From NCBI GenBank assembly GCA_018651745.1, contig JABIDL010000031.1, positions 13,919-77,918 on the forward strand: a DNA stretch of 64,000 nt. The letters are read 5' to 3'. Origin of the DNA: Candidatus Neomarinimicrobiota bacterium. GTDB taxonomy: Bacteria; Fidelibacterota; Marinisomatia; Marinisomatales; TCS55. The notes under the pieces are model-generated. The model made no database searches, was not told the origin of the DNA, and was given only the letters and a program-made list of their open reading frames with translations. The position numbers and the translations under genes were made by a program. Positions 1 through 64,000 of this stretch are shown in pieces; position 1 is the first letter of the stretch, and the number at the start of each line of letters is the position of its first letter.

Positions 1-576
1 ATATCGGATGAAATGATTGTGTTGATGCTTCACAAACCGATAGGTTTCATTACCTCTGTCAGCGATCCGGAAGGCCGCCGAACAGTTATGGAATTGGTTC
101 CTGTCAAGGAAAGAATGTTTCCGATTGGTAGGTTGGATCAAGATACTACAGGATTGTTATTATTAACCAATGATGGCGAACTTTCTCAAGCACTGTTACA
201 TCCAAAGTATAAAATACCTCGAAAGTACATAGCTGTGACAGATCGTCCAATTCAGCCAAAGGAAATTCAAAAGCTAAAAAGAGGCATGCATATTTGGGAT
301 AACATTAAAGGGAAGGCTAAAGTAAACCATCAAAAAACGGTTAAAAAACGTACAACCATTGAATTAGAACTTCGGCAGGGAAAAAAGAGGGAAATCAGGA
401 GGATTATGGATCGATTGAAGATAAAATTATTTTCACTCCACCGGTCGCATTTTGGATCCCTTTCATTGGGCAATTTAAAGCAAGGAGAAGCACGAAAACT
501 CACCGACAGTGAAAAGGAAAATTTACAGGCGATTTGCGGGCTTAATAATAATAAATCGAGTGAAAAACGTAAATAA
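1..576 (+). CDS. rluB: rRNA pseudouridine synthase, RsuA/RluB/E/F family (5' partial)
   Basis: The reading frame is open to the left edge (codons for I-S-D-E precede the first Met at 13), so the N-terminal S4 RNA-binding domain expected for this family lies outside the window. The catalytic domain is complete. It shows the GRLDQDTTGLLLLTNDG motif, whose Asp is the family's catalytic residue, and a late KKREIRRI basic motif. These enzymes isomerise one uridine of rRNA to pseudouridine (RluB acts on 23S rRNA). The exact family member cannot be fixed from sequence alone. The position just before cmk and rpsA resembles the rluB neighbourhood of many bacteria. The C-terminus is a short Lys/Asn-rich tail, and 73 bases separate it from cmk. 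Confidence 0.88.
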   Translation: MSDEMIVLMLHKPIGFITSVSDPEGRRTVMELVPVKERMFPIGRLDQDTTGLLLLTNDGELSQALLHPKYKIPRKYIAVTDRPIQPKEIQKLKRGMHIWDNIKGKAKVNHQKTVKKRTTIELELRQGKKREIRRIMDRLKIKLFSLHRSHFGSLSLGNLKQGEARKLTDSEKENLQAICGLNNNKSSEKRK

Positions 577-649
577 GGGTATGGAGTACTTCTATTGATT
601 TTCAATAGTTCTAAAACTAAATTGCTTGGCTTTTTGAGAATCTAAAACT

Positions 650-1315
650 ATGATTATCGCTATCGATGGTCCGGCTGCGTCCGGAAAAAGTACAACTGCT
701 CGCAAAGTGGCTCAGCAATTGGAATTTTTATATCTCGATACGGGCGCCATGTACCGATGCGTGACGTTGGCTCTTCTAGATCAACATATTTCGATCTCAG
801 ATGTATCGGCGGTTAATAACCTGTTGGAATCAATAGATGTGAACCTCTCAGAAGATGATGGAAATCCTATGGTTCATTTGAATAAAAAAAATGTAACTGA
901 CAAGATTCGTTCAGCTGAGGTAACATCTAATGTGAGTGCTGTAAGCGCCATCCGAGAAGTCCGGAAAGCAATGGTTCGGATGCAAAGAAAAATTGCATCT
1001 AATTCAAATTGTGTAATGGAAGGTCGCGATATCGGAACGGTAGTTTTCCCAAATGCAGAAGTAAAAATCTTTTTGGTAGCCGATGCAAATGTAAGAGCTG
1101 TGCGACGGCAAAAAGACCTTCTGGCTTTAGGTGAAATGAACTCGGTAGATGAATTGGTGAAGGAAATCGAAAAACGGGATGCATTTGATTCCACTCGAGA
1201 ACATTCACCACTTCAAAAAGCAAAGGATGCTTTTGTAATCGATACAAGTCATGTGACAATCGATGAGCAGGTATCAGAGATAATTGAAATTGTTAACCAA
1301 AAAAAGAGAAAATAA
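650..1315 (+). CDS. cmk: Cytidylate kinase
   Basis: Transfers phosphate from ATP to CMP or dCMP in pyrimidine nucleotide recycling. The 221-residue length is normal. The Walker A loop GPAASGKST lies at residues 7-15, followed by the LDTGAMYR substrate-site motif near residue 30. GRDIGTVVFPNA around residue 125 and a C-terminal R-D-x-x-DSTREHSPL segment are typical of Cmk. The ATG start places the P-loop at the usual distance from the N-terminus. It sits 8 bases before rpsA, the conserved cmk-rpsA pair seen in many bacteria, so the two are probably cotranscribed and cytoplasmic. Confidence 0.96.
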   Translation: MIIAIDGPAASGKSTTARKVAQQLEFLYLDTGAMYRCVTLALLDQHISISDVSAVNNLLESIDVNLSEDDGNPMVHLNKKNVTDKIRSAEVTSNVSAVSAIREVRKAMVRMQRKIASNSNCVMEGRDIGTVVFPNAEVKIFLVADANVRAVRRQKDLLALGEMNSVDELVKEIEKRDAFDSTREHSPLQKAKDAFVIDTSHVTIDEQVSEIIEIVNQKKRK

Positions 1316-1323
1316 CGAATATT

Positions 1324-3264
1324 ATGAGCAAAGAAGAACAGACATTAGAACAGACGTTAGATGTTGCTGTAGAATCACCTACAGATGAATCAGCATCGGA
1401 CGTCAGTGTTGATTCCGAATCTTTGGAAGAGACACCTTTGTCATCCAATGGAGGAAACGACATTCATTATAATTATTTAGGCGACGATCTATTTAAGGAT
1501 ATCAAACGCATTAATGTGGATGATTTAACCACCGAACCCGATGATAACCATCTTGAGCAAAAACTTTTAGACAGTTATTTGGAAACGATATCGGACATTT
1601 CCGAAAACCAATTAATCAAGGGTCGTGTAATTGGGATGAACGAAAAAGAAATATTGATTGATATCGGATTTAAATCTGAGGGAATCATTGACCGAAATGA
1701 ATTTTCTGATGAAGAATTGCCGAAAGTTGGCGAAACGCTTGAAGTATATTTAGAATATCTGGAAGATAGAACCGGGAGAACAGTTTTATCGAAAGAAAAA
1801 GCTGATTTTATGCGTCGCTGGAAAAACCTTCGTGAATTTTTTGATAATGAAACAATCATAGAAGGTACCATTACAAAAAGAATAAAAGGTGGTATGGCAG
1901 TGGACCTAGAAGGGGTTCAAGCTTTTTTACCTGGTTCGCAAATCGACTTAAGACCCGTACGTGATTTTGATCAATTTGTTGGCAAAACCATTAATTTGAG
2001 AATTGTCAAATTAAACGAAATGCGGAAAAATATTGTGGTCTCACATAAAGTGATTATGGAAGAGAGCATGAAAGAACAACGTGATGCCTTATTTGAAGAT
2101 TTGGATATTGATCAAATTATGGAAGGACGAGTTAAGAATATAACAGACTTTGGTGCTTTCATTGACCTTGGCGGAATTGATGGATTGCTTCATATTACAG
2201 ACCTTACCTGGGGTCGGGTTGGTCATCCGTCTGAAGTGGTTTCCTTAGACGATTCGATTACGGTTAAAATCATAGACTATGATCGTGAAAAACAACGGAT
2301 ATCTTTGGGTCTAAAGCAACTTACTCCGCATCCATGGGAACAAGTTGCAAGCAAATATCCCGAAGGAACGAAAATTAATGGTAAAGTTGTCAGCATGAAA
2401 AATTACGGTGCATTCGTAGAACTTGAGCCCGGTGTTGAGGGTTTGATCCATGTATCAGAAATGTCCTGGACGCGACATGTTAAAAATCCTTCTGAAATTT
2501 ATTCCATGAACGATGATGTGGAAGCTGTTGTGTTAGGCGTGGATGCTGATGAACGGAAAATTAGCCTTGGCATAAAACAACTCCAGGACGATCCCTGGGA
2601 CGCCATTGAAGATAAATTCACCGTTGGGGATGTTAGCAAAGGCAAGGTAATTAATTTAACCCAGTTTGGCGCATTTGTCGAATTAGAAGAAGGCATTGAA
2701 GGCTTAGTGCATATTTCTGATTTATCTTGGACCAAAGTATTACGGCATCCTAAGGAGATTGTAGAAAAAGATCAGGAAATTGAAGTCCGCATCTTAGAAG
2801 TTTCACGAGAGAATAGAAGAATATCTCTCGGGCTCAAACATGTGCAAGAGGATCCATGGCCTGATATAATCAAAGAATATCAATCTGGTAAAGAAGTTTC
2901 AGGAGAAATTCTTCATATATTAGAAAAGGGGATTATTCTCAAACTTGAAAACGGCATTGAAGGTATTATTCCTTTTTCTAGAAAAAACAAAAAAGACCGC
3001 AAAGAATTGATGGGGAAATTTGAAAAAGGCGGTACCTTAAAGGGTGTGGTGATGGAAGTGAGACCGGATGATAAAAAGATTGTACTATTGTCCGAAGAAA
3101 TAGGATCAACGAACAAAGAAGATGTTTTAGATGATGTTCAATCTTTTCTTAAATCTCAGGACGCACCTGCTGGTGAAAAAATCGAAATACCACAGGATGA
3201 TGACTCAGACCCAATTAAACCTGATGAGACTGACGAATCTACCGAAGATAACAAAAAGGAATAA
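1324..3264 (+). CDS. rpsA: 30S ribosomal protein S1
   Basis: mRNA-binding protein of the small ribosomal subunit that helps dock structured or leader-poor mRNAs. Six S1 OB-fold repeats can be seen at roughly residues 97-158, 177-240, 265-332, 350-418, 436-504 and 521-587. Repeats 3-5 carry the classic FGAF(I/V)(D/E)L...G(L/I)(L/I)H(I/V)S core. The first 90 residues and the last 60 are acidic and low in complexity (Asp/Glu/Ser), longer than in E. coli S1, giving 646 residues against about 557. Repeat 6 is the most divergent. It follows cmk by 8 bases, and the YbbR gene follows after 21 bases. Confidence 0.96.
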   Translation: MSKEEQTLEQTLDVAVESPTDESASDVSVDSESLEETPLSSNGGNDIHYNYLGDDLFKDIKRINVDDLTTEPDDNHLEQKLLDSYLETISDISENQLIKGRVIGMNEKEILIDIGFKSEGIIDRNEFSDEELPKVGETLEVYLEYLEDRTGRTVLSKEKADFMRRWKNLREFFDNETIIEGTITKRIKGGMAVDLEGVQAFLPGSQIDLRPVRDFDQFVGKTINLRIVKLNEMRKNIVVSHKVIMEESMKEQRDALFEDLDIDQIMEGRVKNITDFGAFIDLGGIDGLLHITDLTWGRVGHPSEVVSLDDSITVKIIDYDREKQRISLGLKQLTPHPWEQVASKYPEGTKINGKVVSMKNYGAFVELEPGVEGLIHVSEMSWTRHVKNPSEIYSMNDDVEAVVLGVDADERKISLGIKQLQDDPWDAIEDKFTVGDVSKGKVINLTQFGAFVELEEGIEGLVHISDLSWTKVLRHPKEIVEKDQEIEVRILEVSRENRRISLGLKHVQEDPWPDIIKEYQSGKEVSGEILHILEKGIILKLENGIEGIIPFSRKNKKDRKELMGKFEKGGTLKGVVMEVRPDDKKIVLLSEEIGSTNKEDVLDDVQSFLKSQDAPAGEKIEIPQDDDSDPIKPDETDESTEDNKKE

Positions 3265-3285
3265 TTAACCGTATGGGCCTTATGA

Positions 3286-4266
3286 ATGCTTAATATAAAG
3301 GCCTTTTTCGATAAACAGAAAATGATTCTGGTCCTTGGTTCTGTTGGACTAGCATCATTACTCTGGGTATTTGTTGTTAGTGGCAACATCTATTCTCTGG
3401 ATGTTGAAATTCCCATTGAAGGCCGCAATCTTCCAGCCAAGAAAGCGTTAAAAGCAGAAATGCCGGACAATGCTCTCATCAAATTAAAAGGAACTGGCAG
3501 AGCTCTTTTTAAAACATTGGTCCTGAAAAATTTTCTTTCTGATTTTAAACTCGTTCTCGATTTAGAACGTATTTCGGAAGAATATGATTTTTACTTGAAT
3601 GACTATTTTGAACGATATCCCCAAAAAGTAGTTATCGCTCCATCACTGGAAGTGGAATATGTAGAAGTCATTTATCCTGATTCGATTCATATTAGCCTTG
3701 ATGCATACAAAGAAAAAATTGTGACTGTAAAACCAAGTTTAATGGTACAGCCAGCACCGGGATACACGTTAGTTGGCGACCTTATCGTAGAACCATCGCA
3801 AGTACAAATTGCGGGATCACGGAAAATAATTGAATCAATCCAATTCATTTCAACTATATCAGACACACTGAATAATGCTGTTTCTTCTGCGACTAGAATA
3901 TTGAAGTTTGAACTCATTCCAAATAAATTAGTAGAATACACACCCAATCAAGTTGCTGTTTCAGCCAAAATTCAACCAATTACGGAAAGAATTATCAGCG
4001 ATGTACAGGTTCTCATTAATAATATACGTCCGGATGTCCGTGTATTTCCAAGCCCCCAAACTGTATCACTTACTGTTATAGGTGGCGCTGATTATATTGC
4101 AAATATTCAACCGGAAGACATTGAGGTATCCATTGATTTTAATAAACGGTGGAACCCGGGGCAAACATGGTATGAACCGGATGTTCGCGTACCTGAACAT
4201 GTCATTGAATGGATGGATTTATCACCTCGTAACATTGAGCTTGTTGTTACTCGCAAACGTCAATGA
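3286..4266 (+). CDS. YbbR-like (CdaR-type) membrane-anchored protein
   Basis: A 326-residue protein with one N-terminal membrane segment (about residues 13-31) and then repeated beta-rich YbbR-type modules predicted to lie outside the cytoplasm. Motifs such as PIEGRNLP near residue 45, PGYTLVGDLIVEPSQVQIAGS and a matching later segment are typical YbbR repeats. In Firmicutes the homologue CdaR controls the diadenylate cyclase CdaA. No cdaA is adjacent here, so that function is only an analogy. The ATG start gives a normal anchor. Its last four bases overlap the tsaD start (ATGA), suggesting translational coupling. Confidence 0.78.
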   Translation: MLNIKAFFDKQKMILVLGSVGLASLLWVFVVSGNIYSLDVEIPIEGRNLPAKKALKAEMPDNALIKLKGTGRALFKTLVLKNFLSDFKLVLDLERISEEYDFYLNDYFERYPQKVVIAPSLEVEYVEVIYPDSIHISLDAYKEKIVTVKPSLMVQPAPGYTLVGDLIVEPSQVQIAGSRKIIESIQFISTISDTLNNAVSSATRILKFELIPNKLVEYTPNQVAVSAKIQPITERIISDVQVLINNIRPDVRVFPSPQTVSLTVIGGADYIANIQPEDIEVSIDFNKRWNPGQTWYEPDVRVPEHVIEWMDLSPRNIELVVTRKRQ

Positions 4267-5258
4267 CCGTATTAGGAATTGAAACTTCGTGCGATGAAAC
4301 GGCTACTGCACTTTGCAGAGATGGATCTATTTTATCATCTATTGTTAGCTCGCAAATAATTCATAAAAAGTTTGGTGGAGTCGTGCCGGAATTGGCTTCA
4401 AGAGAACACGAGCGCTTACTGAATACACTCATTAAGGAATCATTGGATGCGGCAGGATTAACCCTCAAAGATCTCGAAGGCATAGCAGTCACCCAAGGTC
4501 CGGGACTCGCTGGTACTCTATTAACGGGATCCTGTTTTGCTAAAGGACTTGCGCAAGGTTTGGAATTGCCTATTGTGGGGGTCAACCATTTAGAAGCACA
4601 TATCTTTGCGAACTTTCTTGCAGACCCTACGTTAGAATACCCATTCGTTTGCCTTCTTGTTTCTGGTGGACATACACAACTTTGGCATGTGAAAGAATTG
4701 AAAAAATATATATTAATGGGTGAAACAAGAGATGATGCTGCCGGTGAGGCATTTGATAAAGGTGCTCGAATTTTAGGGCTTGGTTATCCCGGTGGTCCGG
4801 AAATCGAATCCATCGCAAAAACAGGTGATGAAAATGCTATTTCATTTCCTCGAGCTTTTATCCATTCAGATACAATTGAATTCAGTTTCAGCGGATTAAA
4901 AACATCACTTTTATATAAAATGAAATCCGAAGAAAGTTCAAAATCGGAGGGACTTTCTAAAAACGATATAGCTGCAAGTTATCAAAAGGCCATCATTGAT
5001 GCTTTAATTTCAAAGTGCGTTCTAGCGATTAAACAGACTAAATCTAAATCCTGTGTCATAGCTGGAGGGGTAGCGGCGAATCTGAGGTTAAGGGAAATGG
5101 TTGCCAGGTCATTAAATGATTGCCGGGTCCTGTACCCCGATCTTTCATTGTGCACAGACAATGCGGCTATGGTTGCATTTTTAGGTGAAAAACTTTTGAT
5201 ATCAGGTAAAACAACTCCCTTGGAATTCCCTATTTATCCAAACCTCTCATTGGCTTAA
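4263..5258 (+). CDS. tsaD: tRNA N6-adenosine threonylcarbamoyltransferase
   Basis: Transfers the threonylcarbamoyl group to A37 of ANN-decoding tRNAs (t6A), normally together with TsaB and TsaE, which are not in this window. The 331 residues start with LGIETSCDETA, the ASKHA-fold signature of Kae1/TsaD. The metal-binding HLEAH motif lies at residues 109-113. LLVSGGHTQL follows, then AFDKGARILGLGYPGGP and the C-terminal GGVAANLRLR and CTDNAAMVA motifs. Everything expected of the family is present and the length is normal. The start overlaps the YbbR gene by four bases. Confidence 0.97.
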   Translation: MTVLGIETSCDETATALCRDGSILSSIVSSQIIHKKFGGVVPELASREHERLLNTLIKESLDAAGLTLKDLEGIAVTQGPGLAGTLLTGSCFAKGLAQGLELPIVGVNHLEAHIFANFLADPTLEYPFVCLLVSGGHTQLWHVKELKKYILMGETRDDAAGEAFDKGARILGLGYPGGPEIESIAKTGDENAISFPRAFIHSDTIEFSFSGLKTSLLYKMKSEESSKSEGLSKNDIAASYQKAIIDALISKCVLAIKQTKSKSCVIAGGVAANLRLREMVARSLNDCRVLYPDLSLCTDNAAMVAFLGEKLLISGKTTPLEFPIYPNLSLA

Positions 5259-5261
5259 CCA

Positions 5262-7349
5262 TTGCATATTGAAATTCTAAGGGGTTTGGACCCTTTGTTC
5301 GGAATTGTGATTATAAGTGCAATCCTATCATTGGCTTTTGGATTTCATTCTTTGAGAGGACATCCTAAATTTACTATTCTAGTTTGTCTCCGAATTTTAA
5401 GTCTTTTTCTTTTGGTTTTTTTATTGTTCCAGCCGGTTATTCATTGGAAAACCCAATCACACATTCCACTTAAATGGAATGTATATCTTGACAATTCCGT
5501 TAGTATGAGATACCATCAATCTCTTTCATTACAATCCATAAAAAATGGGGTTGAGTTTGTTGAGAATGAAATAAGAATGAAAGAAACAAGCTATTCATTA
5601 TTTCAGTTTTCCAGAGAGTTGAATGAGGTACGCAATTTTTCTTTAAATGCCGATGGTTCAGCGACGGATTTAGGAATAGTATTAGATCATATATTATCAG
5701 AACAAGATACTTTAGCGGGATCAATCATCATCACAGATGGCCAATTAACTCAAGGGAAACACCCGAATTCATTTGGAGTAATTGAGAGTCCAATTCATAT
5801 AATTGCTGTAGGAGATTCTATTCCCATGGTTGACATTGCCATTAAATCTATTGATGCACCAACGGTAGCAATAAAAGGGGAATCCATAAAGGCAGATGTA
5901 ATTGTACAGGCAGCTGGCAAGTTGAAAAAACCTGTAAATGTTTCACTTTACCAAGGATTAAAATTATTGGGTTCAAAAAGAGTTCAAATTCAAGGTGGTG
6001 GTTCAGAAAAAGCAATTTCATTTCAATTTCGTTCAAAACAAATCGGTACTTGGAAATATTTAGCAAAAGTATCTTCAACTAGTGAAGAAATAAATATTGA
6101 AAACAATCAGCAACTATTCGAAATAAATATCTTAAAGGATCGCTATCCTGTTGCCTTAATCACGGGTTCGCCAAATTATCATACATCTTTGATCAAAAAA
6201 TATATTAAGTCGTATCCTCGGATAAAGTTGGACCATTATGTACAAAAAAGTGAACAAATATTTTATCCATCCCTAGACAACTTTTGGAAATCATCCTATG
6301 ATTTAATTATACTGGATAATTTTCCTTCGACTCCGATTCCTAAATCTTTGCAACGGGTTTTTGGTAAAAAAGTCATTAAAGAACAATCATCTTTGGCGTG
6401 GGCTTTTGGTCCAAATATGAGTAAAAATACTGCTGAATCTATATTCCCCTTTTTTCATATAAAGGGACATAAATTGACAACAAAAACAGATCCATCCGAA
6501 TGGTCTTTTACGGATGATGTCAATGTGGATTCTTTTATTCAATTATCCGCTAACACATCTTCGGTTTTTCCACCGCTTAGACTGCTTGATTTTTCAATCA
6601 CCCCAACAAAACAAGAAGTGGAAATTTTAGCTACGTTAGATAATGAAAAAACTTATCCAATCTTTATTCGAAGTGAAATAAACGGACTACGGAGTTTTAT
6701 TTTTGGTGCATCTGACATGTATAAGCTTCATTATTCCATGAACGAATTAGAGAATAGTAATTTCCTCGAAAAATATTGGCACAGTGTGTTTAATTGGTTG
6801 TTGAAATCTGGTGCTGAAAATGAATTATATTTTAGATTGAATAAAAAATCTTTTCAACAGGGCGAAGAAATTCATATAACAGGAACCCAAAAAGGGATCG
6901 ACGACCCAGCGTCAGCCCGGGCATTTATAACTGTAATAAAAGATGGAAAAAATGTGAATTCTGCGGAACTTCACTTCAACCTAAGTCATTCCCGATGGGA
7001 AGGAAATATCTGGGCATCGAGTCCTGGGGATTACTCGTATGAAATAGGTGTTGAACATGGAAATATTACATCGATTCATAGAGGGGAATTTATTGTTAAA
7101 GAAAGCCAAATTGAACTAAATCGAGTTTTTGTGAACCGACTATTGTTGAAGAAGCTGGCAAAAAATTCTGGTGGAAAGTATATTCCATGGGCATCCCGGG
7201 CAGATGTGTCTAAACTTGATATGAATCAATCAAAAAATATTACCAATCGGGCAAACATTAAATTCAGTCAAAACCCTTGGGTGGTTGTTTTATTGCTACT
7301 TTTATTATGCTTTGAATGGACAATTCGGAGATTTTCAGGCCTCCCTTAG
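5262..7349 (+). CDS. VWA-domain membrane protein of unknown function
   Basis: A 695-residue protein with two N-terminal membrane segments (about 11-28 and 38-60), a von Willebrand A-like domain beginning around residue 73 with a DNSVS (D-x-S-x-S) metal-site motif at 77-81, long beta-rich regions, and a final membrane segment near 672-688. This topology resembles BatA-like or glutamine-amidotransferase-like VWA membrane proteins of FCB bacteria, where the large middle part is extracytoplasmic. No catalytic motif was recognised and no function is assigned. The start is a TTG three bases after the tsaD stop; without it the first membrane segment would be lost. AT-rich DNA with a perfect palindrome follows. 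Confidence 0.72.
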   Translation: MHIEILRGLDPLFGIVIISAILSLAFGFHSLRGHPKFTILVCLRILSLFLLVFLLFQPVIHWKTQSHIPLKWNVYLDNSVSMRYHQSLSLQSIKNGVEFVENEIRMKETSYSLFQFSRELNEVRNFSLNADGSATDLGIVLDHILSEQDTLAGSIIITDGQLTQGKHPNSFGVIESPIHIIAVGDSIPMVDIAIKSIDAPTVAIKGESIKADVIVQAAGKLKKPVNVSLYQGLKLLGSKRVQIQGGGSEKAISFQFRSKQIGTWKYLAKVSSTSEEINIENNQQLFEINILKDRYPVALITGSPNYHTSLIKKYIKSYPRIKLDHYVQKSEQIFYPSLDNFWKSSYDLIILDNFPSTPIPKSLQRVFGKKVIKEQSSLAWAFGPNMSKNTAESIFPFFHIKGHKLTTKTDPSEWSFTDDVNVDSFIQLSANTSSVFPPLRLLDFSITPTKQEVEILATLDNEKTYPIFIRSEINGLRSFIFGASDMYKLHYSMNELENSNFLEKYWHSVFNWLLKSGAENELYFRLNKKSFQQGEEIHITGTQKGIDDPASARAFITVIKDGKNVNSAELHFNLSHSRWEGNIWASSPGDYSYEIGVEHGNITSIHRGEFIVKESQIELNRVFVNRLLLKKLAKNSGGKYIPWASRADVSKLDMNQSKNITNRANIKFSQNPWVVVLLLLLLCFEWTIRRFSGLP

Positions 7350-7365
7350 ATAAAAATATTTTTAT
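7350..7365. promoter_or_regulatory. 16-base perfect AT palindrome before the polysaccharide operon
   Basis: ATAAAAATATTTTTAT is its own reverse complement. It sits directly after the VWA stop codon and 18 bases before the ugd start, at the junction between the housekeeping run and the polysaccharide locus. It could be an operator, a weak terminator or chance in AT-rich DNA. A TATATT hexamer lies just downstream. No function can be proven from sequence. Confidence 0.25.
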
Positions 7366-7383
7366 AAATATATATTACAATAA

Positions 7384-8703
7384 ATGAAAAAAATTACAGT
7401 CATCGGAACAGGTTATGTTGGGTTGGTGAGCGGCGCAGGTATTTCGGATTTTGGGCATTCCGTAACTTGTGTTGACATTGATGAATCAAAAATTTCATCA
7501 TTAGAAAATGGTAAAATTCCAATCTATGAGCAAGGTTTAGAATCCTTAGTAAAACGAAACGTTGAAGCAAAGAGACTCTTTTTTTCGAGCAATGTAGCTG
7601 CGGAAGTTGAAAAAGCAGATGTTGTGTTTATTGCTGTGGGAACCCCTCAAGATAACAACGGTACGGCAGATATATCCGCGGTGTTAAAAGCATCCGAAAC
7701 GATTGGTTCATCTTTGAATGGATATAAAGTCATATGCACCAAAAGCACGGTTCCCATTGGTACCGGACGAAAAGTCATTGAGGCAATAAAAAATAATGCA
7801 GGCTCATCTGCGATGTTTGACTATGTTTCCAATCCTGAATTTTTACGGGAGGGTGCAGCGGTACAGGATTTCACCCATCCGGACCGCGTGGTTATTGGTG
7901 CGGAAACTCAAAAAGCGTTTGAATTCATGAAAGATGTGTATCATCCGCTTTACATTAACGAAACTCCTATCATTCACACGAATATTGAGACTGCAGAAAT
8001 GATAAAATATGCGAGCAATGCTTTTCTTGCACTCAAAATAAGTTACATCAATGAAATAGCAAATTTTTGTGAAGAAGTAAACGCAGATGTTTTTCATGTT
8101 GCCAAGGCGATGGGTTTGGACGGTAGAATTAGTCCTAAATTTTTACATCCAGGTCCAGGCTATGGCGGATCTTGTTTCCCAAAAGATACGAATGCTCTTG
8201 CTTCTCAGGCAGAATCAGCCGGTGTCCCGCTTAAAACTATTCAAGGCGCGATTGATGCAAATACCAATCAAAAATCCAGAATGGTTGATAAATTAAGAAT
8301 ATTACTAGATGACTCTTTTAATGGAAAAAGGATTGCAGTTCTCGGTCTTAGCTTTAAACCCGAGACTGACGATGTTCGCGAATCATCTTCTATTTCGATG
8401 ATATCTGCACTATTGAATGAAAGCGCTACGGTTTGTGCATATGATCCTGTATCTAATGATAATATGTCATCATTCTTTTCCAAAGTGTCCTATCAAAATT
8501 CAGTATACGACGCTGTAAAAGATGCTAACGCTGCAGTAGTAATGACCGATTGGAACGAGTTTCGGAGTATGGATATTCCTCGTATTAAATCACTGATGAA
8601 AACTGCGGTTATTCTAGATACGAGAAATATCTTAAATATTACTGAATTAGATGAAAACGGAATAGTGTATGATAATGTTGGCCGGAAGCCCAGGGCAAAG
8701 TGA
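7384..8703 (+). CDS. ugd: UDP-glucose 6-dehydrogenase
   Basis: Oxidises UDP-glucose to UDP-glucuronate with two NAD+, supplying an acidic sugar for surface polysaccharide. The 439 residues show the N-terminal Rossmann motif GTGYVGLVSG (8-17), the VGTPQDNNG loop around residue 85, the CTKSTVPIGTG segment near 118, and the catalytic Cys264 in GGSCFPKDT. GLSFKPETDDVRESSS marks the C-terminal domain. A closely related UDP-sugar dehydrogenase (for example of UDP-HexNAc) cannot be fully excluded. It is the first gene of the polysaccharide locus, and its stop overlaps the start of the SLBB export gene. Confidence 0.93.
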   Translation: MKKITVIGTGYVGLVSGAGISDFGHSVTCVDIDESKISSLENGKIPIYEQGLESLVKRNVEAKRLFFSSNVAAEVEKADVVFIAVGTPQDNNGTADISAVLKASETIGSSLNGYKVICTKSTVPIGTGRKVIEAIKNNAGSSAMFDYVSNPEFLREGAAVQDFTHPDRVVIGAETQKAFEFMKDVYHPLYINETPIIHTNIETAEMIKYASNAFLALKISYINEIANFCEEVNADVFHVAKAMGLDGRISPKFLHPGPGYGGSCFPKDTNALASQAESAGVPLKTIQGAIDANTNQKSRMVDKLRILLDDSFNGKRIAVLGLSFKPETDDVRESSSISMISALLNESATVCAYDPVSNDNMSSFFSKVSYQNSVYDAVKDANAAVVMTDWNEFRSMDIPRIKSLMKTAVILDTRNILNITELDENGIVYDNVGRKPRAK

Positions 8704-9728
8704 TGACGTATAAATATATAAAATTTATTTTAATCGGATTCATCTTTTTTATTTCTAAATCAAATGCGCAGGATGACAATAATTACAAAGGCACAATTGA
8801 TCCAAAAAAATATGGATGGCAGGAAGATTTGGACGAAGAAAATCAATTGCAAAACCAAGTTGATTACGAATATATATCGTTGGAGAAAGCCATTGATCCG
8901 AATACATATATTTTAGGTCCGGGTGATGTGCTTGGAATTAATATCATTTCATCAAAATCTATGAGTTATTCACTTAGAATTCTGCCGTCCGGTGACATTT
9001 TAATCCCAACCGTCGGTTCGTTATCGCTACATGGTAAAACACTTCAAACGTCTATTCAAATTATCCATTCGTATATCCAAAAGAATGCATTTCCAAATTC
9101 AAAGATTTCGATTTCCCTAGAAAATATCAAACGATTCAAAGTTCAAATTTCTGGTGCAGTTCATATTCCAGGGTTTATTGAAGTTACCGGAGTGTCGAGA
9201 TTGTTGGATGCTGTAGAATTAGCTGGCGGTGTACAAAAATATGCAAAATCTAATTTGATTACAGTGATTCGAGATGGTAATTCTTCGCAATATCACCCAG
9301 GTAAATTCTTAATCACAGGAGATTTAAAACATAATCCAGTATTAAAAGAAAAAGATATAATTCATGTATCGTTTGACAGAAATTTTGATACCGAGAATGA
9401 GGATTTATCAGACTATAATTTGAGTCAGGTCCTGGTGATAGGTTTTGTACAAGTTCCCGGTGGTTTTCGGCATATACCTGGATATAAAGTTCGAGATTAT
9501 ATTGCACTTCGGGGTGGCCCTACAGAATCAGGAAGCTTAACGGGAGCTCGCGTTGTAAGAAAGGATGGGACGGTGCTGTCAGGCGCATTAAATGAATCGG
9601 TATATCCTGGGGATATTATTGAAGTACCTGCTACTTTTCAATATCGATTGTTCGGGAAAACGAGTGCTACGCAAATTATTTCAGCATTTTTATCCATTTA
9701 TTTAGCCTATGAAGCAACGTTACGCTGA
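8703..9728 (+). CDS. Polysaccharide export protein (Wza-like, Poly_export/SLBB)
   Basis: Predicted outer-membrane or periplasmic channel component for polysaccharide export. A hydrophobic signal sequence covers about residues 4-22 and ends near SNA-QDD. Next comes the Poly_export domain with YILGPGDVLGINI and LRILPSGDILIPTVG, then two SLBB-type segments (VQISGAVHIPGFIEV and VLVIGFVQVPGGFRHIPGY), and a short hydrophobic C-terminal stretch. No lipobox Cys is seen, so it may not be a lipoprotein like E. coli Wza. An ATG at 8703 overlaps the ugd stop (TGATG); a GTG one codon upstream is the alternative. The Wzz gene follows at once. Confidence 0.88.
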   Translation: MTYKYIKFILIGFIFFISKSNAQDDNNYKGTIDPKKYGWQEDLDEENQLQNQVDYEYISLEKAIDPNTYILGPGDVLGINIISSKSMSYSLRILPSGDILIPTVGSLSLHGKTLQTSIQIIHSYIQKNAFPNSKISISLENIKRFKVQISGAVHIPGFIEVTGVSRLLDAVELAGGVQKYAKSNLITVIRDGNSSQYHPGKFLITGDLKHNPVLKEKDIIHVSFDRNFDTENEDLSDYNLSQVLVIGFVQVPGGFRHIPGYKVRDYIALRGGPTESGSLTGARVVRKDGTVLSGALNESVYPGDIIEVPATFQYRLFGKTSATQIISAFLSIYLAYEATLR

Positions 9729-9734
9729 TTAATT

Positions 9735-11060
9735 ATGAAATTAACAGATCACGAACAAAAAATCCTTGAGCTGATTCAAAAGCATCCTGAAATCCTTTCA
9801 GAAACAAAGTCAAGAGAACATTTCGCTAATAAAATTGGCCTGTCCGAAAAAACACTTAGAAACAGAATAGGTGAATTGAGAAGACTTAATTTAATTGAAG
9901 AATTAGAACCGACCTCATCCGTTTATAAACAAAAACACAGATCTAATTTGGGGATTCAAACGATTGAATTAGATAATGCATTTGCCTCTATAATGAGGCA
10001 TAAAAAGGTTTTCCTAAACATTTGGTTAACTATAACACTTATCTTGGGATCAACTGCCTTTGTATTGCCAAAATGGTACGAGGGAAGAGCGGTTATTCTT
10101 CCTCCATCTAATGAATCGTCTCAGTTTGGAACTGGCGGACTTGGAGGATTACTGGGAATGGGGGGATTGATTGATGTATTCTCGAACACCGGTGGAGGTC
10201 AAGATAGGTTTTTGGCAATTCTTAAGAGCGATAGATTATTACAAATACTTGAGGAAAAATATGATTTTCAATCCAAATACGGAACGGATGATTTAGAGGC
10301 AACACTTGATAAACTAGGTAAAAAAATAACCATTATAATTGAAGATGAAAATCAAATAGTCATTTCGGTATTGGATCCAGAACAAAATCAAGTTGCAAAT
10401 ATTACCAATGGAACTGTTCGTATACTCGATTCCCTAAATATTGTTTTAAGTAACACACAGGCGCGAGGATCGAGATTGTTTATTGAAGATCGGGTTAATG
10501 AGGTACTGGATTCGCTCAAAAGTCTTGAAATTCAATTGACTGAATTTATGGAAACTGAAGGTGTACTCAGTCTTGAGGATCAGGTGTCGGTTGGAGTGGA
10601 AAGAGCAGCAGAGTTGCAGGCACTAATTATGTCGAAAGAAGTGGCATTGTCAGTTGCAGAACAGATGATGGATACAAATCAACCCAAGTTGAAACAATGG
10701 CGCCATGAGTTAAGTCAGTTAAAAAAAGATTTTAATGAATTTTTCAAAAGTGATTCTAACAATCAACTATTGCCGAGTTTTTCAAAAGTGCCAAAGCTGG
10801 CGACAAAGCTTACAAGACTCCAACGCGCAGTTGAATATCATGTAAAACTTCTAGAATTTTTAGGGCCTCAATATGAACAGTCAAAAATTGATGAGGTAAA
10901 GGACATTCCAACACTTCAGGTTTTAGATTGGGCAATACGACCTGAAAATGAAGCACGTCCTCGGAAAATCTTAATCATTGTAGGAGGATTCATCCTTGGA
11001 TTTTTTCTGGCTTACTTTTGGGTTTATATAAAGGACTTTAAAACCAAATACCAAATTTGA
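9735..11060 (+). CDS. Wzz-type chain-length determinant fused to an N-terminal winged helix-turn-helix
   Basis: The 441-residue protein begins with about 57 residues that read as a DNA-binding winged helix (ILELIQKHPEIL, then IGLSEKTLRNRIGELRRLNLI), as in Lrp/ArsR-like or sigma-region wHTH folds. A membrane segment at about 92-111 follows, then a Wzz-like periplasmic domain with WYEGRAVILPP, a Gly-rich stretch (132-155) and a long helical region (about 250-390), and a second membrane segment near 414-434. Wzz proteins set polysaccharide chain length and keep both termini in the cytoplasm, so the HTH would face the cytoplasm. No tyrosine-kinase domain is present. The fusion is unusual and is discussed as a finding. 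Confidence 0.82.
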   Translation: MKLTDHEQKILELIQKHPEILSETKSREHFANKIGLSEKTLRNRIGELRRLNLIEELEPTSSVYKQKHRSNLGIQTIELDNAFASIMRHKKVFLNIWLTITLILGSTAFVLPKWYEGRAVILPPSNESSQFGTGGLGGLLGMGGLIDVFSNTGGGQDRFLAILKSDRLLQILEEKYDFQSKYGTDDLEATLDKLGKKITIIIEDENQIVISVLDPEQNQVANITNGTVRILDSLNIVLSNTQARGSRLFIEDRVNEVLDSLKSLEIQLTEFMETEGVLSLEDQVSVGVERAAELQALIMSKEVALSVAEQMMDTNQPKLKQWRHELSQLKKDFNEFFKSDSNNQLLPSFSKVPKLATKLTRLQRAVEYHVKLLEFLGPQYEQSKIDEVKDIPTLQVLDWAIRPENEARPRKILIIVGGFILGFFLAYFWVYIKDFKTKYQI

Positions 11061-11082
11061 TTCCAATGATTTCTATTGTGGT

Positions 11083-12327
11083 ATGTTAAGTGTAATTGGA
11101 ATTATAACAATTTTTCTTATTGCTGGGATTTTCATCGTATCCTGGTTTAAAATAAATCCTACTTTAGGCACAATCCTTGCTGTTAGTTTTGCTTTACGTG
11201 CGATTGTTGTTCTTTTGCAGGAATTATTTCAAATTGCACCTTATACGTGGGATGAAGGATTATTTATGACCATGGGAATTAAGGTAAAACATTTTTTAGA
11301 TGGGTCCCGTTCGTCTCTACCATTTAGAACGCTTGCCGGGGTACCAGCTTACGGATCATTGCTTGGAGGTCTTTTTTATCTCTATGAAGTGGATACAATT
11401 TTACCTCGGATATTAAATGTTCTTTTTGGAACCGGTGCTGTATTCTTGACTTGGAAACTATCCGCCTTAGTTGGTTTAAAAAATAAGTATTGTTTGTTAA
11501 TGGCTACGATTGTCGGATTTACACCAAGTTATATTTTGTATTCAGCCTTGATTATGCGGGATATGCTGATTTGGTTATTGTTGTTGGTTTTGCTATACCT
11601 TTGGGTGAAGTTTATTCAAGATCTCGACTCAAAATCATTCTGGATTGCTTTTATACCGGTTGCTATGCTAACAATTTTGAGACCTCAATATGCACCGGTC
11701 TTCGCGATAATTCTTGGATTTATTGCTTTTAGTTATGCTCAGAGATTACGATTTAAATGGAAGCAAATATCCTTACCCGGATTACAGTATATATTATTCT
11801 CTATTTTTTTATCCGTAGTTTTAGTTGGGAGTATTTTTCTGATATTATCTGAAATTGCCCGTTGGGAAAATTCTGATGTTCTGGACTACTTGGTTAGCCA
11901 GCATCATTGGAGAACCCAAGGTGGAGCAGCCTATTTAATCGATCAAGAATTCACCAATTTATTGGATGTGGTGTGGTTCTTCCCCTTAAGATTTATTCAT
12001 TTTACATTTGGTCCTTTTTTATGGAATAGCGGTTCGATTCAAATGATGGCTAGTGCAATGGAAGCCCTAGTTGGAACAATATTCTTTTTACTGCTGGTTT
12101 TTTATTCACCAACCTTATTTAAAAGTAACAATAGCAATCGTTTGGGTATTATACTTTTAATAGTATTCGCATTAATCAATATTGCTGCGGCCAGCATTAT
12201 CGACTCTAATTATGGAACAGCCATGCGCCATCGTATGGTATTTATGCCTTTTATTTTTATGGCTGTTTTGTGGTTACGACAGCAGAGAATTATATTGAAG
12301 CAAAATAATGATAGTTTATTAATATAA
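11083..12327 (+). CDS. Polytopic membrane glycosyltransferase (GT39/PMT-like) or polymerase
   Basis: A 414-residue protein with about 10-11 hydrophobic segments. YTWDEGLF near residue 58 has an acidic pair in the first extracytoplasmic loop, as in GT-C enzymes that use lipid-linked sugar donors. PRILNVLFGTGAVFLTW and the following GFTPSYILYSALIMRDML resemble the ArnT/PMT family. Position between the chain-length gene and the flippase fits polysaccharide assembly, and since no other polymerase candidate lies in the locus it could instead be the Wzy-type polymerase. The exact reaction cannot be read from sequence. Flippase follows after 12 bases. Confidence 0.62.
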   Translation: MLSVIGIITIFLIAGIFIVSWFKINPTLGTILAVSFALRAIVVLLQELFQIAPYTWDEGLFMTMGIKVKHFLDGSRSSLPFRTLAGVPAYGSLLGGLFYLYEVDTILPRILNVLFGTGAVFLTWKLSALVGLKNKYCLLMATIVGFTPSYILYSALIMRDMLIWLLLLVLLYLWVKFIQDLDSKSFWIAFIPVAMLTILRPQYAPVFAIILGFIAFSYAQRLRFKWKQISLPGLQYILFSIFLSVVLVGSIFLILSEIARWENSDVLDYLVSQHHWRTQGGAAYLIDQEFTNLLDVVWFFPLRFIHFTFGPFLWNSGSIQMMASAMEALVGTIFFLLLVFYSPTLFKSNNSNRLGIILLIVFALINIAAASIIDSNYGTAMRHRMVFMPFIFMAVLWLRQQRIILKQNNDSLLI

Positions 12328-12339
12328 AAATGATTTGGA

Positions 12340-13557
12340 ATGAAATTTAAATTAATCCACCATATAGGCGGTGCTTCCATTTTAGTCATTCTAGGTTCAT
12401 TGGCTTCCTTTGGGGCAAATGTTATCTTAGGAAGATCCTTGCCTCAGGACGCATTTGGGACTTTTTCACTTTTCCGGTCAGTCATGTTTTATCTGCCTAT
12501 TTTTGCTTTCCTTGGGTTTGGAAATGCTTTGATAAGGTTTTCCCGGGAAAATGAATTTTCTAACATCAATTGGAAGTTGCCTCTCAGAAAGATGGATTTT
12601 ATTGCTGCTGGTGTTTTATTATTGGCTGTTTTAGTAATTCAAAGAATATATCCATTTTCTTTCATCGAGTCGATGTTGTTGGGAATCGCGGCATGGTTAT
12701 TCGCTCGATCCCTAATAACTAATTCCATCCTGCGGATCATGCGAAAAATGGTTTTAGGTCAATTCACATCTATTGTATGGCGGTACATATTTTTCATTTT
12801 TCTTGTGGTAGCAGCAATTTGGTTTGAGCTTCAATTGGAATTTGTATTAATACTCTTTTTCTTGTCATTTGTCGTTATGTTTGTGATTGCGAAATTTATA
12901 GATCGAAATATTCAAGTTGGTAAAAATTCAGTCCGGTTAAAAAAGATTTTCGATTATGGTTCTACATTATTTGTCATCAACATTATTACTATTTTGATGA
13001 CACAAATGGACAAACTCATTGTATCCATGACTTTAGGGACAGTTTCGGTTGGAATTTATACTGGAGTTTCTTTGGTAGCTCTTACCGTCTTCAATCTTGC
13101 CGGTACCACAATAGGCAATGTATTAATGCCACATTTAGCCCAAGGGAAAAGAATCCAACTTATCGAATTTTTATTATATTTTTTCATCATTCCCGTTTTT
13201 TTAATAATTTTTGCATTTCTAAGCATTGAACAATTGAACACAATATTATTTGACGGAAAATATTCCGGATTTAATCAGTTACTTCAACTTTCCATTGTTT
13301 TAGGATTAATGCAATATTACCACAATCTTATCGAATTTTCTCTTGGAGGCCTCAGCAGTGAAAGGAGCTTAAAATTATTTTTGGGAACAATATTATTTTC
13401 ATTATTATTATTGTTTGTTCTATCATTTATACTGGTTGCCAAACATGGTCTTGTAGGGATTATAATGGGATGCATTGTTGCTTGGCTATTTAGAAACTTT
13501 GTGGGCGCCATACTGCTGGGAAAAATTTTGATAAAAGAAAAGGTGTTATTCGAATGA
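12340..13557 (+). CDS. Oligosaccharide flippase (Wzx-like, MATE/MOP superfamily)
   Basis: A 405-residue, strongly hydrophobic protein with about 12 membrane segments. The start (GGASILVILGSLASFGANVILGR, of which only the first part is quoted as a family hallmark: an N-terminal helix followed by NVILGR) and the later MTQMDKLIVSMTLG segment are typical of polysaccharide biosynthesis flippases, which move lipid-linked repeat units across the inner membrane. No enzymatic motif is present. It is convergent with the reverse-strand TupA-like gene, with only 25 bases between the stop codons and no clear terminator. Confidence 0.82.
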   Translation: MKFKLIHHIGGASILVILGSLASFGANVILGRSLPQDAFGTFSLFRSVMFYLPIFAFLGFGNALIRFSRENEFSNINWKLPLRKMDFIAAGVLLLAVLVIQRIYPFSFIESMLLGIAAWLFARSLITNSILRIMRKMVLGQFTSIVWRYIFFIFLVVAAIWFELQLEFVLILFFLSFVVMFVIAKFIDRNIQVGKNSVRLKKIFDYGSTLFVINIITILMTQMDKLIVSMTLGTVSVGIYTGVSLVALTVFNLAGTTIGNVLMPHLAQGKRIQLIEFLLYFFIIPVFLIIFAFLSIEQLNTILFDGKYSGFNQLLQLSIVLGLMQYYHNLIEFSLGGLSSERSLKLFLGTILFSLLLLFVLSFILVAKHGLVGIIMGCIVAWLFRNFVGAILLGKILIKEKVLFE

Positions 13558-13582
13558 AATTATTCTTTCTAAGAAGTTGGTA

Positions 13583-14440
13583 TTATTGATTTAGCAAAAA
13601 ATTCCCCATAAGTCGATCCCCCTCAGGTGGGGAAAACCGCTCTGCACAATTTCCTGGGAAAAAAGTTAATTCACCAAAGAATATTTTATTATTATTTTGC
13701 ACATAAAGATCAACCCTGCAATATTTAATATTTTCGGATATTTTTTCAGAAATTGAAATCATTTCTGATAGGCATTCTGGTGTTTCAATTTGGCGTTCGT
13801 CATGTGGGTAACCCATAGAAATATTTAAAAGTTTCCAATCTTTAGTGTATAATTGCCGAGTATGGTTTTTGAATCTCCCAAGATCAAGTTGAATGGCTTT
13901 TACTCTTCCGCTACTACAAAAGTATTTATAATCTCTTACCGGTTCTTTGTTCACATTATATAACATTTTTTCCACGATAATTTTTCTTTTTAATCCTTTG
14001 TAATTTGGTTCTCTGCTACGAATATAATAATCTTCTAAAAGCCAATCACTCATTTCTTTAATATCGCTAGAGTTTAGGATTTGGTCTTTTGGAATTATTT
14101 TTATATATCCGCTTGAATGAGTAGGTTTAATAATAACATCCATATCGAATTTTTTTCCTAAGAGCTCATTTGGTTCATTAACAACAATCACGGTTTCATT
14201 TAGATATTGACCTAACCCAAGTTCAAGAATCCAATCCTGAATATCCTCTTTATCAGTTACCCTTCCTTGTTTTGAGTAAAAATTATAATTAAATATTTTT
14301 TCTGAGAGAAGAATTTCATTCATTTTTTTTGGATTCCAGATATTTGGAAAATATTTCAGTCTATATGAACTATTTAAATATGAAATTAATGAGTCGAAAA
14401 ATCTGCCCATTGGTAAATAAAATTGAGGTTTATTTTGCAT
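13583..14440 (-). CDS. TupA-like ATP-grasp family protein
   Basis: A 285-residue protein read against the direction of the locus. Segments MDVIIKPTHSSGY, IIVEKML, DYKYFCSSGRV, and the late YCRVDLYVQNNNKIFFGELTFFPGNC with a GELTF metal/ATP site match the TupA-like ATP-grasp family (named after teichuronopeptide synthesis). Such proteins ligate an amino acid or similar group onto a carboxyl of a sugar or glycan. The substrate here is unknown; glucuronate units supplied by ugd would offer a carboxyl, which is inference only. The ATG start is at 14440. A TagD-like gene lies divergently upstream. Confidence 0.75.
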   Translation of the reverse strand: MQNKPQFYLPMGRFFDSLISYLNSSYRLKYFPNIWNPKKMNEILLSEKIFNYNFYSKQGRVTDKEDIQDWILELGLGQYLNETVIVVNEPNELLGKKFDMDVIIKPTHSSGYIKIIPKDQILNSSDIKEMSDWLLEDYYIRSREPNYKGLKRKIIVEKMLYNVNKEPVRDYKYFCSSGRVKAIQLDLGRFKNHTRQLYTKDWKLLNISMGYPHDERQIETPECLSEMISISEKISENIKYCRVDLYVQNNNKIFFGELTFFPGNCAERFSPPEGDRLMGNFLLNQ

Positions 14441-14738
14441 CTTTTATATTGATGAATTGTGTGCTATTTGTGGTTGGTTCAATTTTATTCTTTCCTTCGT
14501 ATTATTTTTCAAACGAATATCTCATTTTTAAGGATATTGTCATATGAAGAAGAGATATTATTATCTCTAAATTAAATAGGAAACAATTAAGTTTGCTTGA
14601 TATTAGATAAGTCTTCAAGTGGTTAAACAAAATAATTTCCAAAAATGTAAAATTATCCTAACCGAATAAAATGAATTTTAGAGATAAAATAAAGAAAGTG
14701 CATAGTCTTTCTGCAATGAATACATTATCAACTGATAA
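14441..14738. other. AT-rich divergent intergenic region between tupA-like and tagD-like genes
   Basis: About 300 bases between divergent genes, very AT-rich, presumably holding promoters for both. The only open frame worth noting is a 23-codon ORF at 14671-14742 whose TGA overlaps the tagD-like ATG. It resembles nothing known to me. I see no RNA gene, repeat or clear sigma-70 pair here. Confidence 0.4.
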
Positions 14739-15128
14739 ATGAAAAAAGTTATAACATTTGGGACCTTTGATTTATTTCATGTAGGTCATTTAAACATTCT
14801 GGAGCGAGCAAGGACTGAAGGAAATTATTTAATTGTAGGTGTTTCAACCGATCAATTGAATTACAATAAAAAACAAAAATACCCAGTTTGTTCGGAGGAA
14901 AACAGATTGCGGATTCTTAGTGCTTTACAAGTGGTTGATGAAGTATTTAAGGAGGAATCATTAGAATTAAAGGGAGAATATATTAAAAAATATAATGCAG
15001 ATATCCTCGTGATGGGAAATGACTGGGAAGGGAAATTTGATGAATTCAAATCGTTATGTCATGTTGTTTATTTAGAAAGAACCCCATCTATTTCAACAAC
15101 AGAACTCATTGAAATTATAAAAAACTAA
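14739..15128 (+). CDS. tagD: Glycerol-3-phosphate cytidylyltransferase-like nucleotidyltransferase (TagD family)
   Basis: A 129-residue single-domain cytidylyltransferase. The nucleotide-binding motif GTFDLFHVGH is at residues 8-17, a VMGNDWEGKFD segment lies near residue 90, and the signature RTPSISTTEL is near the end. These match TagD, which makes CDP-glycerol from CTP and glycerol 3-phosphate, almost residue for residue in the motifs. Related enzymes act on other polyol phosphates, so the substrate is probable rather than certain. In this locus CDP-glycerol would decorate the exported polysaccharide; no CDP-glycerol transferase was recognised nearby. Confidence 0.88.
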   Translation: MKKVITFGTFDLFHVGHLNILERARTEGNYLIVGVSTDQLNYNKKQKYPVCSEENRLRILSALQVVDEVFKEESLELKGEYIKKYNADILVMGNDWEGKFDEFKSLCHVVYLERTPSISTTELIEIIKN

Positions 15129-15206
15129 TTCTGATATAAGATGCTTATTCACCAAAAAAACGATAAGAAAGTTGATCCCATTTCATTCTTAATGATTGTT
15201 AGATAA

Positions 15207-16331
15207 GTGAAAATAATATTTTCGGCAAACACTTCTTGGTATCTCTATAATTTTAGAAAAAAATTGATTGAATCCATGGTATCTCGCGGTTGGGATGTCA
15301 TATTAGTTGCACCTCAAGATGCGTACTATTGGAAAATTAAAATGCCCGGAATAAAATATATTGGATTACCAATTGACAGATATGGTTTCAGTCCACTTCA
15401 CGCATGGGCTACCGTAAAGTCGTATTACAAAATTTTCAAGCGTGAGAAACCAGATGTTATTCATTTATTTACCATCAAACCCGTTATTTTAGGGACGATA
15501 GCAGCGCGTTTAGCCGGCATCCCAAAAATTGTGAATTCCATAACTGGGCTTGGCTATATTTTTACCAGCGGTAGCCGATTAAGAAAAATTGTGGAAACGG
15601 TGTATAGGAGCGTATTGACTTCATCCCGAGTAGATGTCATTTTACAGAATCCAGATGATGAAAAACTATTTCAATCGTTTTCAAGAATTCAAACAACGAA
15701 AATACATTTAATTAGAGGATCAGGCGTTGACTTGGAATCTTTCCTATTAGATGGGCTTAAACCACCATCTGAATTGGATAATCATTCAATTCATTTTATT
15801 ATGTTTTGTAGAATGCTTTGGGATAAGGGAGTCCAAGAATTTGTGTCTGCCGCAGAATTAGTAAAAACTCATATTCCCAATGCTAGATTTCATTTAATTG
15901 GCGGAATTGAAACCGGTAGCCCAAATGAGGTTCCAAAATCGTGGCTTGTACAATTTCAAACTCATGACTTTATTCATTGGGTAAATCATGTTGAGGATAT
16001 ACGTCCATGGATTGCTGGGTCCCATGTTGTGGTCCTTCCAACATATTATGGAGAAGGAGTTCCAAAATCTCTAATTGAAGCTGCTGCTTTAACGAAACCG
16101 ATTATTACAACCAATATTGCAGGATGCCGTGAAATTGTGATTGATCACTATAACGGATTGCTAATTCCACCGAATTCCGTGGAAGCATTGGTTAAGGCAA
16201 TGATTCATCTTGGGCAGGATCAAATTTTAAGAGAGAAGATGGGGAAACAAGGAAGAACATTGGTTGAAAAGGAATTCGGAGATGGCCCGGTTATTACTTC
16301 TACTTCGGCTGTATATGGAATTGATTGTTAG
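15207..16331 (+). CDS. Glycosyltransferase family 4
   Basis: A 374-residue retaining GT-B glycosyltransferase. The N-terminal half starts with IIFSANTSWYLYNFRKKLI and includes the PDVIHLFTIKP and NSITGLGYIF segments typical of the PglA/WbpU-like branch. The C-terminal half carries the nucleotide-sugar site LPTYYGEGVPKSLIEAAAL, with the E-x7-E arrangement of GT4, and TTNIAGCREIV. It would add one sugar to a lipid-linked repeat unit on the cytoplasmic side. Start is GTG at 15207, which keeps the usual N-terminus. The epimerase gene follows after 15 bases. Confidence 0.86.
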   Translation: MKIIFSANTSWYLYNFRKKLIESMVSRGWDVILVAPQDAYYWKIKMPGIKYIGLPIDRYGFSPLHAWATVKSYYKIFKREKPDVIHLFTIKPVILGTIAARLAGIPKIVNSITGLGYIFTSGSRLRKIVETVYRSVLTSSRVDVILQNPDDEKLFQSFSRIQTTKIHLIRGSGVDLESFLLDGLKPPSELDNHSIHFIMFCRMLWDKGVQEFVSAAELVKTHIPNARFHLIGGIETGSPNEVPKSWLVQFQTHDFIHWVNHVEDIRPWIAGSHVVVLPTYYGEGVPKSLIEAAALTKPIITTNIAGCREIVIDHYNGLLIPPNSVEALVKAMIHLGQDQILREKMGKQGRTLVEKEFGDGPVITSTSAVYGIDC

Positions 16332-16346
16332 GTTTACATTCAAACG

Positions 16347-17315
16347 ATGAACATTTTCATTACAGGAAGTGCGGGGTTTATTGGCCGTCAACTTTGTAAG
16401 GCATTGGTAGATTTAAATCATCAGGTGACTGGGTTTGATACCAATCTATCAGGCAAAACAAAAAAGAATAACGTCATCAAAGGAGATATTCTTGATTATG
16501 AGCATTTAACTGAATCTATTCCCTCAGATACAGATTTAATTATTCATCTTGCAGCAGAACATAAAGATGAAGGTCCTTCAGTTAAAGATTACTTTCGTGT
16601 AAATGAATTGGGTACCAGCCATATTACCAAAGCAGCAATAGAAAATCACGTAAAGAAGATATTATTTTTCAGCACGGTAGGAGTCTATGGAGAACAAATT
16701 TGTGCAGATGAAAAATCGCAATTGAAACCGATCAATCCATATGGCGAATCCAAGGTCGCAGCGGAGAAAATAATTCTAAATTGGTCGAATGAATCAGCTG
16801 GCCGATCGGGATTGATAGTAAGGCCAACAGCTGTGTACGGCCCGGATAACCGAGCGAATATTTATCGTTTAATAAAACAAGCATCTACAGGAATGTTTAT
16901 TATGCCTGGTGATGGTAAACATCATAAATCTGTTGTTTATGTAGAGAATGTTGTCGCTTCCTGTTTATTTCTTTTAGATCACTTTTCTCCCGGGATAAGT
17001 CAATTTAATTTAGTAGATGAACCGTCCATTCCCTTGAATGAACTCGTAGCGATTATTCGATCTTCATCCGGGAAATCAAGGAGCGTAATACATGTTCCAT
17101 TACTTTTATTAAAATGCCTACTGCCAATATATGGAATACTGCAATTGATGAAAAAACGATCTCGTTCATTATCTTTTTCTCGCCTAGATAAATTCGGTTC
17201 TTCAAGTCAATTTGATGGACAGAAAATACGAAATTTGGGTTTTAAGCAACCCGCATCTACAGAAGATGGAATTAGGAAGACCATTGAGTGGAATAGAAAA
17301 CATGGTTGGGATTGA
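16347..17315 (+). CDS. NAD-dependent sugar epimerase/dehydratase (extended SDR)
   Basis: A 322-residue extended short-chain dehydrogenase. It has the NAD-binding TGSAGFIG motif at residues 6-13, catalytic Ser109 in FFSTVGVYG, and the YGESK pair Tyr132/Lys136. Such enzymes epimerise or dehydrate nucleotide sugars (GalE/WbpP-like or UDP-GlcNAc 4-epimerase-like). The substrate cannot be read from motifs. Its place between a GT4 enzyme and the initiating transferase is that of a precursor-sugar enzyme for the locus. A 192-base leader separates it from the next gene. Confidence 0.85.
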   Translation: MNIFITGSAGFIGRQLCKALVDLNHQVTGFDTNLSGKTKKNNVIKGDILDYEHLTESIPSDTDLIIHLAAEHKDEGPSVKDYFRVNELGTSHITKAAIENHVKKILFFSTVGVYGEQICADEKSQLKPINPYGESKVAAEKIILNWSNESAGRSGLIVRPTAVYGPDNRANIYRLIKQASTGMFIMPGDGKHHKSVVYVENVVASCLFLLDHFSPGISQFNLVDEPSIPLNELVAIIRSSSGKSRSVIHVPLLLLKCLLPIYGILQLMKKRSRSLSFSRLDKFGSSSQFDGQKIRNLGFKQPASTEDGIRKTIEWNRKHGWD

Positions 17316-17462
17316 GAGAATTTCTTGATTAACCAAAAATCAAATCATAACTTCGGGTAACCCTCAAGGAGTATTATCGAAATTAAACGCTAACAGTTTT
17401 TCCAGTTAAACAGGAGCCAAAACATGGATAGTCTGCATAGCGTTTCCCCAACACCAGATGTG

Positions 17463-17480
17463 ACCGCCACCACGCGGTAG
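17463..17480 (+). promoter_or_regulatory. Leader hairpin with ops-like GCGGTAG before the initiating sugar transferase
   Basis: ACCGC (17463-17467) pairs perfectly with GCGGT (17474-17478) around a 6-base loop. The right arm plus two bases reads CGCGGTAG, one mismatch from the GGCGGTAG core of the ops element used by RfaH-type elongation factors upstream of polysaccharide operons. It lies 27 bases before the ATG of the WbaP-like gene, inside a 192-base leader. The match is short and may be chance; no RfaH/NusG paralogue is in this window. Confidence 0.25.
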
Positions 17481-17507
17481 ATTGATTCCGGTATAGTATA
17501 TTCAATT

Positions 17508-18917
17508 ATGACATCTGAATTTGTACATTCATTGCGCATTCGAGTCCCCAAGTGGATTATTTCTTGGGCGTTCCTGATTTCGGATACTATAGCGGGCATC
17601 CTTGCATTTTATATAGTTTTTCTTCCTGCTTCCCAGGAATTGCAATTGGATCCGATGTTTGTAGTTGGAATTTTCGTTGTCATTACGGTTGCTTGGGCTT
17701 GTTTGTTTTTTATTCTTGGTTTATATAAGGCTACATCAGATGTATCCCGATTTGGTGAAATTCAACGGGCGATAATTGCTTCATTTTCCTGTATTGTCTT
17801 AATGATTTTTCTTCAAGCGGTGCAAATCGTAACCCTACCCTATGAACCGGCTGTGGTACTCAATTACTGGTTATTTTTTATTTTATGTTTCAGTTTGGTG
17901 CGATTTAGTAGTAGATCATTACAGAAAGCCATGATAAGAAAAGGGATTGGGCTAGAAAAAATGATCATTGTTGGTCATAATCCGAGAGGAGAAAAAGTTG
18001 CCAGAGATATTGAAAAACATCCTGATTTTGGGTATGATTTGGTTGGCTTTGTACAGATTAAGGAAGAAGAAAATACAGATGAATTCGGGAACGTTCTTGG
18101 AACCGATGCTGACCTAAAAAATATTATAGTCAAAAATCAAATTGCTCATGTTGTTTTAGCGCCTGAAAAATCCGATCATTTTAGGTTGATGTCTCTTTTA
18201 ACGCAGGCAAATGGCGTACCGACATCCATTAAAATTGTACCTGATCTTTACGAAGCCATTAGTGGAATGGCCCGAACGCAGCAATTATATGGTCTCCCAT
18301 TAATTCAAGTTAATCCTGAACTGGAGACTTTATACAATCGACATGGGAAACGTCTCTTAGATCTTCTTATGGCCATACCAGCTTTTCTTTTATTTCTTCC
18401 CGCTTGGGTTGGTATCAGTATGGCTATTGCTTTTGATAGCAAAGGCACTATATTATATAAACAGGTGCGGGTTGGTAAAAAGCAAAAACTTTTTACTATT
18501 TATAAATTTAGATCTATGGTTCAGGACGCTGAAACAGAAACGGGTCCTGTGTGGGCTATGGAAGGTGACAACCGGATTACAACGGTCGGTCGGTGGCTCC
18601 GTAGATTTCGTTTTGACGAAATCCCTCAGCTCATCAATGTGATTAAAGGGGAAATGAGTTTGGTTGGACCTCGACCGGAAAGACCATCCATTATAGAACG
18701 ATTAATTTTGGAATATCCTTTTTATTACCGGCGTCATTCTGTGCGTCCGGGTATCACTGGTTGGGCTCAGATAAAACATCCTTACGACCAGCGTATTGAG
18801 GATGTAAGAGAAAAATTAAAATATGATTTTTTCTATATTGAAAGTTTAACCCTCAATCTTGACATTAAAATTCTGCTGAATACTGCTTGGGTTATGCTTT
18901 CAGGCAAAGGTAGATGA
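17508..18917 (+). CDS. Undecaprenyl-phosphate sugar phosphotransferase (WbaP/WcaJ-type)
   Basis: Initiates repeat-unit synthesis by moving a sugar 1-phosphate to undecaprenyl phosphate. The 469 residues show the family layout: four N-terminal membrane segments (about 20-140), a cytoplasmic Rossmann-like CoA_binding_3 domain (MIIVGHNPRGEKVA onward), a fifth membrane-associated helix near 285-310, then the catalytic domain with YKFRSMVQDAETETGP, RFDEIPQLINVIKGEMSLVG, PRPERP and RPGITGWAQI. All hallmark motifs are intact. The sugar is not predictable. This is the last gene of the polysaccharide locus. Confidence 0.92.
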   Translation: MTSEFVHSLRIRVPKWIISWAFLISDTIAGILAFYIVFLPASQELQLDPMFVVGIFVVITVAWACLFFILGLYKATSDVSRFGEIQRAIIASFSCIVLMIFLQAVQIVTLPYEPAVVLNYWLFFILCFSLVRFSSRSLQKAMIRKGIGLEKMIIVGHNPRGEKVARDIEKHPDFGYDLVGFVQIKEEENTDEFGNVLGTDADLKNIIVKNQIAHVVLAPEKSDHFRLMSLLTQANGVPTSIKIVPDLYEAISGMARTQQLYGLPLIQVNPELETLYNRHGKRLLDLLMAIPAFLLFLPAWVGISMAIAFDSKGTILYKQVRVGKKQKLFTIYKFRSMVQDAETETGPVWAMEGDNRITTVGRWLRRFRFDEIPQLINVIKGEMSLVGPRPERPSIIERLILEYPFYYRRHSVRPGITGWAQIKHPYDQRIEDVREKLKYDFFYIESLTLNLDIKILLNTAWVMLSGKGR

Positions 18918-18988
18918 TAGATACGTCTACGGTTGGAAATATATCCAATCTGCTCTACTTTCTTTTCTCTTAAAACACCCAATTAACC

Positions 18989-20254
18989 ATGATACCTATT
19001 TCTATTCTACGGGATAACCCCGACGCAGTTAAAAAGAGCCTCGAATCCAAAGGTGCTAAGATTAACTTAGAATTGATTCTTAAATTGGATCAAGATCTTC
19101 GATCTATTATTACAAAACTGGATGGACTTAGAGCAAAAAAAAATAAAGTTTCGGAAACCATAGCAGAATTAAAACGAAATGGTGAAAATCCTGAGGAAGA
19201 CATTCAAGCCATGCAAACGCTTGGAACCAAAATTGATCATCTAGAATCTTCCCTTCAAGAAATAAAAAGCGAACTCAACACTCAACTAATAGACATCCCC
19301 AATTTACCTGATGAAACTGTACCCATAGGAAAAGATCCAAGTCAAAACCGAGTTGTGCGAGAGTGGGGTAAGAAACCGGATCCGGATAAAAAATACCAAA
19401 CCCATCTAGAAATTGGGAAAAATTTAAATATCCTTGATATGGATAGAGGTGCAAAAATTTCAGGATCTGGATTTCCTCTTTATTTGGGCGAAGGTGCACG
19501 ATTAGAAAGAACATTAATCAATTTCATGCTAGACCATCATGAGTCGTCAGGTTATACTGAGGTGTTTCCTCCTTTCTTGACCCAATCATCGGCGCCAATG
19601 ACATGCGGGCAACTTCCCAAATTTGCCGATGATATGTACACAACCGAAGATGGTAACTTATGGCTAATTCCAACAGCCGAAGTCCCTTTGACTAATATTC
19701 ATAAGGATGAAATTTTGGAGGAAGAGAGTCTTCCGAAATATTATAAAGCATACTCTGCTTGTTTTCGCCGTGAAGCCGGTTCGTACGGTAAAGATACCCG
19801 TGGTTTGTTACGGGTACACCAATTTAATAAGGTAGAACTTGTCAAATTTGTGTTACCTGAAACCAGCTATAATGAACTTGAATCCCTCACACTTCAAGCG
19901 GAATCTGTTTTGCAGACTCTCAATCTTCATTATAGAGTGGTTGAATTGTGCACAGGAGATCTCAGTTTTTCTGCAGCAAAATGTTATGATATAGAAATTT
20001 GGGCACCCGGTGAAAATCGGTGGCTAGAGGTTTCATCCTGTAGCAATTTTGAGTCGTTCCAGGCTCGCCGGGGAAATATCCGCTATAGGCGATCCTCTGA
20101 TAATAAGGTAGATTATTTACATACATTGAATGGTTCCGGAGTTGCGACTCCCCGACTCATGGTTGCATTGTTGGAGACCTATCAAACTGAGGATGGTACC
20201 GTGCAACTTCCTGATGCGCTAATTTCGTACATGGGAAAAGAGGTCATTAGCTAA
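18989..20254 (+). CDS. serS: Serine--tRNA ligase
   Basis: Charges tRNA-Ser (and tRNA-Sec where present). The 421-residue protein has the N-terminal helical coiled-coil arm (about residues 30-100, LRSIITKLDGLRAKKNKVS), then the class II core: TAEVPLTNIHKDE, motif 2 CFRREAGSYGKDTRGLLRVHQF and motif 3 with LEVSSCSNFESFQARR and NGSGVATPRLMVALLE. Length and motifs are normal. Start ATG at 18989. The plsC gene begins at the base after the stop. Confidence 0.97.
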   Translation: MIPISILRDNPDAVKKSLESKGAKINLELILKLDQDLRSIITKLDGLRAKKNKVSETIAELKRNGENPEEDIQAMQTLGTKIDHLESSLQEIKSELNTQLIDIPNLPDETVPIGKDPSQNRVVREWGKKPDPDKKYQTHLEIGKNLNILDMDRGAKISGSGFPLYLGEGARLERTLINFMLDHHESSGYTEVFPPFLTQSSAPMTCGQLPKFADDMYTTEDGNLWLIPTAEVPLTNIHKDEILEEESLPKYYKAYSACFRREAGSYGKDTRGLLRVHQFNKVELVKFVLPETSYNELESLTLQAESVLQTLNLHYRVVELCTGDLSFSAAKCYDIEIWAPGENRWLEVSSCSNFESFQARRGNIRYRRSSDNKVDYLHTLNGSGVATPRLMVALLETYQTEDGTVQLPDALISYMGKEVIS

Positions 20255-20968
20255 GTGATCCGCCAAGGTTGGCTTATATTGAATGTCGGTGTATGGACTG
20301 GGCTGTTTGGAAGCGTCGGATTAATTGGTTCCCTATTTGAAAAAAATAAAGGCGGTTTTATGGGGCATGTTGCCAGATGGTGGGGAAAAACGATTATGAT
20401 GGTCTCCCGTATTCATTATTCTACAAGGGGTTTATCCCATATTCAGCTAGATCAAGAATACATTTTTGCAGGCAATCACGAATCGTCCTTAGATATTCCC
20501 TTAGCCTTTGCAGTTATCCCGAAAACATTAGTTCCAGTTTCTAAAATCGAATTAAGAAAAATTCCAATCATGGGTTGGGGAATGACAATGGCGGGTCATA
20601 TTTTTGTGGACAGAAAAAACAGAAAAAAATCTATGGAATCTATCCGGGAAGCACAGGCATCTCTCATAACTTTTCCGAGGTCTGTTCTCATTTTCCCGGA
20701 GGGGACCCGATCGGTTGATGGGGAGTTAAAACAGTTTAAAGGAGGCGGTCTTATGTTGGCAATTGGTACAGGGATTCCCGTGATTCCTATGGCATTTTGT
20801 GGGACGGCTGATGCGAACAAAAAAGGATCCTACAACATTAAACGAAAACCGGTGGAACTTCGATTTGGCCCACCGATTGATCCTGCACAATTTTCATTTG
20901 ATACCCGAAAAGAATTTGCCGTAAAAGTTCGGGAATCAGTCCAATCTCTTATAGAGAACGGAACTTAA
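20255..20968 (+). CDS. plsC: 1-acyl-sn-glycerol-3-phosphate acyltransferase
   Basis: Acylates lysophosphatidate to phosphatidate at the inner membrane. In 237 residues the four LPLAT blocks are present: NHESSLD (the H-x4-D catalytic motif, near residue 73), VDRKNRKKSMESI, FPEGTRS near 148, and IPVIPMAF. An N-terminal hydrophobic segment (about 7-27) anchors it. The start is GTG immediately after the serS stop, with no room for an upstream ATG. It precedes the DUF2851 gene by five bases, suggesting one transcript. Confidence 0.92.
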   Translation: MIRQGWLILNVGVWTGLFGSVGLIGSLFEKNKGGFMGHVARWWGKTIMMVSRIHYSTRGLSHIQLDQEYIFAGNHESSLDIPLAFAVIPKTLVPVSKIELRKIPIMGWGMTMAGHIFVDRKNRKKSMESIREAQASLITFPRSVLIFPEGTRSVDGELKQFKGGGLMLAIGTGIPVIPMAFCGTADANKKGSYNIKRKPVELRFGPPIDPAQFSFDTRKEFAVKVRESVQSLIENGT

Positions 20969-20973
20969 ATTAG

Positions 20974-22071
20974 ATGATGTATTATCCTGTAGAATTACAA
21001 AGGTCATTGTGCATTTCTGACTCCGGATTCCAAAGCGAACGATCTTTGGAACAGGCATGGTTTGCTCTATTGCCGGGCACGACAATAATTACATCAACAG
21101 GGGATCATTTGACCCTCATTAATCATGGAATATTAAATCGAAATGAAGGTCCGGATGTTTTAAATGCAAGGTTGCTTATTCATGGAAGTATTCAACAAGG
21201 GAATGTCGAATTCCATTTAAAAGCGGAAGATTGGTTTTACCATGGGCACCAGCACAATCCGAAATACGATCACATCCTTCTTCATGTATTAGGGAATCAA
21301 TCAAACGGAATTGCATTGCTTCCGGGTTGTGTTGCAATCTTAGAAGTCCCTCAATCCAAAAAACCAGATTGCACCTTAAGAAATGCAGTAGGCGATCCGG
21401 GAAAAGTACTATCAAATTTTGCACAAATTCGATGGTCCGAACTTGTTCAATCCTTTTGCAAAAACCGCAATAACAGCAATGATTGGCGTCGGTTATTGTT
21501 GGTTTCGAGCTTCAAAATGCTTGGGAAAGGTGGTAATGAAGATTCATTTGTCTGCCTTGCCAACCGCATTGATTTCGAAATATTCGAACGATTTAAACAA
21601 TCATATTTTAAAATGCCTTGGAAAGTCCTTGGAATGCGTCCTTCGCATCGCCCGAAAAAACGGGTGGAATTAGCCGAAGCATTGGTTCATTTTATTTCCA
21701 AATGGTCTGATGAATATTGGTCTGACCCAAAGCAATATTTTAGGACCATGAAAACGGCTCTTTCGGATGTTTCTGGTAGTGGAATCCGAGCAGAACTGAT
21801 GGCAAATGTTTTTTTCCCCGCGATGGCGGCAGAGGCGATTTATGAAGGGAAATTTGTAGGTCTATCCTATTGGAAATCCGAATGGATGGTATTAACACTT
21901 CCCTATTCTTATGGAAAATATTCCAAACGATTTTCTCATGTGTTGTCTTCAAAACAGCTCAAATCTATTAAGGTGTTACAGGGTTTGAAAAAGATGGATG
22001 AGGAATTTTGCCATCCGCGTCATTGTATTGTGTGTCCATTGAAAAAGCATGACTGTTTGGACGCGAGCTGA
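20974..22071 (+). CDS. DUF2851 family protein
   Basis: A 365-residue protein of a family with no known function that is mainly reported from Bacteroidota and related phyla. The N-terminal half holds its signature: GILNRNEGPDVLNARLLI, GNVEFHLKAEDWFYHGH and YDHILLHVLG. The C-terminus carries a Cys/His cluster (CHPRHCIVCPLKKHDC), a likely metal site. It is predicted cytoplasmic, with no signal or membrane segments. It overlaps the rfaE2 start by 23 bases. I would not infer a function from its neighbours. Confidence 0.85.
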   Translation: MMYYPVELQRSLCISDSGFQSERSLEQAWFALLPGTTIITSTGDHLTLINHGILNRNEGPDVLNARLLIHGSIQQGNVEFHLKAEDWFYHGHQHNPKYDHILLHVLGNQSNGIALLPGCVAILEVPQSKKPDCTLRNAVGDPGKVLSNFAQIRWSELVQSFCKNRNNSNDWRRLLLVSSFKMLGKGGNEDSFVCLANRIDFEIFERFKQSYFKMPWKVLGMRPSHRPKKRVELAEALVHFISKWSDEYWSDPKQYFRTMKTALSDVSGSGIRAELMANVFFPAMAAEAIYEGKFVGLSYWKSEWMVLTLPYSYGKYSKRFSHVLSSKQLKSIKVLQGLKKMDEEFCHPRHCIVCPLKKHDCLDAS

Positions 22072-22522
22072 GGCAAGTTCCCAAGTTCGAGACTGGCAGG
22101 AAAGTGGTCTGAAAGTGGTGTTTACAAACGGATGTTTTGATATCCTTCATCAAGGACATTTAACACTTCTAAATCAAGCTTCCAAAGAAGGCGACCGTCT
22201 TATCGTTGGGTTAAACAGTGATGCTTCGGTACGTCGATTAAAGGGACCGAATCGTCCAATCAATTCGGATCAGAAACGTTCAGCATCCTTGGATGCATTG
22301 GATAGTGTGAATGGAGTGGTGATATTCGAAAAAGATACACCTCTGGGTTTGATTCGGGAACTGAAGCCGGATGTTCTCGTTAAGGGAGGTGATTATACTG
22401 AAGAATCAATTGTAGGAGCACAGGATGTTAAAAAGAATGGTGGGAAGATTTTGATTATTCCGCTAGTGGAAGGATTCAGTACCACAAAAATAATAGAAGA
22501 CACTTTAGATGAAAAGGCTTGA
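22049..22522 (+). CDS. rfaE2: D-glycero-beta-D-manno-heptose 1-phosphate adenylyltransferase
   Basis: A 157-residue stand-alone version of the C-terminal domain of HldE/RfaE; it makes ADP-heptose for lipopolysaccharide core. The nucleotidyltransferase motif TNGCFDILHQGH lies near residues 26-37. RPINSDQKRS, LVKGGDYTEESIVGA and VEGFSTTKII follow the RfaE2 pattern. No kinase (RfaE1) domain is fused, and none is adjacent. Start ATG lies 23 bases inside the DUF2851 gene. Presence implies a Gram-negative outer membrane or another heptose-containing glycan. Confidence 0.92.
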   Translation: MTVWTRAEASSQVRDWQESGLKVVFTNGCFDILHQGHLTLLNQASKEGDRLIVGLNSDASVRRLKGPNRPINSDQKRSASLDALDSVNGVVIFEKDTPLGLIRELKPDVLVKGGDYTEESIVGAQDVKKNGGKILIIPLVEGFSTTKIIEDTLDEKA

Positions 22523-22575
22523 CACCCCATGAGGTTCCGTATAACTTCGCCACCCGAAAAGCCTGTAAGTTATTG

Positions 22576-24207
22576 ATGTTACGAATTATATCGATTATCA
22601 TTGTGTTTTGTCCCATCTTAGATTGGACGCCGGCACAAGATGTTAAAGGATCCGTTGGTTCCAACGGGGTAGGTGCAACTATTTTAACCGCTGTCGCCCA
22701 AAAAGCCACTCCCGTAAATGGAATCAATGAAACGGGCAATCGGCTTCCACTTCTTCTCAGAGATGTAAAAGTATTGCTTGCTGAAGCGATGATTGCGGAC
22801 GTTAATAAGGATACATTAGAGGTTTTGTATTCGTTGGATCGTATTTTTGAATTACTTGCAGAAGCAGATCAATTTGGGGAAATGAGACCTCAAGACCGTG
22901 AGGAATTCGATCGCTATGAACAATCGCTGATGGATTTATATACGCATAGATTTGAAACGCTTGAAGTAACAGATGCATCCATTACGGCAGAAAAGCTGAG
23001 AAACAATATTACCGAATTTGTGGAACCACTTGAAGTTGAAATGGGTTCTAGTCAATTCACAGTTATTGATGACCGTGATGGACATATTCCTCTTGTACGA
23101 AATAAACAAGTTGACCAATTCATTGAGTTTTTCCAGACAAAAGGGAAAAAACAATTTCAGATTTGGCTGAACCGATATATTGAATATGGTGAATTGATTG
23201 GCGAAATTCTTCGGGAAGAAGACATGCCGCAAGAACTCATTTTCCTTGCGATGATTGAGTCTGGACTCAATCCTCGTGCTTATTCGAAAGCAAATGCCGC
23301 TGGCATTTGGCAATTTATTTATTCCACCGGGAAAAGTTTTGGACTGAAAAGAACTTGGTATGTTGATGAAAGAAGAGATCCGATAAAATCCACGCACGCC
23401 GCTGCAGATTTCTTAAAAGGACTGTATCAAGAATTTGATCATTGGTATCTCGCCATGGCAGCGTACAACTGTGGAGAGGGTCGCGTTCGCCGTGCCATTC
23501 GTTTGCATCAGACATCTGATTTTTGGCAATTACATTCTCTTCCGCGGGAAACACGAAATTATCTCCCTTATTATTTAGCTGCTGCCATCATTGGAAGGGC
23601 GCCGGATCAATATGGTTTTTCATCGAATGCATCTTCGATTAAGCCATTTGAATTTGATCTGGTGAAAATAAATCAAAGTGCAGACCTGACAGTTATTGCT
23701 CGCTCTGCCGGAATAAACTTAAAGACATTAAAATTATTTAATCCGGAGCTTAGGCAGTCTGCAACACCATCTGAAGGCTCCTATTCGCTTCGGATTCCAA
23801 AAGGTAGAAAGGAAACATTTTTTGCCAATTTTACTGCGTTACCGAATGATCAAAAATTTGCGCAGCAAAATTTGATTCACAAAGTAAAACGCGGGGAAAG
23901 TTTATGGACGATTTCCTCTCGGTACAAAGTATCCATCCATGATCTTGCCGCCGTTAACAAAATTAGAAACAGGCATAAAATTCAAATTGGTCAAAAATTA
24001 ACAGTACCTATTAAAGGCGGAGTAGGAGTGGATGGTGGTCCACCCGGGCATTACAAAGTAGTGTACAAGGTGAAACGCGGAGATACTTTGGGTCAAATAG
24101 CAGAAGATTATGGCACTCGAACTAACCACATTCGCCGTTGGAATAATATCAATTATGGTGATTACATTCACCCAAAACAAAAACTTGTATTATGGATCAA
24201 AGGATAA
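22576..24207 (+). CDS. mltD: Membrane-bound or secreted lytic transglycosylase with two LysM domains (MltD-like)
   Basis: Cleaves peptidoglycan glycan strands, forming 1,6-anhydro ends. I choose the ATG at 22576 because it begins a clean signal sequence (MLRIISIIIVFCPILDW, ending near PAQ); the frame could also open at a TTG at 22519. The SLT domain spans about residues 190-340, with catalytic Glu228 in AMIESGLNP and SKANAAGIWQF and AYNCGEGRV nearby. Two LysM peptidoglycan-binding domains are at about 435-479 (VKRGESLWTISSRYKVS) and 496-541 (VKRGDTLGQIAEDYGT). The Cys in the signal region is not in a clear lipobox. HU follows. Confidence 0.9.
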   Translation: MLRIISIIIVFCPILDWTPAQDVKGSVGSNGVGATILTAVAQKATPVNGINETGNRLPLLLRDVKVLLAEAMIADVNKDTLEVLYSLDRIFELLAEADQFGEMRPQDREEFDRYEQSLMDLYTHRFETLEVTDASITAEKLRNNITEFVEPLEVEMGSSQFTVIDDRDGHIPLVRNKQVDQFIEFFQTKGKKQFQIWLNRYIEYGELIGEILREEDMPQELIFLAMIESGLNPRAYSKANAAGIWQFIYSTGKSFGLKRTWYVDERRDPIKSTHAAADFLKGLYQEFDHWYLAMAAYNCGEGRVRRAIRLHQTSDFWQLHSLPRETRNYLPYYLAAAIIGRAPDQYGFSSNASSIKPFEFDLVKINQSADLTVIARSAGINLKTLKLFNPELRQSATPSEGSYSLRIPKGRKETFFANFTALPNDQKFAQQNLIHKVKRGESLWTISSRYKVSIHDLAAVNKIRNRHKIQIGQKLTVPIKGGVGVDGGPPGHYKVVYKVKRGDTLGQIAEDYGTRTNHIRRWNNINYGDYIHPKQKLVLWIKG

Positions 24208-24237
24208 TTGGATAACCATTTAATTGGAGCAAAAACT

Positions 24238-24525
24238 ATGACAAAACAAAATATTGTTGACGCAGTTTCGGAAGCAACCGGTTTATCAAAAGTTGAAACT
24301 GAAGCTGTTATGAACGGTGTAATGGCAACAATCATAGAATCTTTATCTCAGAACCAACGTGTTGAGTTAAGGGGATTTGGAACATTTGGTGTGAAACATA
24401 GAATGCCCAAAAAAGCAAGGAATCCCGGCACGGGAGAAGCAATTTATCTCCCCGAAAGACATGTGCCAACTTTTAAGCCGTCCAAACGGATGCGCACCGT
24501 TGTTAACCAATCATTAACCCAATAA
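24238..24525 (+). CDS. HU/IHF family DNA-binding protein
   Basis: A 95-residue nucleoid protein that bends DNA as a dimer. The start is the ATG at 24238, preceded by GGAG eight bases upstream; an in-frame TTG at 24208 would add ten non-conserved residues. The N-terminus (MTKQNIVDAVSEATGLSK) matches HU/IHF helix 1. VELRGFGTFGVK begins the beta-arm region and RNPGTGEAIYLPERHVPTFKPS ends it, with the arm-tip RNPxTG motif intact. Whether it acts as HU or IHF cannot be told. Confidence 0.93.
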   Translation: MTKQNIVDAVSEATGLSKVETEAVMNGVMATIIESLSQNQRVELRGFGTFGVKHRMPKKARNPGTGEAIYLPERHVPTFKPSKRMRTVVNQSLTQ

Positions 24526-24537
24526 AAGGACCCCTAT

Positions 24538-24633
24538 ATGCCCTGTGGTAAAAAGCGGAAAAAGCGGAAAATGAATACGCATAAGCGAAAAAAACGCCTG
24601 CGTTCTAACCGCCATAAGAAAAAGAAAATATAG
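24538..24633 (+). CDS. Small basic AURKAIP1/COX24-domain (mS38/bTHX-like) protein
   Basis: A 31-codon gene missed by length cut-offs. The product starts MPCGKKRKKRKMNTHKRKK and continues RLRSNRHKKKKI, so over half the residues are Lys or Arg. This matches the tiny AURKAIP1/COX24-domain proteins annotated in Bacteroidota and relatives (usual form MPSGKKRKRHK...THKRKKRLRKNRHKKK), related to a mitochondrial ribosomal protein and thought to be ribosomal. AAAGGA ends seven bases before the ATG, a good Shine-Dalgarno. It lies between HU and xseA on the same strand. Match is from memory of the family, not a search. Confidence 0.8.
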   Translation: MPCGKKRKKRKMNTHKRKKRLRSNRHKKKKI

Positions 24634-24643
24634 CCTATTATAA

Positions 24644-25909
24644 ATGCAGGGCGAGGCGACTTATGATTATGGGCTGCCTCCTGGGCGCGTTTCATCTATG
24701 GAACCATCCACTGACACCACCCTAAGTGTTTCCGGACTAACGTCCCTTATAAAAGAGACGCTGGATGGCGCATTCCCGGCGCTTTGGGTCTCAGGAGAAT
24801 TATCCAACTTGAGCCAACCAAGCTCCGGACATCTATATTTTACGCTCAAGGATGAATCTGCTGAAATTCGATGTGCGATGTTTAAGGGAATGAATCAATT
24901 CCTTCGATTTAAACCGGAAAATGGAATGCAGATTCTTTTGAATGGAAAACTAACGGTTTATGAGAACCGTGGTACGTATCAACTTATTGCTAAACGGATG
25001 GAACCCGCCGGCTTGGGCACATTATATCTTGCGTTTGAAGCTCTCAAAAAATCGCTCACAGAAAAAGGGTGGTTTGATATAGATCTGAAAATTCCGATTC
25101 CTGTTTATTCGGAAACAATCGGAATTGTTACCTCTAAAACGGGGGCTGCCCTCCAAGATATGCTAAAAATTTTATTGCGAAGAGCTCCCTACCTGAATAT
25201 CATTGTCAAACATGCACGTGTTCAGGGAATTGGTGCAGCAGAAAGTATCGCAGAAGGAATTCGGGCATTGGATGCATCAAATCTAACGGATGTTTTAATC
25301 GTCGGACGGGGAGGGGGTTCTTTGGAAGATTTATGGGCTTTTAATGAAGAATCCGTTGCCAAAGCAGTTTATGAGTGTACAACCCCAATCATTTCGGCAG
25401 TGGGCCACGAAACGGATGCAACTATTTGCGATATGGTCGCCGACCTTCGAGCTCCGACGCCATCTACAGCGGCAGAAGTTGTTGCCAGATCATCAGACGA
25501 AATTTTTCAAAAATTGGGAATGATTTCAGCTGATATGAATCGATCTATTGGAAATCGTCTCCGGATATGCTGGCAAGATTTGGATAGGGTTAATAATCGT
25601 CAATCTATTGTAGATCCCAAAGTTCAACTTTCACAAAAAATTCAATGGGTAGATTCGATTACGCATCAACTATCCAGACTGTCTCAAGAATGGTTCACTT
25701 TATCTATGTCCAAGCTCAATGGCAGGATGCAAGAATTGCATGCCCTAAATCCAGAAGGTATCCTCGAACGAGGGTATGCCATTGCAATGACAGTTCCCGG
25801 AAATAAAATTTTAAAACACCCAAATGAATTAAAAGATAACGAACGGTTTGAAGTCCGGCTGGCAGGTGGCAGAATGGCTGCACAGAAAACAGGAAAAAAG
25901 ACTTCATAA
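24644..25909 (+). CDS. xseA: Exodeoxyribonuclease VII large subunit
   Basis: Catalytic subunit of ExoVII, which degrades single-stranded DNA. An N-terminal OB fold (LWVSGELSNLSQPSSGHLYFTLKD) is followed by the catalytic region with SKTGAALQDML, VLIVGRGGGSLEDLWAFN and SAVGHETDATICDMVADLRAPTPS (quoted in parts), then a helical C-terminal region. The 421-residue length is normal. The start is uncertain: ATG at 24644 has no clear Shine-Dalgarno, and the Met at 24698 begins closer to the conserved domain. xseB follows after 26 bases. Confidence 0.94.
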   Translation: MQGEATYDYGLPPGRVSSMEPSTDTTLSVSGLTSLIKETLDGAFPALWVSGELSNLSQPSSGHLYFTLKDESAEIRCAMFKGMNQFLRFKPENGMQILLNGKLTVYENRGTYQLIAKRMEPAGLGTLYLAFEALKKSLTEKGWFDIDLKIPIPVYSETIGIVTSKTGAALQDMLKILLRRAPYLNIIVKHARVQGIGAAESIAEGIRALDASNLTDVLIVGRGGGSLEDLWAFNEESVAKAVYECTTPIISAVGHETDATICDMVADLRAPTPSTAAEVVARSSDEIFQKLGMISADMNRSIGNRLRICWQDLDRVNNRQSIVDPKVQLSQKIQWVDSITHQLSRLSQEWFTLSMSKLNGRMQELHALNPEGILERGYAIAMTVPGNKILKHPNELKDNERFEVRLAGGRMAAQKTGKKTS

Positions 25910-25935
25910 CTTTTTGAAGATGTGTAACTTCTACT

Positions 25936-26166
25936 ATGGTTAAACAAAATAAAAAAATTTCCTTTGAAGAATCTTTTACGCGTTTAGATGAAATTGTATC
26001 GGCACTTGAACAGGGAAGCGAATCGTTGGAGGATAGCCTTCATTTATTTGAGGAAGGTTTGAAATTAGCAGAATCCCTGAAGGGAAAACTCAAAGATGCG
26101 GAACATAGAATTCAAGAACTTGTATCGTCCTCGGATGAAGAACCAACATTGGATAAATTGAATTGA
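25936..26166 (+). CDS. xseB: Exodeoxyribonuclease VII small subunit
   Basis: A 76-residue helical protein that multimerises on XseA. It has the usual SFEESFTRLDEIVSALEQG segment at the N-terminus, then LEDSLHLFEEGLKLAESL and an acidic tail. Length and pattern fit XseB well. The ATG is 26 bases after xseA, and its TGA overlaps the TTG start of nadK, so the three are likely one transcript. Confidence 0.93.
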   Translation: MVKQNKKISFEESFTRLDEIVSALEQGSESLEDSLHLFEEGLKLAESLKGKLKDAEHRIQELVSSSDEEPTLDKLN

Positions 26167-27053
26167 TAAAACCAAAAACATTCGGAATCTGGGCGAATAC
26201 AGATAAGGCCGCTGTTTGGAAGATGCTTCCCGAAATTTTGAATTGGGGAAAAAGCGCCGGTTTGGAAACGTGGCTAACAACCCGAATCCAAAAAAATAAA
26301 CCGAAATCTGTGTCGTTTGAATGTCCTATTATAGAAACTGCTGAAGATTTTAAAAAGCTGGACTTCATTCTTTCACTTGGGGGTGACGGTACCATGCTAT
26401 CATTGGCTCGCGCTGTTTTTGACCGTGGAACGCCCATTCTTGGAATCCATCTTGGTGAACTTGGATTTTTAGCGGAAGTGATTGATAAGGATATGTTTCA
26501 GCGTCTGGATTTGGTTGCGCAAGGAAAATACCGCATAACCGAGCGGAATGTACTTCAGTGTTCTGTTTCGAATGGCTCTCGATCCCGGACTTTGTTTGCG
26601 CTTAACGATTTTGTAATCAACAATGGGCCGTCAGTCCGAATGCTAAATGCCCAACTTGAAGCAGGCGGATTATTTGTGGCCAACTACAAAGCAGATGGAC
26701 TAATTATTGCTACGCCAACGGGTTCTACAGCGTACTCGCTTGCTGCCGGCGGACCGGTGGTTGTGCCCGGCTTAGACTCGATGGTTGTGTCCCCCATTTG
26801 TCCGCATTCTCTCACTTTTCGTCCGATAGTTTTTCCTGCCGGTGAAACGTTATCTATTTCATTCCCGGGCGAAACAACAGATTCCACAATTGACCTTGCT
26901 GTTGATGGTCAGATTACCGAATCCCTCGGAAAAGATTCTGCAGTATCAATAAAAGCTGCAGATTATAAAATAAAATTGATTGAATTCGACGATTCCAACT
27001 ATTTCCACACACTCAGAACGAAAATGGGTTGGGGAAAACGGGGTGAAGGGTAG
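26163..27053 (+). CDS. nadK: NAD kinase
   Basis: Phosphorylates NAD to NADP. The 296-residue protein has the GGDGT motif (LSLGGDGTMLSLAR, near residue 77), LGELGFLAEV, LNDFVINNG (with the usual NE replaced by ND), and the TPTGSTAYSLAAGGPVV motif. HSLTFRPIVFP lies further on. Start is TTG, overlapping the xseB stop as TTGA; no in-frame ATG occurs before the conserved core begins. It ends the + strand run, convergent with the CoA-binding gene. Confidence 0.94.
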   Translation: MIKPKTFGIWANTDKAAVWKMLPEILNWGKSAGLETWLTTRIQKNKPKSVSFECPIIETAEDFKKLDFILSLGGDGTMLSLARAVFDRGTPILGIHLGELGFLAEVIDKDMFQRLDLVAQGKYRITERNVLQCSVSNGSRSRTLFALNDFVINNGPSVRMLNAQLEAGGLFVANYKADGLIIATPTGSTAYSLAAGGPVVVPGLDSMVVSPICPHSLTFRPIVFPAGETLSISFPGETTDSTIDLAVDGQITESLGKDSAVSIKAADYKIKLIEFDDSNYFHTLRTKMGWGKRGEG

Positions 27054-27118
27054 AAACCCTTTCACACTTATAGTTTTAATTTATATAGTTTCTTTCAAGA
27101 ATCCATTCCGCTAATTTT

Positions 27119-27520
27119 TCATAATCTCATATCTCGATGCCTTCTCAACATGCAGTCATTCATGACCACCATCAAACCGGCATCTTCTGCGATCTTTCCG
27201 GCATCTTCATTGATGACTCCATCCTGAAGCCATAGCGCTTTGGCACCCATCTCAATTGCTGCTTCTGCAATCGGCAATACGTGTTCCGGCCGGCGGAAAA
27301 CGTTTACAATATCCACCGGATATGGAATATCTTTAAGAGAAGAAAAACAGGGAATGCCGGCAATTTCACTTTGACCGGGGTTGACAGGAATGATCCGAAA
27401 ACCATTTTCCTGTAAATACAATGCGACATAATGGCTGGGCCGTTCCGGATTTGGACTCATTCCCACGACTGCGATGGTTTTCAAATCGTAAATTTGTTTG
27501 ATCGTTTGAGTTTCGTTCAT
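27119..27520 (-). CDS. CoA-binding domain protein (YccU-like)
   Basis: A 133-residue single Rossmann-like CoA-binding domain. It shows IAVVGMSPNPERPSHYVA near the N-terminus, then IIPVNPG, VDIVNVFRRPEHV and ALWLQDGVIN, a pattern shared with the N-terminal domain of succinyl-CoA synthetase alpha-type proteins. Members of this small family bind CoA, but their physiological role is not settled. It lies 18 bases downstream of the proline dehydrogenase gene on the same strand, so the two probably share a transcript. Confidence 0.88.
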   Translation of the reverse strand: MNETQTIKQIYDLKTIAVVGMSPNPERPSHYVALYLQENGFRIIPVNPGQSEIAGIPCFSSLKDIPYPVDIVNVFRRPEHVLPIAEAAIEMGAKALWLQDGVINEDAGKIAEDAGLMVVMNDCMLRRHRDMRL

Positions 27521-27538
27521 GCTTGAATTTATGGCATA

Positions 27539-28438
27539 TTATTTTCGAAAAAAGTTTTTCATGACATAAGAAATTATTTGAGGATTTTCCTTTAACCGCC
27601 GAATAGAATAATCATACCAGTCCGGTCCGAATGGCACGTAAATCCTGACTCTGTGCCCTGCTTCTTTGAGCCGTTCAAGTCGTCCGCTCATGGGAACGCC
27701 GTACAGCACCTGAAATTCGTACCGGCTTTGTTCAATTTTATTCTCAAGAATCCAATGTTCAAGAGTATCAATCAATTCCAAATCGTGCGTGGCAATAGCT
27801 GCATAGCCTTCGCCGGATAAAATATCCTTTACTGCGTCAGAAAAATGATCCCTGATTTCTTGATGATCTTGATAGGTAATTTCCGGGGATTCTTTGTAAA
27901 TGCCTTTGCAAATCCGTGCATTGAAGCTGGAAGAATTCAGTAGTTCAATATCATTGGTCGTCCGTTTTAGATATGCTTGAAGCACCACCCCCACGCGGGG
28001 ATAATCTTGCAGTAATTGTTTATAAATCACGAGCGTGTTGTCTGTGTAAGGGGAATTTTCCATATCAATTCTCAGGAAATTACCGGATGCTTCGGCTCGT
28101 TTGATTAAAAATTCCAAATTCTTCATTGCAATGTTTTCGCCGATGCATAGACCAAGATGTGTCAATTTAATGGATAGATTACAATCCAGATGGTCTGCAG
28201 AGATTCGTTCATAGAGATGTGCATATGCATTGGTGACAGCACCGGATTCAAGTTCTGATTCTACATGTTCACCAAGAATATCCAACGTAACAGAAAACCC
28301 GTTTTCATTTAAATGTTGCACAACTTTCATGGCGTCATCTTCGGTTTCGCCCGCGACATATGGTTTAGAAAAAGGTTTAATCATGACCTTTGGAATCACG
28401 GGTAATATTTGAGCGAGGACGAAATTGAGCATAGACAT
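27539..28438 (-). CDS. Proline dehydrogenase (monofunctional)
   Basis: Oxidises proline to pyrroline-5-carboxylate with FAD, passing electrons to quinone. The TIM-barrel core is seen from KPYVAGETEDDAM through GFSVTLDILGEHVES and FLRIDMENS to LYGVPMSGRLERL, ending with RVRIYVPFGPDWYDYSIRRL, the signature end of PRODH. I choose ATG at 28438 (299 residues) because MSMLNFVLAQILP aligns with usual monofunctional PRODH starts; a TTG at 28504 would add 22 residues unlike the family. No P5C dehydrogenase is fused or adjacent. Divergent from nuoA. Confidence 0.9.
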   Translation of the reverse strand: MSMLNFVLAQILPVIPKVMIKPFSKPYVAGETEDDAMKVVQHLNENGFSVTLDILGEHVESELESGAVTNAYAHLYERISADHLDCNLSIKLTHLGLCIGENIAMKNLEFLIKRAEASGNFLRIDMENSPYTDNTLVIYKQLLQDYPRVGVVLQAYLKRTTNDIELLNSSSFNARICKGIYKESPEITYQDHQEIRDHFSDAVKDILSGEGYAAIATHDLELIDTLEHWILENKIEQSRYEFQVLYGVPMSGRLERLKEAGHRVRIYVPFGPDWYDYSIRRLKENPQIISYVMKNFFRK

Positions 28439-28511
28439 GAGCGGGGAATATAGGAAAATTGTACGGTCTGCTTCAATGAGATTTCCCGAGGGAAAATTCA
28501 CCAAGTTTGCC

Positions 28512-28541
28512 TTGACACCTGAAAAGTCAATTCGCTAACTT
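28512..28541 (+). promoter_or_regulatory. Candidate sigma-70-type promoter for the nuo operon
   Basis: A consensus -35 TTGACA (28512-28517) is followed, after 18 bases, by TAACTT (28536-28541), a weak -10. Transcription would start about 20-25 bases before the nuoA ATG at 28570. The pair lies in the short divergent gap between proline dehydrogenase and nuoA. The -35 is convincing, the -10 much less so. Confidence 0.4.
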
Positions 28542-28569
28542 CGTTGTCTCTTAATAAACCCTTTTCGTC

Positions 28570-29007
28570 ATGTATCGAGATTTTGGAACCATATTTATTT
28601 TCGCCCTTTTGGGGATTGTGCTGGTCTATGTGCCACTGCTGATCCAGCGGTTGGTCGCACCCAGCAATCCTACCCCGGATAAACTTTCAACTTACGAATG
28701 CGGCGAAGAACCTGAAGGATCGGCCTGGGCTCAGTTTAACATTCGTTTTTACGTTATAGCGCTTATATTTCTCATTTTTGATGTAGAGGTTGTATTCCTA
28801 TTTCCGTGGGCTGTAGTGTTTGAAGATTTGGGTCTTTTGGCATTTATAGAAATGACAATATTTTTGGGAATTCTCATTGTTGGACTTGCCTACGTTTGGA
28901 AAAAGAAGGACTTAGATTGGGTGAAATACCGCGTAAAATACGGTCGCGGAAGATACAGAAATATCATGGAAGACGAACCGGAAGGAGACGCTGTTGGGAC
29001 TTCTTGA
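28570..29007 (+). CDS. nuoA: NADH-quinone oxidoreductase subunit A
   Basis: Small membrane subunit of complex I. The 145 residues contain three membrane segments (about 8-27, 60-82, 90-112) and the strongly conserved [22 protein letters not shown] loop (seen from residue 41; quoted only in outline as the YECG...RFY loop) and [15 protein letters not shown]. The C-terminal tail is charged and about 20 residues longer than usual. First gene of an eleven-gene complex I operon; the nuoB start lies inside its last 14 bases. Confidence 0.95.
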
Positions 29008-29485
29008 ACATAAATTTCAAGATAATGTGGTCGTCGCATCCATGGATAAATTGCTTGGATGGGCTCGGTCAACATCGCCGTGGTTTTTTCAATTTGGGTT
29101 GGCCTGCTGTGCAATAGAAATGATGGCAACCGCCGCGAGCCGGTACGACCTCATGCGCATTGGAATGATTCCAAGATCCTCACCGCGGCAAGCCGATGTG
29201 ATGATTGTCGCCGGAACGGTTACTTTAAAAATGGCGCTTAGAGTCAAAAAATTATACGAACAAATGGCGGAACCGAAATACGTTATTTCCATGGGAAGTT
29301 GTGCTACCAGCGGCGGACCGTATTGGCAATACGGATATCATGTTCTTAAAGGCGTGGATCTTGTCGTTCCGGTTGACGTGTACATTCCCGGATGTCCCCC
29401 ACGACCGGAAGCGCTGATTGAAGGATTATTAAAACTTCAAGAAAAAATTCAAGCTGAACGTCCGTTGACAAAGAAAATCGCATGA
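28994..29485 (+). CDS. nuoB: NADH-quinone oxidoreductase subunit B
   Basis: Carries the terminal [4Fe-4S] cluster N2, which hands electrons to quinone. Cluster ligands are visible as Cys38-Cys39 ([11 protein letters not shown]), Cys103 (MGSCATSGG) and Cys134 ([10 protein letters not shown]). The 163-residue length is normal. The start is TTG at 28994, with GAAGGAGA six bases upstream as Shine-Dalgarno; it overlaps nuoA by 14 bases. The stop overlaps nuoC (ATGA). Confidence 0.96.
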
Positions 29486-30177
29486 CAGCTGATCAAGAAA
29501 AATTCATAGCCGACGTCGTTGAAAAAGCGCTGGCCGGCGATATGGATGCAATTAACAGTATTGAAGATCGTTCCGTTCGCGCCAAAGCAAAAGCATCACT
29601 TGTTAAAGCAAAACGCGCAGCAAAGGCCCAACAGAAATCTGATGCACCTGCAGAATCAGATTCACCTAATCAGCAGGAAACGGCGGAAACCCAATCCCCT
29701 TTATCTATTTTATTAAATTCCACGTATCCGGATGAAATTATTGAAGTTTTAGATGAAGGGAAAACCATTCAACTTCATCCAAAACAATGGAACGAAATTG
29801 CCACCTTTCTTCGAGATCATCCAGAAGCTCTGCTCGATCAGATGGAATGCCTTACAGGCGTGGATTTGGGAACTGAAGATGCTCTCCAAGTGCGCTATAA
29901 TCTGCATTCTATGAAGCATCGCCATAAAATTGAAATTCGGATAAATACGAATAGAGACAAACCGGAAATTCCTTCTGTTGAAACTATATGGAGAATGACT
30001 GATTGGTTCGAGCGTGAAGCGTATGACATGTACGGAATAGTTTTCACGAACCATCGAGATCTCCGCCGGTTATTGTGTCCTGAAGATTGGGAAGGCTGGC
30101 CGCTTCGGAAAGATTATGAAGAACCCGAAACGTACCACGGCATTATGGTGCCAAAGGTGAAAGAAGGATGGGAATAG
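29482..30177 (+). CDS. nuoC: NADH-quinone oxidoreductase subunit C with an Ala/Lys-rich N-terminal extension
   Basis: Peripheral-arm 30-kDa subunit of complex I, separate from NuoD here. The conserved domain starts near residue 75. Its signature, [20 protein letters not shown] followed by [18 protein letters not shown], is intact. The first 70 residues are unusual: a charged, Ala/Lys-rich, low-complexity helix-like stretch ([18 protein letters not shown]) and a Ser/Gln/Glu-rich linker, not part of the usual NuoC fold. The ATG overlaps the nuoB stop. nuoD follows after one base. Confidence 0.95.
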
Positions 30178-30178
30178 C

Positions 30179-31309
30179 ATGAAAGAAATTGGCTCAATTC
30201 GTGCTGAAGAAATGGTTCTAAATATTGGACCTCAGCATCCATCCACGCATGGCGTTCTAAGATTGAAAGTAAAAACGGACGGCGAAATCGTTTCTGAGGT
30301 TATTCCAATCATTGGATATCTCCATAGATGTTTCGAAAAACACGCTGAAAATATCACATACGAACAGGTGATTCCTTTTACCGATCGCTGCGATTACATC
30401 GCATCGATGAACAATAATTTCGGGTTCGTGGTGGCAATGGAAGAACTCATGGATATCAAAGTTCCGGAACGCGTGGAATATATTCGCGTAATCATGGCAG
30501 AACTAAATCGCATTGCAAGTCACCTTTTGGCGTTGGGTGTGTACGGATTGGACATTGGCGCTTTTACACCATTTTTACATATGTTTCGCGATCGGGAACG
30601 TATTTTAGATATTTTTGAACTGACTTGTGGTGCCCGTTTGCTGTATAATTATATGTGGGTTGGCGGTGTCTCGCATGACCTTCCTCGAAATTTCGAAACC
30701 ATTTGCATTGATTTTCTCGATTATTTTGAACCAAATATTCCAGAATTCAACCAATTGCTGACTACCAATAAAATTTTTATTGAACGAACAGCCGACGTGG
30801 GTGTAATGCCAGCTGAAGTGGCAATTAGTTATGGCGTATCCGGCCCGAATCTTCGCGGATCCGGTGTTAAATGGGACGTCCGAAAAGATGAACCATATTC
30901 TGTGTATGATAAATTTGATTTTGAAATTCCTGTTGGTACTGGCGATCATGGAACCCTCGGAGATTGCTGGGATCGCTATTGGGTTCGTATGCTCGAAATG
31001 CAGGAAAGTTGTAACATCATTCGCCAAGCCCTGAAAGCCATTCCGGACAATGGCGATGTGCACGCCATGGTCCCCAAAAAAATCCGACCGCCAAAAGGAT
31101 CCATTTACCGAAGAACAGAAAGTCCGCGTGGTGACCTTGGGTATTACATCATTAGCGACGGTTCGCCGACGCCTTTCCGGCTAAAAATGCGCTCACCGGC
31201 ATTAACATCTTTGAGTGTGCTGGATGAGATTTCCGCCGGATGGATGATTTCGGATGTAATCGCTATTTTAGGAAGTCTAGATATTGTTTTGGGAGAAATT
31301 GACCGATGA
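30179..31309 (+). CDS. nuoD: NADH-quinone oxidoreductase subunit D
   Basis: The 49-kDa subunit that, with NuoB, forms the quinone site. The 376 residues include the N-terminal GPQHPSTHGVLRLKV motif (His residues of the quinone pocket), YIASMNNNFGFV, GDIGAFTPF, and the C-terminal ESPRGDLGYYIISDGS and SPALTSLSVLDEI segments. Everything matches a stand-alone NuoD. Its last four bases overlap nuoH. Confidence 0.97.
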   Translation: MKEIGSIRAEEMVLNIGPQHPSTHGVLRLKVKTDGEIVSEVIPIIGYLHRCFEKHAENITYEQVIPFTDRCDYIASMNNNFGFVVAMEELMDIKVPERVEYIRVIMAELNRIASHLLALGVYGLDIGAFTPFLHMFRDRERILDIFELTCGARLLYNYMWVGGVSHDLPRNFETICIDFLDYFEPNIPEFNQLLTTNKIFIERTADVGVMPAEVAISYGVSGPNLRGSGVKWDVRKDEPYSVYDKFDFEIPVGTGDHGTLGDCWDRYWVRMLEMQESCNIIRQALKAIPDNGDVHAMVPKKIRPPKGSIYRRTESPRGDLGYYIISDGSPTPFRLKMRSPALTSLSVLDEISAGWMISDVIAILGSLDIVLGEIDR

Positions 31310-32382
31310 CTGTTGATTATCTCATTGATTTAATTCCCTTCGCCACTGATTTCCCGGGACTTGTGTTTATTGCTGTTATAATTGCCTGCGCAGTTCCCAT
31401 CTTTATGTTTATTGCGGTATATGCGTTGGTAGCTATTTATGCTGAACTCAAAGTGTCATCCTTTATGCAGGATAAAGTCGGACCGATGGGGCAGGGCGTT
31501 GGACTACACGCAGGAAAATGGGGACTGCTTCAGCCAGTAGCCGATGCGTTGAAACTCATTTTAAAAGAAGACATTATTCCAAGCACAGCGGATCGGAAAC
31601 TTTTTATTATGGCGCCCTTTATTGTTTTCATTGGAGCCTTTATTACCATGGCAGCGCTGCCTTTCAGCCCAACGATAATTGTTGCCGATATGAATATTGG
31701 TATCTTTTACATTCTTGCGGTTAGTTCGCTGGGAATTATTGGACTGATTCTCGCAGGGTGGAGTTCGAATAATAAATGGTCGCTGTACGGCGCGATGCGA
31801 TCCGCTGCACAAATTGTCAGTTACGAAATTCCGGCAGCAATGTCCATTATTGGTGTCATTATGCTTACCAGTACATTAAGCATGCAGGGCATTATTGAGC
31901 ATCAATCAGGATTTGTGTGGGGAATTTTACCCAATTGGATCATTTTTCAGAATCCATTCACCTTTCTTTCTTTTTTCATCTTTTTTATGAGCGGCGTAGC
32001 AGAGTGCAACCGAACACCTTTTGATATTCCCGAAGCAGAATCTGAACTTGTTGCCGGGGCGTTTACAGAATATTCCGGTATGCGGTATGCATTTTTCTTT
32101 TTAAGTGAATATGCCAATATGTTTGTGGTAAGTGGAGTGGCTGTTACAGCGTTTCTTGGCGGATGGCAAAGCCCAATACCCGGGCTGATGGATTCATCCG
32201 GTTGGGGACTGTTTTGGTTTATGTCAAAATCATTATTCCTTATTTTTGTAATGATGTGGTTTAGGTGGACTTGGCCACGACTTCGCGTGGATCAGCTGAT
32301 GAGTGTCTGCTGGAAAGGATTCATTCCAATCGCCTTTTTTAATATCTTTGGCATTGGACTTTGGAAGTTGATCATTGGGTAA
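31306..32382 (+). CDS. nuoH: NADH-quinone oxidoreductase subunit H
   Basis: Membrane subunit next to the quinone-entry tunnel. The 358 residues hold about eight membrane segments, with the conserved loop motifs QDKVGPMGQGVGLHAGKWG (quoted in part: DKVGPMGQG), QPVADALKLILKED, SYEIPAAMSII and CNRTPFDIPEAESELVAGAF, the acidic residues of which form part of the proton path. ATG start overlaps nuoD. NuoI begins four bases after the stop. Confidence 0.97.
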   Translation: MTVDYLIDLIPFATDFPGLVFIAVIIACAVPIFMFIAVYALVAIYAELKVSSFMQDKVGPMGQGVGLHAGKWGLLQPVADALKLILKEDIIPSTADRKLFIMAPFIVFIGAFITMAALPFSPTIIVADMNIGIFYILAVSSLGIIGLILAGWSSNNKWSLYGAMRSAAQIVSYEIPAAMSIIGVIMLTSTLSMQGIIEHQSGFVWGILPNWIIFQNPFTFLSFFIFFMSGVAECNRTPFDIPEAESELVAGAFTEYSGMRYAFFFLSEYANMFVVSGVAVTAFLGGWQSPIPGLMDSSGWGLFWFMSKSLFLIFVMMWFRWTWPRLRVDQLMSVCWKGFIPIAFFNIFGIGLWKLIIG

Positions 32383-32386
32383 ATGT

Positions 32387-32965
32387 ATGCGCGCTTATTT
32401 TAGAACAATCAGAGAATCGGTTTCAACCCTTGTAACGGGAATGGGAATTACTTGGCGCCACATGGTTAATATCAGGAAAGGGAGTGTTACCCTTCAGTAT
32501 CCAGAAGAAAGATGGCCACGCCCCGAAAGAAATATTGGTTTTGATCAACAAGACTACAATATTATTCGATCCCGTTTGCATGTGGATATCAACGACTGCA
32601 TCGGCTGCCTAAAATGCGAACGTGCCTGCCCGGTTGATTGCATTAAAATTTCCACTGAAAGAGTGACGAAGGGTGAAGATATTCCGGAAATAAAGCATAC
32701 CGGAGTTACATCGAATGAAACAAAAAAAGCTCTACTAATTACCCGATTTGATATTGATATGACCGAATGTTGTTATTGTAACCTGTGTACTTATCCTTGT
32801 CCTGAAGAATGTATTTTTATGACGGGTGGTCCGAATTCCGAAAAACATCATATTGATTATGAATTTTCGCAATATGATAGAAATGACATGGTGTACCGTT
32901 TTGCGAAAAAAGTATCCGATGAACAAGTTGCAAAAGCAACCGGCATAAATGGAGAAAAGGCATAA
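32387..32965 (+). CDS. nuoI: NADH-quinone oxidoreductase subunit I
   Basis: Holds the two [4Fe-4S] clusters (N6a and N6b) leading to NuoB. Ligands are Cys71/74/77 with Cys81 (CIGCLKCERACP) and Cys128/131/134 with Cys138 (CCYCNLCTYPCP). An extra Cys129 adjoins the second set and Cys142 follows it. I chose the ATG at 32387 (192 residues); a TTG at 32375 would overlap nuoH by eight bases and add four residues. The loop between the two motifs (about 83-127) is longer than in E. coli NuoI. Confidence 0.95.
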   Translation: MRAYFRTIRESVSTLVTGMGITWRHMVNIRKGSVTLQYPEERWPRPERNIGFDQQDYNIIRSRLHVDINDCIGCLKCERACPVDCIKISTERVTKGEDIPEIKHTGVTSNETKKALLITRFDIDMTECCYCNLCTYPCPEECIFMTGGPNSEKHHIDYEFSQYDRNDMVYRFAKKVSDEQVAKATGINGEKA

Positions 32966-33453
32966 TGGCTGACGTTGCATTTTGGATGATTGTTTTACTT
33001 ACGATAGGGTCCGCCGTCGTTGTTGTGCATCATGAAAAACTTTTGTATTCTGCAATTGCATTGCTATTTACCCTATTCGGCGTGGCAGGATTGTACATTT
33101 TCCTCTGGGCGGATTTTTTAGCAGCCGTTCAAATTGTGATTTACATTGGAGGGATTTTGGTGCTGGTTATTTTTGGAATTATGCTTACCCACAATATATC
33201 ATCTGTGAGTATTTCTCAACCTAGTTTGCAAAAAGGTGTTGGTGGATTACTTGTAGCAAGTGTTCTCGGTTCGTTGGGATTAATGATAACTAAAACGCCA
33301 TGGTTGGTTCAAAATACAAATGAACCTATTCAAACAGTAGAAACCATTGGTCATCTTCTCATGATGGATTATCTGCTTCCATTTGAGGTGGCTTCCGTAT
33401 TGTTACTCGGTGCGTTAATTGGTGCAGCTACACTGTCACGGAGAGAAGATTAA
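32965..33453 (+). CDS. nuoJ: NADH-quinone oxidoreductase subunit J
   Basis: Membrane subunit linking the quinone site to the antiporter-like subunits. The 162 residues contain five membrane segments, with YSAIALLFTLFGVAGLYI and VQIVIYIGGILVLVIFGIML, the latter containing the pi-bulge helix typical of NuoJ. Start ATG overlaps the nuoI stop by one base (TAATG) and its own stop overlaps nuoK in the same way. Confidence 0.94.
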   Translation: MADVAFWMIVLLTIGSAVVVVHHEKLLYSAIALLFTLFGVAGLYIFLWADFLAAVQIVIYIGGILVLVIFGIMLTHNISSVSISQPSLQKGVGGLLVASVLGSLGLMITKTPWLVQNTNEPIQTVETIGHLLMMDYLLPFEVASVLLLGALIGAATLSRRED

Positions 33454-33758
33454 TGCATTCACTCGAATCCTATTTATTCGTCTCGGCCGTACTGTTTGTG
33501 CTTGGACTATTCGCTGTGGTTACCCGCAGAAACGGAATTGCTGTATTGATGGGCGTTGAACTCATTTTAAATTCTGCCAATTTGAATTTCCTGGCATTTG
33601 CTCGATTTGGCGGTGCCAATTTATCGGGACATATTTTCGCTCTGTTTGTTATTGTTTTGGCCGCAGCCGAAGCAGCGGTTGCACTTGCGATTGTTATTAA
33701 TATTTATAAAAATTTCCATTCCATTAATGTGGATGAGGTTAGCGCGCTGAGGCAGTAA
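33453..33758 (+). CDS. nuoK: NADH-quinone oxidoreductase subunit K
   Basis: A 101-residue, three-helix membrane subunit. It has GIAVLMGVELILNSANLNFLAF with the conserved Glu in helix 2, and VIVLAAAEAAVALAIVI with the second functional Glu in helix 3, both needed for proton transfer in studied complexes. The stop overlaps nuoL (TAATG). Confidence 0.96.
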   Translation: MHSLESYLFVSAVLFVLGLFAVVTRRNGIAVLMGVELILNSANLNFLAFARFGGANLSGHIFALFVIVLAAAEAAVALAIVINIYKNFHSINVDEVSALRQ

Positions 33759-35815
33759 TGACAGAAAATATCTTCATCGATTTTAGTTTGCTGATTCTTT
33801 TTCTACCGCTCATATCATTTCTCGTGCTGGTTTTTGTAGGGAAGAGATTGCCCCGGCAGGGAGATTGGTTCGGCATTGCCGCTATTCTGACCACACTTGC
33901 ATTATCGGTCAGTATGTTTGTGTCTATGTTAATAGAGTATGAACCTGGTTTTAAGCACGAAGCATCTTTTCAATGGATTAACTTATCTGCATTTCAGGTG
34001 GACCTTGGCTTCCTTGTTGACAACATTACCATTATCATGTTATTGGTGGTGTCGCTCATTTCCAGCATGACCCATATTTTTTCCGTGAAATATCTTGAAG
34101 GCGATATTCGTTATTCTCGATATTATGCTTATCTCGGTTTATTTACATTCAGTATGAATGGTATCGTCCTTGCGAATAACCTGATTTCCCTTTATATGTT
34201 TTGGGAACTCGTTGGTGTGAGCTCTTATTTGCTCATTCAGCATTGGTTCGAAAAAGATTCTGCGGCGGATGCTGCAAAAAAAGCATTTCTTACGAATCGA
34301 GTAGGTGACATTGGGTTTTTTATTGGCATTATGCTCATCTTTTCTACAGTTGGAGCATTTTCCTATTCAGAAGTTTTTGCCGGGGTTGCTGATGGATCCA
34401 TTAGCGGAACAATTCTTACGTTTGCAGGACTCGGACTATTTTTGGGCGCGATGGGCAAAAGTTCACAGTTCCCGCTTCATATTTGGTTGCCGGATGCAAT
34501 GGAAGGTCCAACGCCTGTTTCTGCGCTCATGCATGCAGCAACGATGGTGGCTGCAGGTGTGTATATGAGTGTCAGGATTTTCCCACTCTTTACACCGGAT
34601 GCTCTAATCGTTGTAGCGTATGTTGGTGGATTTACCGCATTATTTGCCGCGTCCATTGCAATAACGCAAAATGATATTAAAAAAGTCCTCGCGTATTCCA
34701 CTGTTAGCCAACTCGGGTACATGATTATGGCAGTAGGAACCGGCGCATATATTGCCGGATTTTTTCATTTGGTCACCCACGCAATGTTTAAAGCATGTCT
34801 GTTTTATTGCTCAGGGAGTGTCATTCATTCAATGCATCATGCACTTCATAAAAAACATGATCACGATACAGATCCTCAAGATATGAGAAACATGGGCGGG
34901 TTTAAGGATAAAATGCCTGTTACTTACACAACCATGCTAATCGCAACATTGGCCATTTCTGGTGTTCCCTTGTTCTCAGGATTCCTTTCAAAAGATGCTA
35001 TTTTGGCAGGAACACTTTCATTTGTCACCCATCATCCTGAGCATTTCTTTTTAGCCGTCTGTGGGTTTGGTGCAGCGATGATTACAGCATTTTATATGTT
35101 TAGACTCATTTTTATGACATTTCATGGCGAGCCAAATAAAAAGGAATTAATAGAAGATATTCACGAATCACCCAAAGCGATGACCTACCCGCTAATCCTC
35201 TTGGCTACTCTCAGTGTTTTTATTTTTTATACTTTGCCACATGTTAATCCTATCTCGGACCACGGATGGTTTAAGGAATTGGTGGTACCGCAGGATTCCT
35301 TTGTTCAAGACGCACATATTCTTAGTGCACATGAAATAGAAGACAGAGTCCATCACGCGCATTATCCTGCAATGGCGTTATCTATCCTGGTTGCAAGTTT
35401 AGGTATCGGATTATCTTGGTTGATGTATTACAAGAAAAAATTATCAGCGGATGAATGGGCAAAAAAAACAGGACCACTATACAAGTTATCCCTTAACAAA
35501 TATTATTTTGATGAGCATTATCAAAAGTATCTCATCCAACCTACTCTTAGGCTAGCAGAAAAAATTGCTTACATTGATTGGGAATTGTACGATAAATATT
35601 TCATCAATGGATTCGGTCGTATAACGGATTGGCTTTCTCGCATTACCGGCAAATTAGATTATGAAGGTATTGATCAAACTTTGGTGGATGGAACGGGCCG
35701 AACCATTGGGAGATTTGGATCTAGCTTGAAAAAAGTCCAGACTGGAAAAATACAGAATTACTTACTATTCGTTTTAGCGGGAGTCATTATCATTCTTGTC
35801 TTCCAGACGATATAA
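33758..35815 (+). CDS. nuoL: NADH-quinone oxidoreductase subunit L
   Basis: Largest antiporter-like proton-pumping subunit, 685 residues and about 15-16 membrane segments. Core motifs include MFWELVGVSSYLLI, GAMGKSSQFPLHIWLPDAME, PTPVSALMHAATMVAAGVY, AYSTVSQLGYM and HAMFKACLFYCSGSVIH. The long C-terminal part includes the amphipathic lateral helix region and a final membrane anchor (about 665-683). Twenty-six bases without a credible gene separate it from nuoM. Confidence 0.97.
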   Translation: MTENIFIDFSLLILFLPLISFLVLVFVGKRLPRQGDWFGIAAILTTLALSVSMFVSMLIEYEPGFKHEASFQWINLSAFQVDLGFLVDNITIIMLLVVSLISSMTHIFSVKYLEGDIRYSRYYAYLGLFTFSMNGIVLANNLISLYMFWELVGVSSYLLIQHWFEKDSAADAAKKAFLTNRVGDIGFFIGIMLIFSTVGAFSYSEVFAGVADGSISGTILTFAGLGLFLGAMGKSSQFPLHIWLPDAMEGPTPVSALMHAATMVAAGVYMSVRIFPLFTPDALIVVAYVGGFTALFAASIAITQNDIKKVLAYSTVSQLGYMIMAVGTGAYIAGFFHLVTHAMFKACLFYCSGSVIHSMHHALHKKHDHDTDPQDMRNMGGFKDKMPVTYTTMLIATLAISGVPLFSGFLSKDAILAGTLSFVTHHPEHFFLAVCGFGAAMITAFYMFRLIFMTFHGEPNKKELIEDIHESPKAMTYPLILLATLSVFIFYTLPHVNPISDHGWFKELVVPQDSFVQDAHILSAHEIEDRVHHAHYPAMALSILVASLGIGLSWLMYYKKKLSADEWAKKTGPLYKLSLNKYYFDEHYQKYLIQPTLRLAEKIAYIDWELYDKYFINGFGRITDWLSRITGKLDYEGIDQTLVDGTGRTIGRFGSSLKKVQTGKIQNYLLFVLAGVIIILVFQTI

Positions 35816-35841
35816 ACATGAAAAAACAACAGAAATAAAAT

Positions 35842-37392
35842 ATGGAAAATCATTTACTAAGTTGGATTGTTTGGCTTCCGATCATTGGGATGGTCGCCGT
35901 AACCTTGATTCCTAGAGATCAATCAAACGCCATTAAGTGGACGGCTGTAATTGCAACAGGGATTCAGCTCATATTGGCTGTAATTCTCTTGGCGCGATTT
36001 GATTTAACGACGGGAGATTTTCAGATGTACGAATCTGCTGAATGGATTCCGTCGCTGAATATCACGTATCAGCTTGGCGTAGATGGGCTCAGCCTTCCGA
36101 TGGTTGTTCTTACCGCCATTCTCTTCTTCATTGGAGTGTTTGTAAGCTGGAATATCGAAAAGGCACCCAAGGGATATTTTGCCTTGTTATTACTTTTGGA
36201 TACAGGGATTGTTGGTGTATTCCTTTCACTGGATTTCTTTCTGTTTTATGTATTTTGGGAAGTGATGTTACTGCCGATGTATTTCTTAATTGGAATGTGG
36301 GGTGGTCCCCAGCGGGAATATGCAGCCATTAAATTTTTCCTTTATACGCTGGTAGGATCGGTGATGATGCTGATTGCAATCCTCGCTCTATATTTTACCT
36401 GCGGGCATACCTTTGATATGATTACCATTATGGAAACAGCTTCCACCAATCTTGTGGGCGTTAGTTGGTGGGGAATGGACGCTATAAAGGTCATCTGGGT
36501 TTTGTTATTTATTGGGTTTGCGATAAAAGTTCCGGTTTTTCCATTTCATACGTGGCTTCCCTTGGCGCATGTAGAAGCACCAACTGCCATATCGGTAATT
36601 CTTGCGGGGATTCTTCTAAAACTCGGTGCATATGGATTACTTCGGGTTAATTATTCTATGCTTCCGGATGCGGTGTGGTGGTTTGCCGGTGCAATGGCAA
36701 TTTTGGGTTTGATTAATGTTATTTGGGGAGCGCTGTGTGCGCTTGCTCAAACGGATTTGAAAAAACTTGTCGCCTATTCGAGTATCAATCATATGGGTTA
36801 CGCCATGATTGGCATGGCTGCAGTCATTGCTGCCGGTGAAATGAATGGAAGCAACTATGCTGCGGCGCAAGCAGGACTGAACGGTGCCATTTTTCAAATG
36901 TTCAATCATGGAACTATTTCTGCCATGCTATTTATTTTAGTGGGCGTGATTTACGATCGTGCTCATCACAGAGATATAAATGGTTTTGGTGGAATTGGAA
37001 CCATCATGCCGGTATATACCGGCATTGTTGCGCTGGCATTTTTTGCAGGACTCGGACTCCCAAGCCTGAGTGGCTTTGTCAGCGAGGCAATGTGTTTTTT
37101 GGGTGCTTTCCCGGTTTTTAAAGGTATTGTCATTATTGCGACGATTGGAATTTTGTTAAATGCTGCCTATTTCTTATGGGCTTTCCAAAGGATTTTTCTG
37201 GGTGAAATGAATGAAAAATACAAGGACCTTCCTGAAATTAACGGACGAGAATTGTTTACCGTAATTCCACTAGCTGTTATTACGCTTCTGTTCGGCATTT
37301 ATCCCTATCCATTTCTTAAATATATTGGCGAAACGGTAAATGTAATTATTGAACAGGTTGTTGCTGTCGGTTCTTTGGCTGGAGTGATGTAG
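35842..37392 (+). CDS. nuoM: NADH-quinone oxidoreductase subunit M
   Basis: Antiporter-like proton-pumping subunit, 516 residues, about 14 membrane segments. Typical features are YQLGVDGLSLPMVVLTAILF, FYVFWEVMLLPMYFLIG with the key Glu, KVPVFPFHTWLPLAHVEAPT and YSSINHMGYAMIG. Length is normal. nuoN follows after nine bases. Confidence 0.97.
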   Translation: MENHLLSWIVWLPIIGMVAVTLIPRDQSNAIKWTAVIATGIQLILAVILLARFDLTTGDFQMYESAEWIPSLNITYQLGVDGLSLPMVVLTAILFFIGVFVSWNIEKAPKGYFALLLLLDTGIVGVFLSLDFFLFYVFWEVMLLPMYFLIGMWGGPQREYAAIKFFLYTLVGSVMMLIAILALYFTCGHTFDMITIMETASTNLVGVSWWGMDAIKVIWVLLFIGFAIKVPVFPFHTWLPLAHVEAPTAISVILAGILLKLGAYGLLRVNYSMLPDAVWWFAGAMAILGLINVIWGALCALAQTDLKKLVAYSSINHMGYAMIGMAAVIAAGEMNGSNYAAAQAGLNGAIFQMFNHGTISAMLFILVGVIYDRAHHRDINGFGGIGTIMPVYTGIVALAFFAGLGLPSLSGFVSEAMCFLGAFPVFKGIVIIATIGILLNAAYFLWAFQRIFLGEMNEKYKDLPEINGRELFTVIPLAVITLLFGIYPYPFLKYIGETVNVIIEQVVAVGSLAGVM

Positions 37393-37401
37393 GATTTATC
37401 C

Positions 37402-38895
37402 ATGAGTAATTTCCAAAGTTTACCCCATTTCTGGCCAGAGTTAATTCTTACAACAACTATTCTTATCAGTATTATAGCGGATTTGGTATATGCTCCTCGT
37501 GATTCAGCAAAAACACGCTTCTGGGTTTTTGGTGGTCTCATTCTAACTCTATTCGCTTTGAGGATGTCCGACGGAACGCTGGTAACCACTTTATTTATGG
37601 ATTCTATTGCGTTAGATCCATTTGCAAAATTTTTTAAAATTGTGATTGTATTAGCAACCGTATTAATCTTGTTTATCAGTTCCAAAAGTGATGAATTGAA
37701 GGGGCACAGAATTGGAGAATATTATATCCTGATTGGAATCATGGTTTTCGGAATGTTCTTAATGGTGTCATCCATTGACATGATTATGGTATATCTTGCT
37801 ATTGAAATTGTTTCCATCATGTCCTTTATACTGGCGGGATATTTGAAACAGGAATTATCATCCAGCGAAGCTTCACTAAAATATGTTATTTACGGAGCAT
37901 TTTCATCCGGCATTATGCTTTACGGTTTCAGCATTTTATTTGGTTTAACCGGCACAACAAAACTGTTTGAAATCGCTCCAGCATTAGTTGCTTTAGATGG
38001 AAGTGCCAATTTTGCCATCATGATTTCTGCGGTATTTATTTTAGCAGGATTTGGATATAAAATTTCTGCAGTTCCATTCCATTTTTGGACACCGGATGTT
38101 TATGAAGGAAGTCCAACGCCTGTTACGGCATATCTTTCTGTAGCTCCCAAAGCTGCAGGGTTTGCAATGCTGATTCGCTTTTTCAATGCGGTTTACGGAA
38201 CGGGAGATGCAATGCTGGCAGGATTTGTATCTGTCTCCAATGCAATGCCGTGGCCTCAAATCCTCGCGGTTATTGCCGTGGCCACAATGACGTTGGGTAA
38301 CTTGGTTGCAATTCAGCAAAATAGTGTCAAACGTATGTTGGCGTATTCAAGCATCGCCCATGCGGGATATATGTTAATGGGGATTCCAATGCTGTCCGCA
38401 GATGGAATTGGCGCCGTCATGTTATACCTTGTGATATATATGTTTATGAATCTTGGTGCCTTCTTTATTGTGATATATGTACGTGATAAAAAAGGTGGCG
38501 AAACGTTTGACACTTTTTCTGGACTCGGCTGGGAAATGCCACTCGTGGGCATTGCGATGACTCTGTTTATGATATCACTAACAGGTATTCCTCCAACGGC
38601 CGGATTTATCGGGAAATATTATATATTTGCTGCTGTAATTAAGGCAGGACCAAGTTTTTATTGGCTCGCCTTTGCCGGAGCAATTAACAGTGTGATTTCT
38701 TTGTATTATTATATCCGCATTATTCGTCATATGTTTTTCGAAGGTGAACGATCTGAGGAAATTCAAACCCCTGCTTTGTCAACTACCATTTTAATTTTGG
38801 CGCTTGCAGTTCCAACAATAATTTTTGGAGTGTACTGGTCCCCAATTGCCGATTGGGTTTCATCTTCGCTAATATTTGCCTTGCCGGCCATGTAA
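37402..38895 (+). CDS. nuoN: NADH-quinone oxidoreductase subunit N
   Basis: Third antiporter-like subunit, 497 residues with about 14 membrane segments. It shows AIEIVSIMSFILAGYLK, KISAVPFHFWTPDVYEGSPT, AYSSIAHAGYMLMG and LTGIPPTAGFIGKYYIF, the last typical of NuoN. It closes the complex I operon; nuoE, nuoF and nuoG are not here. The nqrA start comes only 19 bases later, so readthrough from nuo into nqr is likely. Confidence 0.97.
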   Translation: MSNFQSLPHFWPELILTTTILISIIADLVYAPRDSAKTRFWVFGGLILTLFALRMSDGTLVTTLFMDSIALDPFAKFFKIVIVLATVLILFISSKSDELKGHRIGEYYILIGIMVFGMFLMVSSIDMIMVYLAIEIVSIMSFILAGYLKQELSSSEASLKYVIYGAFSSGIMLYGFSILFGLTGTTKLFEIAPALVALDGSANFAIMISAVFILAGFGYKISAVPFHFWTPDVYEGSPTPVTAYLSVAPKAAGFAMLIRFFNAVYGTGDAMLAGFVSVSNAMPWPQILAVIAVATMTLGNLVAIQQNSVKRMLAYSSIAHAGYMLMGIPMLSADGIGAVMLYLVIYMFMNLGAFFIVIYVRDKKGGETFDTFSGLGWEMPLVGIAMTLFMISLTGIPPTAGFIGKYYIFAAVIKAGPSFYWLAFAGAINSVISLYYYIRIIRHMFFEGERSEEIQTPALSTTILILALAVPTIIFGVYWSPIADWVSSSLIFALPAM

Positions 38896-38914
38896 TTAAA
38901 TTTATGTTAATAGC

Positions 38915-40261
38915 GTGAAATTTCAACTTACCAAAGGTCACAACATTCAAATTGCCGGCGTTCCAAAACGCGAAATCGTTTCTAGTGGAAATCTTGAAAA
39001 GGTAGCACTGAAACCTTCGGAATTTCGAGGAATTAAACCGAAACTGTTGGTGAAAAAAGGAGAATCCGTTAAAACTGGGCAGCCACTATTTTTTGATAAA
39101 AAGAATCCTGATGTTTCCTTCGCTTCACCGGGTTGTGGAGCTGTTTCTGCAATTAATTACGGGCCGAAGCGCATTATCAATTCTATTGAAATCACGTTGA
39201 AGGGAAATGAAAGTATCCAGCATGAATCTGTCCGATCCCATGAAATTTATAGTTTAGATCGCGGCGCGATTATTAGTAAAATTCTTGCGGGTGGTCTCTG
39301 GCCTGTGATCAAGCAAAGACCATTTAACGCCATTGCTGATCCAAAAGCGACACCTCGTGCAATTTTTATTTCCGGATATAATTCTGCACCACTCACAGTT
39401 GACCTCGATTTAGCGTTGAGTGAACAAACTGGACCATTCCAGACAGGGCTCAACGTTTTGCGCAGAATGACAGATGGATATGTCCATCTCACAGTTCCAG
39501 AAGGGACGGTGAGTGAAACACTTGTCAATGCGGAGGGAGTCAGAATCCATTATGTAAAAGGTCCTCATCCTGCAGGCAATGTGGGAATTCAGATTCATCA
39601 TATTGATCCATTGAATCCAGGTGAAACAATATGGACGATTTCAGCACAGCATGTTGTAACGCTTGGAAGTTTTTTTACTACCGGAAAGTATGATCCATCC
39701 ATGGTGATTTCTATTGGTGGTCCGGCAGTAAAAAATCCCACTCATATCAATGGTAGAACGGGAATGCAAATTTCTGATCTTGTTATGGATCGCCTACATG
39801 ATGGGGATTCTCGCATCGTTTCTGGCGATGTGTTAACGGGGACCAAAATAGAACCATTAGAATTCATTGGGTATTATGATTCCTCCGTATCAGTGATTCC
39901 AAATTCTGATGACAGGGAATTTCTTGGACTCCTTCGGATGGGGAATTCGCATAGTCGATACAGCCTTACAAATGCTTTTTGCTCTTCCAATACTGAAGGA
40001 TATCATTTTTCAACGAAGGCATCTGGCGCCTTAAGACCGATGGTGCCCATTGACACATGGGAAAACGTTTTACCAATGGACATTTATCCCAATGCGCTTT
40101 ATCGTGCAATTCTCGCATGCGATTTTGAAGAAATGGAAGGATTGGGACTTTTGGAATGCGACGAAGAAGATTTTGCGCTCTGCTCATTTTCTTGTCCCAG
40201 TAAAATTGATGTGGGATCAGTCATTCGCCAAGGACTAAACATGATGGAGAAAGATAGCTAA
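38915..40261 (+). CDS. nqrA: Na+-translocating NADH:quinone reductase subunit A
   Basis: Soluble subunit of Na+-NQR that sits near the quinone site. The 448 residues begin LTKGHNIQIAGVPKREIV and include RGIKPKLLVKKGESVKTGQP, FASPGCGAVSAINYG and a late ECDEEDFALCSFSCPSK segment, all as in NqrA. The start is GTG at 38915. Four bases separate it from nqrB. Confidence 0.95.
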   Translation: MKFQLTKGHNIQIAGVPKREIVSSGNLEKVALKPSEFRGIKPKLLVKKGESVKTGQPLFFDKKNPDVSFASPGCGAVSAINYGPKRIINSIEITLKGNESIQHESVRSHEIYSLDRGAIISKILAGGLWPVIKQRPFNAIADPKATPRAIFISGYNSAPLTVDLDLALSEQTGPFQTGLNVLRRMTDGYVHLTVPEGTVSETLVNAEGVRIHYVKGPHPAGNVGIQIHHIDPLNPGETIWTISAQHVVTLGSFFTTGKYDPSMVISIGGPAVKNPTHINGRTGMQISDLVMDRLHDGDSRIVSGDVLTGTKIEPLEFIGYYDSSVSVIPNSDDREFLGLLRMGNSHSRYSLTNAFCSSNTEGYHFSTKASGALRPMVPIDTWENVLPMDIYPNALYRAILACDFEEMEGLGLLECDEEDFALCSFSCPSKIDVGSVIRQGLNMMEKDS

Positions 40262-40264
40262 TTC

Positions 40265-41440
40265 ATGAAAATATTTTCCAATATGTTTGACCGACTTCGA
40301 CCAACCTTTGAAAAGGGTGGTGTGTTAGAAAAATTTTATCCGATCTTTGAAGCAACTGAAACCATTATGTTTAGTACTGCCGAAAGAACGAAATACGGCC
40401 CGCACATTCGAGACAGCCTTGATATAAAACGTGTCATGGTCTTGGTTGTTGTTGCTTTAATCCCTTGTTATATATTTGGTGCAATTAACATTGGTGTCCA
40501 GGCCGGAATTACCCAAGGATTTGATAGGTCCCTTTTTGAAAACTTCATTTTTGGTTTGGGAGTCATTCTTCCAATTCTAATGGTTGCTTTCATTACAGGC
40601 GGATTTTGGGAAATTTTATTTGCTGTCACGCGCAAGCATGATATTTATGAAGGGTTTCTAGTAACATGTACTTTAATTCCATTACTAATGCCACCAACTA
40701 TTCCACTTTGGCAAGTTTCTTTGGCGACTACATTTGGAATCGTTATTGGGAAAGAAATCTTTGGTGGTGTTGGATATAATATATTTAATCCTGCACTTGT
40801 CGCACGGGCATTTATTTTCTTTTCGCATCCAACTCACATTTCTGGAGAAAAAGTTTGGGTTGCCGCGCAAGATGGATTTTCTGGCGCTACTGCACTTGCT
40901 GTTCCGGCAGCTGTCGAGAATGGGCATGCCGTTTCACTTTTGAGTTCTGTAACCCAATTTGATTTTTCATGGTGGAATTTGGTAATGGGATTTATCCCGG
41001 GATCCATAGGAGAAACAAATAAAATTTTTATTCTTGTTGGTGCCTTGTTTCTGATTCTAACCAAAATTGCATCTTGGCGAATTATGGCCGGTGCTTTAAT
41101 TGGATTAATTGGAACTGCCACATTGGCGAATCTCATGGCACCAATATCTTCGAACACCATGTTGTCTTTGCCGGCACATTATCATTTGGTGATGGGAGGT
41201 TTTATGTTTGGGGTTGCATTTATGGCAACCGAGCCGGTGACTGCTGCTCATACCAATAAAGGCAGATGGATCTATGGAATTTTGATTGGAAGTCTGACTG
41301 TAATCATCCGATCTATTAATCCGGCATACCCGGAAGGAACAATGCTCGCTATTTTACTCATGAATGCATTTGCTCCGCTCATCGATTATTTTGTTATTCA
41401 AGCTCATATTAAAAAACGGCGAATGAAATATGCGAAGTAA
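40265..41440 (+). CDS. nqrB: Na+-translocating NADH:quinone reductase subunit B
   Basis: Membrane subunit bearing covalent FMN and thought to lie on the Na+ path. Thr209 in the SGATALAVP motif (S206-T209) is the predicted FMN attachment site, to be modified by ApbE. About ten membrane segments are predicted in 391 residues. GGVGYNIFNPALVARAFIFF and MATEPVTAAHTNKGRW are family signatures. It overlaps nqrC by 11 bases. Confidence 0.96.
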   Translation: MKIFSNMFDRLRPTFEKGGVLEKFYPIFEATETIMFSTAERTKYGPHIRDSLDIKRVMVLVVVALIPCYIFGAINIGVQAGITQGFDRSLFENFIFGLGVILPILMVAFITGGFWEILFAVTRKHDIYEGFLVTCTLIPLLMPPTIPLWQVSLATTFGIVIGKEIFGGVGYNIFNPALVARAFIFFSHPTHISGEKVWVAAQDGFSGATALAVPAAVENGHAVSLLSSVTQFDFSWWNLVMGFIPGSIGETNKIFILVGALFLILTKIASWRIMAGALIGLIGTATLANLMAPISSNTMLSLPAHYHLVMGGFMFGVAFMATEPVTAAHTNKGRWIYGILIGSLTVIIRSINPAYPEGTMLAILLMNAFAPLIDYFVIQAHIKKRRMKYAK

Positions 41441-42146
41441 TACCTACACACTTATGTTTACCGCTTTTGTTACAATTGTCCTCGGAATTTTGTTATCAAT
41501 GGCTGCCACCACGTTGAAAGAGAAACAAGATTTAAATGAGAAAATTGACATTCAAAAAAATATATTAAGGGCGCTCGAGTTTGAAGAAAATCCTGAATTC
41601 CCTTGGATGGCAGTTGATGTCCAAGATTTATTCAATCAATTTATTCGAGGAGTTGTCATCACTAAAGATGGTTCTGTGGCTGAAGAAATGTATCCTACTG
41701 ATATTCCGGATGGAGAGGAAGATCGTTTTTTCCCTGCTTTTTTAAAATTTAAAGGCGATGTTTGCGAAGGATATGCAATCCCCATTTCCGGAAAAGGACT
41801 ATGGTCAACTTTGTACGGGTATTTGGCTATTCAACCAGATGGAAAAACTGTGAAAGGAATCACATTCTATAAACATGGAGAGACTCCCGGACTTGGCGGT
41901 GAAGTTGAAAAAACATGGTTTACTGATAAATTTAAAGGGAAATCCCTGTTTGGGAACAACGGAGAACTTGTTAGTATTGCTGTTGTCCGCGGATCGGTGG
42001 ATAAGGAATCTCCGAGGGTACAACATCAAGTTGATGGAATATCAGGCGCAACAATGACAGGGAAAGGCTTAACTAATTTTCTGTTAAGCGAACTCAAAAA
42101 ATATGAACCATTCCTGAAACGGATTGCAGCGGGAGAAAAAATATAA
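41430..42146 (+). CDS. nqrC: Na+-translocating NADH:quinone reductase subunit C
   Basis: One membrane anchor (about residues 6-28) and a periplasmic FMN-binding domain, 238 residues. Predicted FMN-Thr is in DGISGATMT (SGAT at 205-208). KHGETPGLGGEVEKTWF and VDGISGAT are the classical FMN_bind motifs. The start lies inside the end of nqrB; the stop overlaps nqrD by one base (TAATG). Confidence 0.96.
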   Translation: MRSNTYTLMFTAFVTIVLGILLSMAATTLKEKQDLNEKIDIQKNILRALEFEENPEFPWMAVDVQDLFNQFIRGVVITKDGSVAEEMYPTDIPDGEEDRFFPAFLKFKGDVCEGYAIPISGKGLWSTLYGYLAIQPDGKTVKGITFYKHGETPGLGGEVEKTWFTDKFKGKSLFGNNGELVSIAVVRGSVDKESPRVQHQVDGISGATMTGKGLTNFLLSELKKYEPFLKRIAAGEKI

Positions 42147-42772
42147 TGGCTTTGTTAGATCGTAAATCCCGACAAGTACTTTCCGACCCTCTAATGAGTA
42201 ATAACCCAATCACATTTCAGGTTCTCGGAATTTGTTCCGCACTTGCTGTAACTGTAAAAATGGACACCGCACTTGTGATGACAGTAGCAGTTGCGTTTGT
42301 TCTTACCATGTCAAATACAATTTTATCATTAATGAGATCCTTCATACCTGCAAGAGTGCGGATTATTATTATGCTCTCTGTGATTGCATCATTGGTGATT
42401 TTAACAGATCAAATTTTACGCGCGTATATGTATGATATGAGCAAACAGCTATCTGTTTTTGTTGGCCTAATCATTACCAATTGTATAGTGATGGGGCGCG
42501 CAGAAGCTTTTGCAACACAAAATCCACCGGGGAAGGCATTTTTAGATGGTCTTGGAAATGCGTTAGGCTATGGTATTATTTTGATTGGTGTTGCCGCATT
42601 TCGAGAAGTTCTCGGAAGTGGAACATTTTTAGGATTTTCTATCGTTCCGGAGTGGCTGTATGGCATAGGGTACGAAAATAATGGGCTTATGGTATTATCG
42701 CCCGGTGCATTTATTATACTTGGGCTGATTATTTGGGTTCAACGATCGTTTGGGAAACTTGAGGAATCTTGA
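42146..42772 (+). CDS. nqrD: Na+-translocating NADH:quinone reductase subunit D
   Basis: A 208-residue integral membrane subunit with six helices, related to RnfE. It shows [20 protein letters not shown] at the N-terminus, [15 protein letters not shown] and [20 protein letters not shown]; the Cys in ITNC is one of the residues binding the intramembrane Fe centre shared with NqrE. Stop overlaps nqrE (TGATG). Confidence 0.96.
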
Positions 42773-43383
42773 TGTTAGAACATTATATCAGTTTAGCAAC
42801 TAAAGCGATCTTTATTGAAAATATCCTTCTAGCGTATTTTCTGGGGATGTGTTCTTTTCTAGCGATTTCAAAACGAGTTGATACCAGCATTGGACTCGGT
42901 TTTGCCGTTACATTTGTTTTGACTATAACAGCGCCAGCGAATTGGGTTATCCATCACTATTTTCTTGAAAAAGGTGCGTTGAAGTGGGCAGGATTACCCA
43001 ATGTAGATTTAAGTTATCTTAACTTCATTGTATTTATTTCTGTTATTGCTGCCATGGTGCAGCTTGTGGAGATGGTATTGGATAGATTTTCGCAAAAGCT
43101 ATACCATAATTTAGGGATTTTCCTTCCCCTGATTGCCGTGAACTGCGCTATTTTGGGCGGGTCTTTATTTTTAGTTGAACGAGACTATACCTTTTTAGAA
43201 TCTACCGTTTTTGGCTTTGGTTCCGGTCTTGGCTGGTTTCTTGCGATTGCTTCGATGGCTTCTATTCGGTACAAATTGAGATATTCAAATGTTCCGGTTC
43301 ATTTGAAAGGACTTGGAATTACGATGTTATTAACAGGGTTGCTATCAATGGCTTTTATGGCATTTTCGGGGATCGATTTGTAA
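42772..43383 (+). CDS. nqrE: Na+-translocating NADH:quinone reductase subunit E
   Basis: A 203-residue, six-helix membrane subunit paired with NqrD in an inverted topology, related to Rnf[23 protein letters not shown] and [15 protein letters not shown], both with the conserved Cys that bind the intramembrane iron centre, are present. The ATG at 42772 overlaps the nqrD stop; an in-frame TTG one codon upstream is less likely. Stop overlaps nqrF (TAATG). Confidence 0.96.
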
Positions 43384-44612
43384 TGTTCGAAACCGCAGTC
43401 TCTGGAGTTCTGGTATTTACCGGTGTTATATTATTTTTGGTTGTCATCTTGAATGTTGCTCAAGCATATTTATTACCTCAAGGCGAAGTTGCCATTACCA
43501 TAAATGACGATGTGGCTAATGAAATCAAAATTCATCCTGGCGGTACGCTACTTTCAGCGCTTGCGAGCCAAAATATATTTCTTCCCTCAGCGTGCGGTGG
43601 CGGCGGGACTTGTGCCATGTGCTTATGCCAAGTTTTTGAGGGTGGCGGTGATATTCTTCCAACTGAGACGGGACATATTAGCAGAGGAGATGCAATAGAA
43701 AATTGGAGATTATCTTGTCAGGTAAAGGTTAAGCAAGACTTAAAAATTCACGTTCCTGATGAAATATTTAATATTCAAAAATGGGAGTGCACCGTAAAGT
43801 CTAATCAAAATGTTGCCACATTTATTAAGGAATTGGTAATGGAACTTCCAAAAGGTGAGAATTTGAATTTTTCTGCCGGAGGTTACATTCAAATTGACAT
43901 TCCAGAATATATCGGGCTGAAATTTTCTGATTACGATGTTGAAAAGGAGTACCACCCTGATTGGGATAAATTTAATGTGTGGGATTTTGTCGTCACAAAT
44001 GAAGACGCAATTTTCCGTGCATATTCCATGGCGAACCATCCTGCAGAAGGAAATAAAGTTATGCTAAATGTTCGCATTGCAACTCCGCCACCATCCTTGT
44101 GGAATGATGTGCCCCCTGGGATTGCATCATCTTATATTTTTAATCTAAAACCCGGGGACAAGGTTACCATTTCTGGACCTTACGGGGAATTTTTTGCAAA
44201 AAATACAAACCGTGAAATGGTTTACATTGGCGGTGGTGCCGGAATGGCACCCATGAGAAGTCACATTTTTGATCTTTTCCATACAAAAAAGACCGATAGA
44301 AAAGTGTCATATTGGTATGGTGCCAGATCGGAACGGGAAATGTTTTATCAAAACCATTTTGAAGATATTGAAAAGAATTTTCCTAACTTTTCATTTCATA
44401 TTGCCATGTCAGAACCGTTACCAGAAGATAATTGGTCCGGGTCCACGGGATTTATTCATCAAGTCCTTTTCGACGAATACTTAAATGAGCATGAAGATCC
44501 AACCGAAATTGAATTTTATCTTTGTGGTCCACCTCCAATGATTGCCGCAGTATTAAATATGCTGGATGAGTTGGGTGTAGATAAGGAAATGATTGCCTTT
44601 GATGAGTTCTAA
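43383..44612 (+). CDS. nqrF: Na+-translocating NADH:quinone reductase subunit F
   Basis: NADH-oxidising subunit of NQR. It has an N-terminal membrane anchor (about 8-30) and a [2Fe-2S] ferredoxin domain with Cys71, Cys77, Cys80 and Cys112 (ACGGGGTCAMC and LSCQV). A ferredoxin-reductase module follows, with the FAD motif RAYSMAN, the GGGAGMAPMRSH segment that contacts NADH, and a C-terminal YLCGPPPM. All needed sites are intact in 409 residues. The apbE ATG overlaps its stop by one base. Confidence 0.97.
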   Translation: MFETAVSGVLVFTGVILFLVVILNVAQAYLLPQGEVAITINDDVANEIKIHPGGTLLSALASQNIFLPSACGGGGTCAMCLCQVFEGGGDILPTETGHISRGDAIENWRLSCQVKVKQDLKIHVPDEIFNIQKWECTVKSNQNVATFIKELVMELPKGENLNFSAGGYIQIDIPEYIGLKFSDYDVEKEYHPDWDKFNVWDFVVTNEDAIFRAYSMANHPAEGNKVMLNVRIATPPPSLWNDVPPGIASSYIFNLKPGDKVTISGPYGEFFAKNTNREMVYIGGGAGMAPMRSHIFDLFHTKKTDRKVSYWYGARSEREMFYQNHFEDIEKNFPNFSFHIAMSEPLPEDNWSGSTGFIHQVLFDEYLNEHEDPTEIEFYLCGPPPMIAAVLNMLDELGVDKEMIAFDEF

Positions 44613-45703
44613 TGAAATTAATTAATATGAAACACATCCATTTTTACGCCTTGTTTTTACAAGGCGTTTTTGTCATAATCTTATTTTTAATTGGTTGCGA
44701 AAAACCTGTCCAACCGATTTCGATAACCGGCGAAACAATGGGTACAACTTATTCTATTAGATATTATTATGATGGTGCAAAAAGTCCGGAAAAGAAAAAT
44801 ATTCAGCGAGGTATTGATTCATTACTAAAGGAAATTAATTTGCAAATGTCCACATTCATTCCAGAAAGTGAAATCAGCAGATTTAACACATGGAGCGGAA
44901 AAGGTACATTTCAAATTTCGAGTCATTTTCGGGAAGTTGTTGAACGCAGTTTGTCTTGGCAAAATATTACTGATGGATCATTCATTATTTCCATATTTCC
45001 GTTAGTATCTATTTGGGGTTTTGGTCCAGATAGATGGAATCGGCTTGAGCAATGGAAACCGCCACCTCAATCTACTATAGATAGTGCTCTCGAAAAAATC
45101 CACCGCGAAGGTATATCGTTATCATTATCCGGACTCTCAAAACAATTTCCTCATACGAAAATCGATCTCAGCGCCATTGCAAAAGGATATGCTGTTGATT
45201 TGGTAAGCGAATTTTTGAAACAAAATAAAATTGCGAATTTTCTTGTTGAGATTGGAGGAGAAGTCAGATGTCGAGGGTTAAAATCTGATGGAACTTTATG
45301 GAAAATTGGAATTGATCATCCGGGATCTGAAACGAGCGTAAGGACGATATTGGGTAAAAATGTAAATCTATTGAATCAATCTATGGCTACTTCAGGAAAT
45401 TATCGAAATTTTCATACATTTGATGGTCAAAAGTATCATCACGAACTTGATCCGAGCACGGGTTATCCTGTAAAAAATCAGTTGGCTTCTGTAAGTGTTA
45501 TAACAAAAAGATGCATTGATGCGGATGCTCTTGCAACTGCACTAATTGTGATGGGGTTTGAGAAAGGAAGTGCTCTCGTTGAATCGTTGAGTGGATACCA
45601 AGCAATTTGGGTTTTGAAAATGAATGCCGGTATTGAAATTCGGTCGTCAGCAGGAATAAATCTTAGCGAAAATCAGATTTATGGGGTTGGATTATCCGAT
45701 TGA
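44612..45703 (+). CDS. apbE: FAD:protein FMN transferase, lipoprotein
   Basis: Transfers FMN from FAD to Thr of SGAT motifs, here most plausibly on NqrB and NqrC encoded just upstream. A 363-residue protein with a lipoprotein-type signal (hydrophobic stretch ending in FLIGC, Cys near residue 29). Then come ETMGTTYSIRYY, the IDLSAIAKGYAVDLV Mg/FAD motif, VEIGGEVRCRG, MATSGNYRNF with HHELDPSTGYPV, and ADALATALIVMG. The gene ends tail-to-tail with nqrM and the two overlap by 25 bases. Confidence 0.95.
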   Translation: MKLINMKHIHFYALFLQGVFVIILFLIGCEKPVQPISITGETMGTTYSIRYYYDGAKSPEKKNIQRGIDSLLKEINLQMSTFIPESEISRFNTWSGKGTFQISSHFREVVERSLSWQNITDGSFIISIFPLVSIWGFGPDRWNRLEQWKPPPQSTIDSALEKIHREGISLSLSGLSKQFPHTKIDLSAIAKGYAVDLVSEFLKQNKIANFLVEIGGEVRCRGLKSDGTLWKIGIDHPGSETSVRTILGKNVNLLNQSMATSGNYRNFHTFDGQKYHHELDPSTGYPVKNQLASVSVITKRCIDADALATALIVMGFEKGSALVESLSGYQAIWVLKMNAGIEIRSSAGINLSENQIYGVGLSD

Positions 45704-45861
45704 ATAGAATCGCATTTTTCCGTATCCCCCCCGCATGTTGTGCAAGATCCGTCAGCATTCCCGCCACAAGACCCAGAAAGAGGTTTATTATTAAATATAA
45801 TGCCAATGGATAGTCCAAAAATGGCGATGGCGAAAATCAGTAAACCTATTATTAAATCCAT
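45679..45861 (-). CDS. nqrM: Na+-NQR maturation protein NqrM
   Basis: A 60-residue protein with one N-terminal membrane helix (about 3-23) and a short soluble tail with four Cys at 32, 40, 43 and 50 (SCGG, SCTTCGG, KC). This is the pattern of NqrM (DUF539), required in Vibrio for assembly of NQR, probably delivering iron to the NqrD/E site. It usually follows apbE on the same strand; here it is on the opposite strand, and its last 25 bases overlap the end of apbE. Recognition rests on the helix plus Cys spacing and the context. Confidence 0.88.
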   Translation of the reverse strand: MDLIIGLLIFAIAIFGLSIGIIFNNKPLSGSCGGNADGSCTTCGGDTEKCDSIQSDNPTP

Positions 45862-46085
45862 ATAAAAATTTACAATATGATTGTTAATTAGTTCCTGTAA
45901 AAAAGAAGGACTGATTGTAAAATGGTTTATTGGAATTGATGATAATGAGTAAATTTAATGCTTAGTGAAAAAGGAAATAATAAATTGATCAAAATGAAAT
46001 TGCCCAGCATATTGGGTTTTCCACTCCCCGGTTTTAATAAGGAATTATCTGGTACCTGTTCTTACAACTGTGTTATTCTTTTATA
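45862..46085. other. Divergent intergenic region between nqrM and the adenosyltransferase
   Basis: About 220 AT-rich bases between divergent genes, so promoters for both should lie here. A small hairpin-like CCCA...TGGG followed by four T (46003-46020) is too weak to call a terminator. I see no cobalamin riboswitch features ahead of the B12 gene. A 42-codon ORF (45958-46086) ending on the next start codon resembles nothing known. Confidence 0.35.
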
Positions 46086-46628
46086 ATGAGAATTTCGAAA
46101 GTCACAACAAAAACAGGAGATAGTGGCACAACAGGGCTCGCTGACGGGTCTAGAGTCTCAAAAGCAGATCCGAAAATTTGCGCAATTGGTGATGTGGACG
46201 AGTTGAATTCTATCATTGGAAATGCTAAAGTTGTATCTCCATTATCGGAATGGAAGAGTTTGCTGACTGAAATTCAAAATGACCTTTTTAATCTTGGCGG
46301 TGAATTATCATTGCCGAATGAAAGTAAACCCTTGCTGAACAATAAACGAATCGATGCATTAGAAATTTTAACGAACAAAATGAACAATTTGCTTTCACCT
46401 CTCGAAGAATTTATCTTGCCAGAAGGCAATGAATTTGCAACACGTATTCATATGGCAAGAGCTATCTGCCGCCGAGCAGAAAGGTCTGTAATAAACATTA
46501 TTGGGACCGATAACTCCAACGTAAGCATTCGGTATTTAAATCGACTTTCTGATTATTTATTTGTGTTAGCACGGTCTTCCAACCAAATTGATAATAGCCG
46601 GGAAAATCAATGGAATATGGAAAAATGA
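46086..46628 (+). CDS. pduO: Cob(I)alamin adenosyltransferase, PduO/MMAB type
   Basis: Makes adenosylcobalamin from ATP and cob(I)alamin. The 180 residues have the ATP-binding N-terminus (TTKTGDSGTTGLADGSRVSK), GDVDELNSIIG, and the C-terminal motif RAICRRAERSV with NRLSDYLFVLAR, all family signatures. The coenzyme is needed by acyl-CoA mutases, one of whose large subunits lies at 53564-55225 in this window. The ATG at 46086 is the only sensible start. Next gene follows after 62 bases. Confidence 0.94.
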   Translation: MRISKVTTKTGDSGTTGLADGSRVSKADPKICAIGDVDELNSIIGNAKVVSPLSEWKSLLTEIQNDLFNLGGELSLPNESKPLLNNKRIDALEILTNKMNNLLSPLEEFILPEGNEFATRIHMARAICRRAERSVINIIGTDNSNVSIRYLNRLSDYLFVLARSSNQIDNSRENQWNMEK

Positions 46629-46690
46629 ATTCAGAACGAAACATATTTTTAACCTCTAACAATTTCACTTTTCTTAAGTAAGATTGTGTT

Positions 46691-47695
46691 ATGATTCACT
46701 GGAACGAGATTCATAAAAGAATTGAGGATGCTAACAGCATTGTCTTAACAACCCATGTAAATCCAGATGGAGATGGATTGGGCTCATCTGTGGCGATGTA
46801 TTATCATCTTGTAGAGATGAAAAAGGATTGCAGGATTTTTATTGTCACGCCGCTTCCTGAAGAATATCAGTTTCTGAATAAAAATAATATAATTTCCTGT
46901 TATGATAAAAAAACAGATGATACTTGGATTCAAAACGCAGATCTTGCATTAATTTTTGATGTGGGAGATTTTAAAAGAATGAAAAATGTCGGTGAATTAT
47001 TATCTGTAAACGATATTCCTATGATCAATATTGATCATCATCCTATCCGGGAAAATTCACCTTTCCTCACGAACGCGGTTGATACATCTGTGGCGGCCAC
47101 TGGAGAATTGGTGTATGATTATTTTAATACGGTACGAAAAAATGCAATCACCATGGAAATGTGGGAAGGACTTTATACAGCTGTGGTAACGGATACCGGA
47201 TCTTTTGCCTATTCTAATACGACAATTAAATGTCATCAAATTGCGATGGACGCCATTCAAGCAGGAGTGAATCCCGCGACAATTCATCAAAGGATTTATG
47301 AATCGAACCCTATTGAAAAATTGAGACTACTTAGTAAAATTCTGCATAATGTTCAATTGGACTGCAATGGAGAATTCGCTTGGTTTACAATAGATGAAAA
47401 AATGATGCAGTCAGTTGGCGCCAATAAGACTCATGTTGACGGATTTACAGATATGGTCCGGTCAATAAATGGAGTAGAAGTGGCTATGATGATTTTTGAA
47501 AATGAAGATTCATGCAGAGTAAATCTTCGATCAAAAGGAAAATACATTGTAAATACGATAGCATTGGAACTGGGTGGTGGAGGGCATAAGTTGGCTTGTG
47601 GTGCTGTCGTTCGGGGGAGATTGGATGAGGTTCTCCCGCGCGTATTAGAATTAACCAAATCCGAAATTGCAGAACAAAATGGGATGAAATTATGA
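46691..47695 (+). CDS. nrnA: Bifunctional oligoribonuclease/PAP phosphatase (NrnA-like DHH protein)
   Basis: DHH/DHHA1 phosphoesterase that degrades very short RNAs and 3'-phosphoadenosine 5'-phosphate. The 334 residues contain THVNPDGDGLGSS, IFDVGDFKRM, the NIDHHP motif (DHH, near residue 117), and TDTGSFAYSNTT. The C-terminal DHHA1 domain has the RSKGKYIVN and GGGGHKLACGA glycine loop. Other DHH enzymes cannot be wholly excluded, but size and motifs favour NrnA. The stop overlaps ispH by four bases (ATGA). Confidence 0.9.
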   Translation: MIHWNEIHKRIEDANSIVLTTHVNPDGDGLGSSVAMYYHLVEMKKDCRIFIVTPLPEEYQFLNKNNIISCYDKKTDDTWIQNADLALIFDVGDFKRMKNVGELLSVNDIPMINIDHHPIRENSPFLTNAVDTSVAATGELVYDYFNTVRKNAITMEMWEGLYTAVVTDTGSFAYSNTTIKCHQIAMDAIQAGVNPATIHQRIYESNPIEKLRLLSKILHNVQLDCNGEFAWFTIDEKMMQSVGANKTHVDGFTDMVRSINGVEVAMMIFENEDSCRVNLRSKGKYIVNTIALELGGGGHKLACGAVVRGRLDEVLPRVLELTKSEIAEQNGMKL

Positions 47696-48555
47696 AGATC
47701 ATAGTTGCCAAAGATGCCGGCTATTGTTTTGGTGTTCGGGATGCCGTAAATCTGGCTCACGATACTGCCGATAATCTCGGCGATGTATATATGCTTGGCC
47801 ATATCGTTCATAATGAAAATGTAGTTAAAGATTTAGATAATGCCGGCGCAAAAGTGGTAAAATCCCTCAAAGATGTTCCCGATGAGAAACCAATTCTTTT
47901 TCGTGCACATGGGACGGCGAACGAAGTTTGGGATGAAGCAAATGACAGGCATATGAATATTATAGATGCAACGTGCCCTCTTGTTAAAGAAATTCATAAT
48001 GAAGTGATTAAACTAGAAAAAGAAGGAAGGCGGATTATTATCATTGGCGATCATGGCCATGACGAAGTTGTAGGTATTGCCAGTCAGGTAAAGAATCCGA
48101 TCATTATTGCGAATCCGGGTGAGGCGGGCTCTTTGAGAAAAATGAAGCGCGCAGGTGTTGTCAGTCAATCAACTCAAACGATAGAAAATGTGCAAGATAT
48201 TGTTAATATATTAATGACGAATGTGTTCGATTTACGGTTTGTGAATACCATCTGTTTCCCGACCAAACGAAATCAGGAACAAATCAGGGCTCTTGCTAAA
48301 CAATGTGACATAATGATAATCATTGGATCATTTACCAGCGCAAACTCCAAGCGGTTAACTCAATTGGCGCTTGAACGAAATAAGCGATCCTATCAGGTAA
48401 CCTGTGCAGAAAATCTTGATTCAAATTGGTTTGAGGATGTTGATATTGTAGGAATATCTGCCGGTGCGTCCACACCCGATAAAATTATTGAAGCTGTAAC
48501 CAAAAAAATAAAAAAGATTGGTCTAGTGACCGAGAAGGAGGTTTTACATGGCTAA
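47692..48555 (+). CDS. ispH: 4-hydroxy-3-methylbut-2-enyl diphosphate reductase
   Basis: Last enzyme of the MEP isoprenoid pathway, giving IPP and DMAPP, with a [4Fe-4S] cluster. Cluster ligands are Cys12 ([11 protein letters not shown]), Cys95 (IDATCPLV) and Cys188 (VNTICFPT). RAHGT (around residue 72), [17 protein letters not shown] and [10 protein letters not shown] are all in place, although [10 protein letters not shown] is a variant of the usual TICxATxxRQ. The pathway's first enzyme, dxs, is three genes downstream. Stop overlaps pdxS by eight bases. Confidence 0.95.
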
Positions 48556-49429
48556 GGGATCATTTGAAGTAAAAGTTGGTTTTGCGGAAATGCTTAAAGG
48601 CGGTGTAATTATGGATGTAATGGATGCAGATCAAGCAACCATTGCAGAAGATGCTGGTGCTGTCGCTGTCATGGCGCTGGAACGGATTCCGGCTCTTATC
48701 CGAAAAGAAGGCGGTATTGCTAGAATGAGTGATCCGGCCATGATTAAGAAAATCCAGGAAAAAGTATCCATCCCTGTGATGGCAAAAGTTCGGATTGGGC
48801 ATTTTGCAGAAGCCCAAATTTTAGAAGCACTCGAAGTAGATTTCATTGATGAAAGTGAAGTCCTGACACCGGCAGATGAAGCGAATCATATTTGGAAACA
48901 TGATTTTAAAATTCCATTTGTATGTGGGTGCCGAAATCTTGGAGAAGCTTTAAGACGGATTGGAGAAGGTGCTGCTCTGATTCGAACGAAAGGTGAGGCA
49001 GGTAGCGGTAATATCGTTGAAGCCGTTCGCCATATGCGAAAGGTAACTTCTGCCATAAAAGAATTGGCTACAATGGGTCAGGATGAACTAATGGCAGAAG
49101 CCAAAGAAATTGGCGCTCCCTTTAGCTTGGTCCAACAGGTTTCCAAATTGGGCAAATTACCGGTTCCGAATTTTGCAGCAGGCGGAGTTGCTACACCGGC
49201 TGACGCATCGCTTATGATGCAACTTGGTGCTGAAACGGTGTTTGTTGGATCGGGAATTTTTATGAGCGAGGAACCTGCTAAACGCGCAAAGGCTATTGTT
49301 GAAGCAGTAACCTTTGCGGATGACCCAGAAAAGCTAGCAAGTATTTCCACCGGGCTTAAAAAGGCAATGAAAGGATTGGATATTTCTGAAATACCCGAAG
49401 ATCAAATGTTGCAAGAAAGAGGCTGGTAA
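48548..49429 (+). CDS. pdxS: Pyridoxal 5'-phosphate synthase subunit PdxS
   Basis: Forms PLP from ribose 5-phosphate, glyceraldehyde 3-phosphate and ammonia delivered by PdxT. The 293-residue TIM barrel shows [35 protein letters not shown] with the substrate-binding Lys, [19 protein letters not shown](I)VEAVRHMR, and [13 protein letters not shown]. Length is normal. The start overlaps the end of ispH. The pdxT ATG overlaps its stop by one base. Confidence 0.97.
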
Positions 49430-50019
49430 TGATAGTAGGGGTTCTCGCGCTACAAGGGAATTATGACAAACACCTTGAAAAACTTGAGGGATTGAATTGC
49501 CCTTCAGTTTTAATCAAATATCCGAATCAGCTCTCGGAAATTGATGGATTGGTATTACCGGGTGGAGAATCCACCAGCATAACATTGTTAATGGAACAAA
49601 CCGGCTTTGATTCTGCAATTATAGATTTTGCAAAGAACAATCCAATTTTCGGAACATGCGCCGGGTTAATTATAATGTCGACAACTTCCGCTGATAGCAG
49701 CGTAAATCCTCTCGGACTTATTGATATAGCGGTAAAACGAAATGGCTACGGTCGGCAAATCAAATCAGGATTTCAGACGGTTGATATTTCTTTTAATGGG
49801 CAATCATTTTCCGAATCATCCATGTTTATCCGTGCCCCACAAATTACCCGCATTGGTCCGGATGTGGAAATTTTAGGAACGATGGATAATGACCCTGTTT
49901 TTGTGAAACAGAATCACCATTTAGCATCTTGTTTCCATCCAGAAATGGTAGATAACTCATTAATGTATTCCCTTTTCATTTCATTAATAAAATCTCATAA
50001 TCTTGCCCATGCCGTATAA
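49429..50019 (+). CDS. pdxT: Pyridoxal 5'-phosphate synthase glutaminase subunit PdxT
   Basis: Class I glutamine amidotransferase that feeds ammonia to PdxS. The 196 residues start GVLALQGNYDKHLEKL and carry LPGGESTSITLLM, the nucleophile Cys in FGTCAGLIIM, and the His-Glu pair in SCFHPEM. Together with PdxS this is the DXP-independent B6 route. The end overlaps the start of dxs by 11 bases. Confidence 0.97.
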   Translation: MIVGVLALQGNYDKHLEKLEGLNCPSVLIKYPNQLSEIDGLVLPGGESTSITLLMEQTGFDSAIIDFAKNNPIFGTCAGLIIMSTTSADSSVNPLGLIDIAVKRNGYGRQIKSGFQTVDISFNGQSFSESSMFIRAPQITRIGPDVEILGTMDNDPVFVKQNHHLASCFHPEMVDNSLMYSLFISLIKSHNLAHAV

Positions 50020-51901
50020 ATTTCTTGATTCAATAAATGATCCTGCCGATCTACGAAAACTTTCTGTTACTGATCAAAAAAAACTCAGCGATGAGCTCAA
50101 AGATTACATTATTCGCGTGGTAGAAGAAAAGGGAGGCCATCTTTCTTCGCCTCTTGGTGTGGTTGATTTAACAATTGCGCTTCACACTGTTTTCGATACA
50201 CCCAGAGATCTACTAATATGGGATGTTGGGCATCAATGTTACCCTCATAAAATTTTAACCGGTAGGAGGGATACATTTCCAACCTTGAGACAAAAAGATG
50301 GCATTAGTGGGTTTTGTCGTCAATCTGAAAGTGAATACGATGTTTTTGGTGCTGGTCATGCTAGTACCTCAATATCGGCTGCACTTGGTTTGGCCCACGC
50401 ACGAAATATTAAAAATGAAAAAAACAAAATTGTAGCTGTCATCGGCGATGGAGCAATGACGGGTGGATTGGCGTTTGAAGGATTAAATAACGTTAGCCAG
50501 CTCAATGGTCAGTTACTAATCGTATTGAACGATAACCAAATGTCAATTTCACCAACAGTTGGTGCCATATCCCATTATTTAACGAAGGTCGTTACAAATC
50601 CTCTTTACAATCATATAAAAGAGATTATTTGGAAGGCAACTGAAAAACTACCTCTCGGTAAGTACGCTATCCAAAGGTTTTTACATAGTCTTCAGGAAGG
50701 CTTGAAAATTTTTCTTGTTCCTGGAATGATTTTTGAAGAATTAGGCATCCGGTATTACGGACCGATTGATGGTCAAGATTTGGATGAAATGATGGATACA
50801 TTCATAAATGTGAAAGATATGGATCAACCAGCGGTCGTCCACGTATTAACCAAAAAGGGAAGTGGCAAAGAGAAAGCAGAAGCCGACCCTCTTAAATATT
50901 ATAGTTCTTCCGGAAATAATGTATCTGGAAATGGGAAGAAAAAAAGTGAGGTTCCTGGGTATTGCACTGTTTTTGGCTCAATAGCGATTGAAATGGTTGA
51001 GGCAAATAAGGATGTTTGCGCTGTGGTTGCTGCGATGGGCGAAGGAACCGGATTAAAGCCATTTTCTGATCAATATCCGGATAAATTTTTTGATGTAGGT
51101 ATTGCAGAAGGTCATGCGGTTACCTTTGCGGCCGGTCTTGCGACATCAGGATTAAGACCGGTTGTTGCATTATATTCCTCTTTTGTTCAACGATGTTTTG
51201 ATATGATAGTCCACGATGCTTCCCTTCAAAATCTTCCGGTTATTTTTGCGTTGGATCGAGGAGGATTTGTAGGGCCGGATGGACCCACACACCATGGGGC
51301 ACTAGATATTTCATTTCTACGTTGTATTCAAAATATTATTATAACTGCTCCAAAAGATGGAAATGAATTAAGGAATCTACTATTTACAGGGCTTAACCAA
51401 ACCACAACCCCATTCGTTACACGTTATCCAAAAGAAAGTGCAATAAAGTTTGAACAAGGAATCCTTCCTGAAATTATTCCAATTGGATCTTGGGATGTGA
51501 TTCAGAAGGGGACGGATGTTGCAATTCTTGCCGTCGGGTCTATGGTGCATTCTTCGCAAAATATTTTATCGGAATTATCCAAAAATGGAATCTCTGCCGA
51601 ACTTGTAAATTGCCGCTTCATCAAACCCATGGACGAACCATATTTAGAAAAAATGATGAATCGATTTGACAAAGTTTTAACCATTGAAGATGGCGTGAAG
51701 CTTGGCGGATTTGGTGAAGGTGTGACAGCTTGGCTTTCTGATAGAGGATACAAGGGAACCATAAAAAGACTTGGCCATCCAGACATATTTGTAGAGCATG
51801 GGACTCGATCTGAATTGTTAAAGCTAACCGGAATCGATGGTAGTGGAATCGCAAAGGCTGTTTCTGAATTGGTTTCCTTTTCTGACGTTTTCCAACCGTA
51901 A
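50009..51901 (+). CDS. dxs: 1-deoxy-D-xylulose-5-phosphate synthase
   Basis: Condenses pyruvate and glyceraldehyde 3-phosphate with TPP in the first MEP-pathway step. About 630 residues; start ATG at 50009 (an in-frame TTG lies two codons before). Motifs are GGHLSSPLGVVDLTIALH, WDVGHQCYPHKILTGR, the TPP-binding GDGAMTGGLAFEGLNN, and in the second half the transketolase-type DRGGFVGPDGPTHHGALD (quoted in part). It overlaps pdxT by 11 bases. A terminator-like hairpin lies just after the stop. Confidence 0.96.
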   Translation: MPYKFLDSINDPADLRKLSVTDQKKLSDELKDYIIRVVEEKGGHLSSPLGVVDLTIALHTVFDTPRDLLIWDVGHQCYPHKILTGRRDTFPTLRQKDGISGFCRQSESEYDVFGAGHASTSISAALGLAHARNIKNEKNKIVAVIGDGAMTGGLAFEGLNNVSQLNGQLLIVLNDNQMSISPTVGAISHYLTKVVTNPLYNHIKEIIWKATEKLPLGKYAIQRFLHSLQEGLKIFLVPGMIFEELGIRYYGPIDGQDLDEMMDTFINVKDMDQPAVVHVLTKKGSGKEKAEADPLKYYSSSGNNVSGNGKKKSEVPGYCTVFGSIAIEMVEANKDVCAVVAAMGEGTGLKPFSDQYPDKFFDVGIAEGHAVTFAAGLATSGLRPVVALYSSFVQRCFDMIVHDASLQNLPVIFALDRGGFVGPDGPTHHGALDISFLRCIQNIIITAPKDGNELRNLLFTGLNQTTTPFVTRYPKESAIKFEQGILPEIIPIGSWDVIQKGTDVAILAVGSMVHSSQNILSELSKNGISAELVNCRFIKPMDEPYLEKMMNRFDKVLTIEDGVKLGGFGEGVTAWLSDRGYKGTIKRLGHPDIFVEHGTRSELLKLTGIDGSGIAKAVSELVSFSDVFQP

Positions 51902-51919
51902 TTTGAACATGATCCAGCC

Positions 51920-51950
51920 AGTCCTGACTCAATTGGGACTCTTCCTTTTT
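51920..51950 (+). terminator. Candidate rho-independent terminator after dxs
   Basis: AGTCC (51920-51924) can pair with GGACT (51936-51940) around an 11-base loop, followed by CTTCCTTTTT. The stem is short and the loop long, so this is a weak call. The place is right: between the pdx/dxs run and the restriction-modification island. Confidence 0.3.
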
Positions 51951-52013
51951 CGCATCCGAATTTGAAGATATGCACTTTACACCCGGATTGGATCAAATAT
52001 GTAATTCTAAAAG

Positions 52014-52676
52014 ATGAGTATCCAAATTCTCAATCCTGAATTTGTATCAGTAACTCTTACATTGGATCATGTTCAAATGGCCATTCACCATGCCTTGGAC
52101 CGCACGAAGGAAATTGTCCGACAATTCATTCCAAGGAAGTCTGCCTTAAATCATTTGGAAACCAATTATATCGGTGTGTTAGGAGAATTGGCCATTCGCC
52201 AAGCCGCAGATCTGACGGGTGAATTGGAACGGAATTATGAAAAACATGAGGTGGATAGTGGTGATGTTCTCATCGATGGAAAAATGTTTGATGTTAAAAC
52301 TGAAGCTATTCCGGAAAAGTGGTTTCAAAAATTGGCTTCGGGGAAAATAAAGCAATATGATCCATATGGCTGTCGAGTTTTTACGGCAAAGCATGCACAT
52401 CATCTTAAAAAATATTCAGGTGGAATTATTTTTTGTTCAATCCCAATCTTAGCTAATGAAGAAAGTCGAGAAAATAAAATCAGAGAATCGCTTTTATTAA
52501 ACCGAGAAATTATTGTTCCGGGTTTTACAACTTCTAAGAATGTAAAGGAAAAGGAATCGACTTGGTTTACACCCGAAGATCCAAGGGGTAAAAAAAGAAA
52601 ATACAATTCAAAAAATTACATATTTCATCATTCAGAATTACAATCACTAAAAACCTTGATTTCAAATTTGGTTTAA
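52014..52676 (+). CDS. Probable type II restriction endonuclease (PD-(D/E)XK-like)
   Basis: A 220-residue protein I do not recognise by name. It lies tail-to-tail with a DNA methyltransferase, with the last 15 bases shared. A possible PD-(D/E)XK nuclease core can be read: Glu58 in GVLGELAIRQ, Asp84 in SGDVLIDGK and the Asp93-x-Lys95 pair in MFDVKTE, with the spacing typical of this fold (the third acidic position is Asp, not Glu). The context and core suggest it is the cutting partner. There is no signal peptide or membrane segment. It is not related by eye to any endonuclease I can name, and the site is unknown. Confidence 0.62.
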   Translation: MSIQILNPEFVSVTLTLDHVQMAIHHALDRTKEIVRQFIPRKSALNHLETNYIGVLGELAIRQAADLTGELERNYEKHEVDSGDVLIDGKMFDVKTEAIPEKWFQKLASGKIKQYDPYGCRVFTAKHAHHLKKYSGGIIFCSIPILANEESRENKIRESLLLNREIIVPGFTTSKNVKEKESTWFTPEDPRGKKRKYNSKNYIFHHSELQSLKTLISNLV

Positions 52677-53438
52677 TCTTTCTGCAGTCATTGCGATGAA
52701 TATTTTATTCAGTTCATAACCCACATAATCTCGACCGAGTTTTTTGGCAGCAACTGCCGTTGTTCCGGATCCCATAAATGGGTCTAAAATAGTATCACCC
52801 AAAAAAGAAAACATTCGAATCAATCGATGGGGTAATTCTTCGGGGAATGGCGCGGGATGCGAACGATCTTTTTCTGGAGAAAATCGCCATATATTATTAA
52901 TGTATTCTCGCCAATCTTCCTTGTTCAATCGACTATCTTCTTTAATTTGTTTAGACATTTTTTCCGGTTGCCCATCTTTGACAAATAGATTAATAAATTC
53001 AATGGTATTGAGTCCATAAAAATTAGGTGGATACGGATAAGAACCCATCATCAATTGATCCGTACTGCCTTTATCCCAAATAATGAGGTCATACCGAAAA
53101 AATTTAGTTTTATGTAAAATACTGGCTTCTATATCATTGTTGATATTTTGGTAATCCCGATTGTGGTGGGTATTCATAATTGCTTTTTCCATTGGAAGGA
53201 TGGGTGTGTTTATGCACAATTTTCCGTTAGGTTTGAGCACACGAAAACATTCTTTCCACACCGGAATCATCGATTGAATGTAATGATTGTAGGATCCGCT
53301 GGATTGACCGATTTGAGACGGGAACCCGTAGTCTTTTGCCTTAAAATAAGGTGGGCTCGTAATAATTAGACGGATGGATTCGTCGGGAATTTCATTCATC
53401 GTTTCGCATGATTTACGATAGATTTTATTGCTTTCCAT
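52662..53438 (-). CDS. DNA (cytosine-N4 or adenine-N6) methyltransferase, beta-class
   Basis: A 258-residue site-specific DNA methyltransferase. Catalytic motif IV TSPPY is at residues 27-31 and the SAM-binding motif I DPFMGSGTT at 219-227, so the order is IV then I, as in the beta class. SPPY is more frequent in N4-cytosine enzymes, DPPY in N6-adenine ones, so N4C is favoured. RSHPAPFPEELP precedes motif I, as in many small type II methylases. It would protect the genome from the convergent partner at 52014-52676. ATG at 53438 is the natural start. Confidence 0.88.
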   Translation of the reverse strand: MESNKIYRKSCETMNEIPDESIRLIITSPPYFKAKDYGFPSQIGQSSGSYNHYIQSMIPVWKECFRVLKPNGKLCINTPILPMEKAIMNTHHNRDYQNINNDIEASILHKTKFFRYDLIIWDKGSTDQLMMGSYPYPPNFYGLNTIEFINLFVKDGQPEKMSKQIKEDSRLNKEDWREYINNIWRFSPEKDRSHPAPFPEELPHRLIRMFSFLGDTILDPFMGSGTTAVAAKKLGRDYVGYELNKIFIAMTAERLNQI

Positions 53439-53563
53439 TGCAGGAAGTTTACAGTGAATTTTAGAAATATCCTCCCTTGAAGTACTTTTTTTTCAAATGA
53501 ATCCGAATTGTGAGCAAATCTTGTTAATTTTACATTCTTAATTAAAACAAAAAAGAATTCGAA

Positions 53564-55225
53564 ATGGGTAAACAACTACAATTATTTGAAGAAGCGGAAA
53601 AACGCTGGAAAGACACATCTGAGAACACTGCCGGCCGAAATTATGATTTTAATACACTAAGTGGCGATCCGCTGGAGACGTTATATTATCCAACATCGGG
53701 AGAGCAATCTGATTATTTAGATCAACTTGGCTTTCCCGGGCAATACCCGTTTACACGTGGAATTCATGCAAATATGTACCGTGGAAAACTGTGGACCATG
53801 CGACAATTTTCCGGTTTTGGAACACCTAAAGAAACCAATGAACGCTACCATTTTTTGATGAAAGAAGGACAAATGGGACTTTCTATTGCCTATGATATGC
53901 CGACACTCATGGGGTACGATCCGGGGCACCCTCATTCCGATGGGGAAGTTGGTAAATGTGGTGTAAGTGTAGCATCACTCAAAGATATGGAAATTTTATT
54001 TAACGGTATTAATCTTGGAGACATTTCCGTTTCGCAAACTATCAATGGACCGGCAATTATTTTGTTGGCATTTTACATCGCGGTAGCGGATAAACAAGGT
54101 GTGGCTAAGGATAAATTAAGGGGAACCCTACAAAATGATATTTTAAAGGAATTCATCGCACAGAAGGAATGGATCTTTCCTCCGGAAGCATCCATGAGAG
54201 TCATCACAGATATGATGCAGTATTGCACGAAACATTTGCCACAATTCAATACTATTTCCATTTCCGGGTATCACATTCGGGAAGCCGGCTCAACTGCGGC
54301 ACAAGAACTTGCGTTTACACTTGCAGATGGATTTACTTATGTTGAATATGCCAAAAAAGCCGGACTGGATGTGGACGAGTTCGCGCCACGTCTTTCTTTC
54401 TTTTTTAACTCTCATCTGGACTTTTTTGAAGAGATTGCAAAATTTCGTGCGGCAAGGCGGATTTGGGCTCGACATTTAAAAGAAACTTACGGTGCTAAAA
54501 ATCCACGGTCCTGGAAATTGCGTTTTCATACGCAAACTGCCGGATGCTCTTTAACAGCACAGCAGCCGGAGATTAATATCTCTCGCACCGCTTTTCAGGC
54601 AATGGCCGCCGTGCTTGGCGGAACACAATCGCTTCATACCAATTCTATGGATGAAACGCTTTCACTCCCAACAAGGAAGGCAGCAGAAATTGCTTTAAGG
54701 ACGCAACAGTTAATTGCCTTTGAAACGGGAGCCGCAAATGTTGCAGATCCACTTGGTGGGTCTTGGTATGTTGAAGCTTTAACGAATCGTATGGAACAAC
54801 AGGCGGAAGCATATTTTACGCAAATTGAAGAGATGGGTGGAGTTATTCCGGCAATAGAGGATGGGTTTTTCCAGCGTGAAATTGCGTATTCTGCATCAGA
54901 ATATCAGAAAAAAGTAGATGAAAAAACTCGAATTGTAGTTGGAGTGAATGCATTCCAAAAAGAAAACGAAGAAATCGAAATTCCAATTCTTGAGATTGGA
55001 GAGGAAGCTGAGAAAAATCAGATCACAGCATTGAAACAACTTCGAGTTGCGCGTGATCAAAAGGCTGTAAATGATGCATTGCAAAAAGTACAAATCGCCG
55101 CAGCGGGGAATGACAATATATTTCCACCAATTCTGGAAGCAGCAAAGGCATATGCAACATTGGGCGAAATTGTTGACGCGATGAAAAAGGAATTTGGGGA
55201 GTGGCAAGAATCGGCAGTATTCTAA
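53564..55225 (+). CDS. Acyl-CoA mutase large subunit (methylmalonyl-CoA mutase type, no B12 domain)
   Basis: A 553-residue TIM-barrel catalytic subunit of the adenosylcobalamin-dependent mutase family. [19 protein letters not shown] and [20 protein letters not shown] give the substrate entry region; [26 protein letters not shown] with the catalytic His, and [14 protein letters not shown] follow. The Tyr in NMYRG and the Arg in ASMRVIT fit the residues that, in methylmalonyl-CoA mutase, hold the carboxylate, so MCM is favoured over isobutyryl-CoA mutase. The protein stops before the B12-binding domain, so a small partner subunit must lie elsewhere. ATG at 53564. Confidence 0.9.
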
Positions 55226-55432
55226 AAATCCATAATGCATAAGGATAATCGCTGATTATTCTTAAATTGTTTCATCCCCTTTGTGATTTTTCGCAACCAA
55301 CGTGGCTCACAAATTAATTATGATACAAATGTTAGAAAGGTGTTTGGTAACAATAAAAAACACATCATCTTGATGCCGACCAACTTTTCCTTTAAGGCAT
55401 CCCCTCCCTATAAAATAATATATTCTGGTTAA
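55226..55432. other. Intergenic region before the electron-transfer cluster
   Basis: About 200 bases. A small perfect hairpin, ATAATC (55245-55250) with GATTAT (55254-55259) around GCT, follows the mutase gene and may help end its transcript, though its T-run is poor. An AT-rich stretch (TATAAAATAATATATT near 55411) just before the next ATG could hold the cluster's promoter. No gene or RNA is seen. Confidence 0.3.
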
Positions 55433-56296
55433 ATGATTCATAGACTCATTCTCATTATCTTATCTATTCTCGTAACTATTTTTATTGGCTGGACCTTACG
55501 AGAAACTGGGTCTTATTATATAACCGATTTACTGGAACGGCCACACCACGATAGTCATAAACTCTGGAAACCGGGCGGAACCATGGGGCATGGGTTGGGA
55601 ATCCTTGGTGGCAGTATGATGATTATCATGTTTGTCTATTCTCTTAGAAAACGAATTAAATTTTTCCAAAAATGGGGCAAATTGCCTACGTGGCTTAATT
55701 ATCATATTTTTCTGGGGATTGTTGGTCCTATCTTGGTTACTTTACATACCGCATTCAAATTTGGCGGACTTGTATCAATTTCCTACTGGTCTATGGTTGC
55801 TGTTGCTTTGAGTGGGTTTATAGGACGGTATATTTATATCAAAATTCCCCATAGGGTGAGTGGTGTTGAATTATCAAAAGATGAATTCTTGAATCGGATT
55901 CGCCTACTGACTGAAGAGATGAAAGTCGAGTTTAGTATGTCGGATGACAATATTAGCCTGATTCTTGATTTATCCGGCGCCGAAAAAATAGAGCAACGCG
56001 GGTTATGGGGCATCTTTACTATCTTTATTATGGATATTACCGGATGGGTCAAATGGTTGGGAATAAAAAATAAAATACAAAAAACATCAGCCATTCCAAA
56101 AAGTGAAATTCGAAAATTTAAAAAATCTTTAAGGCAAATCGTAAAAATGAATCGACAAATTGCATTTTGGACTGCAGCCCATTCTCTTTTTCATTATTGG
56201 CATGTGATTCATAAACCTTTTGCTTATACAATGGTGGTCATCATGTTTATTCATATAGTCTTGGTTGTCTCTTTTGGTTATAAGTGGATATTTTAG
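55433..56296 (+). CDS. Membrane b-type cytochrome-like protein (cytochrome b561/ferric-reductase-like)
   Basis: A 287-residue protein with about five to six membrane helices (roughly 3-22, 52-70, 88-108, 113-133, 192-210 and 264-283). His residues sit where helices could bind haem: H53 after a GGTMGHGLG turn, H91 and H105 in one helix (14 apart), and a cluster at H250, H254, H257 and H260 plus H274. This recalls cytochrome b561 or ferric-reductase-like quinol/haem proteins, but I cannot name a family. It starts the electron-transfer cluster and could take electrons from menaquinol. The next frame starts before or just after its stop. Confidence 0.6.
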   Translation: MIHRLILIILSILVTIFIGWTLRETGSYYITDLLERPHHDSHKLWKPGGTMGHGLGILGGSMMIIMFVYSLRKRIKFFQKWGKLPTWLNYHIFLGIVGPILVTLHTAFKFGGLVSISYWSMVAVALSGFIGRYIYIKIPHRVSGVELSKDEFLNRIRLLTEEMKVEFSMSDDNISLILDLSGAEKIEQRGLWGIFTIFIMDITGWVKWLGIKNKIQKTSAIPKSEIRKFKKSLRQIVKMNRQIAFWTAAHSLFHYWHVIHKPFAYTMVVIMFIHIVLVVSFGYKWIF

Positions 56297-56316
56297 GTAT
56301 GAGAGAGAAGCATAAA

Positions 56317-56790
56317 ATGAGTGCCAAAATGGCTAAATTATTTTTAAAAGCATCTATTATTTTATTAATCATTATTCAGTTAATTCCCTATGGAAGAAAT
56401 CATACGAATCCTCCGGTAGTTTCAGAGCCGGATTGGAACAGTATAGAAACAAAAGATTTGTTTTTTCAAACATGTCAAAATTGCCACAGCAATGAAACAG
56501 ATTGGCCTTGGTACAGTCATATCGCACCGGTTTCATGGCTGATTCAGCATGATGTTAATGAAGGACGTGAACATTTCAATGTTTCTTTATGGGGAATTCA
56601 GAAACATAATGAAGGGAAGGAAGCCGCAGAAGAATTGCAAGAGGGTGACATGCCTCCTTGGTTTTATTATATTTCGCCTCAACATCAAAAATTATCAGCA
56701 AAGGATAAGATAAAATTAATTTCAGGGTTAGTAGAAACATTCGGGCAAGAATCAGATGACCATGATGACGACCATGAACATGAAGATTGA
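56317..56790 (+). CDS. Haem-binding-domain (Haem_bd) protein
   Basis: About 157 residues with an N-terminal hydrophobic segment (signal or anchor: LFLKASIILLIIIQLIPYG) and then one CXXCH motif (TCQNCHSNETDWPWYSHIAPV). The continuation PVSWLIQHDVNEGREHFNVS and GDMPPWFYYISPQH is the pattern of the Haem_bd family, a single-haem periplasmic domain. The C-terminus is a His/Asp-rich tail (DDHDDDHEHED) that may bind metal. I chose the ATG at 56317, preceded by GAGAGAG; ATG at 56299 or GTG at 56284 are other options. It follows the b-type cytochrome-like gene. Confidence 0.82.
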   Translation: MSAKMAKLFLKASIILLIIIQLIPYGRNHTNPPVVSEPDWNSIETKDLFFQTCQNCHSNETDWPWYSHIAPVSWLIQHDVNEGREHFNVSLWGIQKHNEGKEAAEELQEGDMPPWFYYISPQHQKLSAKDKIKLISGLVETFGQESDDHDDDHEHED

Positions 56791-56883
56791 ATGATGGATC
56801 ATTGTTTAATTCTGTGATATTCATCACCAATGGAAATATACTCAAATATTATCTTTTCTGATATAATTTGAACAAAAAACATT

Positions 56884-58194
56884 ATGAATGAAACTGTATT
56901 AACTTATTTAATCGGCGGCGGGATTATTCTCATTTTTCTCGTTCCCTATATTCTATCCATGAAGCGAAAGAATAAAAGAACGAAAGATCGATTGGAAGAA
57001 ACCCGAGCTAAAAGACAGGATAAAGCGCTACTTCAACATCCAATTATCAATCGTTCGTTATGTATTGGTTGTGGTATTTGCGTGGATGCTTGTCCAGAAG
57101 GAACTGTGTTAGGTCTGATAGATGGCAAAGCAACCATTATTCATGGAAGCCATTGTGTAGGGCATGGAAAATGTGCAGAAGCATGCCCTGTTTCTGGCAT
57201 TGAAATTGGCTTAGGTGATATTAGTCAAAGAGAAGATATTCCCCAATTATCTGAGCATTTTGAGAGCAATATTCCTGGCCTCTATATCATCGGAGAGTTG
57301 AGCGGATTAGCCTTGATTAAAAATGCAATCACGCACGGCGTTGCCGCCATCAATCATATCCATAAAAATCAGATTTCAAACAATAAGGGCGAATTTGATG
57401 TGGTGATTATTGGCGCAGGACCTGCTGGTTTATCAGCTGCATTACGAGCAAAAGAGTTGGGATTGAATTATATGGTATTAGATCAAGACCAGCCGGGAGG
57501 CACTATTTTGCAATATCCTCGTCGAAAATTGGTTTTGGTTCAACCTGTAGAGCTACCATTGTTTGGTGCCTTAAAAAAAGGAGAGTACGAAAAAGAAGAT
57601 TTGTTGACTATTTGGGAAAAAGTCATTAAAGATCAGGAAGTCAGGTTGTTGTCCGGACATAGACTTTTGGGGATTACAGGAGAAATTGGGAATTTTAAAG
57701 TACAGACATCTTCAGACACTGCAGTTTCATCTAGGGTTGTATTGGCACTTGGACGACGGGGGACACCCAGAAAGTTGGGAATTCCCGGCGAAGAGTTGGG
57801 TAAAGTCATGTACAAATTGATGGATGCTGAAACCTATAAACACAAAAAACTATTGGTGGTTGGAGGTGGCGACTCTGCCATCGAAGCAGCATTGGGCTTA
57901 GCTCATCAAGAAGGCAATGATGTTACCATTTCCTATCGTAAAGAAAATTTCTTCAGACTAAAAGCCAGAAATGAAACGAATCTTGAAAAAGCTATTTCAG
58001 ATAAATTATTGAATGTGGTTTTTAATTCCAGTCCTGTCAAAATTGAAGAAAAATCTGTTACATTGAAAACGAGTGAAACAGAAATGGAAATAGACAATGA
58101 GTTTGTATTTATTTTTGCTGGAGGCGAACTGCCATTCAAATTATTAAACGAAATTGGCATTGAATTTGGAAAAAAAATTGAGGCTGCCACATGA
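56884..58194 (+). CDS. Membrane-anchored Fe-S flavoprotein (ferredoxin plus thioredoxin-reductase-like module)
   Basis: 436 residues: one N-terminal membrane helix (about 7-25), a basic linker, a ferredoxin-like domain (60-105), then FAD and NAD(P) domains. The first cluster motif, CIGCGICVDACP (C60, 63, 66, 70), is complete; the second reads CVGHGKCAEACP, with His94 where Cys is expected. A PGLYIIGEL segment near residue 131, normally at the C-terminus of such reductases, comes before the FAD motif IIGAGPAG (175-182), so the order looks permuted. NAD motif is VVGGGDSAIEAA. The redox CXXC of thioredoxin reductase is absent. Stop overlaps the next gene (ATGA). Confidence 0.82.
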   Translation: MNETVLTYLIGGGIILIFLVPYILSMKRKNKRTKDRLEETRAKRQDKALLQHPIINRSLCIGCGICVDACPEGTVLGLIDGKATIIHGSHCVGHGKCAEACPVSGIEIGLGDISQREDIPQLSEHFESNIPGLYIIGELSGLALIKNAITHGVAAINHIHKNQISNNKGEFDVVIIGAGPAGLSAALRAKELGLNYMVLDQDQPGGTILQYPRRKLVLVQPVELPLFGALKKGEYEKEDLLTIWEKVIKDQEVRLLSGHRLLGITGEIGNFKVQTSSDTAVSSRVVLALGRRGTPRKLGIPGEELGKVMYKLMDAETYKHKKLLVVGGGDSAIEAALGLAHQEGNDVTISYRKENFFRLKARNETNLEKAISDKLLNVVFNSSPVKIEEKSVTLKTSETEMEIDNEFVFIFAGGELPFKLLNEIGIEFGKKIEAAT

Positions 58195-59597
58195 TGGTCA
58201 GGTGGTGGTTTCTCTGTCTTTTTCCTGCGATGATTTCAGCACAATTCTCACCCGGGAAATTATCCAAGTATCACGCTCATTTGGAGGGCAACTCAAATTG
58301 TATCCAATGCCATGATTTGGGTAAAAAAGAAATTTCTGATGGCTGTAATGTTTGTCATACGCCCTTGAAAAAAAGGATTGATGCTAAGTTGGGATTTCAT
58401 AAGGATAAAACTGATGAATGTGGGTCCTGCCATTCAGATCATAATGGAACCAAGTTTGAACTGGTTTATTGGCCGAAAGATATCCGAAAATTTAATCATG
58501 AAAAAACAGGATACACTCTAACCGGAAAACATGATGTCGTTGAATGTGGCGAGTGTCATTCCAGAAAAAATATTACTTGGGAACCCATTCGACAATGGGC
58601 CTCCGAGCATACCCAATTCCCGGTACTGGATCGGACTTTTCTGGGTTTGAGCGCCACATGCAATTCTTGCCATGAGGATATTCATACAGATCAGGTTACG
58701 TCGGATTGTGCTTCTTGTCACAATACATCTGATTGGAAACTGGCCATTCAGGATTTTGATCATAACCAGGCCAAATTTTTGTTGACAGGTGCTCATAAAA
58801 GGGTAGATTGTGAAAAATGTCATCCTGCTCAACCGGATCATCCCAAAAAAGTCTGGAAACTTACTGGAATGGCTTATGATAATTGTTCGCGTTGTCATAC
58901 TGATATTCATAAAGGTAGTTATGGTGAAACCTGTGAATCCTGCCATACAACAGAGGATTGGAAAAAAGACCTAAAACCGTTTGACCACAGTAAAACCAAA
59001 TACCCCTTAGCCGGAAAACATATAAATGTGTCCTGTAATGAATGCCACCAAACAACGCTTGCCGGCGGGTTGCCAAGGTATCTTAGCTGCATTGGTTGCC
59101 ACGAAGATAAACATTATGCACAGTTTGAGAACCGCCGTGATGGAGGCGATTGTGCTGCTTGTCATACCGTGAATGGATTTTTACCAGCGACATTCACTGG
59201 CTCAATGCATCAGATGATACGGTTTCCTTTGGACGGCGCTCATTTGGCGGTACCCTGTAGTGGGTGTCATAAACCTGTTCAACCTGTCCAAGGAAAAACC
59301 ACAGTTCAGTTTACGTGGAAAGATATGAATTGTGCCGTTTGTCACGACGATGTTCACCGAAAGCAATTCTTAAAGCATGATAATAAGACCTGTGATTCTT
59401 GTCACATCACCGAAGCTTTTACTCGTGTTAAATTTGATCATGAAAAAACCAATTATCCATTGGATGGAAAACATATGAATGTGAATTGTCAAGAATGCCA
59501 TAAAAAGGAACAAGATCAAAATGGTCAATTTGTACGATATGCTCCTGTGCCACATCAATGTAAAGATTGTCACACATTTACCGAACAAATTCGATGA
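58191..59597 (+). CDS. Secreted multihaem c-type cytochrome, 17 CXXCH motifs
   Basis: 468 residues with a short signal sequence (VRWWFLCLFPAMISA-QF) and 17 CXXCH motifs, about one per 27 residues, so nearly all of the chain is haem-binding. A recurring unit has the form FDH..K..(Y/F)PL.G.H..V.C..CH, as in doubled-CXXCH periplasmic or surface cytochromes. No catalytic Cys/Lys haem motif (CXXCK) and no other enzyme motif is seen, so electron transfer is the likely role. It starts four bases before the end of the flavoprotein gene, and its end overlaps the next cytochrome as ATGA. Confidence 0.93.
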   Translation: MMVRWWFLCLFPAMISAQFSPGKLSKYHAHLEGNSNCIQCHDLGKKEISDGCNVCHTPLKKRIDAKLGFHKDKTDECGSCHSDHNGTKFELVYWPKDIRKFNHEKTGYTLTGKHDVVECGECHSRKNITWEPIRQWASEHTQFPVLDRTFLGLSATCNSCHEDIHTDQVTSDCASCHNTSDWKLAIQDFDHNQAKFLLTGAHKRVDCEKCHPAQPDHPKKVWKLTGMAYDNCSRCHTDIHKGSYGETCESCHTTEDWKKDLKPFDHSKTKYPLAGKHINVSCNECHQTTLAGGLPRYLSCIGCHEDKHYAQFENRRDGGDCAACHTVNGFLPATFTGSMHQMIRFPLDGAHLAVPCSGCHKPVQPVQGKTTVQFTWKDMNCAVCHDDVHRKQFLKHDNKTCDSCHITEAFTRVKFDHEKTNYPLDGKHMNVNCQECHKKEQDQNGQFVRYAPVPHQCKDCHTFTEQIR

Positions 59598-61483
59598 AAT
59601 TATTTTCCATAATTATTTTGTGTTCAATGGCATCGGCTATGCAGAATGATGAACTAATTGTGCCCGGCTATGACTGCGGAGATTGTCATGGTTCGGCCGG
59701 ATGGGATGTGATTGATCTCTCAAAATTTGATCATCAGCAAACCGGTTTTCAATTAAAAGGTGCGCATATGGTTCAGAATTGTTCACAGTGCCATTTAGGT
59801 GAAACGATTGCTCAAAAACATGACTTTCAATTGATTGCGGATGATTGTGCTTCGTGTCATTTAGATATTCATGAAACAACCTTGGGCAATGATTGTTCTG
59901 CATGTCACAATTCGGATGCATGGACTGTGACCCAAAGATCATTCGACCACAAAGCGACATTATTTCCTTTATTTGGCGCCCATCGCTTTGCAGACTGCCA
60001 AGATTGTCATCAATTTGAACCGGTCGTCAATTTTGATTATTCATCGGTAGATTGTTATAGTTGTCACCAACAAGATTATGAACAATCTACAAATCCGAAT
60101 CATATCGCTGTTCGCTTTAATGCAGATTGCAGTCAATGCCATGCTGTTCAGCAATCTACTTGGATTTCTTCTTTTGATCACGATTTAACGATTTTTCCTT
60201 TGGCGGGTCTTCACAAATCGGTTGATTGTTCAGGCTGTCATGCGGATGAAAATTATACTATTTCTTCAGATTGCTACGATTGCCATCAACAAGATTACAC
60301 CCAAACTACAGACCCAAATCATATTTCAGTAAATATCAGTACAGATTGTAAAGAATGCCACACCGAGCAGTTACCTTTATGGGCTTCATCTTTCGATCAC
60401 GATTTAACAGTTTTCCCGTTGCTCGGTCTTCATAAGCCTGTTGATTGCACCGGTTGCCATGTAGATCCGAATTCCAGCCCTTCTTTAGATTGCAATGGAT
60501 GCCATTTGCAGGATTTTGAAACAACCCAAACCCCAGATCATTCAACGTATAATTATCCGGCTGAAGATTGCAATGCCTGTCATTCCGAATTTGGCTGGAT
60601 TCCGCATACATTTATGCATGACCTTACTTATAGTTGCGGTACTTGTCATCAGCCAGACTACGACACTGCCGTTGATCCTCCGCATACTTCGGCATCGGGT
60701 TTTACGCTGGACTGCGATCTTTGTCACAGCAGTACCACCACTTGGGATGGAGCGGTATTTGACCACAGTAACGCAACAAGTGGATGTGTAACTTGTCATT
60801 TGAGTGATTATCAAGGCGCCTCAGATCCTCCTCATTCAGAGGAAACCGGATTCAGCGAATCCTGCGAACAATGCCACAACAGTACTACTACTTGGGATGG
60901 TGCTACTTTTTCTCATGAGGATATAACTACTGCTTGCAATACCTGTCACATGAATGACTTTTACGAAGAGCACAGCGATGGGTTTCCCACCGATTGCGAG
61001 AATTGTCACACAAGCACCACCGATTGGGAAGAAGTTTCTTTTTCTCATGATGACCTAACCGATGCTTGTAGCAGTTGCCACATGGATGATTTTTATGATG
61101 AACACAGCGATGGCGAGCCGACTGATTGTGAAACCTGCCATACTACAAATAACTGGGATGATGTTACCTTTGATCACGATAATGATTATTTCCCAATTTA
61201 CTCGGGTGAACATAATAATGAATGGAGTACATGTACGGCAGAGTGCCATATCAATTCGTCCGATTATTCTGTATTTTCCTGTGGATTAAACGGCGTTTGT
61301 CATGATCATAGACAATCCGAAATGGATGATGAGCATGATGGTGAAACCGGTTATTCTTATAATAGTTCAGCGTGTTATGATTGTCATCCTAATGGTGAAA
61401 AGGACGACAACAATGATGATTTCATAGATCCAACAGACTGGCGCAATCATTTAAAACGTGATCCGGATTGGATGCAACATTGA
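59594..61483 (+). CDS. Secreted multihaem c-type cytochrome, 22 CXXCH plus two atypical motifs
   Basis: 629 residues with a signal sequence (MKLFSIIILCSMASAM). I count 22 CXXCH motifs, one CX3CH (CTAECH) and one CX5CH (CGLNGVCH). Two exact-length 73-residue repeats and then four shorter units (50, 50, 44 and about 43 residues) fill most of the chain. The tail after the last motif is acidic (KDDNNDDFID) and ends WMQH. The protein is low in Lys and rich in Asp, Thr, Ser. I chose ATG 59594, overlapping the previous stop; an upstream TTG would add nine residues ahead of a good signal peptide. Confidence 0.93.
   Translation: MKLFSIIILCSMASAMQNDELIVPGYDCGDCHGSAGWDVIDLSKFDHQQTGFQLKGAHMVQNCSQCHLGETIAQKHDFQLIADDCASCHLDIHETTLGNDCSACHNSDAWTVTQRSFDHKATLFPLFGAHRFADCQDCHQFEPVVNFDYSSVDCYSCHQQDYEQSTNPNHIAVRFNADCSQCHAVQQSTWISSFDHDLTIFPLAGLHKSVDCSGCHADENYTISSDCYDCHQQDYTQTTDPNHISVNISTDCKECHTEQLPLWASSFDHDLTVFPLLGLHKPVDCTGCHVDPNSSPSLDCNGCHLQDFETTQTPDHSTYNYPAEDCNACHSEFGWIPHTFMHDLTYSCGTCHQPDYDTAVDPPHTSASGFTLDCDLCHSSTTTWDGAVFDHSNATSGCVTCHLSDYQGASDPPHSEETGFSESCEQCHNSTTTWDGATFSHEDITTACNTCHMNDFYEEHSDGFPTDCENCHTSTTDWEEVSFSHDDLTDACSSCHMDDFYDEHSDGEPTDCETCHTTNNWDDVTFDHDNDYFPIYSGEHNNEWSTCTAECHINSSDYSVFSCGLNGVCHDHRQSEMDDEHDGETGYSYNSSACYDCHPNGEKDDNNDDFIDPTDWRNHLKRDPDWMQH
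60050..60487 (+). repeat. Two tandem 73-codon units in the 22-haem cytochrome
   Basis: Units 60050-60268 and 60269-60487 each encode 73 residues with the same layout: DCY(S/D)CHQQDY, then NPNHI or DPNHI, a second CXXCH, SSFDHDLT(I/V)FPL.GLHK, and a third CXXCH in VDC(S/T)GCH. No gap is needed to align them, so this is a tandem duplication of a three-haem unit. Confidence 0.85.
60632..61192 (+). repeat. Four tandem two-haem units (50, 50, 44 and about 43 codons)
   Basis: Units start at 60632, 60782, 60932 and 61064. Each has CXXCH, a D(Y/F) segment, a second CXXCH, then a (T/D)W(D/E) turn and an FDH or FSH. Units 1 and 2 share DPPH and CHxSTTTWDGA; units 3 and 4 share EHSDGxPTDCExCHT with a six-residue deletion relative to 1 and 2, so two rounds of duplication seem likely. 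Confidence 0.8.
61241..61340 (+). repeat. 100-base direct repeat, copy 1 (cytochrome tail module)
   Basis: This stretch and 62113-62212 differ at only 3 of 100 positions by my base-by-base comparison. It encodes ECHINSSDYSVFSCGLNGVC and following residues, part of the CX3CH/CX5CH tail. The surrounding cytochrome sequence is far less similar. Confidence 0.93.
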
Positions 61484-61497
61484 GTTATGGTGCAATA

Positions 61498-62283
61498 ATG
61501 TCCTTCTTTTTAACGATAAATCTTCAAAGTGATTTGACAGATATTCCCTGTAGTGACTGCCATTCTTCAGATGGTTGGGAGCCTCTTTCTTCGACTATGA
61601 TATTTAATCATGATAATACGGATTTTCAGCTAGAAGGGAATCATCGGGGTACGGAATGCATCCAATGTCATCCGGGAAATACGATGGAAGAAATCCATAA
61701 TTTTACCCACGCAGAAACGGAATGCCAAACCTGCCATATGGATATTCATTACGGATTGATGGGAACCGATTGCCAAACTTGTCATGGTTTTGAAACGTGG
61801 GATATGTCTAATTGGAAAAAAGCCTATGAACATTTGATGTTTCCTTTATTGGGAGCACATGCTTTAATCGAATGTTCTACTTGTCATGGTGAAGATCTCG
61901 TTCAATATTCAGGAAGTTTAAGTAACGATTGTTTGCCTTGCCATACGCTTGATTATAATCAGGCTCTAGCAACCAGCTCGCATTCGGAGAATACAAACTG
62001 CATTTTGTGTCATAATACGCATGGTTGGTCTCCTGCAGATATGTCTCACCACGATTTTTTATTTCCTATTTATTCCGGAGAGCATCGAGGGGAATGGTCC
62101 ACCTGTGAAGCGGAGTGCCATATCAATTCGTCCGATTATTCTGTATTTTCTTGTGGATTAAACGGCGTTTGTCATGATCATAGACAAACCGAAATGGACG
62201 ATGAGCATGATGATGAATCCGGTTATGTTTATGAAAGTTCGGCCTGCTTTAATTGTCACCCACAAGGAAAAGAAGATGATTAG
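61498..62283 (+). CDS. Multihaem c-type cytochrome, 8 CXXCH plus two atypical motifs
   Basis: About 262 residues with eight CXXCH motifs, one CX3CH (CEAECH) and one CX5CH (CGLNGVCH), sharing the tail of the previous cytochrome. The start is uncertain: ATG 61498, a TTG at 61480 overlapping the previous stop (TTGA), or TTG 61468. None gives a textbook signal peptide, since the n-region has no Lys or Arg; the SFFLTINLQS stretch is only mildly hydrophobic. Motifs such as MFPLLGAHALIECSTCH match the units of its neighbours. The stop lies inside the beta-barrel gene. Confidence 0.85.
   Translation: MSFFLTINLQSDLTDIPCSDCHSSDGWEPLSSTMIFNHDNTDFQLEGNHRGTECIQCHPGNTMEEIHNFTHAETECQTCHMDIHYGLMGTDCQTCHGFETWDMSNWKKAYEHLMFPLLGAHALIECSTCHGEDLVQYSGSLSNDCLPCHTLDYNQALATSSHSENTNCILCHNTHGWSPADMSHHDFLFPIYSGEHRGEWSTCEAECHINSSDYSVFSCGLNGVCHDHRQTEMDDEHDDESGYVYESSACFNCHPQGKEDD
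62113..62212 (+). repeat. 100-base direct repeat, copy 2 (cytochrome tail module)
   Basis: Partner of 61241-61340, 872 bases away, with 3 differences in 100 bases, one of them changing Ser to Thr. It covers the CX3CH/CX5CH region of the 8-haem cytochrome. Confidence 0.93.
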
Positions 62284-63817
62284 GAATTTTTCACTTTTAT
62301 TATTTTTATTTCTAGCTTTTACAGGAGCTATTTTTTCCCAGGAATCTATCCTTGTTGAAGGGAAAATCACGTATTTAACAGCAGACCAAATTTATTGTGA
62401 TGTGGGTACAATTGGTGGCGCATCTGTTGGCGACACGTTGAAAGTTTTACGGAGGGAACAGGAGTTAGGATTAATCCTAATTACCAATGTTGCCAGGAAA
62501 TCATCTGTTTGTTTGTCTTTGGTTCCCGCTTCTGTGTTTCAGTTAGGTGATAAAGTTGTGCTGGATAAAATGACTAAGCCACTTTCTCAACCGAATGAAA
62601 TTGTTAAAGACCGACTGAAAGAAACAGTTGAAAAACCCCAAAAATCGAAATTGAAACAATCAGGGAATTTGAGTTTTCGATATACAGATACGCAATTTTC
62701 TAATAACAATTCTGCCAATCGAGGAATCGGATCGTTGAATTATCGCCTTCGATATGATGGACTATTTAAGCCACAATTATGGATTTACGGGCGCAGTGAT
62801 CTTGCTGATAAAGAATTTAAACTGTATCAAGCGCGCCTCACGTTTGGATCATCTACAGGAAAATTATATGTACAAGTTGGGCGCGTTTTTTCGCCTGCTC
62901 TTTCCGGAATTGGTGCAACGGACGGATTATTGGCATCAACTACTATAAAGAGGGGGATTTCTTTAGGCGTGTTGGGAGGATTTTCTCCAAATCCGCAAAA
63001 TTTGAATTTTGATAAAAATATATCAAAAACAGGCGGCTATATTCATTTTAAAAATCAATCACCAAATTTCCGGATGATTGGTAGCATCGCTTTTGCGCAA
63101 CAAAAAGTCAGCGGAAAAACCGATCGAGAATTTATTTTTTGGACATGGCGAGGGAATGTTGGGAATACATTTTCTTTAGCGATGTACCAAACAGTTGACC
63201 TTTATCCTGATACGGAAATTGGCGTAAGAAATAAAATGACGCCAACCTCCAGCCAAATATCAGTAAGATTCCGCCCGATAAAAAGTATTACAATCCGATC
63301 TAGATATTCTGCTCGGAGACAAGTTTTATATTTTGAATCAGCCCAAACGTTGCCTGATTCACTTTTTCAGGACGAACTGCGGTCCGGCTGGTATAACACC
63401 ATTCAATTATCTATGAACAATATTGGTAGTTTTCAGCTTGGCGCAAATTTAAGAAATCAAAAATCTGCCGATCGTCCCGCAGTATTGGCATTCATGAGTT
63501 TCCGTTCACCTTCAGGGTCTAATGGGCGAACGTATAATTTGAAAACAAATTATATTCGGAATGATCTGATAACCGGGGTGCGATTTACTGTTGGATTAGA
63601 TCAATCATTGGGGAAGAAAATATCAATTTATGCAGAAGCAGATGGCTATTCTTATGGATATGGAACGAATTGGTCTGATTATTTTCAACAAAGGATAAAC
63701 GTTGGAATGAATTGGCGTATTTTTTCTAAGCTTCAAATGACTTTATCAGCAGATTATACGCAGGAGGATAATTATTCATTTCAATATGTTTATGCCGGTT
63801 TGAATTACAGGTTTTAA
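62276..63817 (+). CDS. Predicted outer-membrane beta-barrel protein with N-terminal FlgT-like domain
   Basis: 513 residues from the ATG at 62276, which starts a clean signal sequence (LLLFLFLAFTGAIFSQ) and overlaps the previous stop by 8 bases. Residues about 22-100 (VEGKITYLTADQIYCDVGT, then ASVGDTLKVLR and LGDKVVLDK) resemble the small beta domain known from FlgT-C and related OM proteins. After a Lys/Pro linker come about 380 residues of alternating polar/aromatic strands, ending YAGLNYRF, the aromatic-terminated last strand usual for outer-membrane barrels. No haem motif. It closes the cytochrome cluster and may serve as its porin, by inference from position. Confidence 0.78.
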   Translation: MIRNFSLLLFLFLAFTGAIFSQESILVEGKITYLTADQIYCDVGTIGGASVGDTLKVLRREQELGLILITNVARKSSVCLSLVPASVFQLGDKVVLDKMTKPLSQPNEIVKDRLKETVEKPQKSKLKQSGNLSFRYTDTQFSNNNSANRGIGSLNYRLRYDGLFKPQLWIYGRSDLADKEFKLYQARLTFGSSTGKLYVQVGRVFSPALSGIGATDGLLASTTIKRGISLGVLGGFSPNPQNLNFDKNISKTGGYIHFKNQSPNFRMIGSIAFAQQKVSGKTDREFIFWTWRGNVGNTFSLAMYQTVDLYPDTEIGVRNKMTPTSSQISVRFRPIKSITIRSRYSARRQVLYFESAQTLPDSLFQDELRSGWYNTIQLSMNNIGSFQLGANLRNQKSADRPAVLAFMSFRSPSGSNGRTYNLKTNYIRNDLITGVRFTVGLDQSLGKKISIYAEADGYSYGYGTNWSDYFQQRINVGMNWRIFSKLQMTLSADYTQEDNYSFQYVYAGLNYRF

Positions 63818-63859
63818 TATTTTGATTGTTGGTTCTATATATAGTTTACAATAAAAATA

Positions 63860-64000
63860 GGGTCATGACTAGTTTAGCGTTTTATTTCGAAAGTTTTCGA
63901 GTAGTTTTTGGTAGATATTTTCATGCCTGTAATTGAACCTAAACTCACTTTCTTTCAAATGAAAATAGAACGCATTTTTATGGATTCCACGATATTTAGA
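63860..64000 (-). mobile_element. End of an insertion sequence, IS1595-like (cut by the window edge)
   Basis: The transposase C-terminus is read on the - strand to the edge. Outside its stop codon, GGGTCATGACTAGTTT (from 63860) could be the terminal inverted repeat, with AT-rich target DNA beyond, but the other end and the target duplication lie outside, so the exact boundary is a guess. Confidence 0.55.
63869..64000 (-). CDS. IS1595-family (IS1016-like) transposase, C-terminal part
   Basis: Partial: 43 residues and a TAG stop, open at the right edge. The peptide starts SKYRGIHKNAFYFHLKESEF and continues with RFNYRHENIYQKLL. This is the usual C-terminus of IS1595/IS1016-type transposases (K(F/Y).GI....F..HLKE.E.RFN.R...LY), the end of the ISXO2-like DDE domain. 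The DDE catalytic residues lie outside the window, so it cannot be said whether the element is intact. Confidence 0.72.
   Translation of the reverse strand, partial: SKYRGIHKNAFYFHLKESEFRFNYRHENIYQKLLENFRNKTLN

Follow-up and report, generated by a model that had tools for sequence, protein, structure and literature searches.

The outer-membrane electron conduits that have been studied well are those of a few proteobacteria, and quinol feeds them. MtrCAB of Shewanella, like PioAB and MtoAB, combines a barrel with multihaem c-type cytochromes in one operon; it contains 20 haems and receives its electrons from a quinol-dehydrogenase cytochrome such as CymA. In the Geobacter Pcc (Omb-Oma-Omc) and in Ext, a barrel gene adjoins genes for cytochromes with some 8 haems or more, and the outer cytochrome of Pcc is a lipoprotein. 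Entry into the conduits at the inner membrane is provided by CymA, CbcL/MtoC and ImcH, of which CbcL includes a b-type part with two haems as well; in CymA, CbcL and ImcH, membrane helices are joined to c-haems and quinol is used (PMC6295460).

Here we describe a cluster of seven co-directional genes on the + strand of a Neomarinimicrobiota genome, at positions 55433-63817 of the window (the whole stretch of 64,000 nucleotides that was analysed), which we number g1 to g7. Six of them, linked to one another, probably build an electron wire that starts at an NAD(P)H-using enzyme in the cell interior and crosses both membranes to reach the exterior. The gene set occurs in about ten bacterial phyla and corresponds to no known wire, and so may be an overlooked means by which bacteria discharge electrons; if this is true, the range of organisms that may trade electrons with other cells or with minerals would be broader, and extracellular electron transfer would be placed in bacteria so far unsuspected of it. 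Public records label the module proteins 'hypothetical protein' or 'cytochrome c3 family protein'. The open-access full-text literature, a coverage outside which most subscription papers and preprints fall, yielded no paper on this gene set, and it is not described in the passages found from papers on Caldithrix abyssi and Melioribacter roseus.

The hallmark of outer-membrane conduits, a barrel and multihaem cytochromes in one cluster, is found in these loci, and the module would work like MtrCAB and Pcc, yet it is not a member, its barrel being unlike MtrB. The MtrB_PioB family (PF11854) found no match at E 0.05 in any of 38 barrel homologues or elsewhere in the genome, so that an MtrB/PioB homologue is rejected, in line with the preliminary description of the locus. 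MtrB is a 26-strand barrel (PMC12133095), as against 22 strands in the AlphaFold2 prediction for g7; the present clusters carry 42-71 haems in place of 20; and for input they have a cytochrome b and an Fe-S/FAD protein rather than a CymA-like quinol-dehydrogenase cytochrome. With its 8 CXXCH motifs g6 resembles the periplasmic Pcc cytochrome, which has 8 haems (PMC4245776), whereas g5, unlike the outer Pcc cytochrome, has no lipobox. The present cluster also differs from Pcc and Ext in co-encoding an inner-membrane input, and its barrel has no NCBIfam match.

Composition and spread of the module

All seven genes of the preliminary description are present in the same orientation, and its remark that they mostly overlap applies to four of the six junctions (g3/g4, g4/g5, g5/g6 and g6/g7), but g2 lies between short gaps. 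The preferred start codons lie at about 56317 for g2, the open reading frame of which opens with a GTG at 56284, at 59594 for g5, at 61480 for g6 (a TTG, picked through alignment with relatives) and at 62276 for g7. The g2 product (56317..56790) is a Haem_bd-domain protein (PF14376, E 1.5e-33) with one CXXCH motif and an N-terminal anchor. It had been counted as a member of the set, a status it loses: Haem_bd lies inside the cluster at only 3 of about 35 loci in the phylum, the present one included, and is rejected as a core part in favour of a dispensable, occasional accessory.

As read from gene content, the module is one of six genes with Haem_bd excluded, and their order across the phylum is cytochrome b, Fe-S/FAD protein, three c-type cytochromes and barrel (g1-g3-g4-g5-g6-g7). 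That the set is one conserved module is borne out by the recurrence of this order and by the co-occurrence of g3 and the barrel, both being present in 32 of 199 genomes and both absent from 159, with g3 alone in three and the barrel alone in five (Fisher p 2.6e-28, uncorrected for relatedness); the three g3-only loci break off ahead of the barrel.

Outside the phylum the same parts recur, reordered, in Bacteroidota, Ignavibacteriota, Calditrichota, Zixibacteria, Krumholzibacteria, Acidobacteria, Planctomycetota and Gemmatimonadota. Among the 38 g3 loci there that are flanked on either side by 6 kb or more, a multihaem cytochrome is found in 36, g1 in 36, and g1, cytochrome and barrel together in 32, in a sample that is not unbiased since these loci were found through similarity to g3. 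A multihaem cytochrome is likewise present in 45 of the 46 loci outside the phylum that have a barrel match. Within the phylum every full-length barrel with upstream sequence adjoins a multihaem cytochrome gene; a barrel conserved without cytochromes was looked for and not seen wherever the upstream stretch is present, and a plain porin is rejected. A terminal reductase with a known soluble substrate was also sought in the clusters, and no gene of this kind adjoins them consistently.

The inner-membrane proteins

The first gene (g1, 55433..56296) encodes a membrane b-type cytochrome of 287 aa with five predicted transmembrane helices. Histidines H91, H105, H260 and H274 (alignment numbering) are invariant in 87 of 87 homologues and form two pairs, each with its members 14 residues apart; these four residues are read as the ligands of two haems. 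Similarity to the Pfam families b561 and Ferric_reduct is only sub-threshold (15-17 bits for the latter, whose cut-off is 28).

The product of g3 (56884..58194) is a membrane-anchored oxidoreductase of 436 aa with a 2x[4Fe-4S] part and an FAD/NAD(P) part, matching the Pfam families Fer4 and Pyr_redox (E 1.6e-41). No CXXCH motif occurs in g1 or g3. The Fe-S ligand set of g3 consists of seven cysteines and H94, the latter kept in 100 of 103 homologues, and the FAD motif GxGPxG, the NAD(P) motif GGGDSAxE and the residues R352, R358 and K360 are kept as well. The nearest solved structures are YpdA, TrxR and TrxR-like ferredoxin-NADP reductases, and the FAD part is closest in both sequence and fold to the bacillithiol-disulphide reductase YpdA and to the TrxR-like ferredoxin-NADP reductases, from which g3 differs by its transmembrane anchor, its two Fe-S clusters and its lack of an active-site cysteine. 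The GxGPxG motif carries an alanine, presumably at the position of the YpdA cysteine, and across the 103 homologues the conserved cysteines are limited to those of the Fe-S clusters, with no redox-active pair. A role as disulphide reductase is rejected because the active-site cysteine is absent.

The two proteins are fused in 12 loci, mostly of Planctomycetota. The topology of g1 was read from a fused homologue modelled with AlphaFold2, in which one N-terminal transmembrane helix is followed by the Fe-S/FAD part and then by five transmembrane helices. The fusion makes it probable that g3 and g1 are one inner-membrane unit, and it tells against the separate quinol-side and NAD(P)H-side entries proposed in the preliminary description; they look like a single NAD(P)H-to-periplasm unit. 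The pair would work like the NADPH oxidases and ferric reductases (NOX/FRE), which use cytoplasmic NAD(P)H, FAD and two b haems across the membrane, held by two helices each with a spaced histidine pair, as in g1. The FAD domain of NOX/FRE is of the FNR type, whereas that of g3 is of the YpdA/TrxR (Pyr_redox) type and is joined to a 2[4Fe-4S] domain, and the Ferric_reduct match of g1 is below threshold.

The multihaem cytochromes and the barrel

Three multihaem c-type cytochromes follow, g4 (58191..59597), g5 (59594..61483) and g6 (61480..62283), with 17, 22 and 8 CXXCH motifs, respectively; the count of 47 given earlier, plus one in Haem_bd, is thus correct, and residue-shuffled versions of each cytochrome contain a mean of 0.1-0.3 motifs and a maximum of 4. 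In addition, a CX3CH and a CX5CH motif occur once each in both g5 and g6. Their counterparts in alignments with relatives are CXXCH and CX4CH, and the three cytochromes could therefore hold as many as 51 c-haems. Pfam recognises cytochrome c7/c3 repeats in the cluster cytochromes, and g4 shares a distant repeat similarity with the decahaem family of MtrA and DmsE (TIGR03508, E 4e-9), its match, like that of g5, lying far under the curated cut-off. The g4 gene adjoins g3 in the phylum and its relatives have 14-23 haems, which makes its product a candidate periplasmic bridge. The variable member is g5, with 20-41 haems across the phylum, a candidate outer or extracellular wire; neither it nor its relatives have a lipobox, their N-termini being ordinary signal peptides as read by eye, and surface anchoring is hence not evident. 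Constant in size at 8-12 haems, g6 is encoded directly upstream of the barrel gene in the phylum and is a candidate barrel-filling cytochrome.

The last gene (g7, 62276..63817) encodes an outer-membrane protein with an N-terminal FlgT_C-like domain (FlgT_C matched in 13 of 38 members) and a beta-barrel. Its AlphaFold2 model (mean pLDDT 86.4) predicts a clean barrel of 22 strands after the small N-terminal domain, with no plug. Neither Pfam nor NCBIfam has a family for this barrel, and sequence searches found no solved relatives of it, of g1 or of g4. In a structure comparison the model is matched best by the barrel part of TonB-dependent transporters (Z 15-18.6), and Foldseek and VIA gave these transporters together with ushers and porins; among the matches listed there is no Mtr complex, which proves nothing.

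Electron source, direction and role

The best explanation of these data, and one that we think fairly probable, is a self-contained trans-envelope electron conduit that is fed by NAD(P)H and most likely runs outward. The motifs and fold of g3 and its fusion with g1 suggest that its FAD would be reduced by cytoplasmic NAD(P)H, NADPH being the likelier of the two, and that the two Fe-S clusters, one of them with Cys3His ligands, would pass the electrons to g1. There the invariant histidines and predicted topology suggest two b haems stacked across the protein, leading to the periplasmic face. Conserved linkage and haem content point to the 17-haem g4 as spanning the periplasm and to g6 as sitting in the empty lumen of g7, with g5 perhaps carrying the wire on to the cell surface or past it, where the end point would be an extracellular partner (a mineral, a redox mediator or another cell). 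The motifs are best read as indicating NAD(P)H, and not recognisably quinol, as the donor, though ferredoxin, or a quinone at g1, may serve instead.

A quinol-fed conduit would make g1 a quinol-oxidising diheme cytochrome b, with g3 tuning it, bifurcating with it or drawing from it, in a quinol/NAD(P)H branch point resembling the CbcL type. The weak similarity of g1 to the b561 family, which includes quinone-reactive cytochromes, would fit this, as would the complex I genes within the window, which make a quinone pool likely. Known conduits, too, are fed by quinol (PMC6295460; PMC6148476). We nevertheless consider it unlikely, in view of the fact that g1 has no c-haem domain, unlike CymA, CbcL and ImcH, and is a single protein with g3 in Planctomycetota. 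The earlier statement that there is no CymA-like NapC/NrfH protein holds for the cluster, but a NapC/NirT-like protein is encoded in another operon (contig C16).

Flow in the opposite direction, in which electrons from reduced minerals, other cells or a cathode would be used at g3 for NAD(P)H or reduced ferredoxin, has in its favour that multihaem conduits are reversible in principle and that g3 resembles TrxR-type ferredoxin-NADP reductases. It would, however, entail passage through g1 against the membrane potential and a donor below NADPH, and no constant neighbour gene suggests lithotrophy; we regard it as very improbable. A redox store in the periplasm or outer membrane, or a system for detoxifying oxygen, peroxide or metal ions, with a barrel that admits a small substrate while the electrons stay inside the outer membrane, would suit the missing lipobox of g5 and the presence of the cluster in cultured Bacteroidota such as Emticicia. 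Against this stand the inseparability of barrel and cytochromes, a plugless 22-strand barrel that, if left unfilled, would be an open pore of unusual size, and the up to 71 haems per cluster, a number for which we know of no parallel in any reductase; we hold this reading, too, to be very improbable.

In the outward NAD(P)H-fed conduit no quinone step is needed, and flow would therefore spend rather than build membrane potential. Redox balancing, overflow or acceptor scavenging is on this topology a more likely role than classical respiration. Several bearers are cultured Bacteroidota and Planctomycetes, which we take to be aerobes, and anaerobic extracellular respiration can accordingly not be the general role. 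More tentatively, and with the chances somewhat short of even, the module may represent a conduit class in its own right, and a widespread one: an exporter fed by NADPH and independent of quinone, made up of g3, the diheme g1, a 22-strand barrel that forms its own lineage and 40-70 c-haems, and mobile between phyla. If so, NADPH would be discharged outside the cell at low potential and at the expense of membrane potential, as by an NADPH oxidase but across two membranes.

Culturable Emticicia bear the cluster, one of them on a plasmid; as it is the culturable Emticicia oligotrophica DSM 17448 that carries the whole set there, on pEMTOL02, the module is directly testable. As regards haem attachment, the genome of the present locus contains CcmC/CcmF-type proteins and no ResB-type (System II) protein was found in it, while a CcsBA haem-attachment gene adjoins the cluster in Emticicia and some other Bacteroidota.

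Linkage and distribution of the gene set

The seven genes g1 to g7 occupy positions 55433-63817 of the window, all on the + strand, so that the co-directional arrangement given in the preliminary description is borne out. The window forms the terminal part of contig 31 in a 1.86 Mb genome (96% complete) of the phylum Neomarinimicrobiota, and the nearest named loci belong to Candidatus Neomarinimicrobiota from Saanich Inlet and the Black Sea at 150 m, habitats inferred from the record names. At 52014-53438, an N6_N4_Mtase DNA methyltransferase gene on the - strand is convergent with, and overlaps, a gene whose 220-aa product matches no Pfam family; the two are perhaps a restriction-modification pair.

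A membrane b-type cytochrome (g1), an Fe-S/FAD flavoprotein (g3), three multihaem cytochromes (g4, g5 and g6) and an outer-membrane β-barrel (g7) form one module. The flavoprotein is present in 35 of the 199 phylum genomes searched, and on contigs of sufficient length the order g1-g3-g4-g5-g6-g7 is constant in nearly all loci, across families that share only 46-55% identity in g3. A search of phylum genomes for the barrel independent of g3, using a profile built from 38 sequences, matched 37 genomes, 32 of them g3 genomes (Fisher p 2.6e-28, kinship ignored), the barrel-only genomes being represented by short contigs or fragments. The barrel might instead have been a porin conserved without cytochromes, and this was looked for in the phylum and not seen: a multihaem cytochrome adjoins every full-length barrel whose upstream stretch is covered. 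In genome G033, an 85-residue C-terminal barrel remnant (contig C85, about 31021-31263) lies at the flank where relatives hold the whole cluster, which has apparently been lost. Occurrence is patchy in the window's family (5 of 25 genomes searched), with two genomes of the window's own genus devoid of the cluster, and the g3 and g1 trees are mostly congruent with the families, one of which is split. Family members with the cluster tend to have larger genomes (median 2.5 vs 1.8 Mb, p 0.017, kinship ignored).

The module is not confined to Neomarinimicrobiota. Loci retrieved from named genomes by g3 similarity contain the same parts arranged differently: g1-g4-g5-g7-g3 in Calditrichota, Zixibacteria and Ignavibacteriota, and, in Bacteroidota (Maribellus, Emticicia, Saprospiraceae and Thermobacterium, for example), g1-g3-g4-g5-g7. 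In Acidobacteria cytochromes and a barrel accompany g1 and g3; in Planctomycetota they accompany the two as a fused protein (g3-g1). Thirty-eight extra-phylum loci have flanks of 6 kb or more in both directions; a multihaem cytochrome is present in 36 of them, g1 also in 36, and g1, cytochrome and barrel occur jointly in 32. Gammaproteobacterial and nitrospiral loci have g3 in common, with g1 and cytochromes in part, and no barrel of the g7 family was recognised at them. In Emticicia oligotrophica DSM 17448 the set sits on plasmid pEMTOL02 (NC_018749.1:72158-93444) and therefore may travel between strains. There it is annotated as 'hypothetical protein', 'NAD(P)-binding domain-containing protein', two of 'cytochrome c3 family protein' and 'hypothetical protein'. 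A gene for the haem-attachment protein CcsBA lies immediately upstream and one for a GW-domain protein downstream; CcsBA-like genes, found by motif (one checked), lie near the cluster in three further Bacteroidota loci.

The probable inner-membrane unit

Fusion of g3 and g1 into a single chain is seen in 12 loci, mostly of Planctomycetota. The AlphaFold2 model of one such fusion (mean pLDDT 85) predicts a transmembrane helix, then the Fe-S/FAD part, then five transmembrane helices, with a helical domain separating the fourth of these from the fifth. Histidines 91, 105, 260 and 274 of g1 are invariant in 87/87 aligned homologues and form two pairs, one on each of two helices and each with a spacing of 14 residues, as in proteins that stack two b haems across a membrane. 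Such stacking is well established in NOX, FRE and bc-type cytochromes.

Alignment of g3 (56884-58194) with its homologues shows no variation in the FAD and NAD(P) motifs, and R352, R358 and K360 would occupy the positions that bind the NADPH phosphate in related enzymes. No cysteine other than the Fe-S cluster ligands is conserved across the 103 sequences. The ligand set includes H94, a histidine in 100 of the 103 sequences, which replaces the second cysteine of the second ferredoxin motif and so suggests a Cys3His cluster; this residue can serve to recognise the family. The closest solved relatives are YpdA, thioredoxin reductases and TrxR-like ferredoxin-NADP reductases.

Cytochromes and the outer-membrane barrel

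The 47 CXXCH motifs first counted in g4, g5 and g6 are confirmed as 17, 22 and 8, far exceeding shuffled sequences. A C-terminal domain common to g5 and g6 also bears CX3CH and CX5CH motifs, which are probably haem sites too, because relatives carry CXXCH and CX4CH at equivalent places. Over 149 bp at their 3' ends (61238-61386 and 62110-62258), g5 and g6 are 90% identical, which points to a recent duplication or gene conversion affecting this domain. Among relatives in the phylum the haem count is steady in g6 (8-12) and variable in g5 (20 to 41).

The predicted g7 structure has 22 strands and matches 22-strand TonB-dependent transporter barrels (Z up to 18.6, 368 residues aligned, rmsd 4.0). 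In those transporters a plug of about 150 residues closes the barrel, whereas the interior of the g7 model holds no domain bar one short helix, so something else should fill the lumen. The best candidate would be g6, since its gene directly precedes that of the barrel and its 8-12 haems are kept while g5 varies.

Proposed electron path and relation to known systems

In the path we propose, NAD(P)H would feed g3 and electrons would pass through g1, g4, g6 and g7 to exit on g5, the flow being outward. The inner-membrane unit seems to bypass quinone, in which case outward flow would consume membrane potential, and redox balancing or acceptor scavenging therefore fits better than energy-conserving respiration. 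The outer side would work like MtrCAB and Pcc, with a barrel and multihaem cytochromes, and the inner side like NOX/FRE. The barrel g7 fails the sequence test for MtrB, in agreement with the preliminary description, the module lacks the c-haem-bearing entry protein of known conduits, and the FAD domain of g3 belongs to another family than that of NOX/FRE. Conduit surveys start from MtrB, OmbB or Ext porins or from CymA, CbcL or ImcH (PMC4245776, PMC6295460, PMC7399161) and so would probably have missed the set; no description of it was found in the open-access literature, which is not proof of absence.

The window's genome also encodes CcmC/CcmF-type haem-attachment proteins and, on contig C16 (locus L148, 6197-18324), a second multihaem operon, whose cytochromes have 13, 11, 17, 17, 4, 8 and 11 CXXCH motifs and are accompanied by an NrfD-type membrane protein, an Fe-S protein, b561-multihaem fusions and a NapC/NirT-like cytochrome. 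This operon may be the respiratory system proper. On contig C11 (66000-80000), genes resembling a Rieske/cytochrome b complex were seen by eye beside a 1009-aa protein with eight CXXCH motifs.
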